Shown here piece by piece: positions 1 through 44,158 of a stretch of DNA of 44,158 bases. This stretch comes from an uncultured Clostridia bacterium (GTDB taxonomy: Bacteria > Bacillota > Clostridia > Oscillospirales > Acutalibacteraceae), in assembly GCA_947589485.1 (NCBI GenBank), contig CANQBK010000007.1, forward strand, positions 1 through 44,158. Reading direction: 5' to 3'. Position numbers and translations under genes: made by a program. The notes beneath the pieces were generated by a model, which ran no database searches, was not told the DNA's origin, and worked only from the letters and a program-made list of their open reading frames with translations. The first letter of the stretch is position 1. Each line of letters starts with the position of its first letter.

Positions 1-292
1 CTTTGGAATCCGCAAGCCTTTGAAAAGGCTTGAGCGAAACTTTTAACTATGGATACATTAACTTTATTGCGCGCGAATGTACTCTTGGTTCTCAGTACGA
101 GCGAGCGGAGCGAGCGATAGCGCGAATTGAGAGCGCAGGCACTGCGCCGCGAATCGCCCGCGCCGGCTCGGCGCCGCCAAAGGCTCTGCCTTTGGAATCC
201 GCAAGCCTTTGAAAAGGCTTGCGCGAAACTTTTAACTATGGATACATTAACTTTATTGCGCACGAACGGAAAAAGAAAAACTTTTAATTATG
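1..292 (+). repeat. Mosaic palindromic repeat cluster R1 (truncated by window edge)
   Basis: This gene-free stretch is built of modules shared with five other intergenic places in the window. Visible modules are the hairpin AAGCCTTTGAAAAGGCTT (twice), AAAGGCTCTGCCTTT, a conserved AACTTTTAACTATGG block, the GAGCGAGCGGAGCGAGCG block, and the small palindromes GCGCAGGCACTGCGC and GCGCCGGCTCGGCGC. It reads in the plus orientation and lies downstream of the minus-strand carbonic anhydrase, so its hairpins may also end that transcript. ORFs across it are the repeat read as protein and are not genes. Confidence 0.85.
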
Positions 293-293
293 G

Positions 294-875
294 CTAAAAT
301 GAATTAATGCCGAAATCCACTTTACCGCTTTCGGTGTGGTATAAAGCCCCTATAACCTTTAAGCCGCGTTCCTCTTCACGGTTAATTTCAAAACTTTTTT
401 CTATAATGGAAACACTTTGCATTATGTTCATACAACAGGCTTTGTATTCGTCATTTTCGTTTCCAACCGCATTCTTTATTTCGTCGGTAATGAATTTTAT
501 ATATCCGTCGGGATTATGATTGACGGCGGCGTTTACTGCACCGCAATTTGTATGACCTAATACAACAATCAATTTTATTCCCAAATGCTCGGCGGCATAC
601 TCTACAGATCCGAGCTGATGATCGTCCATAACATTTCCGGCTACACGAATTACAAATAAATCGCCTATTCCCGCATTAAAAATACATTCGGGAATAACTC
701 TTGAATCGGAACAGGAAATAATGACGGCAAAAGGGCGTTGACCGTTTTCAAAAGTATACTTCCGTTTAGCAAAGGATATATCGCCTGTATTTACTTCATT
801 TTCTACATAAAACTTATTGCCTTGTTTTAATTTTTCGAGTGCTTCTTTTGCACTTATAGAATTACTGCCGTTCAT
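294..875 (-). CDS. Beta-class carbonic anhydrase
   Basis: This 193-residue protein should interconvert CO2 and bicarbonate in the cytoplasm. It shows the two zinc-ligand motifs of beta-carbonic anhydrases: CSDSR near residue 54 (Cys ligand with the Asp/Arg pair) and HTNCGA near residue 108 (His and Cys ligands). The length matches the compact bacterial form. The start is supported by GGGAGG ending a few bases before the ATG. It lies 25 nt downstream of the DUF6483-like gene and may be co-transcribed with it. Bicarbonate supply for carboxylation in an anaerobe is a reasonable role, but that is inference. Family assignment is firm; class-member specificity is not. Confidence 0.92.
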   Translation of the reverse strand: MNGSNSISAKEALEKLKQGNKFYVENEVNTGDISFAKRKYTFENGQRPFAVIISCSDSRVIPECIFNAGIGDLFVIRVAGNVMDDHQLGSVEYAAEHLGIKLIVVLGHTNCGAVNAAVNHNPDGYIKFITDEIKNAVGNENDEYKACCMNIMQSVSIIEKSFEINREEERGLKVIGALYHTESGKVDFGINSF

Positions 876-900
876 TTTTTCCTCCCGATATAATAAAAAT

Positions 901-1287
901 TTACAGTTTGAATTGTTCTACGGGAATACCAAGCTGCGTAAGAATGTCTATATATCCCTCATATATTTCATTTCGGGAAAAGTTACAGCTTTCCAATTCC
1001 TTGTTACTTAAATTATTTAGCCTTTTATAAAAATCTGTTGCAAGCTCCGCATACTTATCACTAAATGTGATGTTTTCAAATAAAATATCTTCCGCTTCGC
1101 ATAATTTGTTTTCCTTTAAAAGCGAATTGATTTTTATATAAATTTTGTCGGTTTCAGATAAATTTTCGGAATCTTCCAATTCGTACCAAACCGTATTTTG
1201 GGAATCATCTTTGTTAAATATAACTTTAGCAACAAAACGTGTAATCATTTCTATTTGCTGCATAATCCAATCATTTTGCAGACCCAT
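901..1287 (-). CDS. DUF6483-like protein, function unknown
   Basis: This 128-residue, mostly helical and acidic protein resembles the DUF6483 family of Clostridia. The family-like N-terminus reads DWIMQQIEMITRFVAK, followed by charged helices consistent with a TPR-like helical repeat (INSLLKENKLCEAEDILFEN). No signal peptide, membrane segment or catalytic motif is visible. AAGGAG lies about 8 nt upstream of the ATG. It follows hydF after about 100 nt and precedes carbonic anhydrase by 25 nt, so it may be the first gene of a two-gene unit or a tail of the hyd operon. The family name is from memory of the N-terminal pattern; no function is known to me. Confidence 0.8.
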   Translation of the reverse strand: MGLQNDWIMQQIEMITRFVAKVIFNKDDSQNTVWYELEDSENLSETDKIYIKINSLLKENKLCEAEDILFENITFSDKYAELATDFYKRLNNLSNKELESCNFSRNEIYEGYIDILTQLGIPVEQFKL

Positions 1288-1386
1288 AAATTTTCTCCTT
1301 GGTTTTACAGCCTATTGCAAAAGCTGAGTTTATACAAATAAAAACGCAGATTTATTTTTGTTATGTAAATATATTAACAATATCGG

Positions 1387-2589
1387 TTATCGGGCGCATA
1401 ATTCCATTATATCAGGAAAAGGCGCAAGACTGCGTTTTAATATACCGTTCATATATGCGATTGCTGTTCCGTAATTTGTTATTGAAACGGATTCGTCTTG
1501 GGCGCATTTGAGGCGGTACTGCATTTCACGTTCGCTGAGCATACACCCTCCGCAATGGATAATAAGTGAATATTTTGAAAGTTCTTCCGGAAATTCTGTA
1601 CCCGACGTCCACTCGAAATTTATGTTTTTTCCCGTATATTTTTTTATAAGTGCCGGCAGCTTTATTGTTCCTATGTCGCCGCATTGACGATGATGTGTGC
1701 AGCCCTCGGAAATAAGAACCGTATCTCCGTCATTCAATCTGTCAAGGGCGGTTACTCCCTCAACAACAAGCCGTAAGTTTCCCTTGTAATTTGCAAAAAG
1801 AATTGAAAACGATGTCAGAACAATATCATTCGGAACAATTTTACTTACCTTTGCAAATACTTGGCTGTCGGTTATTACTATTTTTGGTTTGTCCTTTAGG
1901 GCGGCAAGAGTATTTTCAAGCTCTGTGTCCTGTGTTACTACCGCAGAAGCGTGTCCGTCCAGAATGTCACGAATTGTTTGCTGCTGTGGAAGTATAAGCC
2001 TTCCTTTTGGAGCAGCTTTATCCACGGGAACGACAAGCACGGCAATATCTCCCTTGTTGAGCTTATCGGATATTATATGCTTTTGGTTTTCAAGTCCTTT
2101 TACTTGTTTTGCGATAAGCTCTTTGAGTTCATATATATTTTCACCGCTTTTTGCGCTTACGCATATTTCATTTTCTCCGTTGATAGTGACTGCGTTAATG
2201 TCACTTTTGTTATATGCGATTATATAAGGTATTTTCTTGTCCTTTATTTTTTCAAGCAGGGCATTGTCCTGTTCGGTAATTCCGACGGCGGAATCGACAA
2301 CAAGTATTGCTACGTCTGTTTTGTTAAGAACCTGATAGCTTTTTTTTACTCTTAAAGCTCCCAAATCCCCTTCATCGTCAATTCCCGGCGTATCTATAAC
2401 CACAACGGGACCCAACGGCAAAAGTTCCATAGCCTTTGAAACGGGGTCGGTTGTCGTACCTAAAACATCTGAAACTATTGCCAAATCCTGTCCGGTTACC
2501 GCATTTAAAACACTCGATTTTCCTGCATTTCTGCGCCCAAAAAAAGCAAGGTGCAGGCGTTCGGCAGATGGTGTGGAATTTAAACTCAT
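1387..2589 (-). CDS. hydF: [FeFe]-hydrogenase H-cluster maturation GTPase HydF
   Basis: HydF is the scaffold on which the 2Fe subcluster is assembled before transfer to apo-hydrogenase. Starting at the ATG at 2589 it has 400 residues, near the family norm of about 400-410. The GTPase domain shows the P-loop GRRNAGKSS (residues 18-26), GTTTDP, DTPG (66-69) and NKSD (127-130). The iron-sulfur ligands are CTHH (C297, H299) and HCGGC (C346, C349). The upstream TTG at 2595 is less likely, because GGAG is spaced properly from the ATG. It follows hydG by 17 nt and is the last maturase gene of the operon. Confidence 0.96.
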   Translation of the reverse strand: MSLNSTPSAERLHLAFFGRRNAGKSSVLNAVTGQDLAIVSDVLGTTTDPVSKAMELLPLGPVVVIDTPGIDDEGDLGALRVKKSYQVLNKTDVAILVVDSAVGITEQDNALLEKIKDKKIPYIIAYNKSDINAVTINGENEICVSAKSGENIYELKELIAKQVKGLENQKHIISDKLNKGDIAVLVVPVDKAAPKGRLILPQQQTIRDILDGHASAVVTQDTELENTLAALKDKPKIVITDSQVFAKVSKIVPNDIVLTSFSILFANYKGNLRLVVEGVTALDRLNDGDTVLISEGCTHHRQCGDIGTIKLPALIKKYTGKNINFEWTSGTEFPEELSKYSLIIHCGGCMLSEREMQYRLKCAQDESVSITNYGTAIAYMNGILKRSLAPFPDIMELCAR

Positions 2590-2606
2590 TGTCAATCACT
2601 CCATAT

Positions 2607-4028
2607 TTAAAATCTGAAATCTCTGTATCCGTTATGAATTTCTGATAAATGACTGCGTGTTATTTCACGCACTTTTTCCTTTGGAATATTGTCAAGTTCA
2701 CGCAAAATCAGTTCTTCACCGATTTTTGCAGTTTCGGGTGACGCATAATCTTCAAGATATTCTTTAAGGGTCATAAGTGCGTTGGGGTGACAGCAGTTTT
2801 GAATTTGTCCGGCTTTGCAAAGAGACATAAAGCGGTCGCCCGTTCTGCCCTCACGGTAGCAGGCGGTGCAGAAACTCGGTATGTAACCAAGCTCCATAAG
2901 CCAATGAACGACTTCATCAAGTGTACGTCTGTCGCTTACGTCAAATTGAGCCGAGTCCTCGTTTTCGTCACACGGTTCGGCATAACCGCCGACACTTGTT
3001 TTCGAGCCGCCGCTTATTTGAGAAATGCCCAAGCGCAAAACACGCTCACGGCTTTCTTTGCTTTCTCTTGTTGAAACTATCATACCCGTATAAGGAACGG
3101 CAATTCTTATGCAGGCAACAATTTTAGCAAAAGTATCGTCTGAAATTCCGTTGTCAAAGGCATCGGGGTCCACATCATCGGCACGTCTTACGCGCGGAAC
3201 ACTTATAGTATGCGGTCCAACGCCGAAACGCGCTTCCAAATGCTCGGCGTGCATAAGTATTCCGACAAATTCGTAGCGGTACAGTTCAAGACCGAACAGA
3301 ACGCCGCACCCTACATCGTCAATACCTGCTTCCATTGCTCTGTCCATTGCCTCGGTATGATAGCTGTAATTATGTTTCGGACCTGTCGGGTGAAGTCTTT
3401 CGTAGGTTTCCTTATTGTATGTTTCCTGAAACAAAATATATGTTCCTATTCCTGCGTCTTTAAGTTTTTTGTAATTTTCGTGGGTGGTAGCGGCAATATT
3501 GACGTTGACGCGTCTTATGGCTCCGTTTTTATGTTTTATGTTGTATATTGTATTAATGCTTTCAAGAACATATTCAATCGGGTTGTTTATGGGGTCTTCG
3601 CCTGTTTCGAGTGCCAAGCGTTTATGTCCCATATCCTGAAGTGCTATAACCTCTTGACGAATTTCTTCTTGTGTAAGTTTTTTGCGTGGGATATGCTTGT
3701 TTTTTGCGTGGTAAGGGCAGTACAGGCAGCCGTTAACACAATAATTAGACAGATACAGCGGAGCAAACATAACAATACGGTTCCCGTAATAGTCCTGTTT
3801 GATTTTTTCCGCAAGCGCATAAATTTCTTTGTTTTTTTCTTCTATATCGCAGTCGAGCAACAGAAGTGCCTCTTTGTGTGAAAGACCTTTTTCGAGTTTT
3901 GCCTTTTCAAGAACGGAATCAATAAGTTCAGCATTATGCTTATTTTTTTCCGCATATTCAAGACATTCCCTTATTTCGGCATCGTTTATAAATTCCTCTG
4001 CAATTGATGATTTTGGATCGTATTTCAT
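2607..4028 (-). CDS. hydG: [FeFe]-hydrogenase maturase HydG (radical SAM tyrosine lyase)
   Basis: HydG cleaves tyrosine and produces the CO and cyanide ligands of the H-cluster. The 473-residue length is typical. The radical-SAM cluster motif is CVNGCLYC (C97, C101, C104). The C-terminal auxiliary cluster motif CX2CX22C is intact, beginning CTAC around residue 392, and separates HydG from ThiH. AAGGAG lies upstream of the ATG. It sits 31 nt downstream of hydE in one transcription unit. No hydrogenase structural gene is in the window, so the target enzyme must be encoded elsewhere. Confidence 0.97.
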   Translation of the reverse strand: MKYDPKSSIAEEFINDAEIRECLEYAEKNKHNAELIDSVLEKAKLEKGLSHKEALLLLDCDIEEKNKEIYALAEKIKQDYYGNRIVMFAPLYLSNYCVNGCLYCPYHAKNKHIPRKKLTQEEIRQEVIALQDMGHKRLALETGEDPINNPIEYVLESINTIYNIKHKNGAIRRVNVNIAATTHENYKKLKDAGIGTYILFQETYNKETYERLHPTGPKHNYSYHTEAMDRAMEAGIDDVGCGVLFGLELYRYEFVGILMHAEHLEARFGVGPHTISVPRVRRADDVDPDAFDNGISDDTFAKIVACIRIAVPYTGMIVSTRESKESRERVLRLGISQISGGSKTSVGGYAEPCDENEDSAQFDVSDRRTLDEVVHWLMELGYIPSFCTACYREGRTGDRFMSLCKAGQIQNCCHPNALMTLKEYLEDYASPETAKIGEELILRELDNIPKEKVREITRSHLSEIHNGYRDFRF

Positions 4029-4059
4029 TTTAAATTCTCCTTGTGTAAAATTATTTAGG

Positions 4060-5100
4060 TTAAATTTGTTTTACGTCGCCTCTGGTTACGGCTATATTGT
4101 ATCCTATTGACTCCATACGCTTGTTCAGGCAAAAACGACATTCGGCTGCCTCGTCACCTGTGCATATTTTGTTGTCGTAAAGCAGGTATTTTTTTCTGAC
4201 GGAACGGGGGGAAAGGTTTGGCATAACAACGTTTGCCCCTGCCAAAATTCCTTTTTCTCGTCCGAGCGGATGTATTGTTCCCAACGCTGTGGTAGACGGT
4301 AAAAGCGCATAGGGAAGTGTAAGACGTAAAAGACCTATCATAAACAGTGTTTGTTCAAGAGTGCCGTTTGGTTTGTCACGGAACGGCGTGTCGTGATGTG
4401 AGATAAACGGACCTATACCGACCATGTGCGGTTGTAGTTCTTTTATAAACAGCATATCGTCCGCAAGATTTTCTGCCGTTTGATATGGAGAACCTACCAT
4501 AAAGCCGCACCCTACTTGATAACCGATTTCTTTAAGGTCGTAAAGGCACTTTTTTCTGTTAACGGGTGAAAGGTTATGCGGATGCAGTTTACCGTAATGT
4601 TCATTGTCCGCAGTTTCGTGGCGAAGCAGGTAGCGGTCGGCGCCGGCGTCAAAATACGCTTTATAACTTTTATGTTCGTGTTCACCTATGGAAAGGGTCA
4701 ATGCACAGTCCGAATATTCGGATTTAATGCTTTTTATTAAATCTACTATTATATCATCGGTAAAGTACGGATCCTCACCGCCTTGCAGGACAAATGTGCG
4801 AAAGCCGAGTTCATATCCTTGTTGGCAGCAATCCATAATTTGTTCTTTTGTAAGACGGTAGCGTTCGGCATTCTTGTTGCTGCGGCGTATACCGCAGTAG
4901 AGGCAGTCGTTTTTACAGTAGTTTGTAAATTCAATAAGTCCCCGAATATAAACGTCTTTACCGTAGTATTTTTGACGTACTTCCCGAGCAAGTGAAAACA
5001 GATATTCAGAATCCTTGTCGGTATGGGAGGAAATAAGTGTCACATATTCTTCCTTAGTCAATACGGAAGTTTCATAGAGCTTATCAATAAGATTTTTCAT
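4060..5100 (-). CDS. hydE: [FeFe]-hydrogenase maturase HydE (radical SAM)
   Basis: HydE is a radical-SAM enzyme of H-cluster assembly, thought to act on an iron-cysteine complex to build the diiron unit. This 346-residue protein has the radical-SAM motif CKNDCLYC (C62, C66, C69). Near the C-terminus it has a second cysteine set of form CX7CX2C (CTGDEAAECRFC), the optional accessory cluster seen in some HydE proteins. Its ATG overlaps the stop of the preceding regulator gene (ATGA), so the two are translationally coupled. A BioB or PylB relative is the main alternative, but the neighbours make HydE secure. Confidence 0.96.
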   Translation of the reverse strand: MKNLIDKLYETSVLTKEEYVTLISSHTDKDSEYLFSLAREVRQKYYGKDVYIRGLIEFTNYCKNDCLYCGIRRSNKNAERYRLTKEQIMDCCQQGYELGFRTFVLQGGEDPYFTDDIIVDLIKSIKSEYSDCALTLSIGEHEHKSYKAYFDAGADRYLLRHETADNEHYGKLHPHNLSPVNRKKCLYDLKEIGYQVGCGFMVGSPYQTAENLADDMLFIKELQPHMVGIGPFISHHDTPFRDKPNGTLEQTLFMIGLLRLTLPYALLPSTTALGTIHPLGREKGILAGANVVMPNLSPRSVRKKYLLYDNKICTGDEAAECRFCLNKRMESIGYNIAVTRGDVKQI

Positions 5101-5342
5101 ACTTTAGAGTAAACCACTTTTGAGCTTATACCGTCAAGCATACCTATTTTACCCGATACGGTGTTTATTACATCAATCGGTGCATCGAGTGCAATGCTGA
5201 TAATACTTACGTTTTTCTTTTGATAGGGTATACCCATTCTTCCGATAATGTATTTACCGTATTCGTGCAGTATATCGTTAAGATTTTTTACCGATTCGGT
5301 ATTTTCGACGATAATTCCTATAATTGAAACTCTGGTTTCCAT
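5097..5342 (-). CDS. TM1266-type putative iron-only hydrogenase system regulator
   Basis: This 81-residue protein begins METRVSIIGIIVEN and has the beta-alpha-beta pattern of the small ACT/NikR-like fold of the TM1266 family. That family commonly accompanies hydE/hydG/hydF and is described as a putative regulator; the ligand is not known to me. AAAGGAG stands 6 nt upstream of the ATG. It is the first gene after the promoter at 5530-5558 and is coupled to hydE by a 4-nt overlap. There is no obvious DNA-binding helix-turn-helix, so a role as a small-molecule or protein sensor is as likely as transcriptional control. Confidence 0.88.
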   Translation of the reverse strand: METRVSIIGIIVENTESVKNLNDILHEYGKYIIGRMGIPYQKKNVSIISIALDAPIDVINTVSGKIGMLDGISSKVVYSKV

Positions 5343-5357
5343 TTCTTTCTCCTTTAC

Positions 5358-5384
5358 AAAAAAATATGCGCCTTAAAAGGCGCA
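5358..5384 (-). terminator. Intrinsic terminator / attenuator in the hyd leader
   Basis: Read on the minus strand there is a perfect 7-8 bp hairpin, TGCGCCTTTTAAGGCGCA (5367-5384), followed by TA and a run of seven T (5358-5364). It ends only a few bases before the AAAGGAG of the first hyd gene. It lies downstream of the promoter at 5530-5558, so transcripts must read through it to reach the operon. That fits an attenuator. A leader segment reading AAAGGC at 5423-5428 could pair with the GCCTTT of the 5-prime arm as an antiterminator. Confidence 0.75.
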
Positions 5385-5523
5385 GTTTAAATACAATTTA
5401 TTTGTACAAAAATGTATTTTGTGCCTTTCACATCAGAAACAATATCTTATGTGTCAGAAAATCATATAAGCATATTGTAATTTCGCACAACAGCATCAGG
5501 CTTATGTACAAAAAAACTATATC
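5385..5523 (-). ncRNA. Structured 5-prime leader of the hydrogenase-maturation operon
   Basis: About 140 nt lie between the predicted start of transcription and the attenuator hairpin. Pairings seen by eye are a closing helix TTTGTAC (5506-5512) with GTACAAA (5401-5407), a stem ATAAGC (5500-5505) with GCTTAT (5466-5471), and a stem CACAT (5449-5453) with ATGTG (5429-5433). This gives a three-way arrangement before the terminator. It matches no riboswitch class I recognise. Whether it senses a ligand or a protein is unknown. Confidence 0.45.
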
Positions 5524-5529
5524 ATTTGA

Positions 5530-5558
5530 ATTATAGCACACAATTTTACAAATATCAA
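5530..5558 (-). promoter_or_regulatory. Sigma-A promoter of the hyd operon
   Basis: Minus strand: -35 TTGATA (5553-5558), 17-bp spacer, -10 TATAAT (5530-5535). Transcription would begin near 5523, about 180 nt before the first start codon. The long leader contains the attenuator described separately. Confidence 0.8.
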
Positions 5559-5573
5559 TATATTTTTTTTAAG

Positions 5574-5797
5574 CGCAGTGCCTGCGCTCTCAATTCGCGG
5601 CGCCGAGCCGGCGCAGGCGATTCGCGGCGCAGTGCCTGCGCTGTCAATTCGCGGCGCCGAGCCGGCGCAGGCGATTCGCGTTGTCGCTCACTCCGTTCGC
5701 TCGTACTGAAAGCAATAGGTACATCCGCGCGGCATAAGTTTTTTTAGCCATAGTCAAAAGTTTCGGTCAAGGCACTGCGCCGGAGCCCTTAACTATC
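5574..5797 (-). repeat. Mosaic palindromic repeat cluster R2 with four tandem 27-bp modules
   Basis: From 5574 to about 5681 there are four 27-bp modules that alternate between two types. Each is a 15-nt palindrome plus a 12-nt tail ending ATTCGCG. The palindromes are GCGCAGTGCCTGCGC and GCGCCGAGCCGGCGC: same architecture, with compensatory changes in the stem. Then follow the CGCTCACTCCGTTCGCTC block, the CATAGTCAAAAGTTTCG block and a damaged GGAGCCCTT module. It lies 12 nt beyond the sleC stop codon, so it would be the 3-prime end of the csp-sleC transcript. Confidence 0.85.
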
Positions 5798-5808
5798 ATT
5801 AGCTCCGC

Positions 5809-7047
5809 TCAACTCGGCATTGTTATTGCGTTATATACATCGGATACGGCATACCATGTCGGGAAATTTACCGTGCCTGTTACGGGCAAATCAAATGTTT
5901 CTTGAAATTCTCGTACCGCCTCGGCGGTTTTTTCACCGTAAATTCCGTCTGCAATGAGTTTGGGTATAAGCGGATAATTGTTGGAAATAGTGTTTAACTG
6001 GTTTTGTATGGTTCTTACGGCATCACCCCGTGAACCTATACTTAAAACGCCTGAAAAAGACAACGGTATTCCTTCAACTTTCTTTGCCTCTTTTAAAGTA
6101 ATATCATAACCGTAATAATTTCTTAAAATCTGAAGTGCAGAAAAACCTCTGTCGCCAAGCTCTTTTGAACCCCATTGACTTAGCCACCCGTCACGGTTTA
6201 CTCTTATGCCGTCACAATATTGTGCAAATAAAGGTTGGTTTGCGTCCCCTCGTGAAATGTACATTGTGAAAACTTCGTCTACAATGTCTGATATTTCCTG
6301 AAAGATGTTTCGACCGTAAGTGAACGATTGGTCGTAGGCAGTAGAATTTGTTATGGTAAAATCGTATCCCTTGCTCCTGTACCATTCGGTATAAACACGG
6401 TTAAGAGTAAATGACAATATTGCAAGAATGTTGGCTTTTAGTGTTTCGCGCGGCCAACTGGCGTATATTTCCGAACTTGCAACATTCTTAATATAGTCCT
6501 TGAAAGAAACGGTATAATTCCTTGCGGATTTGTCCGACGGTACACCGTCGTGAACTATTATAACACTTGGTGTAACGGGTTCGGGCAAAACAACAAGATT
6601 GCTCGGAAACGGCAGTTTTTTAATTTCCGCTTCGGGAATCTTGTCGGGAAAATCGCCCCATAAAACGGGATAGGGAATTATTATGTCCTCAGTAAGCGGC
6701 GTGAGGACAACATTCTGTATTGCGGTTGTGTTGGGGTAAATTTGAATGTTGTCAATTACCGCATCATAGAAATTCGTTAACCTTACACGCATATTATATT
6801 GATTAAACGGTCGGGGACGATTATAGCTTTGCGAATTTTCTATCGGAGGTGTTGTTAGGCGAATAGGGGGGAGTTGACCTTCGGAATTTGTCCTTGCCTG
6901 TTCAATTACATTTCCCGTGTCGGGATTAAGTATGCTTACTTCTGCGTTTTCGGCGGGAGTCCCGATATTTCTTAAATAAATATTTGTCTTTAACAACCCG
7001 TAGCCGCCTTCTGTATTCTTTACGGGGGCAGTGTTGCTTTCGGGCAT
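5809..7047 (-). CDS. sleC: Spore cortex-lytic enzyme SleC
   Basis: SleC degrades spore-cortex peptidoglycan at germination after proteolytic activation by Csp proteases. From the ATG at 7047 the protein has 412 residues. The first ATG (7053) directly abuts GGAGG, so the second, 6 nt further, is preferred. The order is an N-terminal pro region with a beta-rich domain (about 20-120), a SpoIID-like lytic transglycosylase domain (about 175-300, with YIKNVASSEIYASWP carrying the likely catalytic Glu near residue 193), and a peptidoglycan-binding domain (about 338-403, DGIYGEKTAEAVREFQ). The gene starts 11 nt after the upstream csp stop. Its place beside two Csp genes makes the assignment strong. 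Confidence 0.93.
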   Translation of the reverse strand: MPESNTAPVKNTEGGYGLLKTNIYLRNIGTPAENAEVSILNPDTGNVIEQARTNSEGQLPPIRLTTPPIENSQSYNRPRPFNQYNMRVRLTNFYDAVIDNIQIYPNTTAIQNVVLTPLTEDIIIPYPVLWGDFPDKIPEAEIKKLPFPSNLVVLPEPVTPSVIIVHDGVPSDKSARNYTVSFKDYIKNVASSEIYASWPRETLKANILAILSFTLNRVYTEWYRSKGYDFTITNSTAYDQSFTYGRNIFQEISDIVDEVFTMYISRGDANQPLFAQYCDGIRVNRDGWLSQWGSKELGDRGFSALQILRNYYGYDITLKEAKKVEGIPLSFSGVLSIGSRGDAVRTIQNQLNTISNNYPLIPKLIADGIYGEKTAEAVREFQETFDLPVTGTVNFPTWYAVSDVYNAITMPS

Positions 7048-7058
7048 ATTCATCCTCC

Positions 7059-8798
7059 TTAACTGTTGTTAAAGTTGTAGTTTATAGTTGTTTCTCTTAT
7101 TGAAGAAAATGTATTGTAAAGGTTAAGTCTGCCGTAACCCCATTTTACATTAGGATATGTGATATTCTCTTCACGCACACAACCGCTTATCATAAGGCTT
7201 TTTATAAGGTCACCGTTTATTGTAGGCATATTTCCCTGTACAATGCCCCATTCCATAAGCAGAGCTGCGGCTCCTGACGTAACGGCTGCCGCCGCGCTTG
7301 TTCCGGTCATTGTTCCGTATCCCGTAGGATAAATTCCTTTTACGTCAACTCCGGGAGCAACAAAGTCGGGAGCTATTCTGGGCAAGCGTGTAGGTCCCCA
7401 AGAGGACGAAACCAAAAGGCTGTTATCTTTTGTGTTGTATGCGCCGCAGGTTATGGTTCTCATTGCGGCGGCAGGATATACTATTGTATATTCGGGTACG
7501 GGCTTTAAAAATTCCACATTCTCGCTTACCTGACCCGTAATGGGCAGCCAAGCAAAATATTGACCGTCTATTATTGAATCCCCGAAAAGGCGTATATCCC
7601 ATATACCTTCGGTGGCATTTTTAAATCCGATGATAAGGTTATTGTTTATATCTTTAAAATAATTTATAAATATTGTTGTATCTTCCAACACCAAATTTTC
7701 GGAATATTCCAGTCCTGATTTAAACGGTATGCGCGGAATGGCTTCTCCCGTCGGAGAAACTACACCTACGGATACTTTATCAAATGCCGGACCGAATATT
7801 ATTACCGAAAATGATTCGCCTTGTGCGCCCACTTTAAGGCTGACGGTTTCCACGGTATTTCCTGGCGGAATGGTTCCCTGCGTATGGTGCCGTGCGTTGG
7901 CTTCGTTTCCTGCGGCAGTTACAAATGCGTTTCCGGGACGCTGAGATATAAATGATATATAATCCTCAAACAATGTGTTTCCGTCGTGTGCGCTGGTGTT
8001 TGAACCCATACCGATACATATTACGACCGGCATATTGACTTCGGCGGCTTTATCAAGAATATATTTTATTCCCAAAAGATAATCGGACGATTCGTAAAGA
8101 TTCGGGTTATCGGGAGAAAGAAGGTATTTGTTAATATAGTAATTTCTTGCCCGTTTTAGTTTTACTGCGATAATATCACAAAGCGGTGCCGCTCCAACAT
8201 ACTCTCCTGTATCATTGGCTGCGGCTACCGACGCAAGAAAAGTGCCGTGTCCGTCCTCGTCAATGGTAGGGACTATATCGTTTGGACGTTCTGATTGAAG
8301 AGCCTCATTTATTTTTTCACGGCTGTATGTCGAGCCGAAATAAAGATTTCCCTCACGTTCTCCGTCAACCGTTTGGTCCCATATACTCAAAATTTTGCTT
8401 GTGCCGTCGTCAAATTTGAACGCATCTTGCGTATAGTCTATTCCCGTATCCACGAATCCTATAATTACGCCTCTGCCTGAAAGTCTGAGAAACGGTTGAT
8501 TGAGTACCTGTGTAATGCCGCTGCTGTCGTTGCTCTGAATATCGACGGGCGACATTATTTTAGGATAAAATGTAAGGAAATCACTTCCCAAATCTTCAAG
8601 AATTTGCGGTATATATTTTTCGTTTGCGTATACAACGCTGTAATTGTTTGTAAATTCTGTACCGAAATGTATATAGGGTCTTTCTTTCAGATATTCCCTA
8701 AAACGTTCCGAGCTTATTACCTGAAAATCCACGGTTGTCGGCAGCTTGACAAACTCAGACAAGGGCAGGTTATCTTCGTTTATAGGCTGATTATTCAT
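7059..8798 (-). CDS. csp: Csp-family subtilisin-like germination protease (second copy)
   Basis: This is a 579-residue S8 protease of the clostridial Csp group, which cleaves pro-SleC in the spore. It has an N-terminal prodomain (about 1-95) and an intact triad: D117 in GFVDTGIDY, H184 in DGHGTFLAS and S501 in MTGTSAAAA. The large segment between His and Ser fits the jelly-roll insertion known in Csp proteins. The triad is complete, unlike the C. difficile CspC and CspA pseudoproteases, so activity is expected. GGGGGTG lies upstream of the ATG. It sits between the other csp (83-nt gap) and sleC (11-nt gap to the preferred start). Which of CspA, B or C it matches cannot be settled by eye. Confidence 0.9.
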   Translation of the reverse strand: MNNQPINEDNLPLSEFVKLPTTVDFQVISSERFREYLKERPYIHFGTEFTNNYSVVYANEKYIPQILEDLGSDFLTFYPKIMSPVDIQSNDSSGITQVLNQPFLRLSGRGVIIGFVDTGIDYTQDAFKFDDGTSKILSIWDQTVDGEREGNLYFGSTYSREKINEALQSERPNDIVPTIDEDGHGTFLASVAAANDTGEYVGAAPLCDIIAVKLKRARNYYINKYLLSPDNPNLYESSDYLLGIKYILDKAAEVNMPVVICIGMGSNTSAHDGNTLFEDYISFISQRPGNAFVTAAGNEANARHHTQGTIPPGNTVETVSLKVGAQGESFSVIIFGPAFDKVSVGVVSPTGEAIPRIPFKSGLEYSENLVLEDTTIFINYFKDINNNLIIGFKNATEGIWDIRLFGDSIIDGQYFAWLPITGQVSENVEFLKPVPEYTIVYPAAAMRTITCGAYNTKDNSLLVSSSWGPTRLPRIAPDFVAPGVDVKGIYPTGYGTMTGTSAAAAVTSGAAALLMEWGIVQGNMPTINGDLIKSLMISGCVREENITYPNVKWGYGRLNLYNTFSSIRETTINYNFNNS

Positions 8799-8881
8799 AC
8801 TTCACCCCCGAATTTTTTGAAAAAAGCGTTTGTATTGATTGTTTACAAAATTACTTTAAACGGTTTTATTGAAATTCGGTA

Positions 8882-10525
8882 TTATGCACCCCATTTATAC
8901 CGTTCCATATATTCTACGGTATTGCTCAGGCATAGTGTACCGTATCCGAATGTTGTGTTGGGATATTTCATATTTGCGTTTCTTTTTGCACCTAAGCGAA
9001 GAAACGCCCTTATCCGTTCTCCATACAGGAACGGAGAGTTTCTGTCTGCAATTCCCCATTGCATCATAAGAGCCGCAGCCCCTGTTACGAACGGGGCAGC
9101 AAAGCTCGTACCTGTAAACGAATCGTATCCACCGCCCGCGCGGGTGGACATAATATTAACGGCAGGTGCGGCTATATCGGGTATAGGCAGTGCAAGGTTA
9201 CTGTTGCCGACGCCGGAGAAATTTGCGATGCTGCCGATTCTGTCATTATATCCGGAAACGCGTATGACCTTTTTTGCCGTTGACGGAATTGTCATTGTAT
9301 CTGTAACTGTCGGACCGGAAAAGTAGGTTTTTGCCGTAACCTCCTCCAGAGTAGGCAGCCATATATTAATATTTCCGTCAACAATGGTTGATGCGATTAT
9401 TCTTAAAAGCCAAAGTCCGGCATCAAGAACACCGTCGGCGGCACGGACGTAAAAATATATTTCCTGACCGACGGAATATCTGCTTGGCTGACCGTACAGA
9501 ACCGTAAGAATCATATTTTTTACACGAACCGTTTTTGTTCGGTTTTCAATGCCTATTACACCTGAACTTGTGCCGTCGGGAAAAATAAGTTCCACGGAAA
9601 AACTGTCCGCAAAATTTTTCCATAATGAAAGGTAAAAGCTGTTAAGCCCTGACGCAGTAAAAAAATTTATATCTGATGTTTTGTTTGAGGTAACGCGTCC
9701 GCTGTAATGGTGACCTGCACTTCCTTCATTTCCGGTAGGGATAATAATACTGCATTTCCATTCATTGCTTATTTCGGATATAAATTCCTCAAACAGACTG
9801 TCGCCCCTATGGGAGCCGCTGTTCATACCGAAACTCATATTTATTGCGACCGCTTTGCCGTATGAGCGTGCCTTGTTTACAGTATACCTCAGCGCACGCA
9901 TAAGTTCTGTACTTTGTGCAAAGAAGTCATTACCTTTTTGTCCCACCTTTACAATAATAAGTTCCGATTCGGGAGCGGCTCCTATAACTTCTCCGCCGCT
10001 TTCAGAGCCGTTTCCTGCCGCTATACCGGCAACGGCTGTTCCGTGTCCGACAGTATCTGATGACGGAACCAACTCTGTATTATTTTCTCTGAGAGCATTG
10101 TTTATTTGTTCGCGTGTATATTCCGTACCCTCGGTGAATCCCTGAGGAGGGTTTCCCTCAACAGATTGGTCCCATATATTAAGTATCCGTGTAGTTCCGT
10201 CGGGATTTTTGAAGTCGGGGTGTGTATAATCTATACCCGAATCAAGAATTGCGACTATAACTCCTATTCCCGTCAATCCGTAGCTTTGAGTGTCATTAAC
10301 ACTTCTTATACAAGAGGAAATAAGATTGAATGATGCTTCAAGATACAGACGTTTTGACAGTTCAATATCCTCTATTTCGGTATATTGGTATAATTGCATT
10401 ATATTGTTTTCGTCAAGAGTAATGATTGCATAAGACGATGACAATATTTCTGCTGTTCCTCCAACAGATGATGCTACGGTATTTATATTGCCGTTATACT
10501 TTACTATAATTTCAGTTTGTGCCAT
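8882..10525 (-). CDS. csp: Csp-family subtilisin-like germination protease (first copy)
   Basis: This 547-residue S8 protease is likely incorporated in the dormant spore and part of the germinant-to-SleC cascade. A prodomain (about 1-75) precedes the catalytic domain. The triad is complete: D95 in VAILDSGIDY, H161 in VGHGTAVAG and S474 in FTGTSFAAP, with the oxyanion Asn in PTGNEGSAGHH. There is no signal peptide, as expected for forespore-made Csp proteins. GGAGGG stands 4 nt before the ATG, and repeat cluster R3 begins about 10 nt further upstream. No sigma-A or clear sigma-G promoter could be read between the repeat and the gene. It heads the csp-csp-sleC unit. Confidence 0.92.
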   Translation of the reverse strand: MAQTEIIVKYNGNINTVASSVGGTAEILSSSYAIITLDENNIMQLYQYTEIEDIELSKRLYLEASFNLISSCIRSVNDTQSYGLTGIGVIVAILDSGIDYTHPDFKNPDGTTRILNIWDQSVEGNPPQGFTEGTEYTREQINNALRENNTELVPSSDTVGHGTAVAGIAAGNGSESGGEVIGAAPESELIIVKVGQKGNDFFAQSTELMRALRYTVNKARSYGKAVAINMSFGMNSGSHRGDSLFEEFISEISNEWKCSIIIPTGNEGSAGHHYSGRVTSNKTSDINFFTASGLNSFYLSLWKNFADSFSVELIFPDGTSSGVIGIENRTKTVRVKNMILTVLYGQPSRYSVGQEIYFYVRAADGVLDAGLWLLRIIASTIVDGNINIWLPTLEEVTAKTYFSGPTVTDTMTIPSTAKKVIRVSGYNDRIGSIANFSGVGNSNLALPIPDIAAPAVNIMSTRAGGGYDSFTGTSFAAPFVTGAAALMMQWGIADRNSPFLYGERIRAFLRLGAKRNANMKYPNTTFGYGTLCLSNTVEYMERYKWGA

Positions 10526-10536
10526 TTTCCCTCCAT

Positions 10537-10882
10537 TCGCGCCGAGCCGGCGCAGGCGATTCGCGGCGCCGAGCCGGCGCGGGCGATTCGCGGCGCAGTG
10601 CCTGCGCTGTCAATTCGCGTTTTCGCTCACTCCGTTCGCTCTTATTGCAAGAGATAGGTACAGTCGCGCGGCATAAGTTTTTATAGCCATAGTCAAAAGT
10701 TTCGCTCAAGCCTTTTCAAAGGCTTGCGGATTCCAAAGGCGGAGCCTTTAACTGTTGTTTTCAATCATATTAACTTATGCCGCGTCAAAGCATTTATTGT
10801 TTGAGTTAAGAGTGAGCGGAGCGAACGACTTCGCGAATCGGGGGCGCAGGCACTGCGCTAAGGGCGGAGCCCTTAACTGCGC
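10537..10882. repeat. Mosaic palindromic repeat cluster R3, both orientations
   Basis: Between the small gene at 10926 and the first csp there is only repeat DNA. At 10537-10750 it is in minus orientation: three 27-bp GCGCCG/GCGCAG modules, the CGCTCACTCCGTTCGCTC block, the AAGCCTTTTCAAAGGCTT hairpin and AAAGGCGGAGCCTTT. At about 10775-10860 a degenerate copy runs in plus orientation (GAGTGAGCGGAGCGAACG, GCGCAGGCACTGCGC), followed by AAGGGCGGAGCCCTT. The cluster is therefore a large imperfect inverted repeat. Any csp promoter must lie in or beyond it. Confidence 0.83.
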
Positions 10883-10925
10883 GGAACCCCTAACTGAACA
10901 AAAAAGTCCGACGGGTAGTTTATGT

Positions 10926-11186
10926 TTAGTAATATCTGAGGATATTCATACTGTCAACTTTTGTTTTGCGCCACTGATTGTTACACATAAAATATCCTGT
11001 TAAATATTTATTTTCGTTGCCTTCGTATTTGAACCAAAATCCTTTTCCGTTATTTAACCATAAAAAAATAATGGTGCCTACACAATTCCTTATAAATTTC
11101 AAATTATTGTGTGAAATACAATAGGATATGTTTGGGATAAAACGTAAAAGATTTTTCTGTGCGGGCGTTAATTCGTTGGTAATCAT
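10926..11186 (-). CDS. Small protein of unknown function
   Basis: This 86-residue protein begins MITNELTPAQKNLLRFIP. I do not recognise a family. The second half is rich in aromatics (FLWLNNGKGFWFKYE, GYFMCNNQWRK) and may form a small beta-rich domain. The ATG at 11186 is preferred over an upstream in-frame GTG (11198), because the GTG lies within the GGAGGTG ribosome binding site. No signal peptide or membrane helix is obvious. It follows the terminator of the lysine operon and precedes repeat cluster R3. It probably has its own promoter, which I could not locate. Confidence 0.6.
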   Translation of the reverse strand: MITNELTPAQKNLLRFIPNISYCISHNNLKFIRNCVGTIIFLWLNNGKGFWFKYEGNENKYLTGYFMCNNQWRKTKVDSMNILRYY

Positions 11187-11332
11187 TTTAATTAACACCT
11201 CCGTTGTACTGATTACAGCCGAAATTATTTAACAGCCGTATGTCGGAATTTTTCGCCGAAATAAGGTACCCACTATTAAAGAGATATTAAAATTCGGTAT
11301 TATTTTATATGCGGGATAAAAGCTCCTTATGA

Positions 11333-11361
11333 CACAAAAATAGGCTGCCGTACCGCAGCTT
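11333..11361 (-). terminator. Terminator of the asd-dapA-dapB-ACT operon
   Basis: Minus strand: AAGCTGC, a short loop, GGCAGCC, then TATTTTTGT. It begins about 50 nt after the stop codon of the ACT gene at 11412, where the lysine operon would be expected to end. Confidence 0.65.
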
Positions 11362-11411
11362 TCTTTTGCGTGTACGTCAGCCTGTAAGGAAATATTTAAA
11401 TTAAATCGTTG

Positions 11412-11861
11412 TTATTCAAATGCTTTTTGGATTGCCAAAAAAGCAGAATCTGAATCTGATTTTGTAACAAGCAAGGAAATTTGAGATTCACTTGTTGTTA
11501 TAAGCCTTATGTCAGTATGAACCTCTGATACTTTACGGAAAACTTTCGCGGCAACTCCCGGATTGTCCTCCATATCCGAGTCGCTTATCGAAATTTTGCA
11601 GTTTCCGCTGCTCACTATCGGTTTTATTGTACCGTTGTTGAGCTTGGACGTATAGCTTAAAATCTTTACAAGCTCCTCGTCTTTGATTGTAAACGACAAA
11701 CCTGTCATCGAACTTTGAACGGGGGAAAGGGAAATCATATCAACGTCTACGCCCATTGACGCTATTTTTTCAAATACTTCCGTTATAAATTCAATGTCGG
11801 CGGGAATGTTCTGGAGCGTTACCAATGTAATGTCATCACTTACCGTTATGGTTGGTTTCAT
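11412..11861 (-). CDS. ACT-domain protein related to the aspartokinase regulatory region
   Basis: This 149-residue protein seems to consist of two ACT-like modules, comparable with the C-terminal half of aspartate kinase (NPGVAAKVFRKVSEVHTDIRLITTSESQISLLV is the typical second ACT domain). It carries no kinase domain. The ATG at 11861 has AAAGGA 9 nt upstream; an in-frame TTG at 11879 overlaps that site and is rejected. It is the last gene of the lysine-riboswitch operon, 38 nt after dapB. A role as a detached regulatory subunit sensing lysine or threonine is inference. It could also bind an unrelated amino acid. Confidence 0.85.
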   Translation of the reverse strand: MKPTITVSDDITLVTLQNIPADIEFITEVFEKIASMGVDVDMISLSPVQSSMTGLSFTIKDEELVKILSYTSKLNNGTIKPIVSSGNCKISISDSDMEDNPGVAAKVFRKVSEVHTDIRLITTSESQISLLVTKSDSDSAFLAIQKAFE

Positions 11862-11899
11862 ACTTGTCAGTCCTTTCAATTTAATTTATGTGCCGATTG

Positions 11900-12655
11900 T
11901 TATTTTGAGGAAAGGAGGTCGGACATATCATACATATCCGGCTGCTTTCCTTTTAAAAATACCGCTGCGTTTAATGCGCCCACGGCAAATACAGACTTTG
12001 AACGCGCACTATGGCTGATTTTTAAAATTTCGTCCTGTCCGGCAAAAATAATTTCATGCTCTCCGACAATGTTGCCGCCTCTTACAGAATGAATACCGAT
12101 TTCTTTTTTCTCTCTTTTTCTTCGATAAGAATGACGGTCATAAACATATTCGGAGTCGGTTCTGACGCTCTTTACCGCATCGGCAATCATAAGTGCCGTA
12201 CCGCTCGGAGCATCAAGTTTTTGGTTGTGGTGCTGTTCAATGATTTCAACGTCAAAATCGTTTCCGAAAACGGCTGCCGCTTTTTTGGCAAGCTCGGTTA
12301 TAAGGTTGATTCCGAGCGACATATTTCCGGAATAAAAAACAGGAACTGTTTTTGCCGCTTCTGTAAGTTTTCTTTTTTGTTCCTCGCTGAAACCTGTTGT
12401 ACATATTACAAGAGGCATTTTATGAGAAAGCGCGTAATTAAGCATCGAATCAAGAACCGCAGGATTTGAAAAGTCTATTATAACGTCCGCTTCAACATCT
12501 AACTCATTAAAGGATTTTGCAAATACAATATCCGTATTTTGCGGTTCAACCAAATCAACTCCGGCAACTATTTTAAGGTCATCACGATTTTCTGAGGATT
12601 TTAACAGGCTTGCGCCCATTTTGCCGGAACAGCCCGTGATAATAATTTTTGTCAT
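11900..12655 (-). CDS. dapB: 4-hydroxy-tetrahydrodipicolinate reductase DapB
   Basis: DapB reduces the DapA product to tetrahydrodipicolinate with NAD(P)H in the diaminopimelate/lysine pathway. The 251-residue protein has the nucleotide-binding GCSGKMG near the start. It also has the family signature EIIEQHHNQKLDAPSGTA (about 138-155), including catalytic His and Lys residues. The length is normal. It follows dapA by 82 nt and precedes the ACT gene. In a sporeformer the pathway also feeds dipicolinate synthesis. Assignment is secure. Confidence 0.96.
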   Translation of the reverse strand: MTKIIITGCSGKMGASLLKSSENRDDLKIVAGVDLVEPQNTDIVFAKSFNELDVEADVIIDFSNPAVLDSMLNYALSHKMPLVICTTGFSEEQKRKLTEAAKTVPVFYSGNMSLGINLITELAKKAAAVFGNDFDVEIIEQHHNQKLDAPSGTALMIADAVKSVRTDSEYVYDRHSYRRKREKKEIGIHSVRGGNIVGEHEIIFAGQDEILKISHSARSKSVFAVGALNAAVFLKGKQPDMYDMSDLLSSK

Positions 12656-12737
12656 TTTTAAAGCTCCGTTTCTTTATAAAATTGACTGTGCAAAATTGTA
12701 TTGATTTTTCAATCTTGCACAGTCGGGATAAACATAC

Positions 12738-13628
12738 TTATTTTATTATTCCGTATTTAACAAGGCAGTTTTTTAAGTCGTTGTAACCACGCTCACTCAT
12801 AGGAGCAAGCGGCATTCTGCACGGTCCGCAATTAAAACCGCAAAGGTTCATTGCAGCCTTGATTGGAATTGGGTTTACATCGGAAAACAGAGCGTCCATA
12901 AGCTCAATGTATTTCTTTTGAAGCTCAAAACCGCCTTTAAAATCGCCATCAATAGTCCTTTGAATGATTTCGTGCGATTCTCTCGGACAAATGTTTGCGA
13001 AAACCGAAATAACTCCCAAACCGCCCATTGCGGTAATTATAAAGGCTTGGCTGTCCTCGCCGCTGTAAACATCTAAATTGTCGCCGCAAAGAGCCATTGT
13101 CCTGACAAGAGCCGAGGTATTGCCGTTGGCTTCCTTGGTTGCTTTGATGTTCGGATGCTTTGCCAGTTCCGCGTATGTTTCGGGCTGTATGTTGCAGCCT
13201 GTCCTTGAGGGAACATTATAGAGTATGATCGGAATATTTACGCTGTCCGCAATAAAATTGTAATGACGGATAAGACCTGCCTGTGATGTTTTGTTGTAAT
13301 AAGGCGTAACGGAAAGAAGTGCATCTGCTCCGAGTTTTTGTGCCTCAACGGACAGCTCCTTGGCAAACATAGTGTCATTGCTGCCCGTTCCCGCAATAAC
13401 GGGTACTCGGTTTGCAACCTTTTTTACCGTATATTCTATTACCTTGCAGTGTTCGGAATGACTGAGTGTAGCAGATTCTCCCGTAGTGCCGCAGGTTACT
13501 ATTGCGTCCGTTCCGTTATTTATCTGAAAATCAATAAGTCTGCCGTATTCGTCGTAGTTAACGCTGCCGTCATTATTCATAGGAGTAACAATGGCTACGC
13601 CGGAGCCGGTGAAAATATGATCGCTCAT
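12738..13628 (-). CDS. dapA: 4-hydroxy-tetrahydrodipicolinate synthase DapA
   Basis: DapA condenses pyruvate with aspartate semialdehyde, the first committed step of lysine synthesis. The 296-residue TIM-barrel protein has CGTTGESATLSHSEH (the Thr-Thr substrate loop), ILYNVPSRTG with the catalytic Tyr, and IKATKEANG with the Schiff-base Lys. The ribosome binding site GGAGGTAAGCT lies just upstream of the ATG. It sits 79 nt downstream of asd, in the riboswitch-controlled operon. Residues of the lysine-feedback site were not checked in detail. Confidence 0.96.
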   Translation of the reverse strand: MSDHIFTGSGVAIVTPMNNDGSVNYDEYGRLIDFQINNGTDAIVTCGTTGESATLSHSEHCKVIEYTVKKVANRVPVIAGTGSNDTMFAKELSVEAQKLGADALLSVTPYYNKTSQAGLIRHYNFIADSVNIPIILYNVPSRTGCNIQPETYAELAKHPNIKATKEANGNTSALVRTMALCGDNLDVYSGEDSQAFIITAMGGLGVISVFANICPRESHEIIQRTIDGDFKGGFELQKKYIELMDALFSDVNPIPIKAAMNLCGFNCGPCRMPLAPMSERGYNDLKNCLVKYGIIK

Positions 13629-13707
13629 AGCTTACCTCCAATTTACATAATTTATATAAAGTAAGACAAATGTGTAATTTAATATAAATAAGGATTTACG
13701 GGTAAAA

Positions 13708-14790
13708 TTACTTTTGTATATATCCCTCGGCGCATAAAAGCTCCGCAAGGAGGACAGCTCCTCCGGCAGCGCCGCGCAGAGTATTATGTGACATACATAC
13801 AAATTTAATTGTATATTGTGTATCCTCACGAAGACGGCCTATGGAAACAGCCATACCGTTTTCAAGATTGCGTTCGGATTTTATTTGAGGTCTGTCAGGC
13901 TCCGTAAAATAGTGCAAAAATTGCTTCGGTGCGCTCGGAAGTTCAAGCTCCTGCGGTCTGCCCTTATACGTTTCCCATACATTTATGATTTCCTCCATAG
14001 TCGGTTTTTGTTCCAACTCAACAAAAACAGCGGCGGTATGTCCGTCGGAAACGGGTACACGGATACACTGAGAGGTGATTGAAGGCGACTGAGCGTTTAC
14101 AATTTTGCCGTTTTCAATTTTACCCCAAATTTTGAGCGGTTCCTTTTCTGATTTTTCTTCTTCTCCGCCGATGTACGGTATAACATTGTCAACCATTTCG
14201 GGCCATCTTTCAAATGTTTTGCCGGCGCCGGAAATTGCTTGATATGTGCAGGCAAGTACCTTTTTGACCCCGTACTTCATAAGAGGATGTACAGCCGGTA
14301 CATAGCTTTGCAGTGAACAGTTCGACTTTACCGCAACAAAACCTTTTTTTGTGCCAAGACGTTTTTTCTGTTCGTCAATAATTTTTATGTGGTCATTGTT
14401 AATTTCAGGTATAACCATTGGCACATCGGGTGTAAAGCGGTGAGCGCTGTTGTTTGAAACAACGGGACATTCGGCTTTTGCGTAAGCCTCCTCCAACGCC
14501 CGTATTTCGTCCTTTTTCATATCTACGGCGCAAAATACAAAATCTACCTTTGAGGCAACGGACTCAATATCGGACGCGTCCATAATAACCATATCCTCCA
14601 TGGACTTCGGCATAGGACTCTGCATTGCCCAACGTCCGCCGGCAGCTTCCTTGTATGTTTTTCCTGCCGAGCGAGAACTTGCGGCAAGTGCGGTAACATT
14701 GAACCACGGATGATTTTCAAGCAGAGTGGCGAAACGCTGACCTACCATACCCGTGGCGCCGATTATACCGACGTTATATTTTTTCTCCAT
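13708..14790 (-). CDS. asd: Aspartate-semialdehyde dehydrogenase Asd
   Basis: Asd makes aspartate semialdehyde from aspartyl phosphate with NADPH. From the ATG at 14790 the protein has 360 residues, the length of the archaeal/fungal-type branch rather than the short B. subtilis type. It shows the Rossmann motif GATGMVGQRF (residues 11-20) and the active-site Cys in KSNCSLQ. AAAGGAG is 8 nt upstream of this ATG. A longer frame to 14844 would begin inside the riboswitch terminator and is rejected. It is the first gene behind the lysine riboswitch. Confidence 0.95.
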   Translation of the reverse strand: MEKKYNVGIIGATGMVGQRFATLLENHPWFNVTALAASSRSAGKTYKEAAGGRWAMQSPMPKSMEDMVIMDASDIESVASKVDFVFCAVDMKKDEIRALEEAYAKAECPVVSNNSAHRFTPDVPMVIPEINNDHIKIIDEQKKRLGTKKGFVAVKSNCSLQSYVPAVHPLMKYGVKKVLACTYQAISGAGKTFERWPEMVDNVIPYIGGEEEKSEKEPLKIWGKIENGKIVNAQSPSITSQCIRVPVSDGHTAAVFVELEQKPTMEEIINVWETYKGRPQELELPSAPKQFLHYFTEPDRPQIKSERNLENGMAVSIGRLREDTQYTIKFVCMSHNTLRGAAGGAVLLAELLCAEGYIQK

Positions 14791-14841
14791 TATTGTGGCT
14801 CCTTTAAAATAAACTTTAAAAAGCAAACCGTACCCAAATAA

Positions 14842-14868
14842 CAAAAAAACCGGTTTAACAAACCGGTC
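14842..14868 (-). terminator. Riboswitch expression-platform terminator
   Basis: Minus strand hairpin ACCGGTTT, loop GTTA, AACCGGT, then TTTTTTT. It lies between the lysine aptamer and the asd ribosome binding site, as expected for lysine-induced premature termination. Confidence 0.85.
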
Positions 14869-14904
14869 ATAAAAAGCAAGCCGTCAAAATCTGAAAAACA
14901 GAAG

Positions 14905-15083
14905 TGTAAACGATAGCTCCCCATCATAGTCTTTTTATGATGACAGTGATATGCCGCTGTGACATATCCCCAAAACGAAATTTACCAAAATTCGTTTTTC
15001 GGCGGCAAGGCTATTCGCAGAGTGTCAGCGGTTTTGGAAACCTCGTCCCTGCTACACGCGGAACCGCACCTCTATCCGGAAAC
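14905..15083 (-). promoter_or_regulatory. Lysine riboswitch (L-box) aptamer
   Basis: On the minus strand the aptamer opens with GATAGAGGTGCG (the 5-prime P1 strand GATAG is at 15072-15076, followed by the conserved AGGTGCG) and closes with GGGGAGCTATC (P1 partner CTATC at 14912-14916). Between them is a variable long stem beginning GCCGAAAAACGAA with its partner TTCGTT, and the TGGGG segment, as in the B. subtilis lysC L-box. A consensus promoter precedes it, and a terminator followed by asd-dapA-dapB lies after it. This predicts repression of the operon by lysine. Confidence 0.9.
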
Positions 15084-15107
15084 GATTTAAACTTTTACTT
15101 AATATAT

Positions 15108-15136
15108 AATATACCATTGACGGGCTTTGTTGTCAA
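15108..15136 (-). promoter_or_regulatory. Sigma-A promoter of the lysine operon
   Basis: Minus strand: -35 TTGACA (15131-15136), 17-bp spacer, -10 TATATT (15108-15113). Transcription should start near 15101, about 25 nt ahead of the first riboswitch helix. Confidence 0.85.
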
Positions 15137-15258
15137 CTGTTTTAAAAAATCGGAAAATTATCCGTGTACGGATATTGTTTTGCATAGATGATTGGATAAA
15201 AAATATCGGGTTTTCACTTTCGGATTTTTTGTGTTAAAATAAAAGGGGGGAGATAAAA

Positions 15259-15789
15259 TTGAAGTGGTTAAAGCACCTTAAAACAATCAATCACCATAAA
15301 ATGCTTGTAATGAAACTCTGTTTTAAGCTGGGACTTTACAAACAGGGTATTCTGCACGATTTGTCAAAATATTCGCCGACCGAATTTATTGTCGGCGCAA
15401 GATACTATCAAGGCACACGAAGTCCGAACGACGCCGAACGTGAGGATAAGGGATACAGTTCGGCGTGGCTCCACCATAAGGGCAGGAACCGCCACCATTT
15501 GGAATATTGGATTGACTACGGGCTTGACGGAGAACATAAAATGACGGGAATGAAGATGCCCGTAAAATATGTTGCCGAAATGTTTTGCGACCGTGTTGCG
15601 GCAAGCAAAAACTATCGGGGCGCGGAATATACCGATTCGGACGCATACGATTATTATATGAAATCCAAAAGCCATTACATCATACACCCCGAAACCGCCG
15701 AATTGCTTGAGCGTCTTTTGACGATTCTGAAAAATGAAGGGGAGGAGAAGGCACTGAAATATATCAAATCGGAAATACTTGGAAAATAG
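15259..15789 (+). CDS. DUF5662 family protein
   Basis: This 176-residue cytoplasmic protein resembles the DUF5662 family. It has conserved-looking histidine and aspartate pairs: ILHDLSKYSPTEF (about 32-44), WLHHKGRNRHHLEYW (about 70-84) and FCDRVAASK. The spacing suggests an HD-like metal-binding fold, but no activity is established. The start is a TTG preceded by GGGGGGAG at 6-7 nt, and no ATG fits. It stands alone on the plus strand between the divergent lysine operon and convergent miaA. Only 28 nt separate it from miaA, with no clear terminator. Confidence 0.82.
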   Translation: MKWLKHLKTINHHKMLVMKLCFKLGLYKQGILHDLSKYSPTEFIVGARYYQGTRSPNDAEREDKGYSSAWLHHKGRNRHHLEYWIDYGLDGEHKMTGMKMPVKYVAEMFCDRVAASKNYRGAEYTDSDAYDYYMKSKSHYIIHPETAELLERLLTILKNEGEEKALKYIKSEILGK

Positions 15790-15817
15790 TCTGCTGCACC
15801 GATATAAAGAGCCGTTT

Positions 15818-16750
15818 TTACCTGTTCTCTTCTATTATTTTTACAGCTTCTTCATATACATCGCCGCAAATATCGGCATATATCCAATGAATATAATCAT
15901 CTCGCTTGAACCATGTAAGCTGACGTTTTGCATAATGTCTGGTTTCGAGTTTTAACCTTTCCACGGCGGTTTCCAAATCTGTTTTGCCGTCAAGATACGG
16001 CTTTAATTCCTTGTAGCCTATGGCGGCAGTCGATGTTTCGCTGTTTTCTCCGCTATAAAACCGTGCCGCCTCTTCAAGCAATCCCTGTTCTAACATAATA
16101 TCCACACGCAGATTTATTCTGTCGTATAATTTTTGTCTGTCGGCGTAGTTTATGCCTATTGCGATAATCTTATACGGAGAGGGGACGTTTTTAGATTCCT
16201 TTATATGTTCGGACATAGTTTTTCCCGTGGTAAGATAAATTTCAATTGCGCGTATGATACGTTTGCCGTTGCTCGGGTGCAGTTTTGCCGCCGTTTCGGG
16301 GTCAAATTTCGACAGCTCGTCAATGAGTGCCTGACCTCCCTCGGATTCATACCTTTCCCGAAGAACCGCACGGATATTTCCGTTCGGTTTATCCGGCGGG
16401 AACTGTATATTTTCAATCAGCGAGCGAACGTACAGTCCCGTACCGCCGCAAAGTATAGGCTGTTTGCCTCTTGAAAAAATATCTTCTATCGCGCAGTTCG
16501 CAAGCTCCGCATACTGCGATACGGAAAATGTTTTGTCGGTAGGGAGGAAGTCAATTAAATGATGCGGTACTCCGCACATTTCTTGTTCGGTAGGTTTTGC
16601 GGTAGCGATTGTCATACCCTTGTATATTTGCATTGAATCGGCGGATACAATTTCACCGTTGTATTTCTTTGCCAGCCTTATCGACAATGAGGTTTTGCCG
16701 GAAGCAGTCGGTCCGACAATTGCGATAAGTGTTTTTTTCTCCTGTTCCAT
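15818..16750 (-). CDS. miaA: tRNA dimethylallyltransferase MiaA
   Basis: MiaA adds a dimethylallyl group to A37 of tRNAs that read UNN codons. The 310-residue protein has the P-loop GPTASGKT (residues 13-20), the substrate-recognition segment SADSMQIYKGMTIATAKPT, HHLIDFLPTDKTFSV, and LCGGTGLYVRSL. Length is normal. GGAG lies about 9 nt before the ATG. It follows the udp-like gene by 84 nt and is probably co-transcribed with it. Confidence 0.96.
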   Translation of the reverse strand: MEQEKKTLIAIVGPTASGKTSLSIRLAKKYNGEIVSADSMQIYKGMTIATAKPTEQEMCGVPHHLIDFLPTDKTFSVSQYAELANCAIEDIFSRGKQPILCGGTGLYVRSLIENIQFPPDKPNGNIRAVLRERYESEGGQALIDELSKFDPETAAKLHPSNGKRIIRAIEIYLTTGKTMSEHIKESKNVPSPYKIIAIGINYADRQKLYDRINLRVDIMLEQGLLEEAARFYSGENSETSTAAIGYKELKPYLDGKTDLETAVERLKLETRHYAKRQLTWFKRDDYIHWIYADICGDVYEEAVKIIEENR

Positions 16751-16834
16751 AGTTTTAGCTCCGATATATGATATTCTTCGGCGTAAGCGTTAATATCACT
16801 TTCCGTTATTATCCGCTCGGACGGTTCGCTTTGC

Positions 16835-17611
16835 TTAAAACCGCCTACTGTTACAGCCGCCGTTTTTAATTAATATTTTAAGTGCATTGACTGCGGTTTT
16901 GATTGCAGAATACATATCAAAATCATCGCTGTCCTTTATGCCGAGCTTTTTCCGTTCGGGGTTCCAGAGAGCGTGAAGTATGCAGCCGATTTTTATATGC
17001 CTTGCGGCAGCCACGGTAAACAGGGCGGCGGTTTCCATTTCCGAGGCGAGAACGCCAAGACGTTTCCACGCGTCCCATTTATTTTCAAGTTCGTAGCGTA
17101 TCGGCATAGTGTCGGGAGCGTGCTGACCGTAAAACGAATCCTTGCTTTGCACCACTCCCGTTTGGAAACGAAATCCGCCGTCTTTTGCAGCGGACACAAG
17201 TGCCGATACAATGTCAAAATCCGCACAAGCGGGATATTCTATCGGCGCATATTCTTTGGAGGTTCCTTCCATACGCACTGCCGCTGTCGGTATAATAAGG
17301 TCGCCGGGCAGAACTTCATCGCTTATACCTCCGCAGGTGCCTATTCGTATTGCCGATTTAAGACCTGCTTTACAAAGCTCCTCAAGAGCTATTGCGGCTG
17401 ACGGTCCTCCGATTCCCGTTGACATAACGATTACCCGTTCCCCAAGCAATGTGCCGCAGTAAGAGGTAAACTCTCGGTTTTGTGCAAGCGGCTGCGGATT
17501 TTCAATAAATTCGGCAATTTTTTCCACTCTGCCCGGGTCGCCGGGGAGTATGGCGTATTTTGCTCCCTGTTCGGGCGTTATTGAAATGTGGTAAAGCATT
17601 TCTTCGTTCAT
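16835..17611 (-). CDS. udp: Uridine phosphorylase / nucleoside phosphorylase
   Basis: This 258-residue protein of the PNP/UDP phosphorylase family should split nucleosides with phosphate. Motifs are LPGDPGRVEKIAEFI, the phosphate-site STGIGGPSAAIALEEL, IRIGTCGGI and the ribose-binding ASEMETAALF. The ATG at 17611 is preceded by GGGAGG at 7 nt. A longer frame back to 17755 crosses the corA terminator and is rejected. Uridine is the likely substrate from overall similarity, but purine use cannot be excluded. The corA terminator ends three bases before its Shine-Dalgarno, so its expression probably depends on read-through. Confidence 0.9.
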   Translation of the reverse strand: MNEEMLYHISITPEQGAKYAILPGDPGRVEKIAEFIENPQPLAQNREFTSYCGTLLGERVIVMSTGIGGPSAAIALEELCKAGLKSAIRIGTCGGISDEVLPGDLIIPTAAVRMEGTSKEYAPIEYPACADFDIVSALVSAAKDGGFRFQTGVVQSKDSFYGQHAPDTMPIRYELENKWDAWKRLGVLASEMETAALFTVAAARHIKIGCILHALWNPERKKLGIKDSDDFDMYSAIKTAVNALKILIKNGGCNSRRF

Positions 17612-17624
17612 AAGCTGACCTCCC

Positions 17625-17667
17625 AAAAAAGCCTTTCCGCATTGCCGACAGCTACGGGAAAGGCTTT
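17625..17667 (-). terminator. Terminator after corA, abutting the udp ribosome binding site
   Basis: Minus strand: AAAGCCTTTCC (17657-17667), an 18-nt apical part, then GGAAAGGCTTT (17628-17638) with six T at 17625-17630. The T-run ends where the GGGAGG of udp begins. No promoter can fit between them. Confidence 0.82.
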
Positions 17668-17676
17668 GTATTTTAC

Positions 17677-18606
17677 TTAGAACATATCTTTTCGTTTCAA
17701 AATAAAGTATAGTATAACCATCACAATTACGGAAAGCAAAATAGGGAACCACCATATACCGTCAAAGGGCAGTCCGCCTGTAATGTTCATACCGTAAATT
17801 CCGGAAATAACCGTCGGTATTGATACAAGCAGCGTGAGTGAAGCCTGGATTTTCATAACGCTGTTCAGGTTGTTTGATATGATCGAGGCGAATACGTCCA
17901 TTGTACCCGTAAGTATGTGCAGGTATGTTGCCGCCATATCAACAGCCTGTTTTATTTCGATAAGAACGTCCTCCAGAAGATCCTGATCGTCATCGTACAG
18001 CTTTATGTATCTGCCGCGCATAATTTTTTCGAGCGTTATTTCGTCCGACTTTAGGGAAGACGAAAAATACACCAGCGACTTTTCTATGTCAAGCAGTTGA
18101 TTGAGATCCCTGTTTTTTGCTGAACGGCGTAAGTCGCGCTCAATACGGTTGCTGATTTTATCTATCTGTTTAAGATACTGTAAATATTTTGTAGCCATTC
18201 TCAGCATTATGTGCAGTACAAAATGTGTTTTGTAATTTGTAACGACATTGCGTACAACACCTTCGGAAAATTCGCTGAGTACGGTATTTTCCTTAACGGA
18301 TACGGTTATAACATTTTTATCGGTAAAGATAATTCCTATGGGCATCGTTGAGTAGGTTATGTTTTTTGACACCTTTTCAACGACGGGAACATCTATTATG
18401 ATAAGAGTGGTGCCGTTTTCGTTGTCAATATGCGACGACTCCTCTTCGTCAAGAGCCGACCGCAGCAGTTCCGGCGGAATGTTAAAAAAATCGAGGAGAT
18501 ACTGAGTTTCGTCGTCGTCCGGAGAAATACAGTTTACCCAGCATCCTTCTTCGTATTTTTGGATTTCTTCTATTCTGTCATTAACGGTTTTGTAGTAGCT
18601 GACCAT
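17677..18606 (-). CDS. corA: CorA-family divalent cation (Mg2+) transporter
   Basis: This is a membrane channel for Mg2+ or related ions. From the ATG at 18606 it has 309 residues: a large cytoplasmic N-terminal domain rich in acidic residues, a long helix, and two C-terminal membrane segments. The signature GMN is in IYGMNITGG, and the C-terminal helix ends ILKRKDMF. AAAGGG lies 8 nt upstream of this ATG. A TTG-started longer frame (18642) is rejected because it begins inside a leader hairpin. Upstream lie a promoter (18746-18774), a 19-codon leader ORF and alternative hairpins that can hide the ribosome binding site, suggesting translational control. Confidence 0.92.
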   Translation of the reverse strand: MVSYYKTVNDRIEEIQKYEEGCWVNCISPDDDETQYLLDFFNIPPELLRSALDEEESSHIDNENGTTLIIIDVPVVEKVSKNITYSTMPIGIIFTDKNVITVSVKENTVLSEFSEGVVRNVVTNYKTHFVLHIMLRMATKYLQYLKQIDKISNRIERDLRRSAKNRDLNQLLDIEKSLVYFSSSLKSDEITLEKIMRGRYIKLYDDDQDLLEDVLIEIKQAVDMAATYLHILTGTMDVFASIISNNLNSVMKIQASLTLLVSIPTVISGIYGMNITGGLPFDGIWWFPILLSVIVMVILYFILKRKDMF

Positions 18607-18610
18607 TTTT

Positions 18611-18654
18611 TGCGCCCTTTCTGTATTCGGGCGCAAAGACAAAACTATGCGCCC
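18611..18654 (-). promoter_or_regulatory. Mutually exclusive hairpins controlling the corA ribosome binding site
   Basis: Three matching arms are visible on the minus strand: GGGCGCA (18648-18654), TGCGCCC (18629-18635) and GGGCGCA (18611-18617). Arm 2 can pair with arm 1 (7 bp, 12-nt loop), or, extended to TTTGCGCCC, with arm 3 extended to GGGCGCAAA (9 bp, 11-nt loop). Arm 3 contains the GGG of the corA Shine-Dalgarno. Arm 1 overlaps the last two sense codons of the leader ORF, so a ribosome finishing the leader would favour the RBS-blocking form. Confidence 0.65.
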
Positions 18655-18704
18655 TTCGTATTAGGTTCTGTAATAATATGTTTGACGTAAGGGTCGGGAC
18701 TCAT
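18645..18704 (-). CDS. Predicted 19-residue corA leader peptide
   Basis: The ORF encodes MSPDPYVKHIITEPNTKGA and ends in TAG. It begins with ATG at 18704, with GGAG 11 nt upstream, about 35 nt after the predicted transcription start and about 40 nt before corA. The stop codon lies directly after hairpin arm 1 of the leader. The early Pro-Asp-Pro recalls the E. coli/Salmonella MgtL leader (M-E-P-D-P), where acidic/proline codons destabilise ribosomes at low Mg2+. The parallel is inference; translation is not shown, and the ribosome binding site spacing is wide. Confidence 0.55.
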   Translation of the reverse strand: MSPDPYVKHIITEPNTKGA

Positions 18705-18745
18705 AGTATTATCATCTCCACAAAATAAAATCGGTTATATCAATA

Positions 18746-18774
18746 ATTATAGTCAATTTACACGGAATAATCAA
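18746..18774 (-). promoter_or_regulatory. Sigma-A promoter of corA
   Basis: Minus strand: -35 TTGATT (18769-18774), 17-bp spacer, -10 TATAAT (18746-18751). Predicted start near 18739 gives a leader of about 130 nt before corA. Confidence 0.8.
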
Positions 18775-18842
18775 GTGAAAAACAGAAACTTACAAAAACA
18801 CCCTATATATGCCGCATAAAATACTTTGCGCCGTATATAATT

Positions 18843-19496
18843 TCAGCTTTCATCGGACTCAATGGCGGAACCGTCGTTTACCGACTGAAAAGTAATTTTT
18901 TCCAAGGCGCCTTTGTATTTATCCTCAATATCCGAATCGCAGCAAAGTGCCGCCGTAATATATCCGTTATCCGCCATACTGATTTTTCTGAAAAGGGTAA
19001 ATTCGTTACCGCCGTTATCCGTTGCCGTATCCGTAAATATAACGCCCGAATCGGTAAGAGAAACTTCCGAGTTAGGATATTTTTCTTTTAAATAATCGGC
19101 AAGTTCATCGTTGCTTACAGCATCGTAATCGACAAATTCAATAAGGAGAGTCGCCGTACCCTCGTCATTTTGCAGGTAGATTCCGTTTGTCGGAGTGAGG
19201 TCATTATTTTGTGACGAAAATTCCGACGGGAAATATACAGTAAAGAAATTATTGCCGCTTGTTGTGTATTGAAGTGTATTTTTATCCCTGCGTTTTACCC
19301 CTTTGGGCAATATTTCGGGTACTGTTGTTTCTTCGTTTTGTGAGGCTTTTGTGGATGAATCAGATATTTGTTTTGACAGGCGGCTGTTGCTGTAAAAGGA
19401 CGTTTGACTTTTGCTGTCGGGCTTTTTCGAGCCGCAGCCCGCAGCCGCAGCGGCAAATACGGCGGCGGTTATTAAAATGAGGAGGGATTTTTTCAT
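18843..19496 (-). CDS. Putative secreted lipoprotein
   Basis: This 217-residue protein has a lipoprotein signal: MKKSLLILITAAVFAAAAAGC, with Cys 21 as the expected lipidated residue. A Ser/Lys-rich linker follows, then a domain (about 70-205) with alternating beta strands (TSGNNFFTVYFPSEF, LLIEFVDYD, ALCCDSDIEDKYKGALEKITF). That domain resembles the PsbP/MOG1-like folds seen in Firmicute lipoproteins, but I cannot name the family. AAGGAG precedes the ATG by 9 nt. It begins 21 nt after the helicase stop and is probably co-transcribed with it. Function unknown. Confidence 0.82.
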   Translation of the reverse strand: MKKSLLILITAAVFAAAAAGCGSKKPDSKSQTSFYSNSRLSKQISDSSTKASQNEETTVPEILPKGVKRRDKNTLQYTTSGNNFFTVYFPSEFSSQNNDLTPTNGIYLQNDEGTATLLIEFVDYDAVSNDELADYLKEKYPNSEVSLTDSGVIFTDTATDNGGNEFTLFRKISMADNGYITAALCCDSDIEDKYKGALEKITFQSVNDGSAIESDES

Positions 19497-19517
19497 TGCG
19501 TATTTCTCCTTTTTCCG

Positions 19518-21272
19518 TTAATCATGCCGTTTGGAGCCTCTTTTATGTTTTCGTGAGGTATGCGTTTTTTTGTTTCCGTATTCCCTGCGGTTGTTATACT
19601 GTTTGCCCGAATTGCGGCTGCCCCTGTTTTTACGGTTTTGTGTTCCGCCAAAAAATCCGCTTTGCCTTTCGGCTTCAAGCAATTGTGTTTTTACAGGTTT
19701 ACCGCACACCTTTGCACCGTACATACTGTCGATAACTTCCGCCGCACTTTCGGACGGGACGGAAACAATGGTTGTGTTGTCATAAATTTCAATTTTACCT
19801 ATGTCCGAACCTTTTAGTATACCGTGTTCTGTTATAGATGCTACAATGTGGTTTGGGGCGGCGTGGCTTGAACGTCCGATGTTAAGTATTATTTTACTGA
19901 AATCCGCATTGCCGTTTTTACCGCTGCTTTTTTGTTCACGTTTTATATCGTCTATTTTAATTTCATTTTGTTTAAAATTAAGACTTAAAGCGGAGGCGGC
20001 AATATCAAAAAGCGAATAACCCTTTGAGAGCAGTATGTTGACCATATCGGCGCATCGGCTGTTGTCGTTGTTTTTGATTGCCTCTTCAATGCTTTCAATA
20101 TTTTTTTCGTTCAGTTTTTCCCGAATATCGTGTGACGTCGGAACAGGTATTTCCGTAATTTTTGATTTTACGGCACGGGCAATTTCGGTAACGGCAAGCA
20201 CCTGACGTCTGCCGCTGCATATAGTAACGGTATTGCCTGCTTTTCCGATACGTCCTGTACGTCCGATTCTGTGTACGTAATACTCATTGCTTTGGGGCAC
20301 GTCATAATTAAATACATATTCAACATCATTAACGTCGATTCCCCTTGCGGCTACATCTGTGGCAACCAAAACAGGAGTAGTGCCGCTGCGGAACCTGTCC
20401 ATTACAGCCGTTCGCTGTGACTGTTTAAGATCTCCGTGGAGAGCCTCGGCGTTAAAACCGCTTTTGTTAAGTTCTTCGGTGACATTATCTACCGTCTTTT
20501 TCGTATTGCAGAAAATTATTGACAGTGACGGTGACAGGTAATACATAAGCAGTTTTAGGGCGTCGGTTTTTCTGCCCATAGGTACATTTACATAATTTTG
20601 CACTATATTGTCAAGCGTGACCTGATTTGAGTTTACCTGTATTGTGTACGGGTCGTGCTGAAATTCTTCGGTTATTGACATAATGGAGGGCGGCATAGTA
20701 GCGGAGAAGAGTACCGTCTGCCTGCTGTCGGGAGTTTCCCTGAGAATAGTTTCCATATCCTCTTTAAAACCCATACTGAGCATTTCATCTGCTTCGTCGA
20801 GCACAACCAGTTTTATGTGGTTAAGTTTAAGTGTTTTTCTGCGGATATGGTCCATTATTCTTCCGGGAGTTCCTATAACAATGTTGGCACGTTTGAGCTT
20901 TGTTATTTGTTTATCCATCGGAGCGCCGCCGTAAATTTCAACGGGGCGGATACCGCCCGCAAATTTGGTAAGGCGTTTTATTTCGTCGGAGCATTGCAAT
21001 GCAAGTTCACGGGTCGGGAGCATAATAAGTACCTGTACGGTCGGTTTTTCCTCATTTGTGTCTATTTTTTCTGCGGCAGGAATGGCAAATGCCATTGTTT
21101 TACCCGTTCCGGTTTGTGAGCGTCCGATAATATCCCTGCCCATACGCACATAGGGAATAGCCTGTGCTTGAATTTCCGTGGGATTTTCAAACCCCATAGC
21201 ATCGACAGCTTTTTTTATGAGTGGGTCGAGTTTAAGTTCATCGAATGTTACCGTTTTTTTTATTTCTTTCAC
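19518..21272 (-). CDS. DEAD-box ATP-dependent RNA helicase with DbpA-type RNA-binding domain
   Basis: This 584-residue RNA helicase probably acts in ribosome assembly or RNA turnover, possibly in the cold. Motifs in order: Q motif (FENPTEIQAQAIP), motif I SQTGTGKT, Ia PTRELALQ, motif II VLDEADEM, motif III FSATMP, and motif VI YVHRIGRTGRIG. A DbpA-like RNA-binding domain lies at about 465-535. A basic Arg/Asn/Gly/Lys-rich tail follows (NRKNRGSRNSGKQYNNRR), as in DeaD/CsdA-type proteins. A strong promoter at 21374-21402 leaves a leader of about 95 nt with a GGCTTTTC/GAAAAGCC hairpin. Exact orthology to CshA or DeaD is open. Confidence 0.94.
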   Translation of the reverse strand: MKEIKKTVTFDELKLDPLIKKAVDAMGFENPTEIQAQAIPYVRMGRDIIGRSQTGTGKTMAFAIPAAEKIDTNEEKPTVQVLIMLPTRELALQCSDEIKRLTKFAGGIRPVEIYGGAPMDKQITKLKRANIVIGTPGRIMDHIRRKTLKLNHIKLVVLDEADEMLSMGFKEDMETILRETPDSRQTVLFSATMPPSIMSITEEFQHDPYTIQVNSNQVTLDNIVQNYVNVPMGRKTDALKLLMYYLSPSLSIIFCNTKKTVDNVTEELNKSGFNAEALHGDLKQSQRTAVMDRFRSGTTPVLVATDVAARGIDVNDVEYVFNYDVPQSNEYYVHRIGRTGRIGKAGNTVTICSGRRQVLAVTEIARAVKSKITEIPVPTSHDIREKLNEKNIESIEEAIKNNDNSRCADMVNILLSKGYSLFDIAASALSLNFKQNEIKIDDIKREQKSSGKNGNADFSKIILNIGRSSHAAPNHIVASITEHGILKGSDIGKIEIYDNTTIVSVPSESAAEVIDSMYGAKVCGKPVKTQLLEAERQSGFFGGTQNRKNRGSRNSGKQYNNRREYGNKKTHTSRKHKRGSKRHD

Positions 21273-21373
21273 TTTTATACCTCTTTCTTAACCGGTCGGG
21301 AAAAATATATTTTCTATACGGCTTTTCGGAAAAGCCTTTTACGTTTTTTGGGTAATTAGCCATTAACCTTTTA

Positions 21374-21402
21374 ATTTTATCAGTAAATTTATTATTTGTC
21401 AA
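21374..21402 (-). promoter_or_regulatory. Sigma-A promoter of the helicase gene
   Basis: Minus strand: -35 TTGACA (21397-21402), 17-bp spacer, -10 TAAAAT (21374-21379). It is divergent from the promoter at 21435-21463. Confidence 0.85.
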
Positions 21403-21434
21403 ATTTGATTTAGTTTTTTGCTTTATTATTATTC

Positions 21435-21463
21435 TTTACAATCAAGTTTTTTGGTGTTAAAAT
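21435..21463 (+). promoter_or_regulatory. Sigma-A promoter of the division-gene cluster
   Basis: Plus strand: -35 TTTACA (21435-21440), 17-bp spacer, -10 TAAAAT (21458-21463). The predicted start near 21470 coincides with the beginning of repeat cluster R4, so the cluster would be transcribed as a leader of about 500 nt. Confidence 0.7.
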
Positions 21464-21472
21464 ATTCATACA

Positions 21473-21939
21473 GCGGCGCCGAGCCGGTGCAGGCGATTCG
21501 CGCTGTCGCTCACTCCGTTCGCTCTTATTGCAAACGATAAGTACAGTCGCGCGGCGTAAGTTAATTTATCCAAAATTAAAAGTTTCGGTCAAGGCGCAGT
21601 GCCTGCGCTGTCGATTCGCGCTGTCGCTCACTCCGTTCGCTCTTATTGCAAACGATAAGTACAGTCGCGCGCAATAAGTTAATGTAGCCATAGTTAAAAG
21701 TTTCGGTCAAGGCGCCGAGCCGGCGCAGGCGATTCGCGGCGCAGTGCCTGCGCTCTCAATTCGCGCTGTCGTTCGCTACGCTCACTCTTATTGCAAACGA
21801 TAAGTACAGTCGCGCGCAATAAGTTATTTTAGCCATAGTTAAAAGTTTCGCTCAAGCCTTTTCAAAGGCTTGCGGATTCCAAAGGCAGAGCCTTTGGCGG
21901 GTTTTTAAGGGCGGAGCCCTTAATATAGGAGCCCTTAAT
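21473..21939 (-). repeat. Mosaic palindromic repeat cluster R4 (three tandem ~120-bp units)
   Basis: Three successive units each run from a GCGC palindrome through CGCTGTCGCTCACTCCG (third copy diverged), TTGCAAACGATAAGTACAG and an AAAAGTTTCGGTCAAG-like block. They begin near 21474, 21593 and 21711, and the third has two GCGC modules. The cluster ends with AAGCCTTTTCAAAGGCTT, AAAGGCAGAGCCTTT, GGCGGGTTTTT and AAGGGCGGAGCCCTT plus a truncated copy of the last. It ends about 30 nt before the ATG of the HlyD-like gene and occupies almost the whole leader of that operon. Confidence 0.87.
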
Positions 21940-21969
21940 AATAATAGAAATAAAATATGGAGGAAGTTT

Positions 21970-23295
21970 ATGGACAAGTCCACTATTGACAGATCCAACC
22001 TTTTTAGAAAAGGTATTATGACACTGCTGACGATACTTGTCATTGTTTATGTTGTATATGTTGTCGGAAGGGCGAGTTTTACCCAAATAAGAACCGAAAG
22101 CGCAAAACAGATGACAGTCTATAACTCGGTAAATACGACCGGATACTTTGTGCGTGACGAAAAACTTGTAGATTATAACGGCAAAGGTGTGGTTTCTTAT
22201 GTGGCGGCCGACGGGGAAAAGGTGTCAAAGGGAGAAACAATTGCATCGGTCTTTGAAAGCAATACCGCTGCAAACGCAACAAAAGAAATACAGCACCTTG
22301 AGTCCCAAATAGCATCGCTAAGACAACTTCGCAGAGCGCCCGATACAATAGCGGAAACTCCCGATATGATTGATAAAGATATAGATTCCGTTTTGTCACA
22401 AATAAATTTATCGCTTTGTGATGGAAAAATTTCCGATGTCAGGGCAAATACAGATGATATTCTTTATAAAATTAACGAACGTCAGCTTGTTACAGGCAAG
22501 CTGTCAGGACTTGACGAAAAAATAGAACAGCTTGAAAGCCGTATTGAAAAACTGAAAAAAGAGTCGGGTACTTCAAAAAGCGAAAAAACAATTTCGTCTG
22601 CGGCTACCGGATATTTTGTCAGCAAAACAGATGGATATGAGGGAATTTACAAAAGCTCCGACCTCGGAAAGCTGTACCCCTCTAACTTTGACCCAAGCAA
22701 AATAACTCAAAAAAGTGTAGACAGCAATGTTATAGGAAAAACAATAGAAGGAGTGTACTGGTACATTGTCTGTGAAGTGAGCGCCGACGATGCGTTCAAA
22801 ATAAAAAATTCGGATTCGTTAAGTGTGGAAGTCCCGTTTGCATCTAATGAAAAAATAAATGTAGAGCTTTACAAAATAAACCAAAAAAGCAAAACCGACA
22901 ACGCAATCGTTATTTTGAGAGGTTCATATATGAATGCCGAAATGGCAAATGTAAGAAATGAAGAGGTTTCAATAATTATCGACACATACAGCGGCATATA
23001 CGTTCCGAAAAGCGCGGTGCATGACGCAAAGGTGACGCGCACTGTCGAAACCGATAAGGGCAAAGAAAAAACGGAATCCAAAACTGTTTCCGGAGTATAT
23101 GTGCGGATAGGAACGGAAATAGAGTTTAAGCAGATAGTACCGCTTTATTCGGGAGAGGATTTTATTATATGTATGTCAAATCCTGATGACGAAATGATAT
23201 ATTCCGATGATGTCGGAGTATTAAGGCTGTATGATGAAGTGGTTGTGGAAGGAGCTAATTTATATGACGGAAAAATTGTCAACAGATCTTCTTGA
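21970..23295 (+). CDS. HlyD-like envelope protein with lipoyl-like domain and coiled coil
   Basis: This 441-residue protein has one membrane helix near the N-terminus (about 17-38, IMTLLTILVIVYVVYVVG). An outside beta-domain with a lipoyl-like segment follows (YNGKGVVSYVAADGEKVSKGETIASVF, about 68-95), then a coiled coil (about 105-200) and a second beta-domain (YVPKSAVHDAKVTRTV). This is the layout of HlyD-type adaptor proteins, but no transporter gene is adjacent. GGAGG lies about 6 nt before the ATG. Homologous proteins are often found upstream of yggS and sepF in Clostridia, so a role in envelope or division is a guess from context. It overlaps yggS by 32 nt. Confidence 0.8.
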   Translation: MDKSTIDRSNLFRKGIMTLLTILVIVYVVYVVGRASFTQIRTESAKQMTVYNSVNTTGYFVRDEKLVDYNGKGVVSYVAADGEKVSKGETIASVFESNTAANATKEIQHLESQIASLRQLRRAPDTIAETPDMIDKDIDSVLSQINLSLCDGKISDVRANTDDILYKINERQLVTGKLSGLDEKIEQLESRIEKLKKESGTSKSEKTISSAATGYFVSKTDGYEGIYKSSDLGKLYPSNFDPSKITQKSVDSNVIGKTIEGVYWYIVCEVSADDAFKIKNSDSLSVEVPFASNEKINVELYKINQKSKTDNAIVILRGSYMNAEMANVRNEEVSIIIDTYSGIYVPKSAVHDAKVTRTVETDKGKEKTESKTVSGVYVRIGTEIEFKQIVPLYSGEDFIICMSNPDDEMIYSDDVGVLRLYDEVVVEGANLYDGKIVNRSS

Positions 23296-23998
23296 AAAAT
23301 TTGAAGAGGTAAAAGCGAACTATAACGTAATTACGGAAAATATCGCAAGAGCTGCCGAAAGAGCCGGACGAAAGGCAGAGGATATAACCTTTCTCGCCGC
23401 AGTAAAAACAGTGGAACCGGCAGTTATAAATTATGCGGTTTCTCTCGGCGTCAGGCACATAGGGGAAAATCGTGTGCAGGAGCTTTTGTCAAAATATGAA
23501 GAATATAATCTTAACGACTGCGACCTGCATTTGATAGGACATCTTCAAACCAACAAGGTACGTCAGGTGGTTGGTATGGTTTCTATGATACAGTCCGTTG
23601 ACAGCGTTAAGCTCGCAAAGGAAATTTCAAAGCAGTCGGAAAAAAATAATGTTACAACGGATATTCTTTTGGAAATCAACATAGGACGTGAAGAAAACAA
23701 ATTCGGTATTTTGACGGAAAATCTCGATGAAATTTTGGAGAATGTTTCAAAATTGAATAACGTGCGAATAAAAGGTCTTATGGCTGTTCCTCCCGTTTGT
23801 GACACCAAAACGGATGTTTATAAATTTTTTGATAATATGTACAAATTATTTATTGACATTTCGGACAAAAAATTAGATAATGTATTTATGGACTACCTTT
23901 CAATGGGTATGTCCGGAGATTATCAGGAAGCTATTATTTCAGGCGCAAATATGGTAAGGGTCGGATCGGCTCTTTTCGGCGCCAGAATTTACAGATAA
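23264..23998 (+). CDS. yggS: YggS-family pyridoxal phosphate homeostasis protein
   Basis: This 244-residue cytoplasmic protein binds pyridoxal phosphate without known catalysis and helps PLP and amino-acid homeostasis. Motifs: AAVKT with the PLP Lys at residue 48, VRHIGENRVQELL, HLIGHLQTNK, and SMGMSGDYQEAI for phosphate binding. The ATG at 23264 has GGAAGGAG 9 nt upstream. An earlier in-frame ATG at 23231 has no such site. The start lies inside the previous gene, giving translational coupling. Its place before sepF is the common Firmicute order. Confidence 0.94.
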   Translation: MTEKLSTDLLEKFEEVKANYNVITENIARAAERAGRKAEDITFLAAVKTVEPAVINYAVSLGVRHIGENRVQELLSKYEEYNLNDCDLHLIGHLQTNKVRQVVGMVSMIQSVDSVKLAKEISKQSEKNNVTTDILLEINIGREENKFGILTENLDEILENVSKLNNVRIKGLMAVPPVCDTKTDVYKFFDNMYKLFIDISDKKLDNVFMDYLSMGMSGDYQEAIISGANMVRVGSALFGARIYR

Positions 23999-24016
23999 CT
24001 TTAGGAGGAAAATGTT

Positions 24017-24475
24017 ATGTCAAGCATTATGGGAAAATTTAAAAATATCCTTAAACAGCCGGAAGAGGAAATGGATTACGAAGATTATTATGATGATGAC
24101 CGTGAAGAGGAAACAGTTCCCGATGACAGCGATCAGTCAGATGATATGGACGATGAGGACGTTCAAAACAACGTTATAAATATCCACGACTCAGCAAAGG
24201 TTCAGTTTGTTTTGTATAAGCCTGAATCGTTTGACAAGGATATTACGAAAATTGCCGATGATCTTATCAAAAGAAATACGGTCATACTCAATGTTGAGCA
24301 AACTAACAAAGACGTTGCAAGAAGAATAATAGATTTCCTCGGAGGCGTCGCTTATGCTCATAACGGCAAGGTCAGCCGTGTTGCTGAGGATACATATATC
24401 GTAATGCCGAGCAATGTTAAGCTCTCCGGCGAAGATGTTATGGACGAAGTGGAAAGCGATAATATTTATTTCTGA
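24017..24475 (+). CDS. sepF: Cell division protein SepF
   Basis: SepF tethers and aligns FtsZ filaments at the division septum. The 152-residue protein has an N-terminal amphipathic membrane anchor (MSSIMGKFKNILK), a highly acidic linker (about 18-50, EEEMDYEDYYDDDREEE) and the DUF552 core (about 60-145, VILNVEQTNKDVARRIIDFLGGVAYAHNGKVSRV). AGGAGG precedes the ATG. It starts 18 nt after yggS. The usual intervening ylmG and ylmH genes before divIVA are absent here. Confidence 0.96.
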   Translation: MSSIMGKFKNILKQPEEEMDYEDYYDDDREEETVPDDSDQSDDMDDEDVQNNVINIHDSAKVQFVLYKPESFDKDITKIADDLIKRNTVILNVEQTNKDVARRIIDFLGGVAYAHNGKVSRVAEDTYIVMPSNVKLSGEDVMDEVESDNIYF

Positions 24476-24528
24476 TATTTTCTTGATTTTTATTACAAAA
24501 CTCAAGAACGGGAAAGGAAAATACAATA

Positions 24529-25635
24529 ATGCTTACATTGGACGAAATTGAAAACGTGAGCTTCCGCAAAGCGGGACTCGGCGGGTATAAAACCGAGGAT
24601 GTTGATAATTTTGTTGACAGCGTAATCCTTAAAGTAAAAGATTTGGAAATAGCAAATAAAGAGCTTCAGGAACGCATAGAACAGCTCAACAAAAAAATCA
24701 TAAAGTATGAGGATAAAGCGGAAAGCGTTCAGGATGCGATTATAACAGCTGAAGCGACAGCAAAAAGATTGGTTAAGGAAGCAACCGAAAAATCGGAAAC
24801 AATGTTGAAAGATGCAGCCGTTCAAGCAGAAAAAACCTTAAGTGATGCCAACGAAAAAGCGGAAAAAACCGTTGCCGAGGCAAATGCGAAAGCCGAAAAG
24901 ACACTTTTGGAATCGGAAACAAAGGCTGAGGCGGTTCTTAACGATGTTCTTTCAAAATCGGCGGACAGCGTAAACGAAAATAACCGTATAATCGAAGCCC
25001 AGAAAAAGCAGATTAAAAAAATTCAGGACAATGTAGTAAAATTTAAAAAATCACTGATTTCATCATATAAGGAACAGATTGCTTTAATCAATTCCCTGTC
25101 TTATGCCGATAAAATTGACAGGTACCGTAAGGAGCTTGAAAACGGGTCTATGAAATACGTCCCGAATACTCCCGAAAGTATCGGTAATGATGCCAAAGCA
25201 AATGCTCAAAAGGCGGCTGACGAGGCGGTAAAAAAACTTTCCGAAAAAAGAAATTCCGAAGCCGAGGTAAAAAAAGATACCCCGAAGCCGTCGGCAAACA
25301 GCTCTTCGGATAACAAAGAAAATACCCAACAGCCGAAAATAAATAAAACGGAATCCGAAAGTGATGACGCGCAGACGGCAAAACCGCAAAAAGCGGAGGA
25401 TAAAAAAACAGAGAAAACAAAAGAAATTGATTCCGATACGAATGAGATTAGAATCAATATCTCCGATTTAAAATCCGAGATAAAAAAAGCCAAAGAAAAA
25501 TCGGCAGCACAAAGAAATTTCGATGATAAATTCGACGAAATAGAAATTGAAATAGATGACGGCGAAGTTGATGAGTACGGCGAAATTTTCAGTTCCTCCA
25601 GCGTTGAAGAAGAACTGAAATCTACCGACAACTAA
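24529..25635 (+). CDS. divIVA: DivIVA-family polar/septal protein
   Basis: This 368-residue coiled-coil protein is expected at curved membranes near septa and poles. The N-terminal DivIVA lipid-binding domain is clear (residues 1-55, ENVSFRKAGLGGYKTEDVDNFVD, with the membrane-inserting Phe-Arg pair at 11-12). Coiled coil follows. Four 11-residue repeats at 100-143 read AEKTLSDANEK, AEKTVAEANAK, AEKTLLESETK and AEAVLNDVLSK. The region from about 225 is low-complexity, Lys/Glu/Ser-rich and ends acidic. It is longer than B. subtilis DivIVA (164 residues). It lies 53 nt after sepF. Short conserved helices near the end may bind partners; that is inference. Confidence 0.93.
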   Translation: MLTLDEIENVSFRKAGLGGYKTEDVDNFVDSVILKVKDLEIANKELQERIEQLNKKIIKYEDKAESVQDAIITAEATAKRLVKEATEKSETMLKDAAVQAEKTLSDANEKAEKTVAEANAKAEKTLLESETKAEAVLNDVLSKSADSVNENNRIIEAQKKQIKKIQDNVVKFKKSLISSYKEQIALINSLSYADKIDRYRKELENGSMKYVPNTPESIGNDAKANAQKAADEAVKKLSEKRNSEAEVKKDTPKPSANSSSDNKENTQQPKINKTESESDDAQTAKPQKAEDKKTEKTKEIDSDTNEIRINISDLKSEIKKAKEKSAAQRNFDDKFDEIEIEIDDGEVDEYGEIFSSSSVEEELKSTDN

Positions 25636-25664
25636 TTTTGTTTTGTCTTTTGGTGCCGATTAGG

Positions 25665-25694
25665 AAATTCCGACACCGGACAGTGTCGGAATTT
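25665..25694 (+). other. Strong 12-bp hairpin between divIVA and ileS
   Basis: AAATTCCGACAC and GTGTCGGAATTT pair perfectly across a 6-nt loop. There is no T-run after it (AAATTG follows), so it is not a standard terminator. It may act in processing, protection or regulation ahead of ileS. The T-box specifier and TGGNACCGCG element usual for clostridial ileS are not seen. Confidence 0.6.
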
Positions 25695-25731
25695 AAATTG
25701 TTACTTATTTTTTACAGAGGAGCGTAAACCA

Positions 25732-28530
25732 ATGCCGCAGGATTATAATAAAACACTTAATCTGCCGAAAACGGATTTTCCGATGAGGGCGGGTCTGCCA
25801 AAGTCGGAGCCGTTGACACTCAAACGTTGGCAGGACAATAAAATATACGAAAAGCTGATGGAACTGAACGAGGGCAAGCCGTTGTATGTTTTGCACGACG
25901 GTCCGCCTTATGCAAACGGTGATATACATCTCGGTCATGCACTGAACAAATCGCTAAAGGATTTTATTGTCCGTTATAAAAATATGACGGGTTACAAGTC
26001 ACCCTATGTTCCCGGTTGGGATACACACGGTCTGCCAACTGAGCTGAAAGCAAGAAAAAAAGCGGGAGTGGGTAACTCCGCCTCAATTTCAGAAGTGGAA
26101 CTGAGAAAAATATGCCGCGATTTTGCAATGCAATATATTGACGGACAGCGTGAGCAGTTTAAGCGTCTTGGTGCAATAGGTGAGTGGGACAATCCTTATA
26201 TCACGCTGAAGCACGAGTTCGAGGCAAAACAAATAGAGATTTTTTCCGAAATGGCTTGTAAGGGATATATTTACAGGGGACTTAAACCTGTTTATTGGTG
26301 TTCCGATTGTGAAACCGCACTTGCCGAAGCGGAAATCGAATATGCAGAGGACCCTTGTCACTCTATATATGTTAAATTTAAGGTTACAGATGATTTAGGA
26401 AAGCTCTCCGCAATGGGAGCCGACTTAAAAAATACATATTTTGTAATTTGGACCACTACAACATGGACACTTCCAGCAAATGTGGCAATTTGTGTAGGTC
26501 CCCGATTTAATTACAGCCTTATTAAATGTGACGGCGAATATTATGTAATGGCAGAGGAACTTTATGTTTCCGCAATGGAAGCCGCAGGCAAGGAAAATTA
26601 TGAGGTAATAGGCACAATAAAGGGCAGCGAGCTTGAATATATGAAAACGGCTCATCCCTTTATTGACAGAACATCTCTTGTAATTGTCGGAAACCACGTT
26701 ACGCTTGAAAGCGGTACGGGCTGTGTTCATACGGCTCCCGGTCACGGTATAGATGACTATGAGGTATGCCGCAATTATCCGGAACTTCCCATTGTTGTAC
26801 CGGTCGATTCCAAGGGCAAGCTGACCGAAGAGGCAGGACGCTTTGCAGGTTTGTCCACAGAAGACGCAAATAAACCGATTGCACAGTATCTTGAGGAAAC
26901 CGGAAATCTTTTTGCGCTTAAAAAGATAATACACCAGTATCCTCACTGTTGGAGATGTAAAAACCCCGTTTTATTTAGGGCAACAAAACAATGGTTCTGT
27001 TCCGTTGAGGACTTTAAGGACGATGCGGTTAAAGCAATTAAAAATATAAAATGGATTCCCGGCTGGGGTGAGGACAGAATCACCTCAATGGTTCGCGAAC
27101 GCAAGGATTGGTGTATTTCTCGTCAAAGAAAATGGGGCGTTCCCATTCCGATATTCTTTTGCAAGGACTGCGGTGAACCTGTAATTGACAAAGACGTGAT
27201 GAAAGCGGTTTCAGAACTTTTTGCAAAAGAAGGTTCGGACGCTTGGTATTCAAGAGATGTAAAGGATATAATTCCGCAGGGTCTTGTATGTTCAAAGTGC
27301 GGATGCTCCGAGTTTGAAAAAGAAAAGGATATAATGGATGTTTGGTTCGATTCGGGTGTTTCACACGCCGCTGTCTGCGAAACACGTCCTTATCTGAAAT
27401 GGCCCGCTGATTTGTATCTTGAGGGAGCCGACCAGTACCGCGGCTGGTTCCAGTCATCGTTGCTTACGGCGATTGCCACAAAGGGGCAGGCACCGTACAA
27501 GACGGTCGTGACCCATGGTTGGGTTATTGATATGGAAGGAAAAAAGATGTCAAAATCGCAGGGCAACGGATTAAGTCCTTCCGCTATTATCGACAAATAC
27601 GGAGCGGATATTCTCCGTTTGTGGGTTGCGTCGTCGGATTACCATGCCGATGTTCGTATTTCAAACGACATTCTGAAACAGCTTTCGGAAGCATACAGAA
27701 AGATAAGAAATACCGCAAGGTATATTCTCGGAAATATAAATGATTTCGATCCCAACAAAGATGCGGTACCGCTTGACAAGCTGACGCCCCTTGACAAATG
27801 GGCTCTTTCAAAGCTGGACGCTCTTAACGATAAGGTTCGTGAGGGATACGACACGTTTGAGTTCCATCAGGTATATCATTCCATACATAATTTTTGTGTT
27901 GTTGATATGTCGAATTTTTACTTTGACGTACTTAAAGACAGGCTTTATACGGAAAGTCCGAACAGTGAATCAAGACGTGCTGCGCAGACAACAATATATA
28001 TTATTCTTGACGCTATGACAAGAATGATTGCGCCTATACTTGCATATACATCTGACGAAATATGGCAGTTTATGCCGCACAGTGACAAAGAGAACAAGGA
28101 AAATGTTATTTTTAACGATATGCCCGAAAAAACGGGAGTGGCTCTTGACAGCGGCTTTATTGATATGTGGGACAGAATACACGAAACAAGGGATATTGTA
28201 AAAAAGGCACTTGAGGTTGAAATTAAAAATAAAACCCTAAGGTCATCGCTCGAGGCAAAGATTATACTTAAGGCGGACGGCGAAAGCTATGATTTCCTGA
28301 AAAAAGCCGAAAAGGAACTTGCAGGTGCATTTATTGTTTCACAGGTTGAAATTGTTAATGAACACACCGACGGCATAGAAGTTGAAGTAAAGCACGCCGA
28401 CGGCGAAAAGTGCGAACGTTGTTGGTCGTTCAGCAACACTGTCGGCAATGATGCAGACCACCCCACGCTTTGTGCGCGGTGTGCCGCAGTGATTAAATCG
28501 GGTGATTTTACCGACATTATCAACGCCTGA
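25732..28530 (+). CDS. ileS: Isoleucyl-tRNA synthetase
   Basis: This class I synthetase charges tRNA-Ile. The 932-residue length is that of the bacterial type. HIGH-type motif HLGH is at 66-69 (GPPYANGDIHLGHALNK), the editing domain contains TWTLPANVAICVG and GTGCVHTAPGHG, and the KMSKS loop is at 605-609 (GKKMSKSQGN). The C-terminal zinc finger CERC...CARC is near 894-917. AGAGGAG lies about 9 nt before the ATG. It sits in the standard order divIVA-ileS-lspA-RluD gene. Short leader without a T-box is unusual for this gene in Firmicutes. Confidence 0.98.
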   Translation: MPQDYNKTLNLPKTDFPMRAGLPKSEPLTLKRWQDNKIYEKLMELNEGKPLYVLHDGPPYANGDIHLGHALNKSLKDFIVRYKNMTGYKSPYVPGWDTHGLPTELKARKKAGVGNSASISEVELRKICRDFAMQYIDGQREQFKRLGAIGEWDNPYITLKHEFEAKQIEIFSEMACKGYIYRGLKPVYWCSDCETALAEAEIEYAEDPCHSIYVKFKVTDDLGKLSAMGADLKNTYFVIWTTTTWTLPANVAICVGPRFNYSLIKCDGEYYVMAEELYVSAMEAAGKENYEVIGTIKGSELEYMKTAHPFIDRTSLVIVGNHVTLESGTGCVHTAPGHGIDDYEVCRNYPELPIVVPVDSKGKLTEEAGRFAGLSTEDANKPIAQYLEETGNLFALKKIIHQYPHCWRCKNPVLFRATKQWFCSVEDFKDDAVKAIKNIKWIPGWGEDRITSMVRERKDWCISRQRKWGVPIPIFFCKDCGEPVIDKDVMKAVSELFAKEGSDAWYSRDVKDIIPQGLVCSKCGCSEFEKEKDIMDVWFDSGVSHAAVCETRPYLKWPADLYLEGADQYRGWFQSSLLTAIATKGQAPYKTVVTHGWVIDMEGKKMSKSQGNGLSPSAIIDKYGADILRLWVASSDYHADVRISNDILKQLSEAYRKIRNTARYILGNINDFDPNKDAVPLDKLTPLDKWALSKLDALNDKVREGYDTFEFHQVYHSIHNFCVVDMSNFYFDVLKDRLYTESPNSESRRAAQTTIYIILDAMTRMIAPILAYTSDEIWQFMPHSDKENKENVIFNDMPEKTGVALDSGFIDMWDRIHETRDIVKKALEVEIKNKTLRSSLEAKIILKADGESYDFLKKAEKELAGAFIVSQVEIVNEHTDGIEVEVKHADGEKCERCWSFSNTVGNDADHPTLCARCAAVIKSGDFTDIINA

Positions 28531-28556
28531 CAAATCTTTTTTAATCAAATAATAAA

Positions 28557-28583
28557 GGGGAAAGCCGTTAAACGGTTTTCCCC
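28557..28583 (+). terminator. Hairpin after ileS, possible terminator
   Basis: GGGGAAAGCCG, loop TTAAA, CGGTTTTCCCC, followed by an AT-rich tail without a pure T-run. It begins 26 nt after the ileS stop. It may end part of the transcription before lspA. Confidence 0.5.
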
Positions 28584-28685
28584 ATTTATAATAGGTTAGT
28601 TTTTTATGGTAGGGTACAGGGCATAATATATGTGTGCCGAGAATATTTGCATTTAATTATAGAAAATATTAAAAAGGGGGATACA

Positions 28686-29186
28686 ATGACACTGACAATT
28701 GTTCTTGTCGTTTCGGCGTTAATTGCCGTGATTGACCAGCTTATTAAATATTTTGTACTTCAGTATCTTGCTCCGGTGGGTAGTGTGACGGTAGCAGATA
28801 ATCTTCTTTATTTTACTTATGTTGAAAACAGAGGCGCCGCTTTCGGCATTTTCCAAAACCAAGTGTGGCTGTTTTCGGTTTTGACATTCATAATGATTGC
28901 CGTATTTATATTTTTTATAGCCGCAAAAAAAATTGAAGGCAAGCTGTTTCTTATGTCTGCTATGCTTATTATCGGAGGCGGTATCGGAAATCTTATCGAC
29001 AGGATATTCAGGGGCTTTGTGGTAGACTACATTTCGGTATCCTTTTTTCCTCCGGTATGCAACTTTGCAGACTACTGTATAACTGTCGGTGCGGTTTTGT
29101 TTGTAATCAGTCTGTTTTTTGCGGATAAGGTTCGCAAACCGAGTCTTGATTCTTCGATGTCTGCGGAAGGTGATGATTCCGAATGA
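28686..29186 (+). CDS. lspA: Signal peptidase II (lipoprotein signal peptidase) LspA
   Basis: LspA cleaves prolipoprotein signal peptides in the membrane; the two predicted lipoproteins of this window are plausible substrates. From the ATG at 28686, preceded by AAAAGGGGG, the protein has 166 residues with four membrane helices. The catalytic Asp regions are GIGNLIDRIFRGFVVDYI and CNFADYCITVG. The upstream extension to 28632 lacks a ribosome binding site. Its stop overlaps the start of the RluD-family gene (ATGA), so they are coupled. Confidence 0.95.
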   Translation: MTLTIVLVVSALIAVIDQLIKYFVLQYLAPVGSVTVADNLLYFTYVENRGAAFGIFQNQVWLFSVLTFIMIAVFIFFIAAKKIEGKLFLMSAMLIIGGGIGNLIDRIFRGFVVDYISVSFFPPVCNFADYCITVGAVLFVISLFFADKVRKPSLDSSMSAEGDDSE

Positions 29187-30097
29187 CGGAAAAAAGTATA
29201 AATGTACCTGCGGAGTATGCGGACTTGCGTATTGACAAGTTTCTTGCCGACAGCGAGCCGGAGCTTACCCGTTCTGCCGCAGTAAGGCTTATTGAAAGCG
29301 GAAATGTTTTTGTAAACGGAAAAATACCGTCAAAAAATTTAAAATTGAAACCCGATGACACAATATTGTTGAGTATACCCGAGCCAACTGTTCCGGAGGC
29401 GGTGCCGGAGAATATACCGCTTGATATTGTTTATGAAGACGGAGATTTGTTGGTTGTAAACAAACCAAGGGGAATGGTTGTACATCCCGCAGTCGGAAAT
29501 TACAGCGGAACTCTTGTAAATGCTCTTTTGTATCACTGTTCAGGCAGTCTTTCGGGAATAAACGGGGTACTCCGTCCGGGGATAGTACACAGAATAGATA
29601 AGGATACAAGCGGACTTCTTATTGTTGCAAAAAATGATTTTTCGCATCGGATTCTTGCTGAGCAAATAAAGGAACACAGCTTTACCAGAAAATACCAAGC
29701 GATTGTAATAGGCAATGTAAAAGAGGATAACGGGACAGTCAATGCGCCGATAGGACGTCACCATACTGACCGAAAGAAAATGACCGTAACGAATGAAAAT
29801 TCAAGAAATGCGGTTACGCATTATCGAGTTATATGCAGATACAGCGGTTACACACATCTTGAGTTAGAGCTTGAAACGGGCAGGACGCATCAAATAAGGG
29901 TACATATGTCTTACATTGGGCATCCTGTTGCGGGAGATTCTGTTTATGGCGGCAAAAATTACATTAAAAGTCTTAACGGTCAGTGTTTGCACGCCTATTA
30001 TATTTCGTTTGTACATCCGAGAACCGGAAAAACCCTATCATTTTCCGTTTCGCTTCCCGACTACTTCAAAGATTTTATTGACGCAATAAAAAAGTAG
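29183..30097 (+). CDS. RluD-family 23S rRNA pseudouridine synthase
   Basis: This 304-residue enzyme isomerises uridines in rRNA, most likely helix 69 of 23S rRNA as in RluD. The N-terminal S4 RNA-binding domain covers about 12-65 (LRIDKFLADSEPELTRSAAVRLIESGNVFVNG). The catalytic motif HRIDKDTSGLLIVAKND contains the essential Asp, and LELETGRTHQIRVHMSYIGHPVAGDSVYG completes the signature. Its ATG overlaps the lspA stop. Repeat cluster R5 begins at its stop codon. Exact target site is inferred from the family. Confidence 0.94.
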   Translation: MTEKSINVPAEYADLRIDKFLADSEPELTRSAAVRLIESGNVFVNGKIPSKNLKLKPDDTILLSIPEPTVPEAVPENIPLDIVYEDGDLLVVNKPRGMVVHPAVGNYSGTLVNALLYHCSGSLSGINGVLRPGIVHRIDKDTSGLLIVAKNDFSHRILAEQIKEHSFTRKYQAIVIGNVKEDNGTVNAPIGRHHTDRKKMTVTNENSRNAVTHYRVICRYSGYTHLELELETGRTHQIRVHMSYIGHPVAGDSVYGGKNYIKSLNGQCLHAYYISFVHPRTGKTLSFSVSLPDYFKDFIDAIKK

Positions 30098-30441
30098 GCG
30101 CCGGCGCAGGCGATTCGCGCTGTCGCTCGCTCCGCTCACTCTTACTGAAAACAAAAACTACAATCGCGCGGCGTTAGTTTATATATCCATAGTTAAAAGT
30201 TTCGGTCAAGGCACCGAGCCGGCACTGTCAATTCGCGGCGCAGTGCCTGCGCCCTCAATTCGCGCTGTCGTTCGCTCCGCTCACTCTTACTGAAAACAAA
30301 AACAACAGTCGCGCGGCGTTAGTTTATATATCCATAATTAAAAGTTTCGCTCAAGCCTTTTCAAAGGCTTGCGGATTCCAAAGGCAGAGCCTTTGGCGGG
30401 TTTTTAAGGGCGGAGCCCTTAACTGCGCCGGAGCCCTTAAC
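30095..30441 (-). repeat. Mosaic palindromic repeat cluster R5
   Basis: Repeat DNA starts on the stop codon of the RluD-family gene with a GCGC palindrome that lacks its loop (GCGCCGGCGC). Two units of the CGCTGTCGCTCGCTCCG-type block, TATATCCATAGTTAAAAGTT-like block and GCGCAG/GCGCCG modules follow. It then ends with AAGCCTTTTCAAAGGCTT, AAAGGCAGAGCCTTT, GGCGGGTTTTT and AAGGGCGGAGCCCTT. It lies between convergent genes and may help end both transcripts. Confidence 0.85.
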
Positions 30442-30465
30442 ACTCATTTTCAAAAATAAAAAATA

Positions 30466-30546
30466 AAAAAGTATAGAGCATACTTTTTCTCCGTTAATGT
30501 TGTTTCAGCACGATTCCATTTTAACGGATTTAAAGATATGCTCTAT
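30466..30546. other. Nested inverted repeat with embedded terminator-like hairpin
   Basis: Outer arms ATAGAGCATA (30473-30482) and TATGCTCTAT (30537-30546) enclose inner arms TCCGTTAA (30490-30497) and TTAACGGA (30521-30528). The left outer arm can also pair locally as AAAAAGTAT/ATACTTTTT (30466-30488), a good terminator for the plus-strand operon. The rest of 30442-30653 is AT-rich with no gene seen. Confidence 0.55.
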
Positions 30547-30653
30547 TTCTTTGTTTTATAAGCTCTTTTCGTTATACCAACATCTATTATAGAATAGTCT
30601 GTATGTATTGTAAATTACTTTAATATAATTATATTTTACGGCTAAATCTTTTT

Positions 30654-33600
30654 TTAATAGTTGTTTATAACTTCGATTATATCATCGTAATAATATATAC
30701 CATCTCCTTCATAACGGTGATTTGCGGAATTATATGTTACATTATTTGCGATAATATATGCTTTATTTTTATCATATACATTCTCAAGTGATTTTTTATA
30801 TTCTTGATGAGATACATCTACATCGTTAAATTTGTAAAAAAATATAATATGCCCATTTTCATCTCGTTGAATATCCGGATTTCTTTTCTCACCATATTCT
30901 CCATCGCAAAGTAGTTTGAAAGTACCATTTTCCATTGTATATACTTTATCATGATAGCTACCCATATGTCCTCCGGAGTCACAAAATATATTTTGTCCTT
31001 CAATGTACGAAAAACCGGAAATAGACATCCATTGTTGTTTAATAATTTTTCCGTCATAATAACTGCACAATTCATCTCCTCCAGCAGTATTTCCGTGATT
31101 TATATATAGTTCCGGTATCTCGTCACCATTAATATCGACCAATTTATAGAATTCTATATATTCGCCTGTAAATGTATTTGTATTCTTGTCATATTCATTG
31201 ATATAGTCAATATATGCCTGCTTCCATTTTGCATTTGTTGATTGTACTTGTTGGGAAGTATTTTCTTGAACATCATACCCCAAAATCTTTAGCGTGTTAT
31301 TTGTTTCGTTAATATTGTTTTCGAGGTCACTCTTAGAATTAGAATTGAAAATAATATAGGTTTGTTTGTTTTTCCATTCTGTAAGTTGTTTGTTAAATTC
31401 TTCTCTACTTACATATTCATTATCGATCTTAAATTTACTATTTCCGGGATCAGATTCATAATCCTCAGTGATACTTTTTACTGTTTCAAAATTGTTTTTT
31501 GTTAATTTACTCCATTCGAAAACAACGTATGTCATAGGATTCTTTTTTGTTAGAAGCAAAGTTTGTCCGTTTTCTTCGCAGTAAGCTATTTTATAGATAT
31601 ATTCAAGACCTGATTCAAATGCAAAGAAAAAAACATCATTCTCAAACAGAGTAATTATTTCTTTACCGTTATATCCGAAAACCTTCATATAATAAGGTTT
31701 TTCGTATCCATCTCCATCTTTAGTAGGTCCATACACACATAATAGTTCCTCATTACCATCTTTATCGAAGTCAATCAGTTTTGCATAACTAAGTCCGGTC
31801 ATTTTATAAAGACCGTTTTCATTGATATCATCAACCACTTTACCGTTACCGTATTTGTCGATTAATGATTTAACCTCTTTAAGATATGCGGCATACATTT
31901 TTTCCGTGTTTTTACTTACCAAAAGGTAATCCATATATTCTACAGCGGACGACTCAATATTAAAGCCTAAACGCTCGGAACGATAAACTCCATCTGAACT
32001 CTCCGCTTCTAAGGTATAATCTCCCGCAGAAAGATTTATAAAAAATTCGCCATACTGATCTGTAGTAATAGTTTTAAAAGGTACGTCATCGGTATCTGAT
32101 TTGTAAATTGAAATGGTACATTTATCTTTGAAATCGCTTAAATTACCATTATCATATAATCTTGTTATTCCCATCAAAACGCTTTCGTTGTTATTAGCAG
32201 AAGGAATTTTTTCTGTTTTATACACTTCAGCTCTTTTGACAGCATTTTGAGCATTAACAAGATATTTATTCATATAAATAATATTCCCGCTATCGGCATC
32301 TATTTGATACTTTTCATTTTCAATCGGAACGGTAGCCGAGGAAGTAAGTAAATATTTAATATAGTCAGCCTTAATATCGGGATTTACTCCCCACATTAAA
32401 GCAACCACACCGGCTGTTATAGGGGCGGCATAAGAAGTACCCTCCCCATTTTCACCGTCAAGAATAGTTTTTAATTCAATGCCCGGTGCATATATATCTA
32501 CTCTTTCGCCATTAACGGAATGATTTGCACGATTATTAGTTTTATCAGAACTTCCAACAATAATAATTCTGTTTTTTACGGCTGAATCTGTAATTGCTCC
32601 CATTATATCGTATTTTGCATCATAAGTTATATTATCAAGCTGAGTGAATTTATTTAAGTCCTTGTCTTTGTCTTTATCAAATGCTCTAATTCCATATGGA
32701 TGATCACTTGATACATCACATTTAATCCATGTATATCCATTATCGTTGCCGGCAGATTTAATTATGACAAATTCTTGACCTAAATCAATGTATTTTTTCA
32801 AAAATACATTAAGCGAATCGGAATAGTATTTTAAATCTGATAATGCGTCTTGTATTTCATTTTGTGCAGCCACAGTAATCTCATTATTTCCAAGGCTTAT
32901 ATTTATTATTTTTGCATTTTTTGAAAGCAATGTCGCAATTCTATATTTGTACTCCATTATAGAGGTAAAATGTTTAAATTTATCCCCTGAACCCAAATAT
33001 GAATATGCGAATAGATTGACATTATTAGCTGTTCCGTCTATTCCATAGTTATTGTTTTTTTGTGCTGCTAAAAAGCCTAATACATTTGTGCCGTGATGTC
33101 CATATTTTTCATTTAATTTTTCTGTTTCATTGTTAATTGCATCTCCATTCTGAAAAGCATAAGCCAGATCTTGGTTGCTAACATCAAAAACAGTATCAAA
33201 AACGCCGACATTTACCGACTGATATGTGTGTGATTCCTTTTCCAAATCAGTCAATTTAACAGCTTCACGCCACCAGTTGCCATTGTTGCTGTATTGTACA
33301 CTATCTTCGTTTGCTTCTTCGTTTAATAAAAGTACCTTATGTAACTTTACAGATGAATTATCAAAATAATCTGATAATTGTTTCTGAATATCAGACAGCT
33401 TATTATAATCTGCATTTTCAAATTCAACCTGATAATCATTCGTAAATTCAATACAGCCTACAATTTTACCGTTAAGCTGTTCAACCTGATTATTAACATC
33501 GTCATAAGTATATTTTTTATCAACTGTCATCAATAGCTGTGAATTAACAAACGCTGTATTATTTTCAAAAGCTATTTCTTCATCAGAAAAACTCTTAAAT

Positions 33601-33794
33601 TCTATTCTCGAACCGCTTTCAGTTTGTTCTGCATTTGTCAAAGAGCTATTGTTTTCATTGCTTGTTCCTTCATTCGTCAAAGAGTTATCGTTTTCAATGC
33701 CTGTTCCTTCATTTGATTGTGTTGAGCAAGCAGACAAAAATATCATACCTGCACACAAGATAATTGAAAATAATTTAATTGTAATTCTTTTCAA
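30654..33794 (-). CDS. Large S8 (subtilisin-like) protease lipoprotein
   Basis: This 1046-residue surface protein has a lipoprotein signal (LSAC, Cys 23) and a Ser/Asn/Glu-rich linker with a duplicated SLTNEGTSNENN/SLTNAEQ segment. The S8 catalytic domain has D200 (VGVFDTVFD), H234 (YGHHGTNVLG), N350 (IKSAGND) and S454 (GEGTSYAAP), so it should be active. A carboxypeptidase-regulatory-like beta domain follows (about 540-625, FFINLSAGDYTLEAES), then two regions with Asp-rich repeat-like motifs (DFDKDGNEELL near 675, DINGDEIPELY near 935). Start codon is TTG with GGGGTGA 7 nt upstream. It is more AT-rich than its neighbours, suggesting transfer. The substrate is unknown. Confidence 0.88.
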   Translation of the reverse strand: MKRITIKLFSIILCAGMIFLSACSTQSNEGTGIENDNSLTNEGTSNENNSSLTNAEQTESGSRIEFKSFSDEEIAFENNTAFVNSQLLMTVDKKYTYDDVNNQVEQLNGKIVGCIEFTNDYQVEFENADYNKLSDIQKQLSDYFDNSSVKLHKVLLLNEEANEDSVQYSNNGNWWREAVKLTDLEKESHTYQSVNVGVFDTVFDVSNQDLAYAFQNGDAINNETEKLNEKYGHHGTNVLGFLAAQKNNNYGIDGTANNVNLFAYSYLGSGDKFKHFTSIMEYKYRIATLLSKNAKIINISLGNNEITVAAQNEIQDALSDLKYYSDSLNVFLKKYIDLGQEFVIIKSAGNDNGYTWIKCDVSSDHPYGIRAFDKDKDKDLNKFTQLDNITYDAKYDIMGAITDSAVKNRIIIVGSSDKTNNRANHSVNGERVDIYAPGIELKTILDGENGEGTSYAAPITAGVVALMWGVNPDIKADYIKYLLTSSATVPIENEKYQIDADSGNIIYMNKYLVNAQNAVKRAEVYKTEKIPSANNNESVLMGITRLYDNGNLSDFKDKCTISIYKSDTDDVPFKTITTDQYGEFFINLSAGDYTLEAESSDGVYRSERLGFNIESSAVEYMDYLLVSKNTEKMYAAYLKEVKSLIDKYGNGKVVDDINENGLYKMTGLSYAKLIDFDKDGNEELLCVYGPTKDGDGYEKPYYMKVFGYNGKEIITLFENDVFFFAFESGLEYIYKIAYCEENGQTLLLTKKNPMTYVVFEWSKLTKNNFETVKSITEDYESDPGNSKFKIDNEYVSREEFNKQLTEWKNKQTYIIFNSNSKSDLENNINETNNTLKILGYDVQENTSQQVQSTNAKWKQAYIDYINEYDKNTNTFTGEYIEFYKLVDINGDEIPELYINHGNTAGGDELCSYYDGKIIKQQWMSISGFSYIEGQNIFCDSGGHMGSYHDKVYTMENGTFKLLCDGEYGEKRNPDIQRDENGHIIFFYKFNDVDVSHQEYKKSLENVYDKNKAYIIANNVTYNSANHRYEGDGIYYYDDIIEVINNY

Positions 33795-33809
33795 CCTTGA
33801 TCACCCCTG

Positions 33810-34100
33810 TCATTTAACATTTTCATTTTTAAAGTCATTCATTACATACTTTAACAAAACAGAAGTATTGCTTCCGTTTAAATCACAGTATTTCAATGTC
33901 CAAAAATCAACTCCTGAGCCTTGTTTGGATATTGTATAATATATTTTGTCATCGTATATTATAAAGTTATAGATGTATTGCTCGTTCACTTTTGCGGAAA
34001 TAGGCAAAACAAAATATTTCATATATTTAGATTTTGAGGAATCAATCGTTCTGCCGCTTGTTTCTGTTGTTTGGGCATAATAAGTTGTTCCTTTATTTTA
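33810..34100 (-). pseudogene. Remnant of a DUF5050-like protein gene
   Basis: The open frame from an ATG at 34022 encodes 70 residues (MKYFVLPISAKVNEQ to NDFKNENVK). The same frame stays open upstream to a TAA near 34102, giving a protein-like stretch YYAQTTETSGRTIDSSKSKY with no start codon or ribosome binding site in frame. IIYDDKIYYTISKQGSG and LKYCDLNGSNTSVLL look like the repeated unit of DUF5050/beta-propeller-like proteins, but a full protein would be several times longer. I read it as the 3-prime remnant of a larger gene. It lies 15 nt upstream of the protease gene. It could still be translated from the ATG. Confidence 0.5.
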
Positions 34101-34130
34101 CACAAATAGTAAGAGAAAGTATATAAGTGT

Positions 34131-34202
34131 ATCAAAAAAGCTCAGTGTTAACTGAGCTTTTTTGATAGACCATACCGAACAATAAACATATTGTTCGGTA
34201 TT
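34131..34202 (-). terminator. Double-hairpin terminator after the UgpC/MsmX-type gene
   Basis: Minus strand order: hairpin ATACCGAACAAT/ATTGTTCGGTAT (about 34175-34202), then AAAAAAGCTCAGT/ACTGAGCTTTTTT (34134-34163). The second is symmetric, with A- and T-runs on both sides, so it can stop transcription from either strand. It separates the ABC ATPase gene from the remnant/protease region. Confidence 0.8.
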
Positions 34203-34241
34203 TCCTTAATGTTTTTATTATGTGGATATATAAGAAGGTTA

Positions 34242-35354
34242 TTAGTTTGTAATTGTTCTTTCGGTTTCTTTGTCGAATATATGAATCTTTTCAACGTCAA
34301 AGGCAATTTCAATTTCTTCGCCTGCTTCTGCTGTGGACGAGGGGTCAACACGAGCGATTGCGGACGTTCCCTCAATATTAAGATAAATGTAGATTTCATT
34401 ACCCATAAGCTCGGTAATTTCAACCTGAGCTTGAATAATGCTTTCTTCTGATCTTTCGAGGAATTCGGGTTCATCGTGAACGTCCTCGGGGCGAATACCG
34501 AGAACAACTTCTTTGCCTACAAAGTGCGAAAGAATGTTTTTCTTATTTTTAGATTCGGGAAGAGGAATAACATAGTTGCCGAATTGTATTCCGTAATCAT
34601 CTCCGGAACGTACAATTGTAGAATCAATGAAGTTCATTTGAGGTGTGCCCATAAATCCGGCAACAAACTGGTTACAGGGTCTTTCATAGAGGTTCTGGGG
34701 AGTATCTACCTGCTGAATAAATCCGTCTTTCATAACAACAATACGGTCAGCCATTGTCATAGCCTCTGTCTGGTCATGCGTAACGTAAATGAATGTTGTG
34801 CCGAGCCTTTTATGGAGCTTGGATATTTCCGTTCTCATGGCAGTTCTCAGCTTTGCGTCAAGGTTTGAAAGAGGCTCGTCAAGAAGGAATACTTTAGGGT
34901 CACGAACGATAGCACGGCCAAGAGCAACACGCTGTCTTTGACCGCCGGACAAAGCCTTTGGTTTACGCTCAAGAAGGTGAGCAATATCAAGAGATCTTGC
35001 GGCTTCTTCAACACGTCTTCTGATTTCTTCAGGCGGCGTTTTACGGAGCTTTAGTCCGAAAGCCATATTGTCATATACTGTCATGTGCGGATAAAGAGCG
35101 TAGTTCTGGAAAACCATCGCAATATCTCTGTCTTTCGGTGAAATATCGTTCGCAAGAACATCACCGATATGGAGTTCACCTTTTGAAATATCTTCAAGAC
35201 CTGCAATCATACGCAGAGTTGTAGATTTACCGCAGCCCGAAGGACCTACGAATATAATAAACTCCTTATCCTCAATTTCAAGATTAAAGTCGCTTACAGC
35301 TACAACGTTTCCGTCATAAATTTTGTAAACATTTTTTAATGATACACTTGCCAT
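34242..35354 (-). CDS. ugpC: UgpC/MsmX-type ABC transporter ATP-binding protein
   Basis: This 370-residue ATPase energises carbohydrate importers of the CUT1 class; such ATPases are often shared among several sugar transporters. Walker [10 protein letters not shown] is at 37-45, the signature LSGGQRQRV near 135, Walker [16 protein letters not shown], and the switch His in [10 protein letters not shown]. The C-terminal third is the regulatory TOBE/MalK-like domain ([14 protein letters not shown]). AGGAGG is upstream of the ATG. No permease or binding-protein genes are nearby, which fits a stand-alone multitask ATPase. A weak promoter with -10 TATAGT may lie about 75 nt upstream. Confidence 0.95.
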
Positions 35355-35546
35355 AATAATCCTCCTGAGTTCGCTTTATCGAGAGCGTATTTGTAAATTC
35401 AAAAATTTAACACTATTACTATAACAGATATTTTCCAAAAATGAAATACTTTTTTTTACTAAAAAGGGACGTTTGTATTTAGATATAATTCACATAAGAC
35501 AAAAAAAATTTGCGTATATTGTATAATATGTATATATAAATACCCT

Positions 35547-36266
35547 TTAAATAGACTTTGTTCGTTGTAAAATGTCAATTTTTTCGTGTTCAAAAAGTTC
35601 ACGATATTCTCCCGGTTTAAGATTTTCGTCCAGAAAGACATTTCCTATTTTCAGTCTTTTGAGATACAAAACATTTGCACCGACGGCATTAAACATTTTT
35701 TTGATTTGGTGAAATTTACCCTCGCATATCTCGACAAGTGCGGTGTTTTTATCCGTTATCTTCATTTCGGCGGGAAGAAATGCCGTTTCCCCGTATTTTA
35801 TACCCTCTTTAAATTTGTCGGCGTCGCTTTGGGTAAGTATTTTGTCCGTTTCTGCAATATACAGTTTATATACATGGTTTTTGGGGGAAAGCATTTGGTG
35901 TGCGAGTTTTCCGTCATCTGTAATCAACAGGAATCCCTCTGTATCTTTATCAAGTCTGCCCGCCGGAAAAAGACCTTTTCTTTTCAATTCGGGAGAAAGC
36001 AAATCAATGACTGTCTTTTCATACTTGTCATTGCTTGCCGACAAGACCCCTTTTGGTTTGTTCATCATTATATAGATATTTTTCTTATATGTAATTTCAT
36101 TTCCGTTTACCGCAATGCGTGAAACCTCAGCATCGTATTTTTCATCGGGGCGTTTTACGGTTATTCCGTCAACCGTAACAGCGCCCCTCTTTATCATATT
36201 TTTTATTTGACCTCTTGACGCAATATTTTGCGATGCAAGTATTTTGTCTATTCTTTGCTTAGGCAT
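35547..36266 (-). CDS. RsuA/RluB-family pseudouridine synthase
   Basis: This 239-residue rRNA pseudouridine synthase has an N-terminal S4 domain (QRIDKILASQNIASRGQIKNMIKRGAVTVDG, 3-34). The catalytic signature GRLDKDTEGFLLITDDG holds the Asp nucleophile (about 101-117), and the C-terminal KFHQIKKMFNAVGANVLYLKRL is typical of RsuA (16S rRNA) rather than RluD. GGAGG precedes the ATG. A promoter is seen at 36334-36362. The target could be 16S U516 by analogy with RsuA, but RluB/E/F-type targets cannot be excluded. Confidence 0.93.
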   Translation of the reverse strand: MPKQRIDKILASQNIASRGQIKNMIKRGAVTVDGITVKRPDEKYDAEVSRIAVNGNEITYKKNIYIMMNKPKGVLSASNDKYEKTVIDLLSPELKRKGLFPAGRLDKDTEGFLLITDDGKLAHQMLSPKNHVYKLYIAETDKILTQSDADKFKEGIKYGETAFLPAEMKITDKNTALVEICEGKFHQIKKMFNAVGANVLYLKRLKIGNVFLDENLKPGEYRELFEHEKIDILQRTKSI

Positions 36267-36333
36267 AAATTCCTCCGTTTTGTTTTTAATATTCTGTTTA
36301 ATGTTCCGATTACCCTTGATTATAAATAAATCA

Positions 36334-36362
36334 ATTTTAACACATAAAATAACATTTTACAA
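36334..36362 (-). promoter_or_regulatory. Probable sigma-A promoter of the RsuA-family gene
   Basis: Minus strand: -35 TTGTAA (36357-36362), 17-bp spacer, -10 TAAAAT (36334-36339). It lies about 68 nt upstream of the start codon. Confidence 0.6.
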
Positions 36363-36394
36363 TTTATATCATATAATATATCGGAGGGGAGAGA

Positions 36395-36709
36395 ATGGAA
36401 ACTGTTATTTATATCGTCAAAAAAGGCGATACGCTTTATAATATAGCAAAAATGTACGATACAACCGTCAATGCGATTGCAAGATATAACGGCATTATAG
36501 ATCCGGACGTTTTAAGCGTTAATCAGGTATTGAGAATACCCGTTACAACTGTACCGGAAGATAAAGGTGATGAGTATACCGTAAAAAGCGGAGATACGCT
36601 TTATAAAATTGCAAGAAATTACGGAGTAAGCGTTTCCGATCTTATTAATCTTAACAAGCTTACAACTCCCGATCTTATATATCCGGGACAGGTCCTTAAA
36701 ATTTACTGA
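36395..36709 (+). CDS. Small protein of two LysM domains
   Basis: This 104-residue protein consists of two LysM peptidoglycan-binding domains, at about 4-48 ([28 protein letters not shown]) and 58-103 ([29 protein letters not shown]). No signal peptide or membrane helix is visible, so it may be a cytoplasmic or spore-associated protein as in some sporeformers; that is inference. GGAGGGGAG lies directly upstream of the ATG. It has its own terminator and stands convergent to the spoVB-like gene. Confidence 0.88.
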
Positions 36710-36715
36710 TGCTTT

Positions 36716-36751
36716 GCCGGCTTGCTTTTTACTGTCAGGCCGGCTTTTTTT
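36716..36751 (+). terminator. Terminator of the LysM gene, overlapping the 3-prime end of spoVB
   Basis: Stem GCCGGC (36716-36721) with GCCGGC (36739-36744), followed by seven T. The right arm and T-run lie within the last codons of the convergent spoVB-like gene, whose stop is at 36735-36737. Confidence 0.75.
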
Positions 36752-38210
36752 CCGTTATTTTAAGAGCGGCAATATAAAATAAACAGCACAAAATAATCTT
36801 TGCCAAAGCGGCGGCAGTACCCAAAGCAGGCAGCAATATACACAAGGTACACGGTAAAGTTATACATATAATCGGGCGTATTATGCTGTCGAATATTTTA
36901 ATTTTAATTTTTGTTACGCTTACCAATTTCCATATACTCATCGTCGTGTTAAGAAGCTCCGAAAAAATTATAACTCCAACAACGCCGGTTATTCCGTAAA
37001 TCGGAACTAAAATATATGTCAGTATCACCCTTATTATCGAATCTATAAGGTTAAACACAAGATAACTGGTTTGCTTGCCAAGACCTTTAAGCATACCGTC
37101 TGCAACCGAATCAAGATACATAAACGGTATAACCGGAGCAAGCATTGTCAAAAATATTCCTGCCGAATCGTTATGGTAAAGCAGGGAGCAAATAGGCGAC
37201 GCAAAAAACATAAATATGACTGTTATCGGTATTGAATACAGCAAAGTAATGTTGAACATTTTTTCGGTCATATATTTGATACCGTTTTTACGTTTTTTTA
37301 TGTTTGCCTCTGCCATTTCCGGTACGATAAGCATTGCAAAGGGCATAATAAATACAGACGGAAAGGTCAGTACGGGCATAGTCATACCGCTGATTATTCC
37401 GTACTGTGACAATGCAAATTCGCCATTGCTGCCGTAACGCTTTAAGCCGAACGGAATAAGTACGTTTTCGACAGCCGCCAGACCGCTCCTCAGGCATGAA
37501 TTTGCGCTGACGGGTGCCGCAACGGGAAGTATTTTTCTGTACAGACCGTTTACCTTTTTGGAACTTATACGCAGCTTTCTTATGTCAACAGCATAAAGCA
37601 GGACCGCATAAAAAAATGAAATTATTTCGGCTGCCGTTGTACCCGTTACCGCAGCGCTGCACGCCTTTGACAAATCATCGGGTTTAAAGTATACGATAAT
37701 GAACATAAATACCGCTATTTCAATAACCTGTTCCAAAAGCTGTTCTCCGGAGCTTGGAAGCGTTTTTCTCTGTGCGGTAAAATAACCTCTTATACAGGCG
37801 GAAACAGCCATAAATGGCAGGCTTACCGAAAGTATTCTTAGAGGTTGTACGGTACGGGCATCTCCCAAAAATTTTAAACCTAAAAATTCAGACGAAAAGA
37901 ACATTATTCCGCCGAGAACTGAACCGAGTATAAAAGATATGAGCATACACCTTTCGGCAGCAAATTTGGCGTTTGACGCTTTGTTTAACGACATATAATC
38001 TGTGACGAGCCTTGTAACGGTAAGAGAAAAGCCCGCGCTGACAGCCGAAGCAAAAAACAAATATATACTTACTATCAAACGGTAAAGACCTATGCCCTCG
38101 CTCCCGATTGTGTCCGACATATATATACTCGAAAACATTGCTATTGTCCGTATTACAAGGGAAGACGACGACATTATAACTCCGTTTTTCACAAACAAAC
38201 GCTTTTTCAT
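36735..38210 (-). CDS. spoVB: SpoVB-like polysaccharide/lipid flippase (MOP superfamily)
   Basis: This 491-residue integral membrane protein has about 12-14 helices. The N-terminal GSEGIGLYRLIVSIYLFFASAVSAGFSLTVTRLV is typical of SpoVB/YkvU-type members of the MATE/MOP flippase superfamily. SpoVB is thought to move cortex peptidoglycan precursors into the forespore intermembrane space, which fits the csp/sleC sporulation genes of this window. The ATG at 38210 has GAGGTGG just upstream; the frame can extend to 38234 without a ribosome binding site. Another oligosaccharide or MurJ-like lipid II flippase is the alternative. Confidence 0.85.
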   Translation of the reverse strand: MKKRLFVKNGVIMSSSSLVIRTIAMFSSIYMSDTIGSEGIGLYRLIVSIYLFFASAVSAGFSLTVTRLVTDYMSLNKASNAKFAAERCMLISFILGSVLGGIMFFSSEFLGLKFLGDARTVQPLRILSVSLPFMAVSACIRGYFTAQRKTLPSSGEQLLEQVIEIAVFMFIIVYFKPDDLSKACSAAVTGTTAAEIISFFYAVLLYAVDIRKLRISSKKVNGLYRKILPVAAPVSANSCLRSGLAAVENVLIPFGLKRYGSNGEFALSQYGIISGMTMPVLTFPSVFIMPFAMLIVPEMAEANIKKRKNGIKYMTEKMFNITLLYSIPITVIFMFFASPICSLLYHNDSAGIFLTMLAPVIPFMYLDSVADGMLKGLGKQTSYLVFNLIDSIIRVILTYILVPIYGITGVVGVIIFSELLNTTMSIWKLVSVTKIKIKIFDSIIRPIICITLPCTLCILLPALGTAAALAKIILCCLFYIAALKITEKKPA

Positions 38211-38240
38211 GGGTCCACCTCTTTTATTACGCATTGTTTA

Positions 38241-38269
38241 TTGACTGTTAAAGGTTTGTATTATAAAAT
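38241..38269 (+). promoter_or_regulatory. Sigma-A promoter of the ABC exporter operon
   Basis: Plus strand: -35 TTGACT (38241-38246), 17-bp spacer, -10 TAAAAT (38264-38269), about 37 nt before the ATG of the first exporter gene. Confidence 0.75.
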
Positions 38270-38305
38270 ATATGATAAGCAAAATGAACGGGGAGTTACC
38301 GAATA

Positions 38306-40039
38306 ATGTTTAAGTTAAGACGTTTTTTAAAAAATTATAAGCTCCAGCTTACGATAGGACCTTTGTGTAAGCTGACAGAGGCGATTTTTGAACTGCTCAT
38401 TCCTTTGATAACCGCAGATATAATTGATACGGGAGTGGCAAATAAGGATATTAATTATGTTGTCAGACAAGGGCTTTTAATGCTTTTGCTCGGTATTTTG
38501 GGGCTTGGGTTTGCGCTTGTGTGCCAAAAGTCAGCGTCGGTTGCCTCTCAGGGATTCGGCACACAAATACGCAATGCTATGTTCAGCCATATAAATAAGC
38601 TGTCATACAATGAATTGGATAAAATCGGTACGCCGTCGCTTATAACAAGAATGACAAACGATATTGACAGGCTGCAGCTTGCCGTTGCAATGCTTATACG
38701 GCTTGTAATAAGAGCGCCGTTCCTTGTTGTAGGTGCAATTATTATGGCTGTTTCAATAGATATGAAAATGTCCGTTATATTTATTTCGGCGTCGGCACTT
38801 ATAGCTTTGGTACTGTTTTTGATAATGTACAAATCCGTGCCGTTTTTTAAAAAAATCCAAAAAATGCTTGACAATGTTTCTTTGACGTCCCGTGAAAATC
38901 TTTCCGGAAACCGTGTTATCCGTGCGTTTTCAAAGCAGGAAAGCGACGGGGAACGGTTTAACGGGAAAAATGACGAGCTGGCAAATGCCGCCGTCACTGT
39001 GGGAAAAATTTCCGCCCTGTTAAACCCCGTTACTTATGTTATAGTGCAGGCTGCCATAATTGCAATTGTATGGTTCGGCGCGTGTTTTGTGGACAGCGGG
39101 GAGCTTCTTACCGGAAAAATAATAGCGCTTGTAAACTATATGACGCAGATACTGCTTGCTATGATAGTTGTTTCAAACCTTGTTGTAATTTTTACTAAAG
39201 CATTTGCGTCCGCCGCAAGAGTAAATGAAGTATTTGACACAAAGCCGACCGTTGTAGAAAAATCCGAATGTAATGTTGAAACAGATGAAAATGCTCCCGC
39301 AGTAGAGTTCCGCAATGTGTCGTTCGGATATGCCGATAACGGGTATTCTCTTAAAAATATCAGTTTTAAGATAGAGCGCGGCTCTACGGTAGGCATTATA
39401 GGCGGTACCGGCGCCGGTAAGTCAACACTTGTCAATCTTATACCGAGGTTTTATGACGCTGTAAAGGGCGAGGTGTTTGTCGGAGGAAATAATGTAAAAG
39501 AATATTCTTTCCACCGCCTTAGAAAAAAGATGGGGATAGTACAGCAAAATGCGGTTTTATTCTCCGGAACAATAAAGGATAACCTGTTATGGGGCAAAAA
39601 AAATGCTGCCGATAATGAAATAACAAAAGCACTTAAAATTTCGCAGTCTTATGAGTTCGTTTCAAGAATGCCGCAAAAAACAAATACAATTGTAACAGCG
39701 GGCGGAAGAAACTTATCCGGCGGTCAGCGCCAGCGGCTTACAATTGCAAGAGCGCTTATTTCGGAGCCGGATATTCTTATTCTTGACGACAGCTCAAGCG
39801 CTTTGGATTATGCCACGGACGCCGCGCTGAGAAAGGCTCTGAAAGAAGAAACACGCAATATGACCGTTATTACGGTATCGCAGCGTGTTGCGGCGATACG
39901 GTATGCGGATAAAATCCTTGTGCTTGACAACGGGGAGCTTGTCGGTTCGGGCAGTCATAACGAGCTTTTGGATAATTGCCCGATATACAGGGAAATATGC
40001 CTTTCGCAGCTTAAAGAGGAGGAGATTAAAAATAAATGA
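38306..40039 (+). CDS. Heterodimeric ABC exporter subunit with degenerate Walker B
   Basis: This 577-residue type IV ABC exporter half has six membrane helices (about 15-310) followed by one ATPase domain. Walker A is GGTGAGKST, the signature LSGGQRQRL is canonical, but Walker B reads ILILDDSSSALD, with Asp in place of the catalytic Glu. That is the pattern of the degenerate-site partner in heterodimeric exporters such as TM287/288 and BmrC/D. GGGGAG is 10 nt upstream of the ATG. It is coupled to the next gene by a 4-nt overlap. The substrate is not predictable; drugs, lipids or peptides are possible. Confidence 0.92.
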   Translation: MFKLRRFLKNYKLQLTIGPLCKLTEAIFELLIPLITADIIDTGVANKDINYVVRQGLLMLLLGILGLGFALVCQKSASVASQGFGTQIRNAMFSHINKLSYNELDKIGTPSLITRMTNDIDRLQLAVAMLIRLVIRAPFLVVGAIIMAVSIDMKMSVIFISASALIALVLFLIMYKSVPFFKKIQKMLDNVSLTSRENLSGNRVIRAFSKQESDGERFNGKNDELANAAVTVGKISALLNPVTYVIVQAAIIAIVWFGACFVDSGELLTGKIIALVNYMTQILLAMIVVSNLVVIFTKAFASAARVNEVFDTKPTVVEKSECNVETDENAPAVEFRNVSFGYADNGYSLKNISFKIERGSTVGIIGGTGAGKSTLVNLIPRFYDAVKGEVFVGGNNVKEYSFHRLRKKMGIVQQNAVLFSGTIKDNLLWGKKNAADNEITKALKISQSYEFVSRMPQKTNTIVTAGGRNLSGGQRQRLTIARALISEPDILILDDSSSALDYATDAALRKALKEETRNMTVITVSQRVAAIRYADKILVLDNGELVGSGSHNELLDNCPIYREICLSQLKEEEIKNK

Positions 40040-41778
40040 AGAAAAAAAGTAAAACAATAAAAAGAATACTTTTTTATGTTTCACCTTACAAATCAAAGCT
40101 GATTATGGCAATTATTTTTGCAACATTATATGTACTCCTTAACCTTACCGCGCCCATATTTATAGGGTTTGCGATTGATAATGCGATTGAGAAAGGCAGG
40201 GTGGATTTTGTTGAAATAGGCAACCTTTTACTTATAGTAGGCGTTACCGTTCTTATGTGCGCTTTTTTTCAATGGCTTATGAACTTATGTATAAACACGG
40301 TCAGTTACTTTACCGTGAGGGATATGCGTCGGGATATTTTTAAAAAATTCAATACGGTTCCCCTAAAATATATTGACTCCCATCCGCACGGTGACCTTAT
40401 AAGCCGTATGATTAATGATACCGACAATGTCGGTGACGGGCTGATGCAAGGTATAACGCAGTTTTTTTCAGGTTTAGTAATGGTGCTGTCAACATTGTGC
40501 TTTATGCTTGCAATCAATGTTTATATTGCAGTGGTGGTCGTGCTTATTACGCCCTTGTCAATGTTCGTTGCAGCGTTTATTTCAAGATTATCTCAAAAAA
40601 TGTTCAGAGAACAGTCAAAAACTCAGGGAGAAATAAGTGCGTACATTGAGGAGTATGTAGGGCAGCAAAAAACCGTAAGGGCATTTGGATATGAACGGCA
40701 GTCACAAGAGCAATTCCGTGAAATCAACGAGCGTTTGCGTGTGTGCGGCGAAAAGTCCCAGTTTTATTCTTCCTTTGCGAACCCAAGTACAAGATTCGTA
40801 AACGGTATAGTAACGGCAGCCGTTTGCGTGGTCGGTGCGATAAGCGCAATTAACGGAGGTATGTCCATAGGCAGTATTTCGGTATTTTTGACATACGCAA
40901 ATCAATACACAAAACCGTTTAACGAGATAACAGGTGTTATTCCTCAGCTCCAGTCCGCGCTTGCAGGAGCGGAACGTATATTCAATCTTCTTGACGAACA
41001 GAACCAAAAGCCCGATAAAAAAGATGCGGTAATATTAAACGGCTGCAAAGGAAAGGTGGATATAGAAAACGTCAATTTCTCTTATAGTCCCGATAAAAAA
41101 CTTATAACAAATTTTAACCTGCATGTAAAGCCGGGACAGCGTGTTGCCATTGTGGGACCGACGGGCTGCGGAAAGACAACAATAATAAATCTTCTTATGC
41201 GTTTCTATGATGTCAACAATGGAAATATTTATATTGACAATACGGACATATACGATATAAAACGCAAATCCCTACGTTCGCTTTACGGTATGGTGTTGCA
41301 GGAAAGCTGGCTGTACAATGCTACCGTGCGTGACAATATTGCTTACGGAAAACCCGACGCAACCCTTGAAGAAGTGAAAGCGGCGGCAAAAAAGGCATTT
41401 ATTGATAATTTTATTGAACGTCTGCCAAACGGATATGATACGATAGTTACAGAGGAGGGAACAAATTTTTCGCAGGGACAGCGGCAGCTTATATGTATAG
41501 CGAGGGTAATGCTTTGTGATCCGCCGATACTTATACTTGACGAAGCTACGAGCAGCATAGATACAAGAACGGAAATGAAGATACAGGAAGCGTTTGATAA
41601 TATGATGCGCGGCAGAACGAGCTTTATAGTTGCACATAGACTTTCAACCATAAAGAAAGCCGACATTATCCTTGTTATGAAAGACGGTAATATAATCGAA
41701 CAGGGAAATCACGATTCACTTATTCAAAAGAAAGGCTTTTATTACAGGCTTTATAATTCTCAGTTTGCAAAAAGTTAG
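40036..41778 (+). CDS. Heterodimeric ABC exporter subunit with catalytic ATPase site
   Basis: This 580-residue partner of the preceding gene has the same six-helix plus ATPase layout. Walker A GPTGCGKTT and Walker B ILILDEATSSIDTRTE with the catalytic Glu are intact, as is the switch His (VAHRLSTIKKAD). Its signature is FSQGQRQ rather than LSGGQ. The competent site would therefore pair this Walker A/B with the LSGGQ of the partner, and the other site would be degenerate. The ATG overlaps the stop of the first gene. The two genes form one operon ended by the hairpin at 41821-41858. Confidence 0.93.
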   Translation: MKKKSKTIKRILFYVSPYKSKLIMAIIFATLYVLLNLTAPIFIGFAIDNAIEKGRVDFVEIGNLLLIVGVTVLMCAFFQWLMNLCINTVSYFTVRDMRRDIFKKFNTVPLKYIDSHPHGDLISRMINDTDNVGDGLMQGITQFFSGLVMVLSTLCFMLAINVYIAVVVVLITPLSMFVAAFISRLSQKMFREQSKTQGEISAYIEEYVGQQKTVRAFGYERQSQEQFREINERLRVCGEKSQFYSSFANPSTRFVNGIVTAAVCVVGAISAINGGMSIGSISVFLTYANQYTKPFNEITGVIPQLQSALAGAERIFNLLDEQNQKPDKKDAVILNGCKGKVDIENVNFSYSPDKKLITNFNLHVKPGQRVAIVGPTGCGKTTIINLLMRFYDVNNGNIYIDNTDIYDIKRKSLRSLYGMVLQESWLYNATVRDNIAYGKPDATLEEVKAAAKKAFIDNFIERLPNGYDTIVTEEGTNFSQGQRQLICIARVMLCDPPILILDEATSSIDTRTEMKIQEAFDNMMRGRTSFIVAHRLSTIKKADIILVMKDGNIIEQGNHDSLIQKKGFYYRLYNSQFAKS

Positions 41779-41820
41779 AAAATATTATAACTGTTTTTAC
41801 TGTATGTACGCAAAAAGCGG

Positions 41821-41858
41821 AGAGGCGATACGGCATAATATATTGCCGTATCGCCTCT
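41821..41858. terminator. Bidirectional terminator between the ABC exporter and ilvE
   Basis: Perfect 15-bp stem AGAGGCGATACGGCA / TGCCGTATCGCCTCT with an 8-nt AT loop. It lies between two convergent genes, 42 nt from each stop. Flanking T-runs are weak, so efficiency may rest on the strong stem. Confidence 0.72.
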
Positions 41859-41899
41859 TCAGCTTACTTCATATACTAAATGATAGGTAAAAAGCAAAA

Positions 41900-42925
41900 T
41901 TAATCAATAACTTTTATCCAACCCTTTGGAGCTTCAATTTTACCCATCTGAATACCTGTAAGTGTATCATAAAGTTTTTGTGTAATGGGACCCATTTTTT
42001 CCGTACCGCTGGGGAAACATATTTCTTCACCGTGATTATAGATTTTACCTACCGGAGAAATAACCGCAGCCGTTCCGCAAAGACCACATTCCGCAAAATC
42101 CTTTACTTCATCAAGATAAACTTCTCTTTCCTCTGTTTCAAGACCGAGGTATTCTTTTGCCACGGTTATAAGGGAGCGTCTTGTTATAGAGGGGAGAATA
42201 CTGTTTGACTTAGGTGTAACTATTTTGTTGTCTTTGGTTACAAACAGGAAGTTTGCACCGCCTGTTTCCTCTACTTTGGATCTTGTGGCGGCGTCAAGGT
42301 ACATATTTTCGTCAAAGCCTTCTTTGTGAGCCGTTACTATTGCGTGGAGACTCATAGCATAGTTAAGTCCTGCCTTTATGTTTCCGGTTCCGTGGGGAGC
42401 CGCACGGTCAAAATCGCTTACTTTGATTGTAAGGGGTTTTACACCGCCCTTAAAGTAAGGACCTACGGGAGTGGTAAATACTCTGAACTGATATTTTTCA
42501 GCAGGGCTTACGCCGATAACCGGATTAATTCCGAACATATACGGGCGAATATACAAAGAAGCTCCCGTACCATAAGGGGGAACGTATGCTTCGTTTGCAC
42601 GGACAACCTCTTCTATGGCATTTATAAATCTGTCAACGGGGAATACCGGCATTTCCATACGTTTTGCGGAATTTACGAGGCGTTCGGCGTTGAGATCGGG
42701 TCTGAAAACGACAATATTGCCGTCTTTTGTTGTATAGGCTTTCAAGCCCTCGAAAATTGTTTGTGCATACTGAAGAACGCAGGCACATTCACTCATTGTA
42801 ATCATATCGTTTTCTGTAAGTGTACCGTCGTCCCATTTTCCGTCCGCATATTCGGAAACGTATCTTTTGTCAGTTTTGATGTAGCCGAAACCGATGTTTG
42901 ACCAATCAATATTTTTCTTATCCAT
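41900..42925 (-). CDS. ilvE: Branched-chain amino acid aminotransferase IlvE
   Basis: This PLP enzyme does the last step of Ile, Leu and Val synthesis, or their first degradation step. The 341-residue length fits the long fold-type IV BCAT. The PLP Lys is in GTGNIKAGLNYA, with LDAATRSKVEETGGANFLFV and the substrate loop CGTAAVISPV also present. The ATG at 42925 has AAGGAAG 8 nt upstream; a longer frame (42991) crosses the promoter and is rejected. A perfect consensus promoter lies 38 nt upstream. It appears monocistronic. Confidence 0.95.
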   Translation of the reverse strand: MDKKNIDWSNIGFGYIKTDKRYVSEYADGKWDDGTLTENDMITMSECACVLQYAQTIFEGLKAYTTKDGNIVVFRPDLNAERLVNSAKRMEMPVFPVDRFINAIEEVVRANEAYVPPYGTGASLYIRPYMFGINPVIGVSPAEKYQFRVFTTPVGPYFKGGVKPLTIKVSDFDRAAPHGTGNIKAGLNYAMSLHAIVTAHKEGFDENMYLDAATRSKVEETGGANFLFVTKDNKIVTPKSNSILPSITRRSLITVAKEYLGLETEEREVYLDEVKDFAECGLCGTAAVISPVGKIYNHGEEICFPSGTEKMGPITQKLYDTLTGIQMGKIEAPKGWIKVID

Positions 42926-42962
42926 TATAAGGACTTCCTTTCGGTAATTTGAATACAACAAT

Positions 42963-42991
42963 ATTATATAACCATTTGATTTTCGTGTCAA
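42963..42991 (-). promoter_or_regulatory. Consensus sigma-A promoter of ilvE
   Basis: Minus strand: -35 TTGACA (42986-42991), 17-bp spacer, -10 TATAAT (42963-42968), all twelve consensus bases matched. The leader is about 30 nt, without room for a T-box or leader peptide. Confidence 0.9.
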
Positions 42992-43242
42992 TTATTCAAA
43001 ATACATTTTTACTACTGATACAGCAAAAATCTTGATTTTTAATAAAAAATATATTGTGCGATTGACCGAGCGGAGCATAATCAATGTTTCGGATTATGTA
43101 ATTATAACTTGATTTTATATATTTAAAAATCGGTCTAATATGACTTTACGATTTCAAAAAGTAAATTATTGTGCATTTTAAAATTACTTTTATGTTATAT
43201 AATAAAATAAGTGGATATACAATTGCTTTTGGATTAGCAGAC

Positions 43243-43290
43243 AATATTTTATGCAAAAGTATAATTAATATTTTATGCAAACGTATGATT
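43243..43290 (+). repeat. 24-bp tandem duplication carrying a -10-like element
   Basis: Two adjacent 24-bp units (43243-43266 and 43267-43290) each begin AATATTTTATGCAAA and differ at two positions. Unit 1 ends with TATAAT (43260-43265), preceded at 16 bp by CAGACA, which could be a promoter. Unit 2 has TATGAT at the same place. The rest of 42992-43242 is very AT-rich with no gene or clear signal seen. Confidence 0.7.
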
Positions 43291-43304
43291 AATGAGGTGA
43301 TATT

Positions 43305-43499
43305 ATGCCGTCTTGGGCTATTTGGTTAATAATAATTGTTATAGGAATTATCATTATTGCGGTTGGCTTCAGAAGTGCAAACCACAATTATACAATCGGA
43401 AGCGGTATGTTTAAAAACAGTGATGAAAATTTAAACAAAGATGAGCATATCGACCCGTCAGACTATGATTATTATAATAAAAAAGGAAAATTGAAGTAA
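43305..43499 (+). CDS. Small single-pass membrane protein, unknown function
   Basis: This 64-residue protein has one strongly hydrophobic helix (about 5-21, AIWLIIIVIGIIIIAVG) and then a polar acidic tail with DPSDYDYYNKKGKLK. I do not recognise a family. GAGGTG lies 5 nt before the ATG, a good site, so translation is likely. It stands alone between ilvE (divergent) and repeat cluster R6. The tail is probably cytoplasmic by the positive-inside rule, but charge balance is poor and orientation is uncertain. Confidence 0.72.
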   Translation: MPSWAIWLIIIVIGIIIIAVGFRSANHNYTIGSGMFKNSDENLNKDEHIDPSDYDYYNKKGKLK

Positions 43500-43540
43500 T
43501 AATTTAACGCAAGTCCTAAAGCAATTATGATATATTCACA

Positions 43541-44158
43541 GTTAGTTAAGGGCTCCGCCCTTAAAAACCTGCCAAAGGCTCCGCCTTTGGAATCCGCAAG
43601 CCTTTGAAAAGGCTTGAGCGAAACTTTTAATTATGGATAAAATAACTAACGCCGCGCGAATGTACCTATCTCTTGCAATAAGAGCGAGCGGAGCGAGCGA
43701 CAGCGCGAATCGCCCGCGCCGGCTCGGCGCATTTTCGCCCGCCTTTTTTAAAAGGCGGCAGGGTCAAGGGACAGCGTCCCTTGTCGCAGTCCGCAGACTG
43801 CGAAACTCTTATTACTTCCAAAAAGCAGGAGGGGCGAAAAACAGTCCGGTGGACTGTTTTTCGGTGGGGAACCCACGCAAGGGGTTCCCCGTAAGCAATA
43901 AGTTTTTGTCTTTGTTAATGATAGTTAAGGGCTTCGCCCTTAAAAACCCACCAAAGGCTCTGCCTTTGGAATCCGCAAGCCTTTGAAAAGGCTTGACCGA
44001 AACTTTTAATTATGGATAAAATAACTAACGCCGCGTGAATGTACCTATCTCTTGCAATAAGAGCGAGCGGAGCGAGCGACAGCGCGAATCGCCCGCGCCG
44101 GCTCGGCGCCGCGAATTGAGGGCGCAGGCACTGCGCCGAAACTTTTAATTATGGGTAC
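43541..44158 (+). repeat. Mosaic palindromic repeat cluster R6 (runs to window edge)
   Basis: Two plus-orientation units (about 43541-43731 and 43922-44158) share AAGGGCTCCGCCCTT or AAGGGCTTCGCCCTT, AAAGGCTCCGCCTTT, AAGCCTTTGAAAAGGCTT, AACTTTTAATTATGGATA, TGTACCTATCTCTTGCAAT and GAGCGAGCGGAGCGAGCG, and end in GCGCCGGCTCGGCGC-type modules. Between them lies a different chain of hairpins (43732-43890). No real gene was seen in this stretch. Confidence 0.87.
43732..43890 (+). repeat. Chain of five consecutive perfect hairpins inserted in R6
   Basis: Hairpins in order: CCGCCTTTT/AAAAGGCGG (43739-43758), CAAGGGAC/GTCCCTTG (43765-43783), CGCAGTC/GACTGCG (43785-43802), AAAAACAGTCC/GGACTGTTTTT (43837-43861) and GGGGAACCC/GGGTTCCCC (43866-43890). 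An outer pair TTTTCGCCC (43732-43740) and GGGGCGAAAA (43831-43840) encloses the first three. These stems differ from the other repeat modules of the window. Confidence 0.8.

Follow-up and report, generated by a model that had tools for sequence, protein, structure and literature searches.

The window, a 44,158-nt stretch of DNA from an uncultured Clostridia bacterium (Acutalibacteraceae, contig CANQBK010000007.1), carries on its minus strand a gene of the CorA family that is preceded by a short open reading frame (ORF) and by a series of complementary segments. From the promoter-like sequence to the gene, the features are as follows.

18746..18774, minus strand: promoter-like TTGATT-17 nt-TATAAT, a motif match that resembles sigma-70 boxes
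18702..18716, minus strand: A0, the Shine-Dalgarno (SD)-to-start segment of the leader, GATGATAATACTATG, partner of L (folding and covariation in relatives)
18645..18704, minus strand: leader ORF MSPDPYVKHIITEPNTKGA, 19 codons, from ATG at 18704 to TAG at 18645 (ORF reading and relatives)
18690..18698, minus strand: codons 3-5, Pro-Asp-Pro, the conserved core of the leader (comparison with relatives)
18648..18654, minus strand: arm 1 (A1), GGGCGCA, the last leader codons (sequence and pairing comparison)
18638..18649, minus strand: L, CATAGTTTTGTC, which pairs with A0 and shares bases both with the stop codon of the leader and with A1 at its 3' end (folding)
18629..18637, minus strand: arm 2 (A2), TTTGCGCCC (sequence and pairing comparison)
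18609..18617, minus strand: arm 3 (A3), GGGCGCAAA, overlapping the corA SD (sequence and pairing energy)
17677..18606, minus strand: corA-family gene, 309 amino acids, ATG at 18606 (Pfam profile)

The ORF and its three arms lie upstream of the gene where the first-pass annotation had located them. The promoter is likewise in its proposed place, but taken alone the match is weak and near chance (2 promoter-like sites in the region versus 1.1 in shuffles); boxes resembling it recur, by eye, upstream in many relatives. The leader is preceded by the SD GGAG, 11 nt 5' of its ATG. By sequence, the downstream gene belongs to the CorA family according to Pfam (PF01544, 176.5 bits against a cut-off of 27), and its score of 109.1 bits for the corA equivalog NCBIfam TIGR00383 is below the cut-off of 200.75. 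The locus presents a presumably translated short ORF, with an SD of its own, ahead of a gene that is a transporter by Pfam family and whose substrate is presumed. The 156-nt leader folds with a z of −2.84, 1 of 200 shuffles being equally stable, and its minimum-energy fold includes a helix between A0 (18713-18702) and a segment within 18649-18638. Rfam at gathering scores places no match on the leader, neither in the window nor in the 36 leader-bearing loci scanned, and the idea that a known RNA family covers it was rejected. At these scores, the only Rfam match in the window is a lysine riboswitch (81 bits, 14906-15082, minus strand) ahead of ORFs at 11412-14844 that are lysine-pathway-like by eye. 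Also by eye, three neighbouring ORFs at 1387-5100 (minus strand) are like the hydrogenase maturation set HydF/HydG/HydE, and two neighbouring ORFs at 7059-10525 (minus strand) are subtilisin-like proteases.

The closest comparison is with relatives of corA in named genomes, of which the best 80 of 318 were taken; these come mostly from uncultured rumen MAGs, together with Caproiciproducens, Anaeromassilibacillus and others, and with the window they make 81 orthologous loci. In 70 of these 80 best relatives, the 220 nt ahead of corA contain an SD followed by M-x(1-2)-D-P, compared with 0 of 2463 other 220-nt windows from both strands of the same loci. A motif search placed a leader start in 77 of the 81 loci; in four of the 80 near relatives (L053, L057, L068 and L073) the pattern gave no leader. 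The 77 include L049, whose start was mis-set by the script and whose leader is by eye MSPGPDIKR; this locus was kept in the A0 swap, A0-helix, covariation, stop-position and openness tests and dropped from the A1:A2, A2:A3, codon-diversity, masking and orthologous-core tests. With L049 left out, M-x(1-2)-D-P is present in 72 of 76 orthologous leaders, and a variant core occupies the same place in the other four (MSSDYH, MSSDHY, MGSDYH and MKPGP). The altered cores of L022, L027, L030, L049 and L070 read SSDYH, SSDHY, GSDYH, SPGP and KPGP, respectively.

Leaders of this type extend well beyond the near relatives and occur in many clostridia of the gut and the rumen. In the order of the window, the pattern scores at 24 of 67 corA places, versus 0.9% in shuffles; inspection of 22 non-hits by eye added 13 further leaders, seven with an SPEP core; the other 21 non-hits include many that are partial or look like different CorA paralogues. 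Across the class, M-x(0-5)-(D/E)-P was found at 27 of 82 corA loci (1.8% in shuffles), with no leader in the remaining 55. These 27 comprise six in the order of the window and 21 of the 76 loci from other orders, where the forms include MDADP, MDTDPYPN, MDCDP, MDSDP and MSTDPYPN. Extending the scan to the phylum gave hits at 7 of the 28 best new places (MEADP, MDGDP, MDSDP and MDDP), a raw count made without shuffles that includes one match, L251, which looks like chance. The order and class sets share loci with one another and with the named-genome set. Elsewhere in the genome of the window, a single pattern for acid/proline leaders returned two places, one a 16-codon ORF and the other an ATG that lies within a longer open frame; since the 11-nt SD spacing causes this pattern to miss the window's own leader, the result does not exclude other genes. 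Owing to the comparison with relatives, the case for the leader is much stronger than the sequence of the window alone could make it, and the leader is almost certainly real.

The conservation of the leader is that of a peptide. In 121 distinct leaders, residue 4 is Asp or Glu in 112 and residue 5 is Pro in 112. Pairwise diversity at codon positions 1, 2 and 3 is.11,.13 and.48 for codon 4 and.13,.14 and.41 for codon 5, compared with.48-.72 at all positions of codons 6-11; in this wider set, the low values at positions 1 and 2 of codons 4 and 5 are partly built in, because the search pattern asks for GAY-CCN or near variants. The 54 orthologous near relatives, a set little gated by the pattern (5 of 81 loci left out), give the same picture, with values of.11,.11 and.48 for codon 4 and.17,.20 and.27 for codon 5. 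In a distant clade of 22 leaders, codons 2-5 range from.00 to.09 at positions 1 and 2 and from.25 to.52 at position 3, and codons 9-11 from.61 to.74 at all positions. Asp is also exchanged for Glu, as in the SPEP core seen by eye in seven loci. An element acting solely as RNA was rejected based on this codon-position pattern and the Asp/Glu exchange. The acid/proline residues within roughly the first five codons are thus kept at the peptide level, partly gated by the pattern, and the first-pass claim of an MgtL-like acid/proline leader before a Firmicute corA is borne out by the conserved N terminus and the wide occurrence.

Conservation is confined to approximately the first 5-8 residues; the C terminus, the length and the position of the stop vary widely. 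At loci L061-L081, the leader starts 58, 61, 67 or 70 nt before corA in 16 of 21, always in the same frame, and these same 16 leaders run 26-104 nt into corA out of frame. Most of these 16 also show a compact start-to-start lock, in which the ribosome binding site of the leader pairs with the start codon of corA. Based on the codon-level constraint at its N terminus, the ORF could be thought to encode a small protein that acts in trans. A conserved start followed by a variable remainder, however, points to a nascent-chain type of signal near the start and not to a functional small protein, and many of these leaders end out of frame within corA. A trans-acting product was accordingly rejected and is very improbable.

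Among the arms of the window, A2 can pair with A1 (7 bp, −13.8 kcal/mol) or, as first proposed, more strongly with A3 (9 bp, −15.9 kcal/mol), which holds the corA SD. Over the 54 near relatives, the A1:A2 pairing has a mean of 15.4 versus 10.0 for its control and is ahead in 44 of them; it is also ahead in 27 of 36 loci of the wider set, for which the arm and openness tests used the 36 of 47 leaders with 85-170 nt between leader and corA. It is kept with differing sequences (GGGCGCA/TGCGCCC, GGAACACA/TGTGTTCC and AGGAGTA/TACTCCT). For A2:A3, a first test placed 27 of 54 near and 24 of 36 wider loci above the shuffle mean, and in a better-aimed test of 38 near relatives including the window, 28 exceeded the shuffle mean and 9 the 95th percentile. 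The window, with its 9 bp, has the top score of these 38 loci; by sequence comparison, A2:A3 is strong in the window and only partly conserved in relatives. The conservation on which the first-pass reading depended holds for the ORF motif and for A1:A2, and in part for A2:A3.

The earlier three-arm wiring lacks a further helix. A0, the SD-start segment of the leader, is complementary to the downstream segment L, which in the clade of the window lies directly 3' of A1, inside the A1-A2 loop, and in many members at about −46 to −31 relative to corA. For most members of the distant clade, the start of corA serves as L, from about −4 to +9, with up to 14 bp. Measured against three pseudo-A0 controls, the best A0 helix comes out ahead in 43, 43 and 42 of the 55 near relatives and in 20, 22 and 22 of the 22 distant loci. 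It lies above the 95th percentile of shuffles in 31 of the near and 19 of the distant loci. Among 47 hand-picked leaders of the wider sets, from the order of the window and from other orders, 42 have an A0 helix that beats the mean of its own controls. A swap of A0 between species is a blunt test, since many species share one A0. In a leave-one-column-out analysis of up to 77 leaders, columns −9, −7 to −1 and 0 pair above column shuffles (0 of 500 reach the real value), and the covarying pair types are A-U, U-A, G-C and C-G; this set pools two clades that differ in A0, and its statistics ignore kinship. No clear excess over column shuffles was found at columns −12 to −10, −8, +1 and +2. When only the near relatives are used, none of 500 shuffles reaches the real value at columns −9 and −5 to −2; the distant clade by itself varies too little to be informative (best column −7, 1 of 500). 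By comparison of sequences, then, two helices are conserved, the covarying A0:L and A1:A2. That the ORF and hairpins arose by chance, as the near-chance promoter match might by itself suggest, is contradicted for the leader by its frequency relative to control windows, and for A0:L and A1:A2 by covariation and pairing, respectively; this explanation is scarcely credible.

The predicted consequence of a ribosome at the leader start was visualized by folding with that segment masked. In free RNA of the 54 near relatives, the pairing probabilities are.67 for A0:L,.05 for A1:A2 and.38 for A2:A3. With the leader start masked, A1:A2 rises to.49 and A2:A3 falls to.16. A1:A2 increases by more than.1 in 34 of 54 loci, compared with 29 of 216 controls with shuffled downstream sequence, and A2:A3 decreases in 23 of 54, compared with 11 of 216. 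Both shifts occur together in 21 of 54 real loci versus 1 of 216 shuffled ones, and 33 of the 54 lack the combination. These values are from a repeat without score cuts; an earlier version had taken 36 of the 54 after cuts. In the distant clade, masking the leader start opens the corA start from.09 to.45 in 16 of 16 loci, in a test run without a shuffled control. Placing the ribosome at the leader start instead of over A1 gives a higher mean openness of the corA site in 35 of 45 loci (shuffled 124 of 225), in 23 of 36 of the wider set (shuffled 86 of 180) and in 7 of 10 loci without a clear L by eye (shuffled 27 of 50). The masking results for both wirings predict that corA is ON while a ribosome stays at the leader start. 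The window itself behaves differently: A2:A3 is still.94 with the leader start masked, and the mean openness of the corA site (.30 versus.46) has the wrong sign. The thermodynamics of the window do not flip because A2:A3 is 2.1 kcal/mol better than A1:A2, so A1:A2 would have to form first, co-transcriptionally.

These results bear on the three-arm switch of the first-pass annotation, in which a ribosome at the leader stop masks A1 so that A2 closes the corA site, and abortion at Pro-Asp-Pro leaves A1 to trap A2. The arms are present, A1:A2 is conserved, masking of A1 abolishes A1:A2, and most of the leaders listed reach or pass A1. However, the switch leaves out A0:L, a competitor of A1:A2 in free RNA (.80 versus.05 in the earlier folding of 36 loci), and its A2:A3 element is only partly conserved. 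An OFF state set by a ribosome stopping over A1 is also at odds with the leader stop, which in relatives lies anywhere from before A1 to inside corA. With A1 masked, A2:A3 is raised in 11 of 36 loci and lowered in 6. The two wirings differ in their prediction: without translation of the leader, corA is ON in the three-arm switch and OFF in the A0:L model, as A0:L changes the logic to one where a ribosome at the start means ON. We consider the three-arm switch unlikely, while granting it some weight.

The best explanation, to which we give modestly better than even credence, is that a cis-acting leader sets corA translation by the position of the ribosome on the leader. In the absence of a ribosome, folding predicts that A0:L forms, joined by A2:A3 in the window and in some of its relatives, such that the ribosome sites of both leader and corA would be closed. 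A ribosome initiating on the leader would open A0:L and free L. At low Mg2+, the Asp/Glu-Pro codons may cause the ribosome to hesitate or fall off near the start, by analogy with MgtL and MgtQ; new ribosomes would keep loading at the leader start, A0 would stay covered, A1:A2 would form and corA would be translated. At ample Mg2+, ribosomes would pass through A1 and L, whereupon A0 could re-pair or A1 be covered, and corA would close. A shorter logic is expected for the distant clade, where A0 would pair with the corA start codon and the leader frame crosses the corA start. Several points speak against this scheme. The window does not flip by thermodynamics, 33 of the 54 near relatives lack the combined shift, A2:A3 is weakly conserved, masking of A1 has mixed effects on A2:A3, some corA loci have no leader by scan or an altered core, and the gene scores below the equivalog cut-off. 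Moreover, if fall-off were not followed by fast reloading, A0:L would re-form and close corA. The leader is very probably translated and likely governs corA through A0:L and A1:A2. That the signal is Mg2+, with corA ON at low Mg2+, is a reasonable reading that we infer from the analogy.

Control might instead act on transcription, with leader translation exposing a Rho site and abortion preventing Rho-dependent termination. Control of this kind is described for mgtA and corA of E. coli and Salmonella in the consulted parts of PMC11552253 and PMC11282234, and no intrinsic terminator was found in 18560-18860. Against it, two features of the pairing point to translation: in the window the corA SD lies in A3, and in the distant clade the partner of A0 is the start codon of corA. 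We regard Rho-dependent control as decidedly improbable.

The Mg2+ assignment is supported by the company of the leader. By Rfam, an M-box lies upstream of the leader and in the same direction in 9 of 36 leader loci (L160, L163, L165, L172, L173, L175, L176, L177 and L259), 65-350 nt before the leader start; several of the nine are close kin, and their flank lengths differ. The loci without a recognised leader have an M-box in 1 of 24 (L184), a rate not comparable with the first as 18 of these 24 had short upstream flanks. The tandem loci have the order M-box riboswitch, acid/proline leader, corA, in one direction, and thus two candidate Mg2+ sensors. In two kin, an FMN riboswitch lies just 3' of corA (L172, 2497-2626; L173, 2481-2609). 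The M-box ties the gene and its leader to Mg2+ without proving the signal of the leader. An acid/proline leader could also sense another cue, such as the supply of EF-P or of an ABC-F factor or the general state of the ribosome, and EttA does act on the EPDP motif of MgtL according to the part of PMC11282234 consulted. As the gene is of the CorA family and an M-box accompanies the leader in a quarter of the leader loci scanned, a cue other than Mg2+ seems improbable.

Taken together, the analysis suggests that Clostridia and other Firmicutes may possess an old ribosome-based Mg2+ sensor before corA that is independent of the enterobacterial ones. It would consist of an M-x-x-(D/E)-P leader whose own start is an arm of the switch, with a ribosome on codons 3-5 unlocking corA, in at least two wirings, one of them start-to-start, and in some loci behind an M-box, giving two sensors per transcript; this composite proposal is, as a whole, about as apt to fail as to hold. 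If true, Mg2+ sensing by ribosome instability on acid/proline codons is recurrent and old and not an enterobacterial speciality. The natural variants in Clostridia (PDP, PEP, DADP, DTDP, DCDP and SDP cores, and the different wirings) make the rules of ribosome destabilisation testable outside E. coli, and the tandem loci raise the question of why one transcript should carry two Mg2+ sensors. In the open-licence PMC literature, as far as its consulted parts go, no description of such a leader before a Firmicute corA was found; most subscription papers and all preprints fall outside that collection. A ribosome-based sensor of the MgtL or MgtQ sort is known, and the lineage, the gene and the wiring appear to be new here.

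The nearest parallel is MgtQ, an 8-residue ORF before mgtB of Salmonella that controls translation. As described in excerpts of PMC8092293, stems 1:2 and 3:4 form the OFF state with the ribosome binding site closed, stem 2:3 forms the ON state, and a ribosome on region 1 switches the system to ON. Mutation of the mgtQ start codon lowered mgtB in the same account, matching what the A0:L model predicts for the clostridial leader, and the proline codon of MgtQ matters there through pairing and not as a residue. From these excerpts, both systems place acidic codons near the start of an ORF ahead of an Mg2+ transporter gene, and A0, A1-L, A2 and A3 would correspond to regions 1, 2, 3 and 4. Unlike MgtQ, the clostridial leader belongs to another phylum, precedes corA behind a promoter-like site of its own and has an x-D/E-P core; its region 1 is its own SD-start, and the distant clade pairs A0 with the corA start. 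On MgtL, the mgtA leader of E. coli and Salmonella, ribosomes dissociate at an early EPDP in low Mg2+ (PMC11282234 and PMC11552253, in part). The clostridial leader resembles it in the early acid/proline motif, but MgtL uses Rho-dependent termination and the clostridial pairing points to translation. CorL, the corA leader of E. coli and Salmonella, is likewise a short ORF whose RNA adopts alternative structures; according to PMC11552253, it differs in the single proline of its conserved N-terminal region and in its control by Rho. The M-box (ykoK, RF00380) also mediates Mg2+ control, but as an RNA aptamer and not through a translating ribosome, and its covariance model has no match in the window. 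Finally, the order of the tandem loci recalls M. tuberculosis, where an M-box is followed by a conserved upstream ORF before pe20; from the part of PMC12810186 consulted, that ORF is mycobacteria-specific and its role is unclear.
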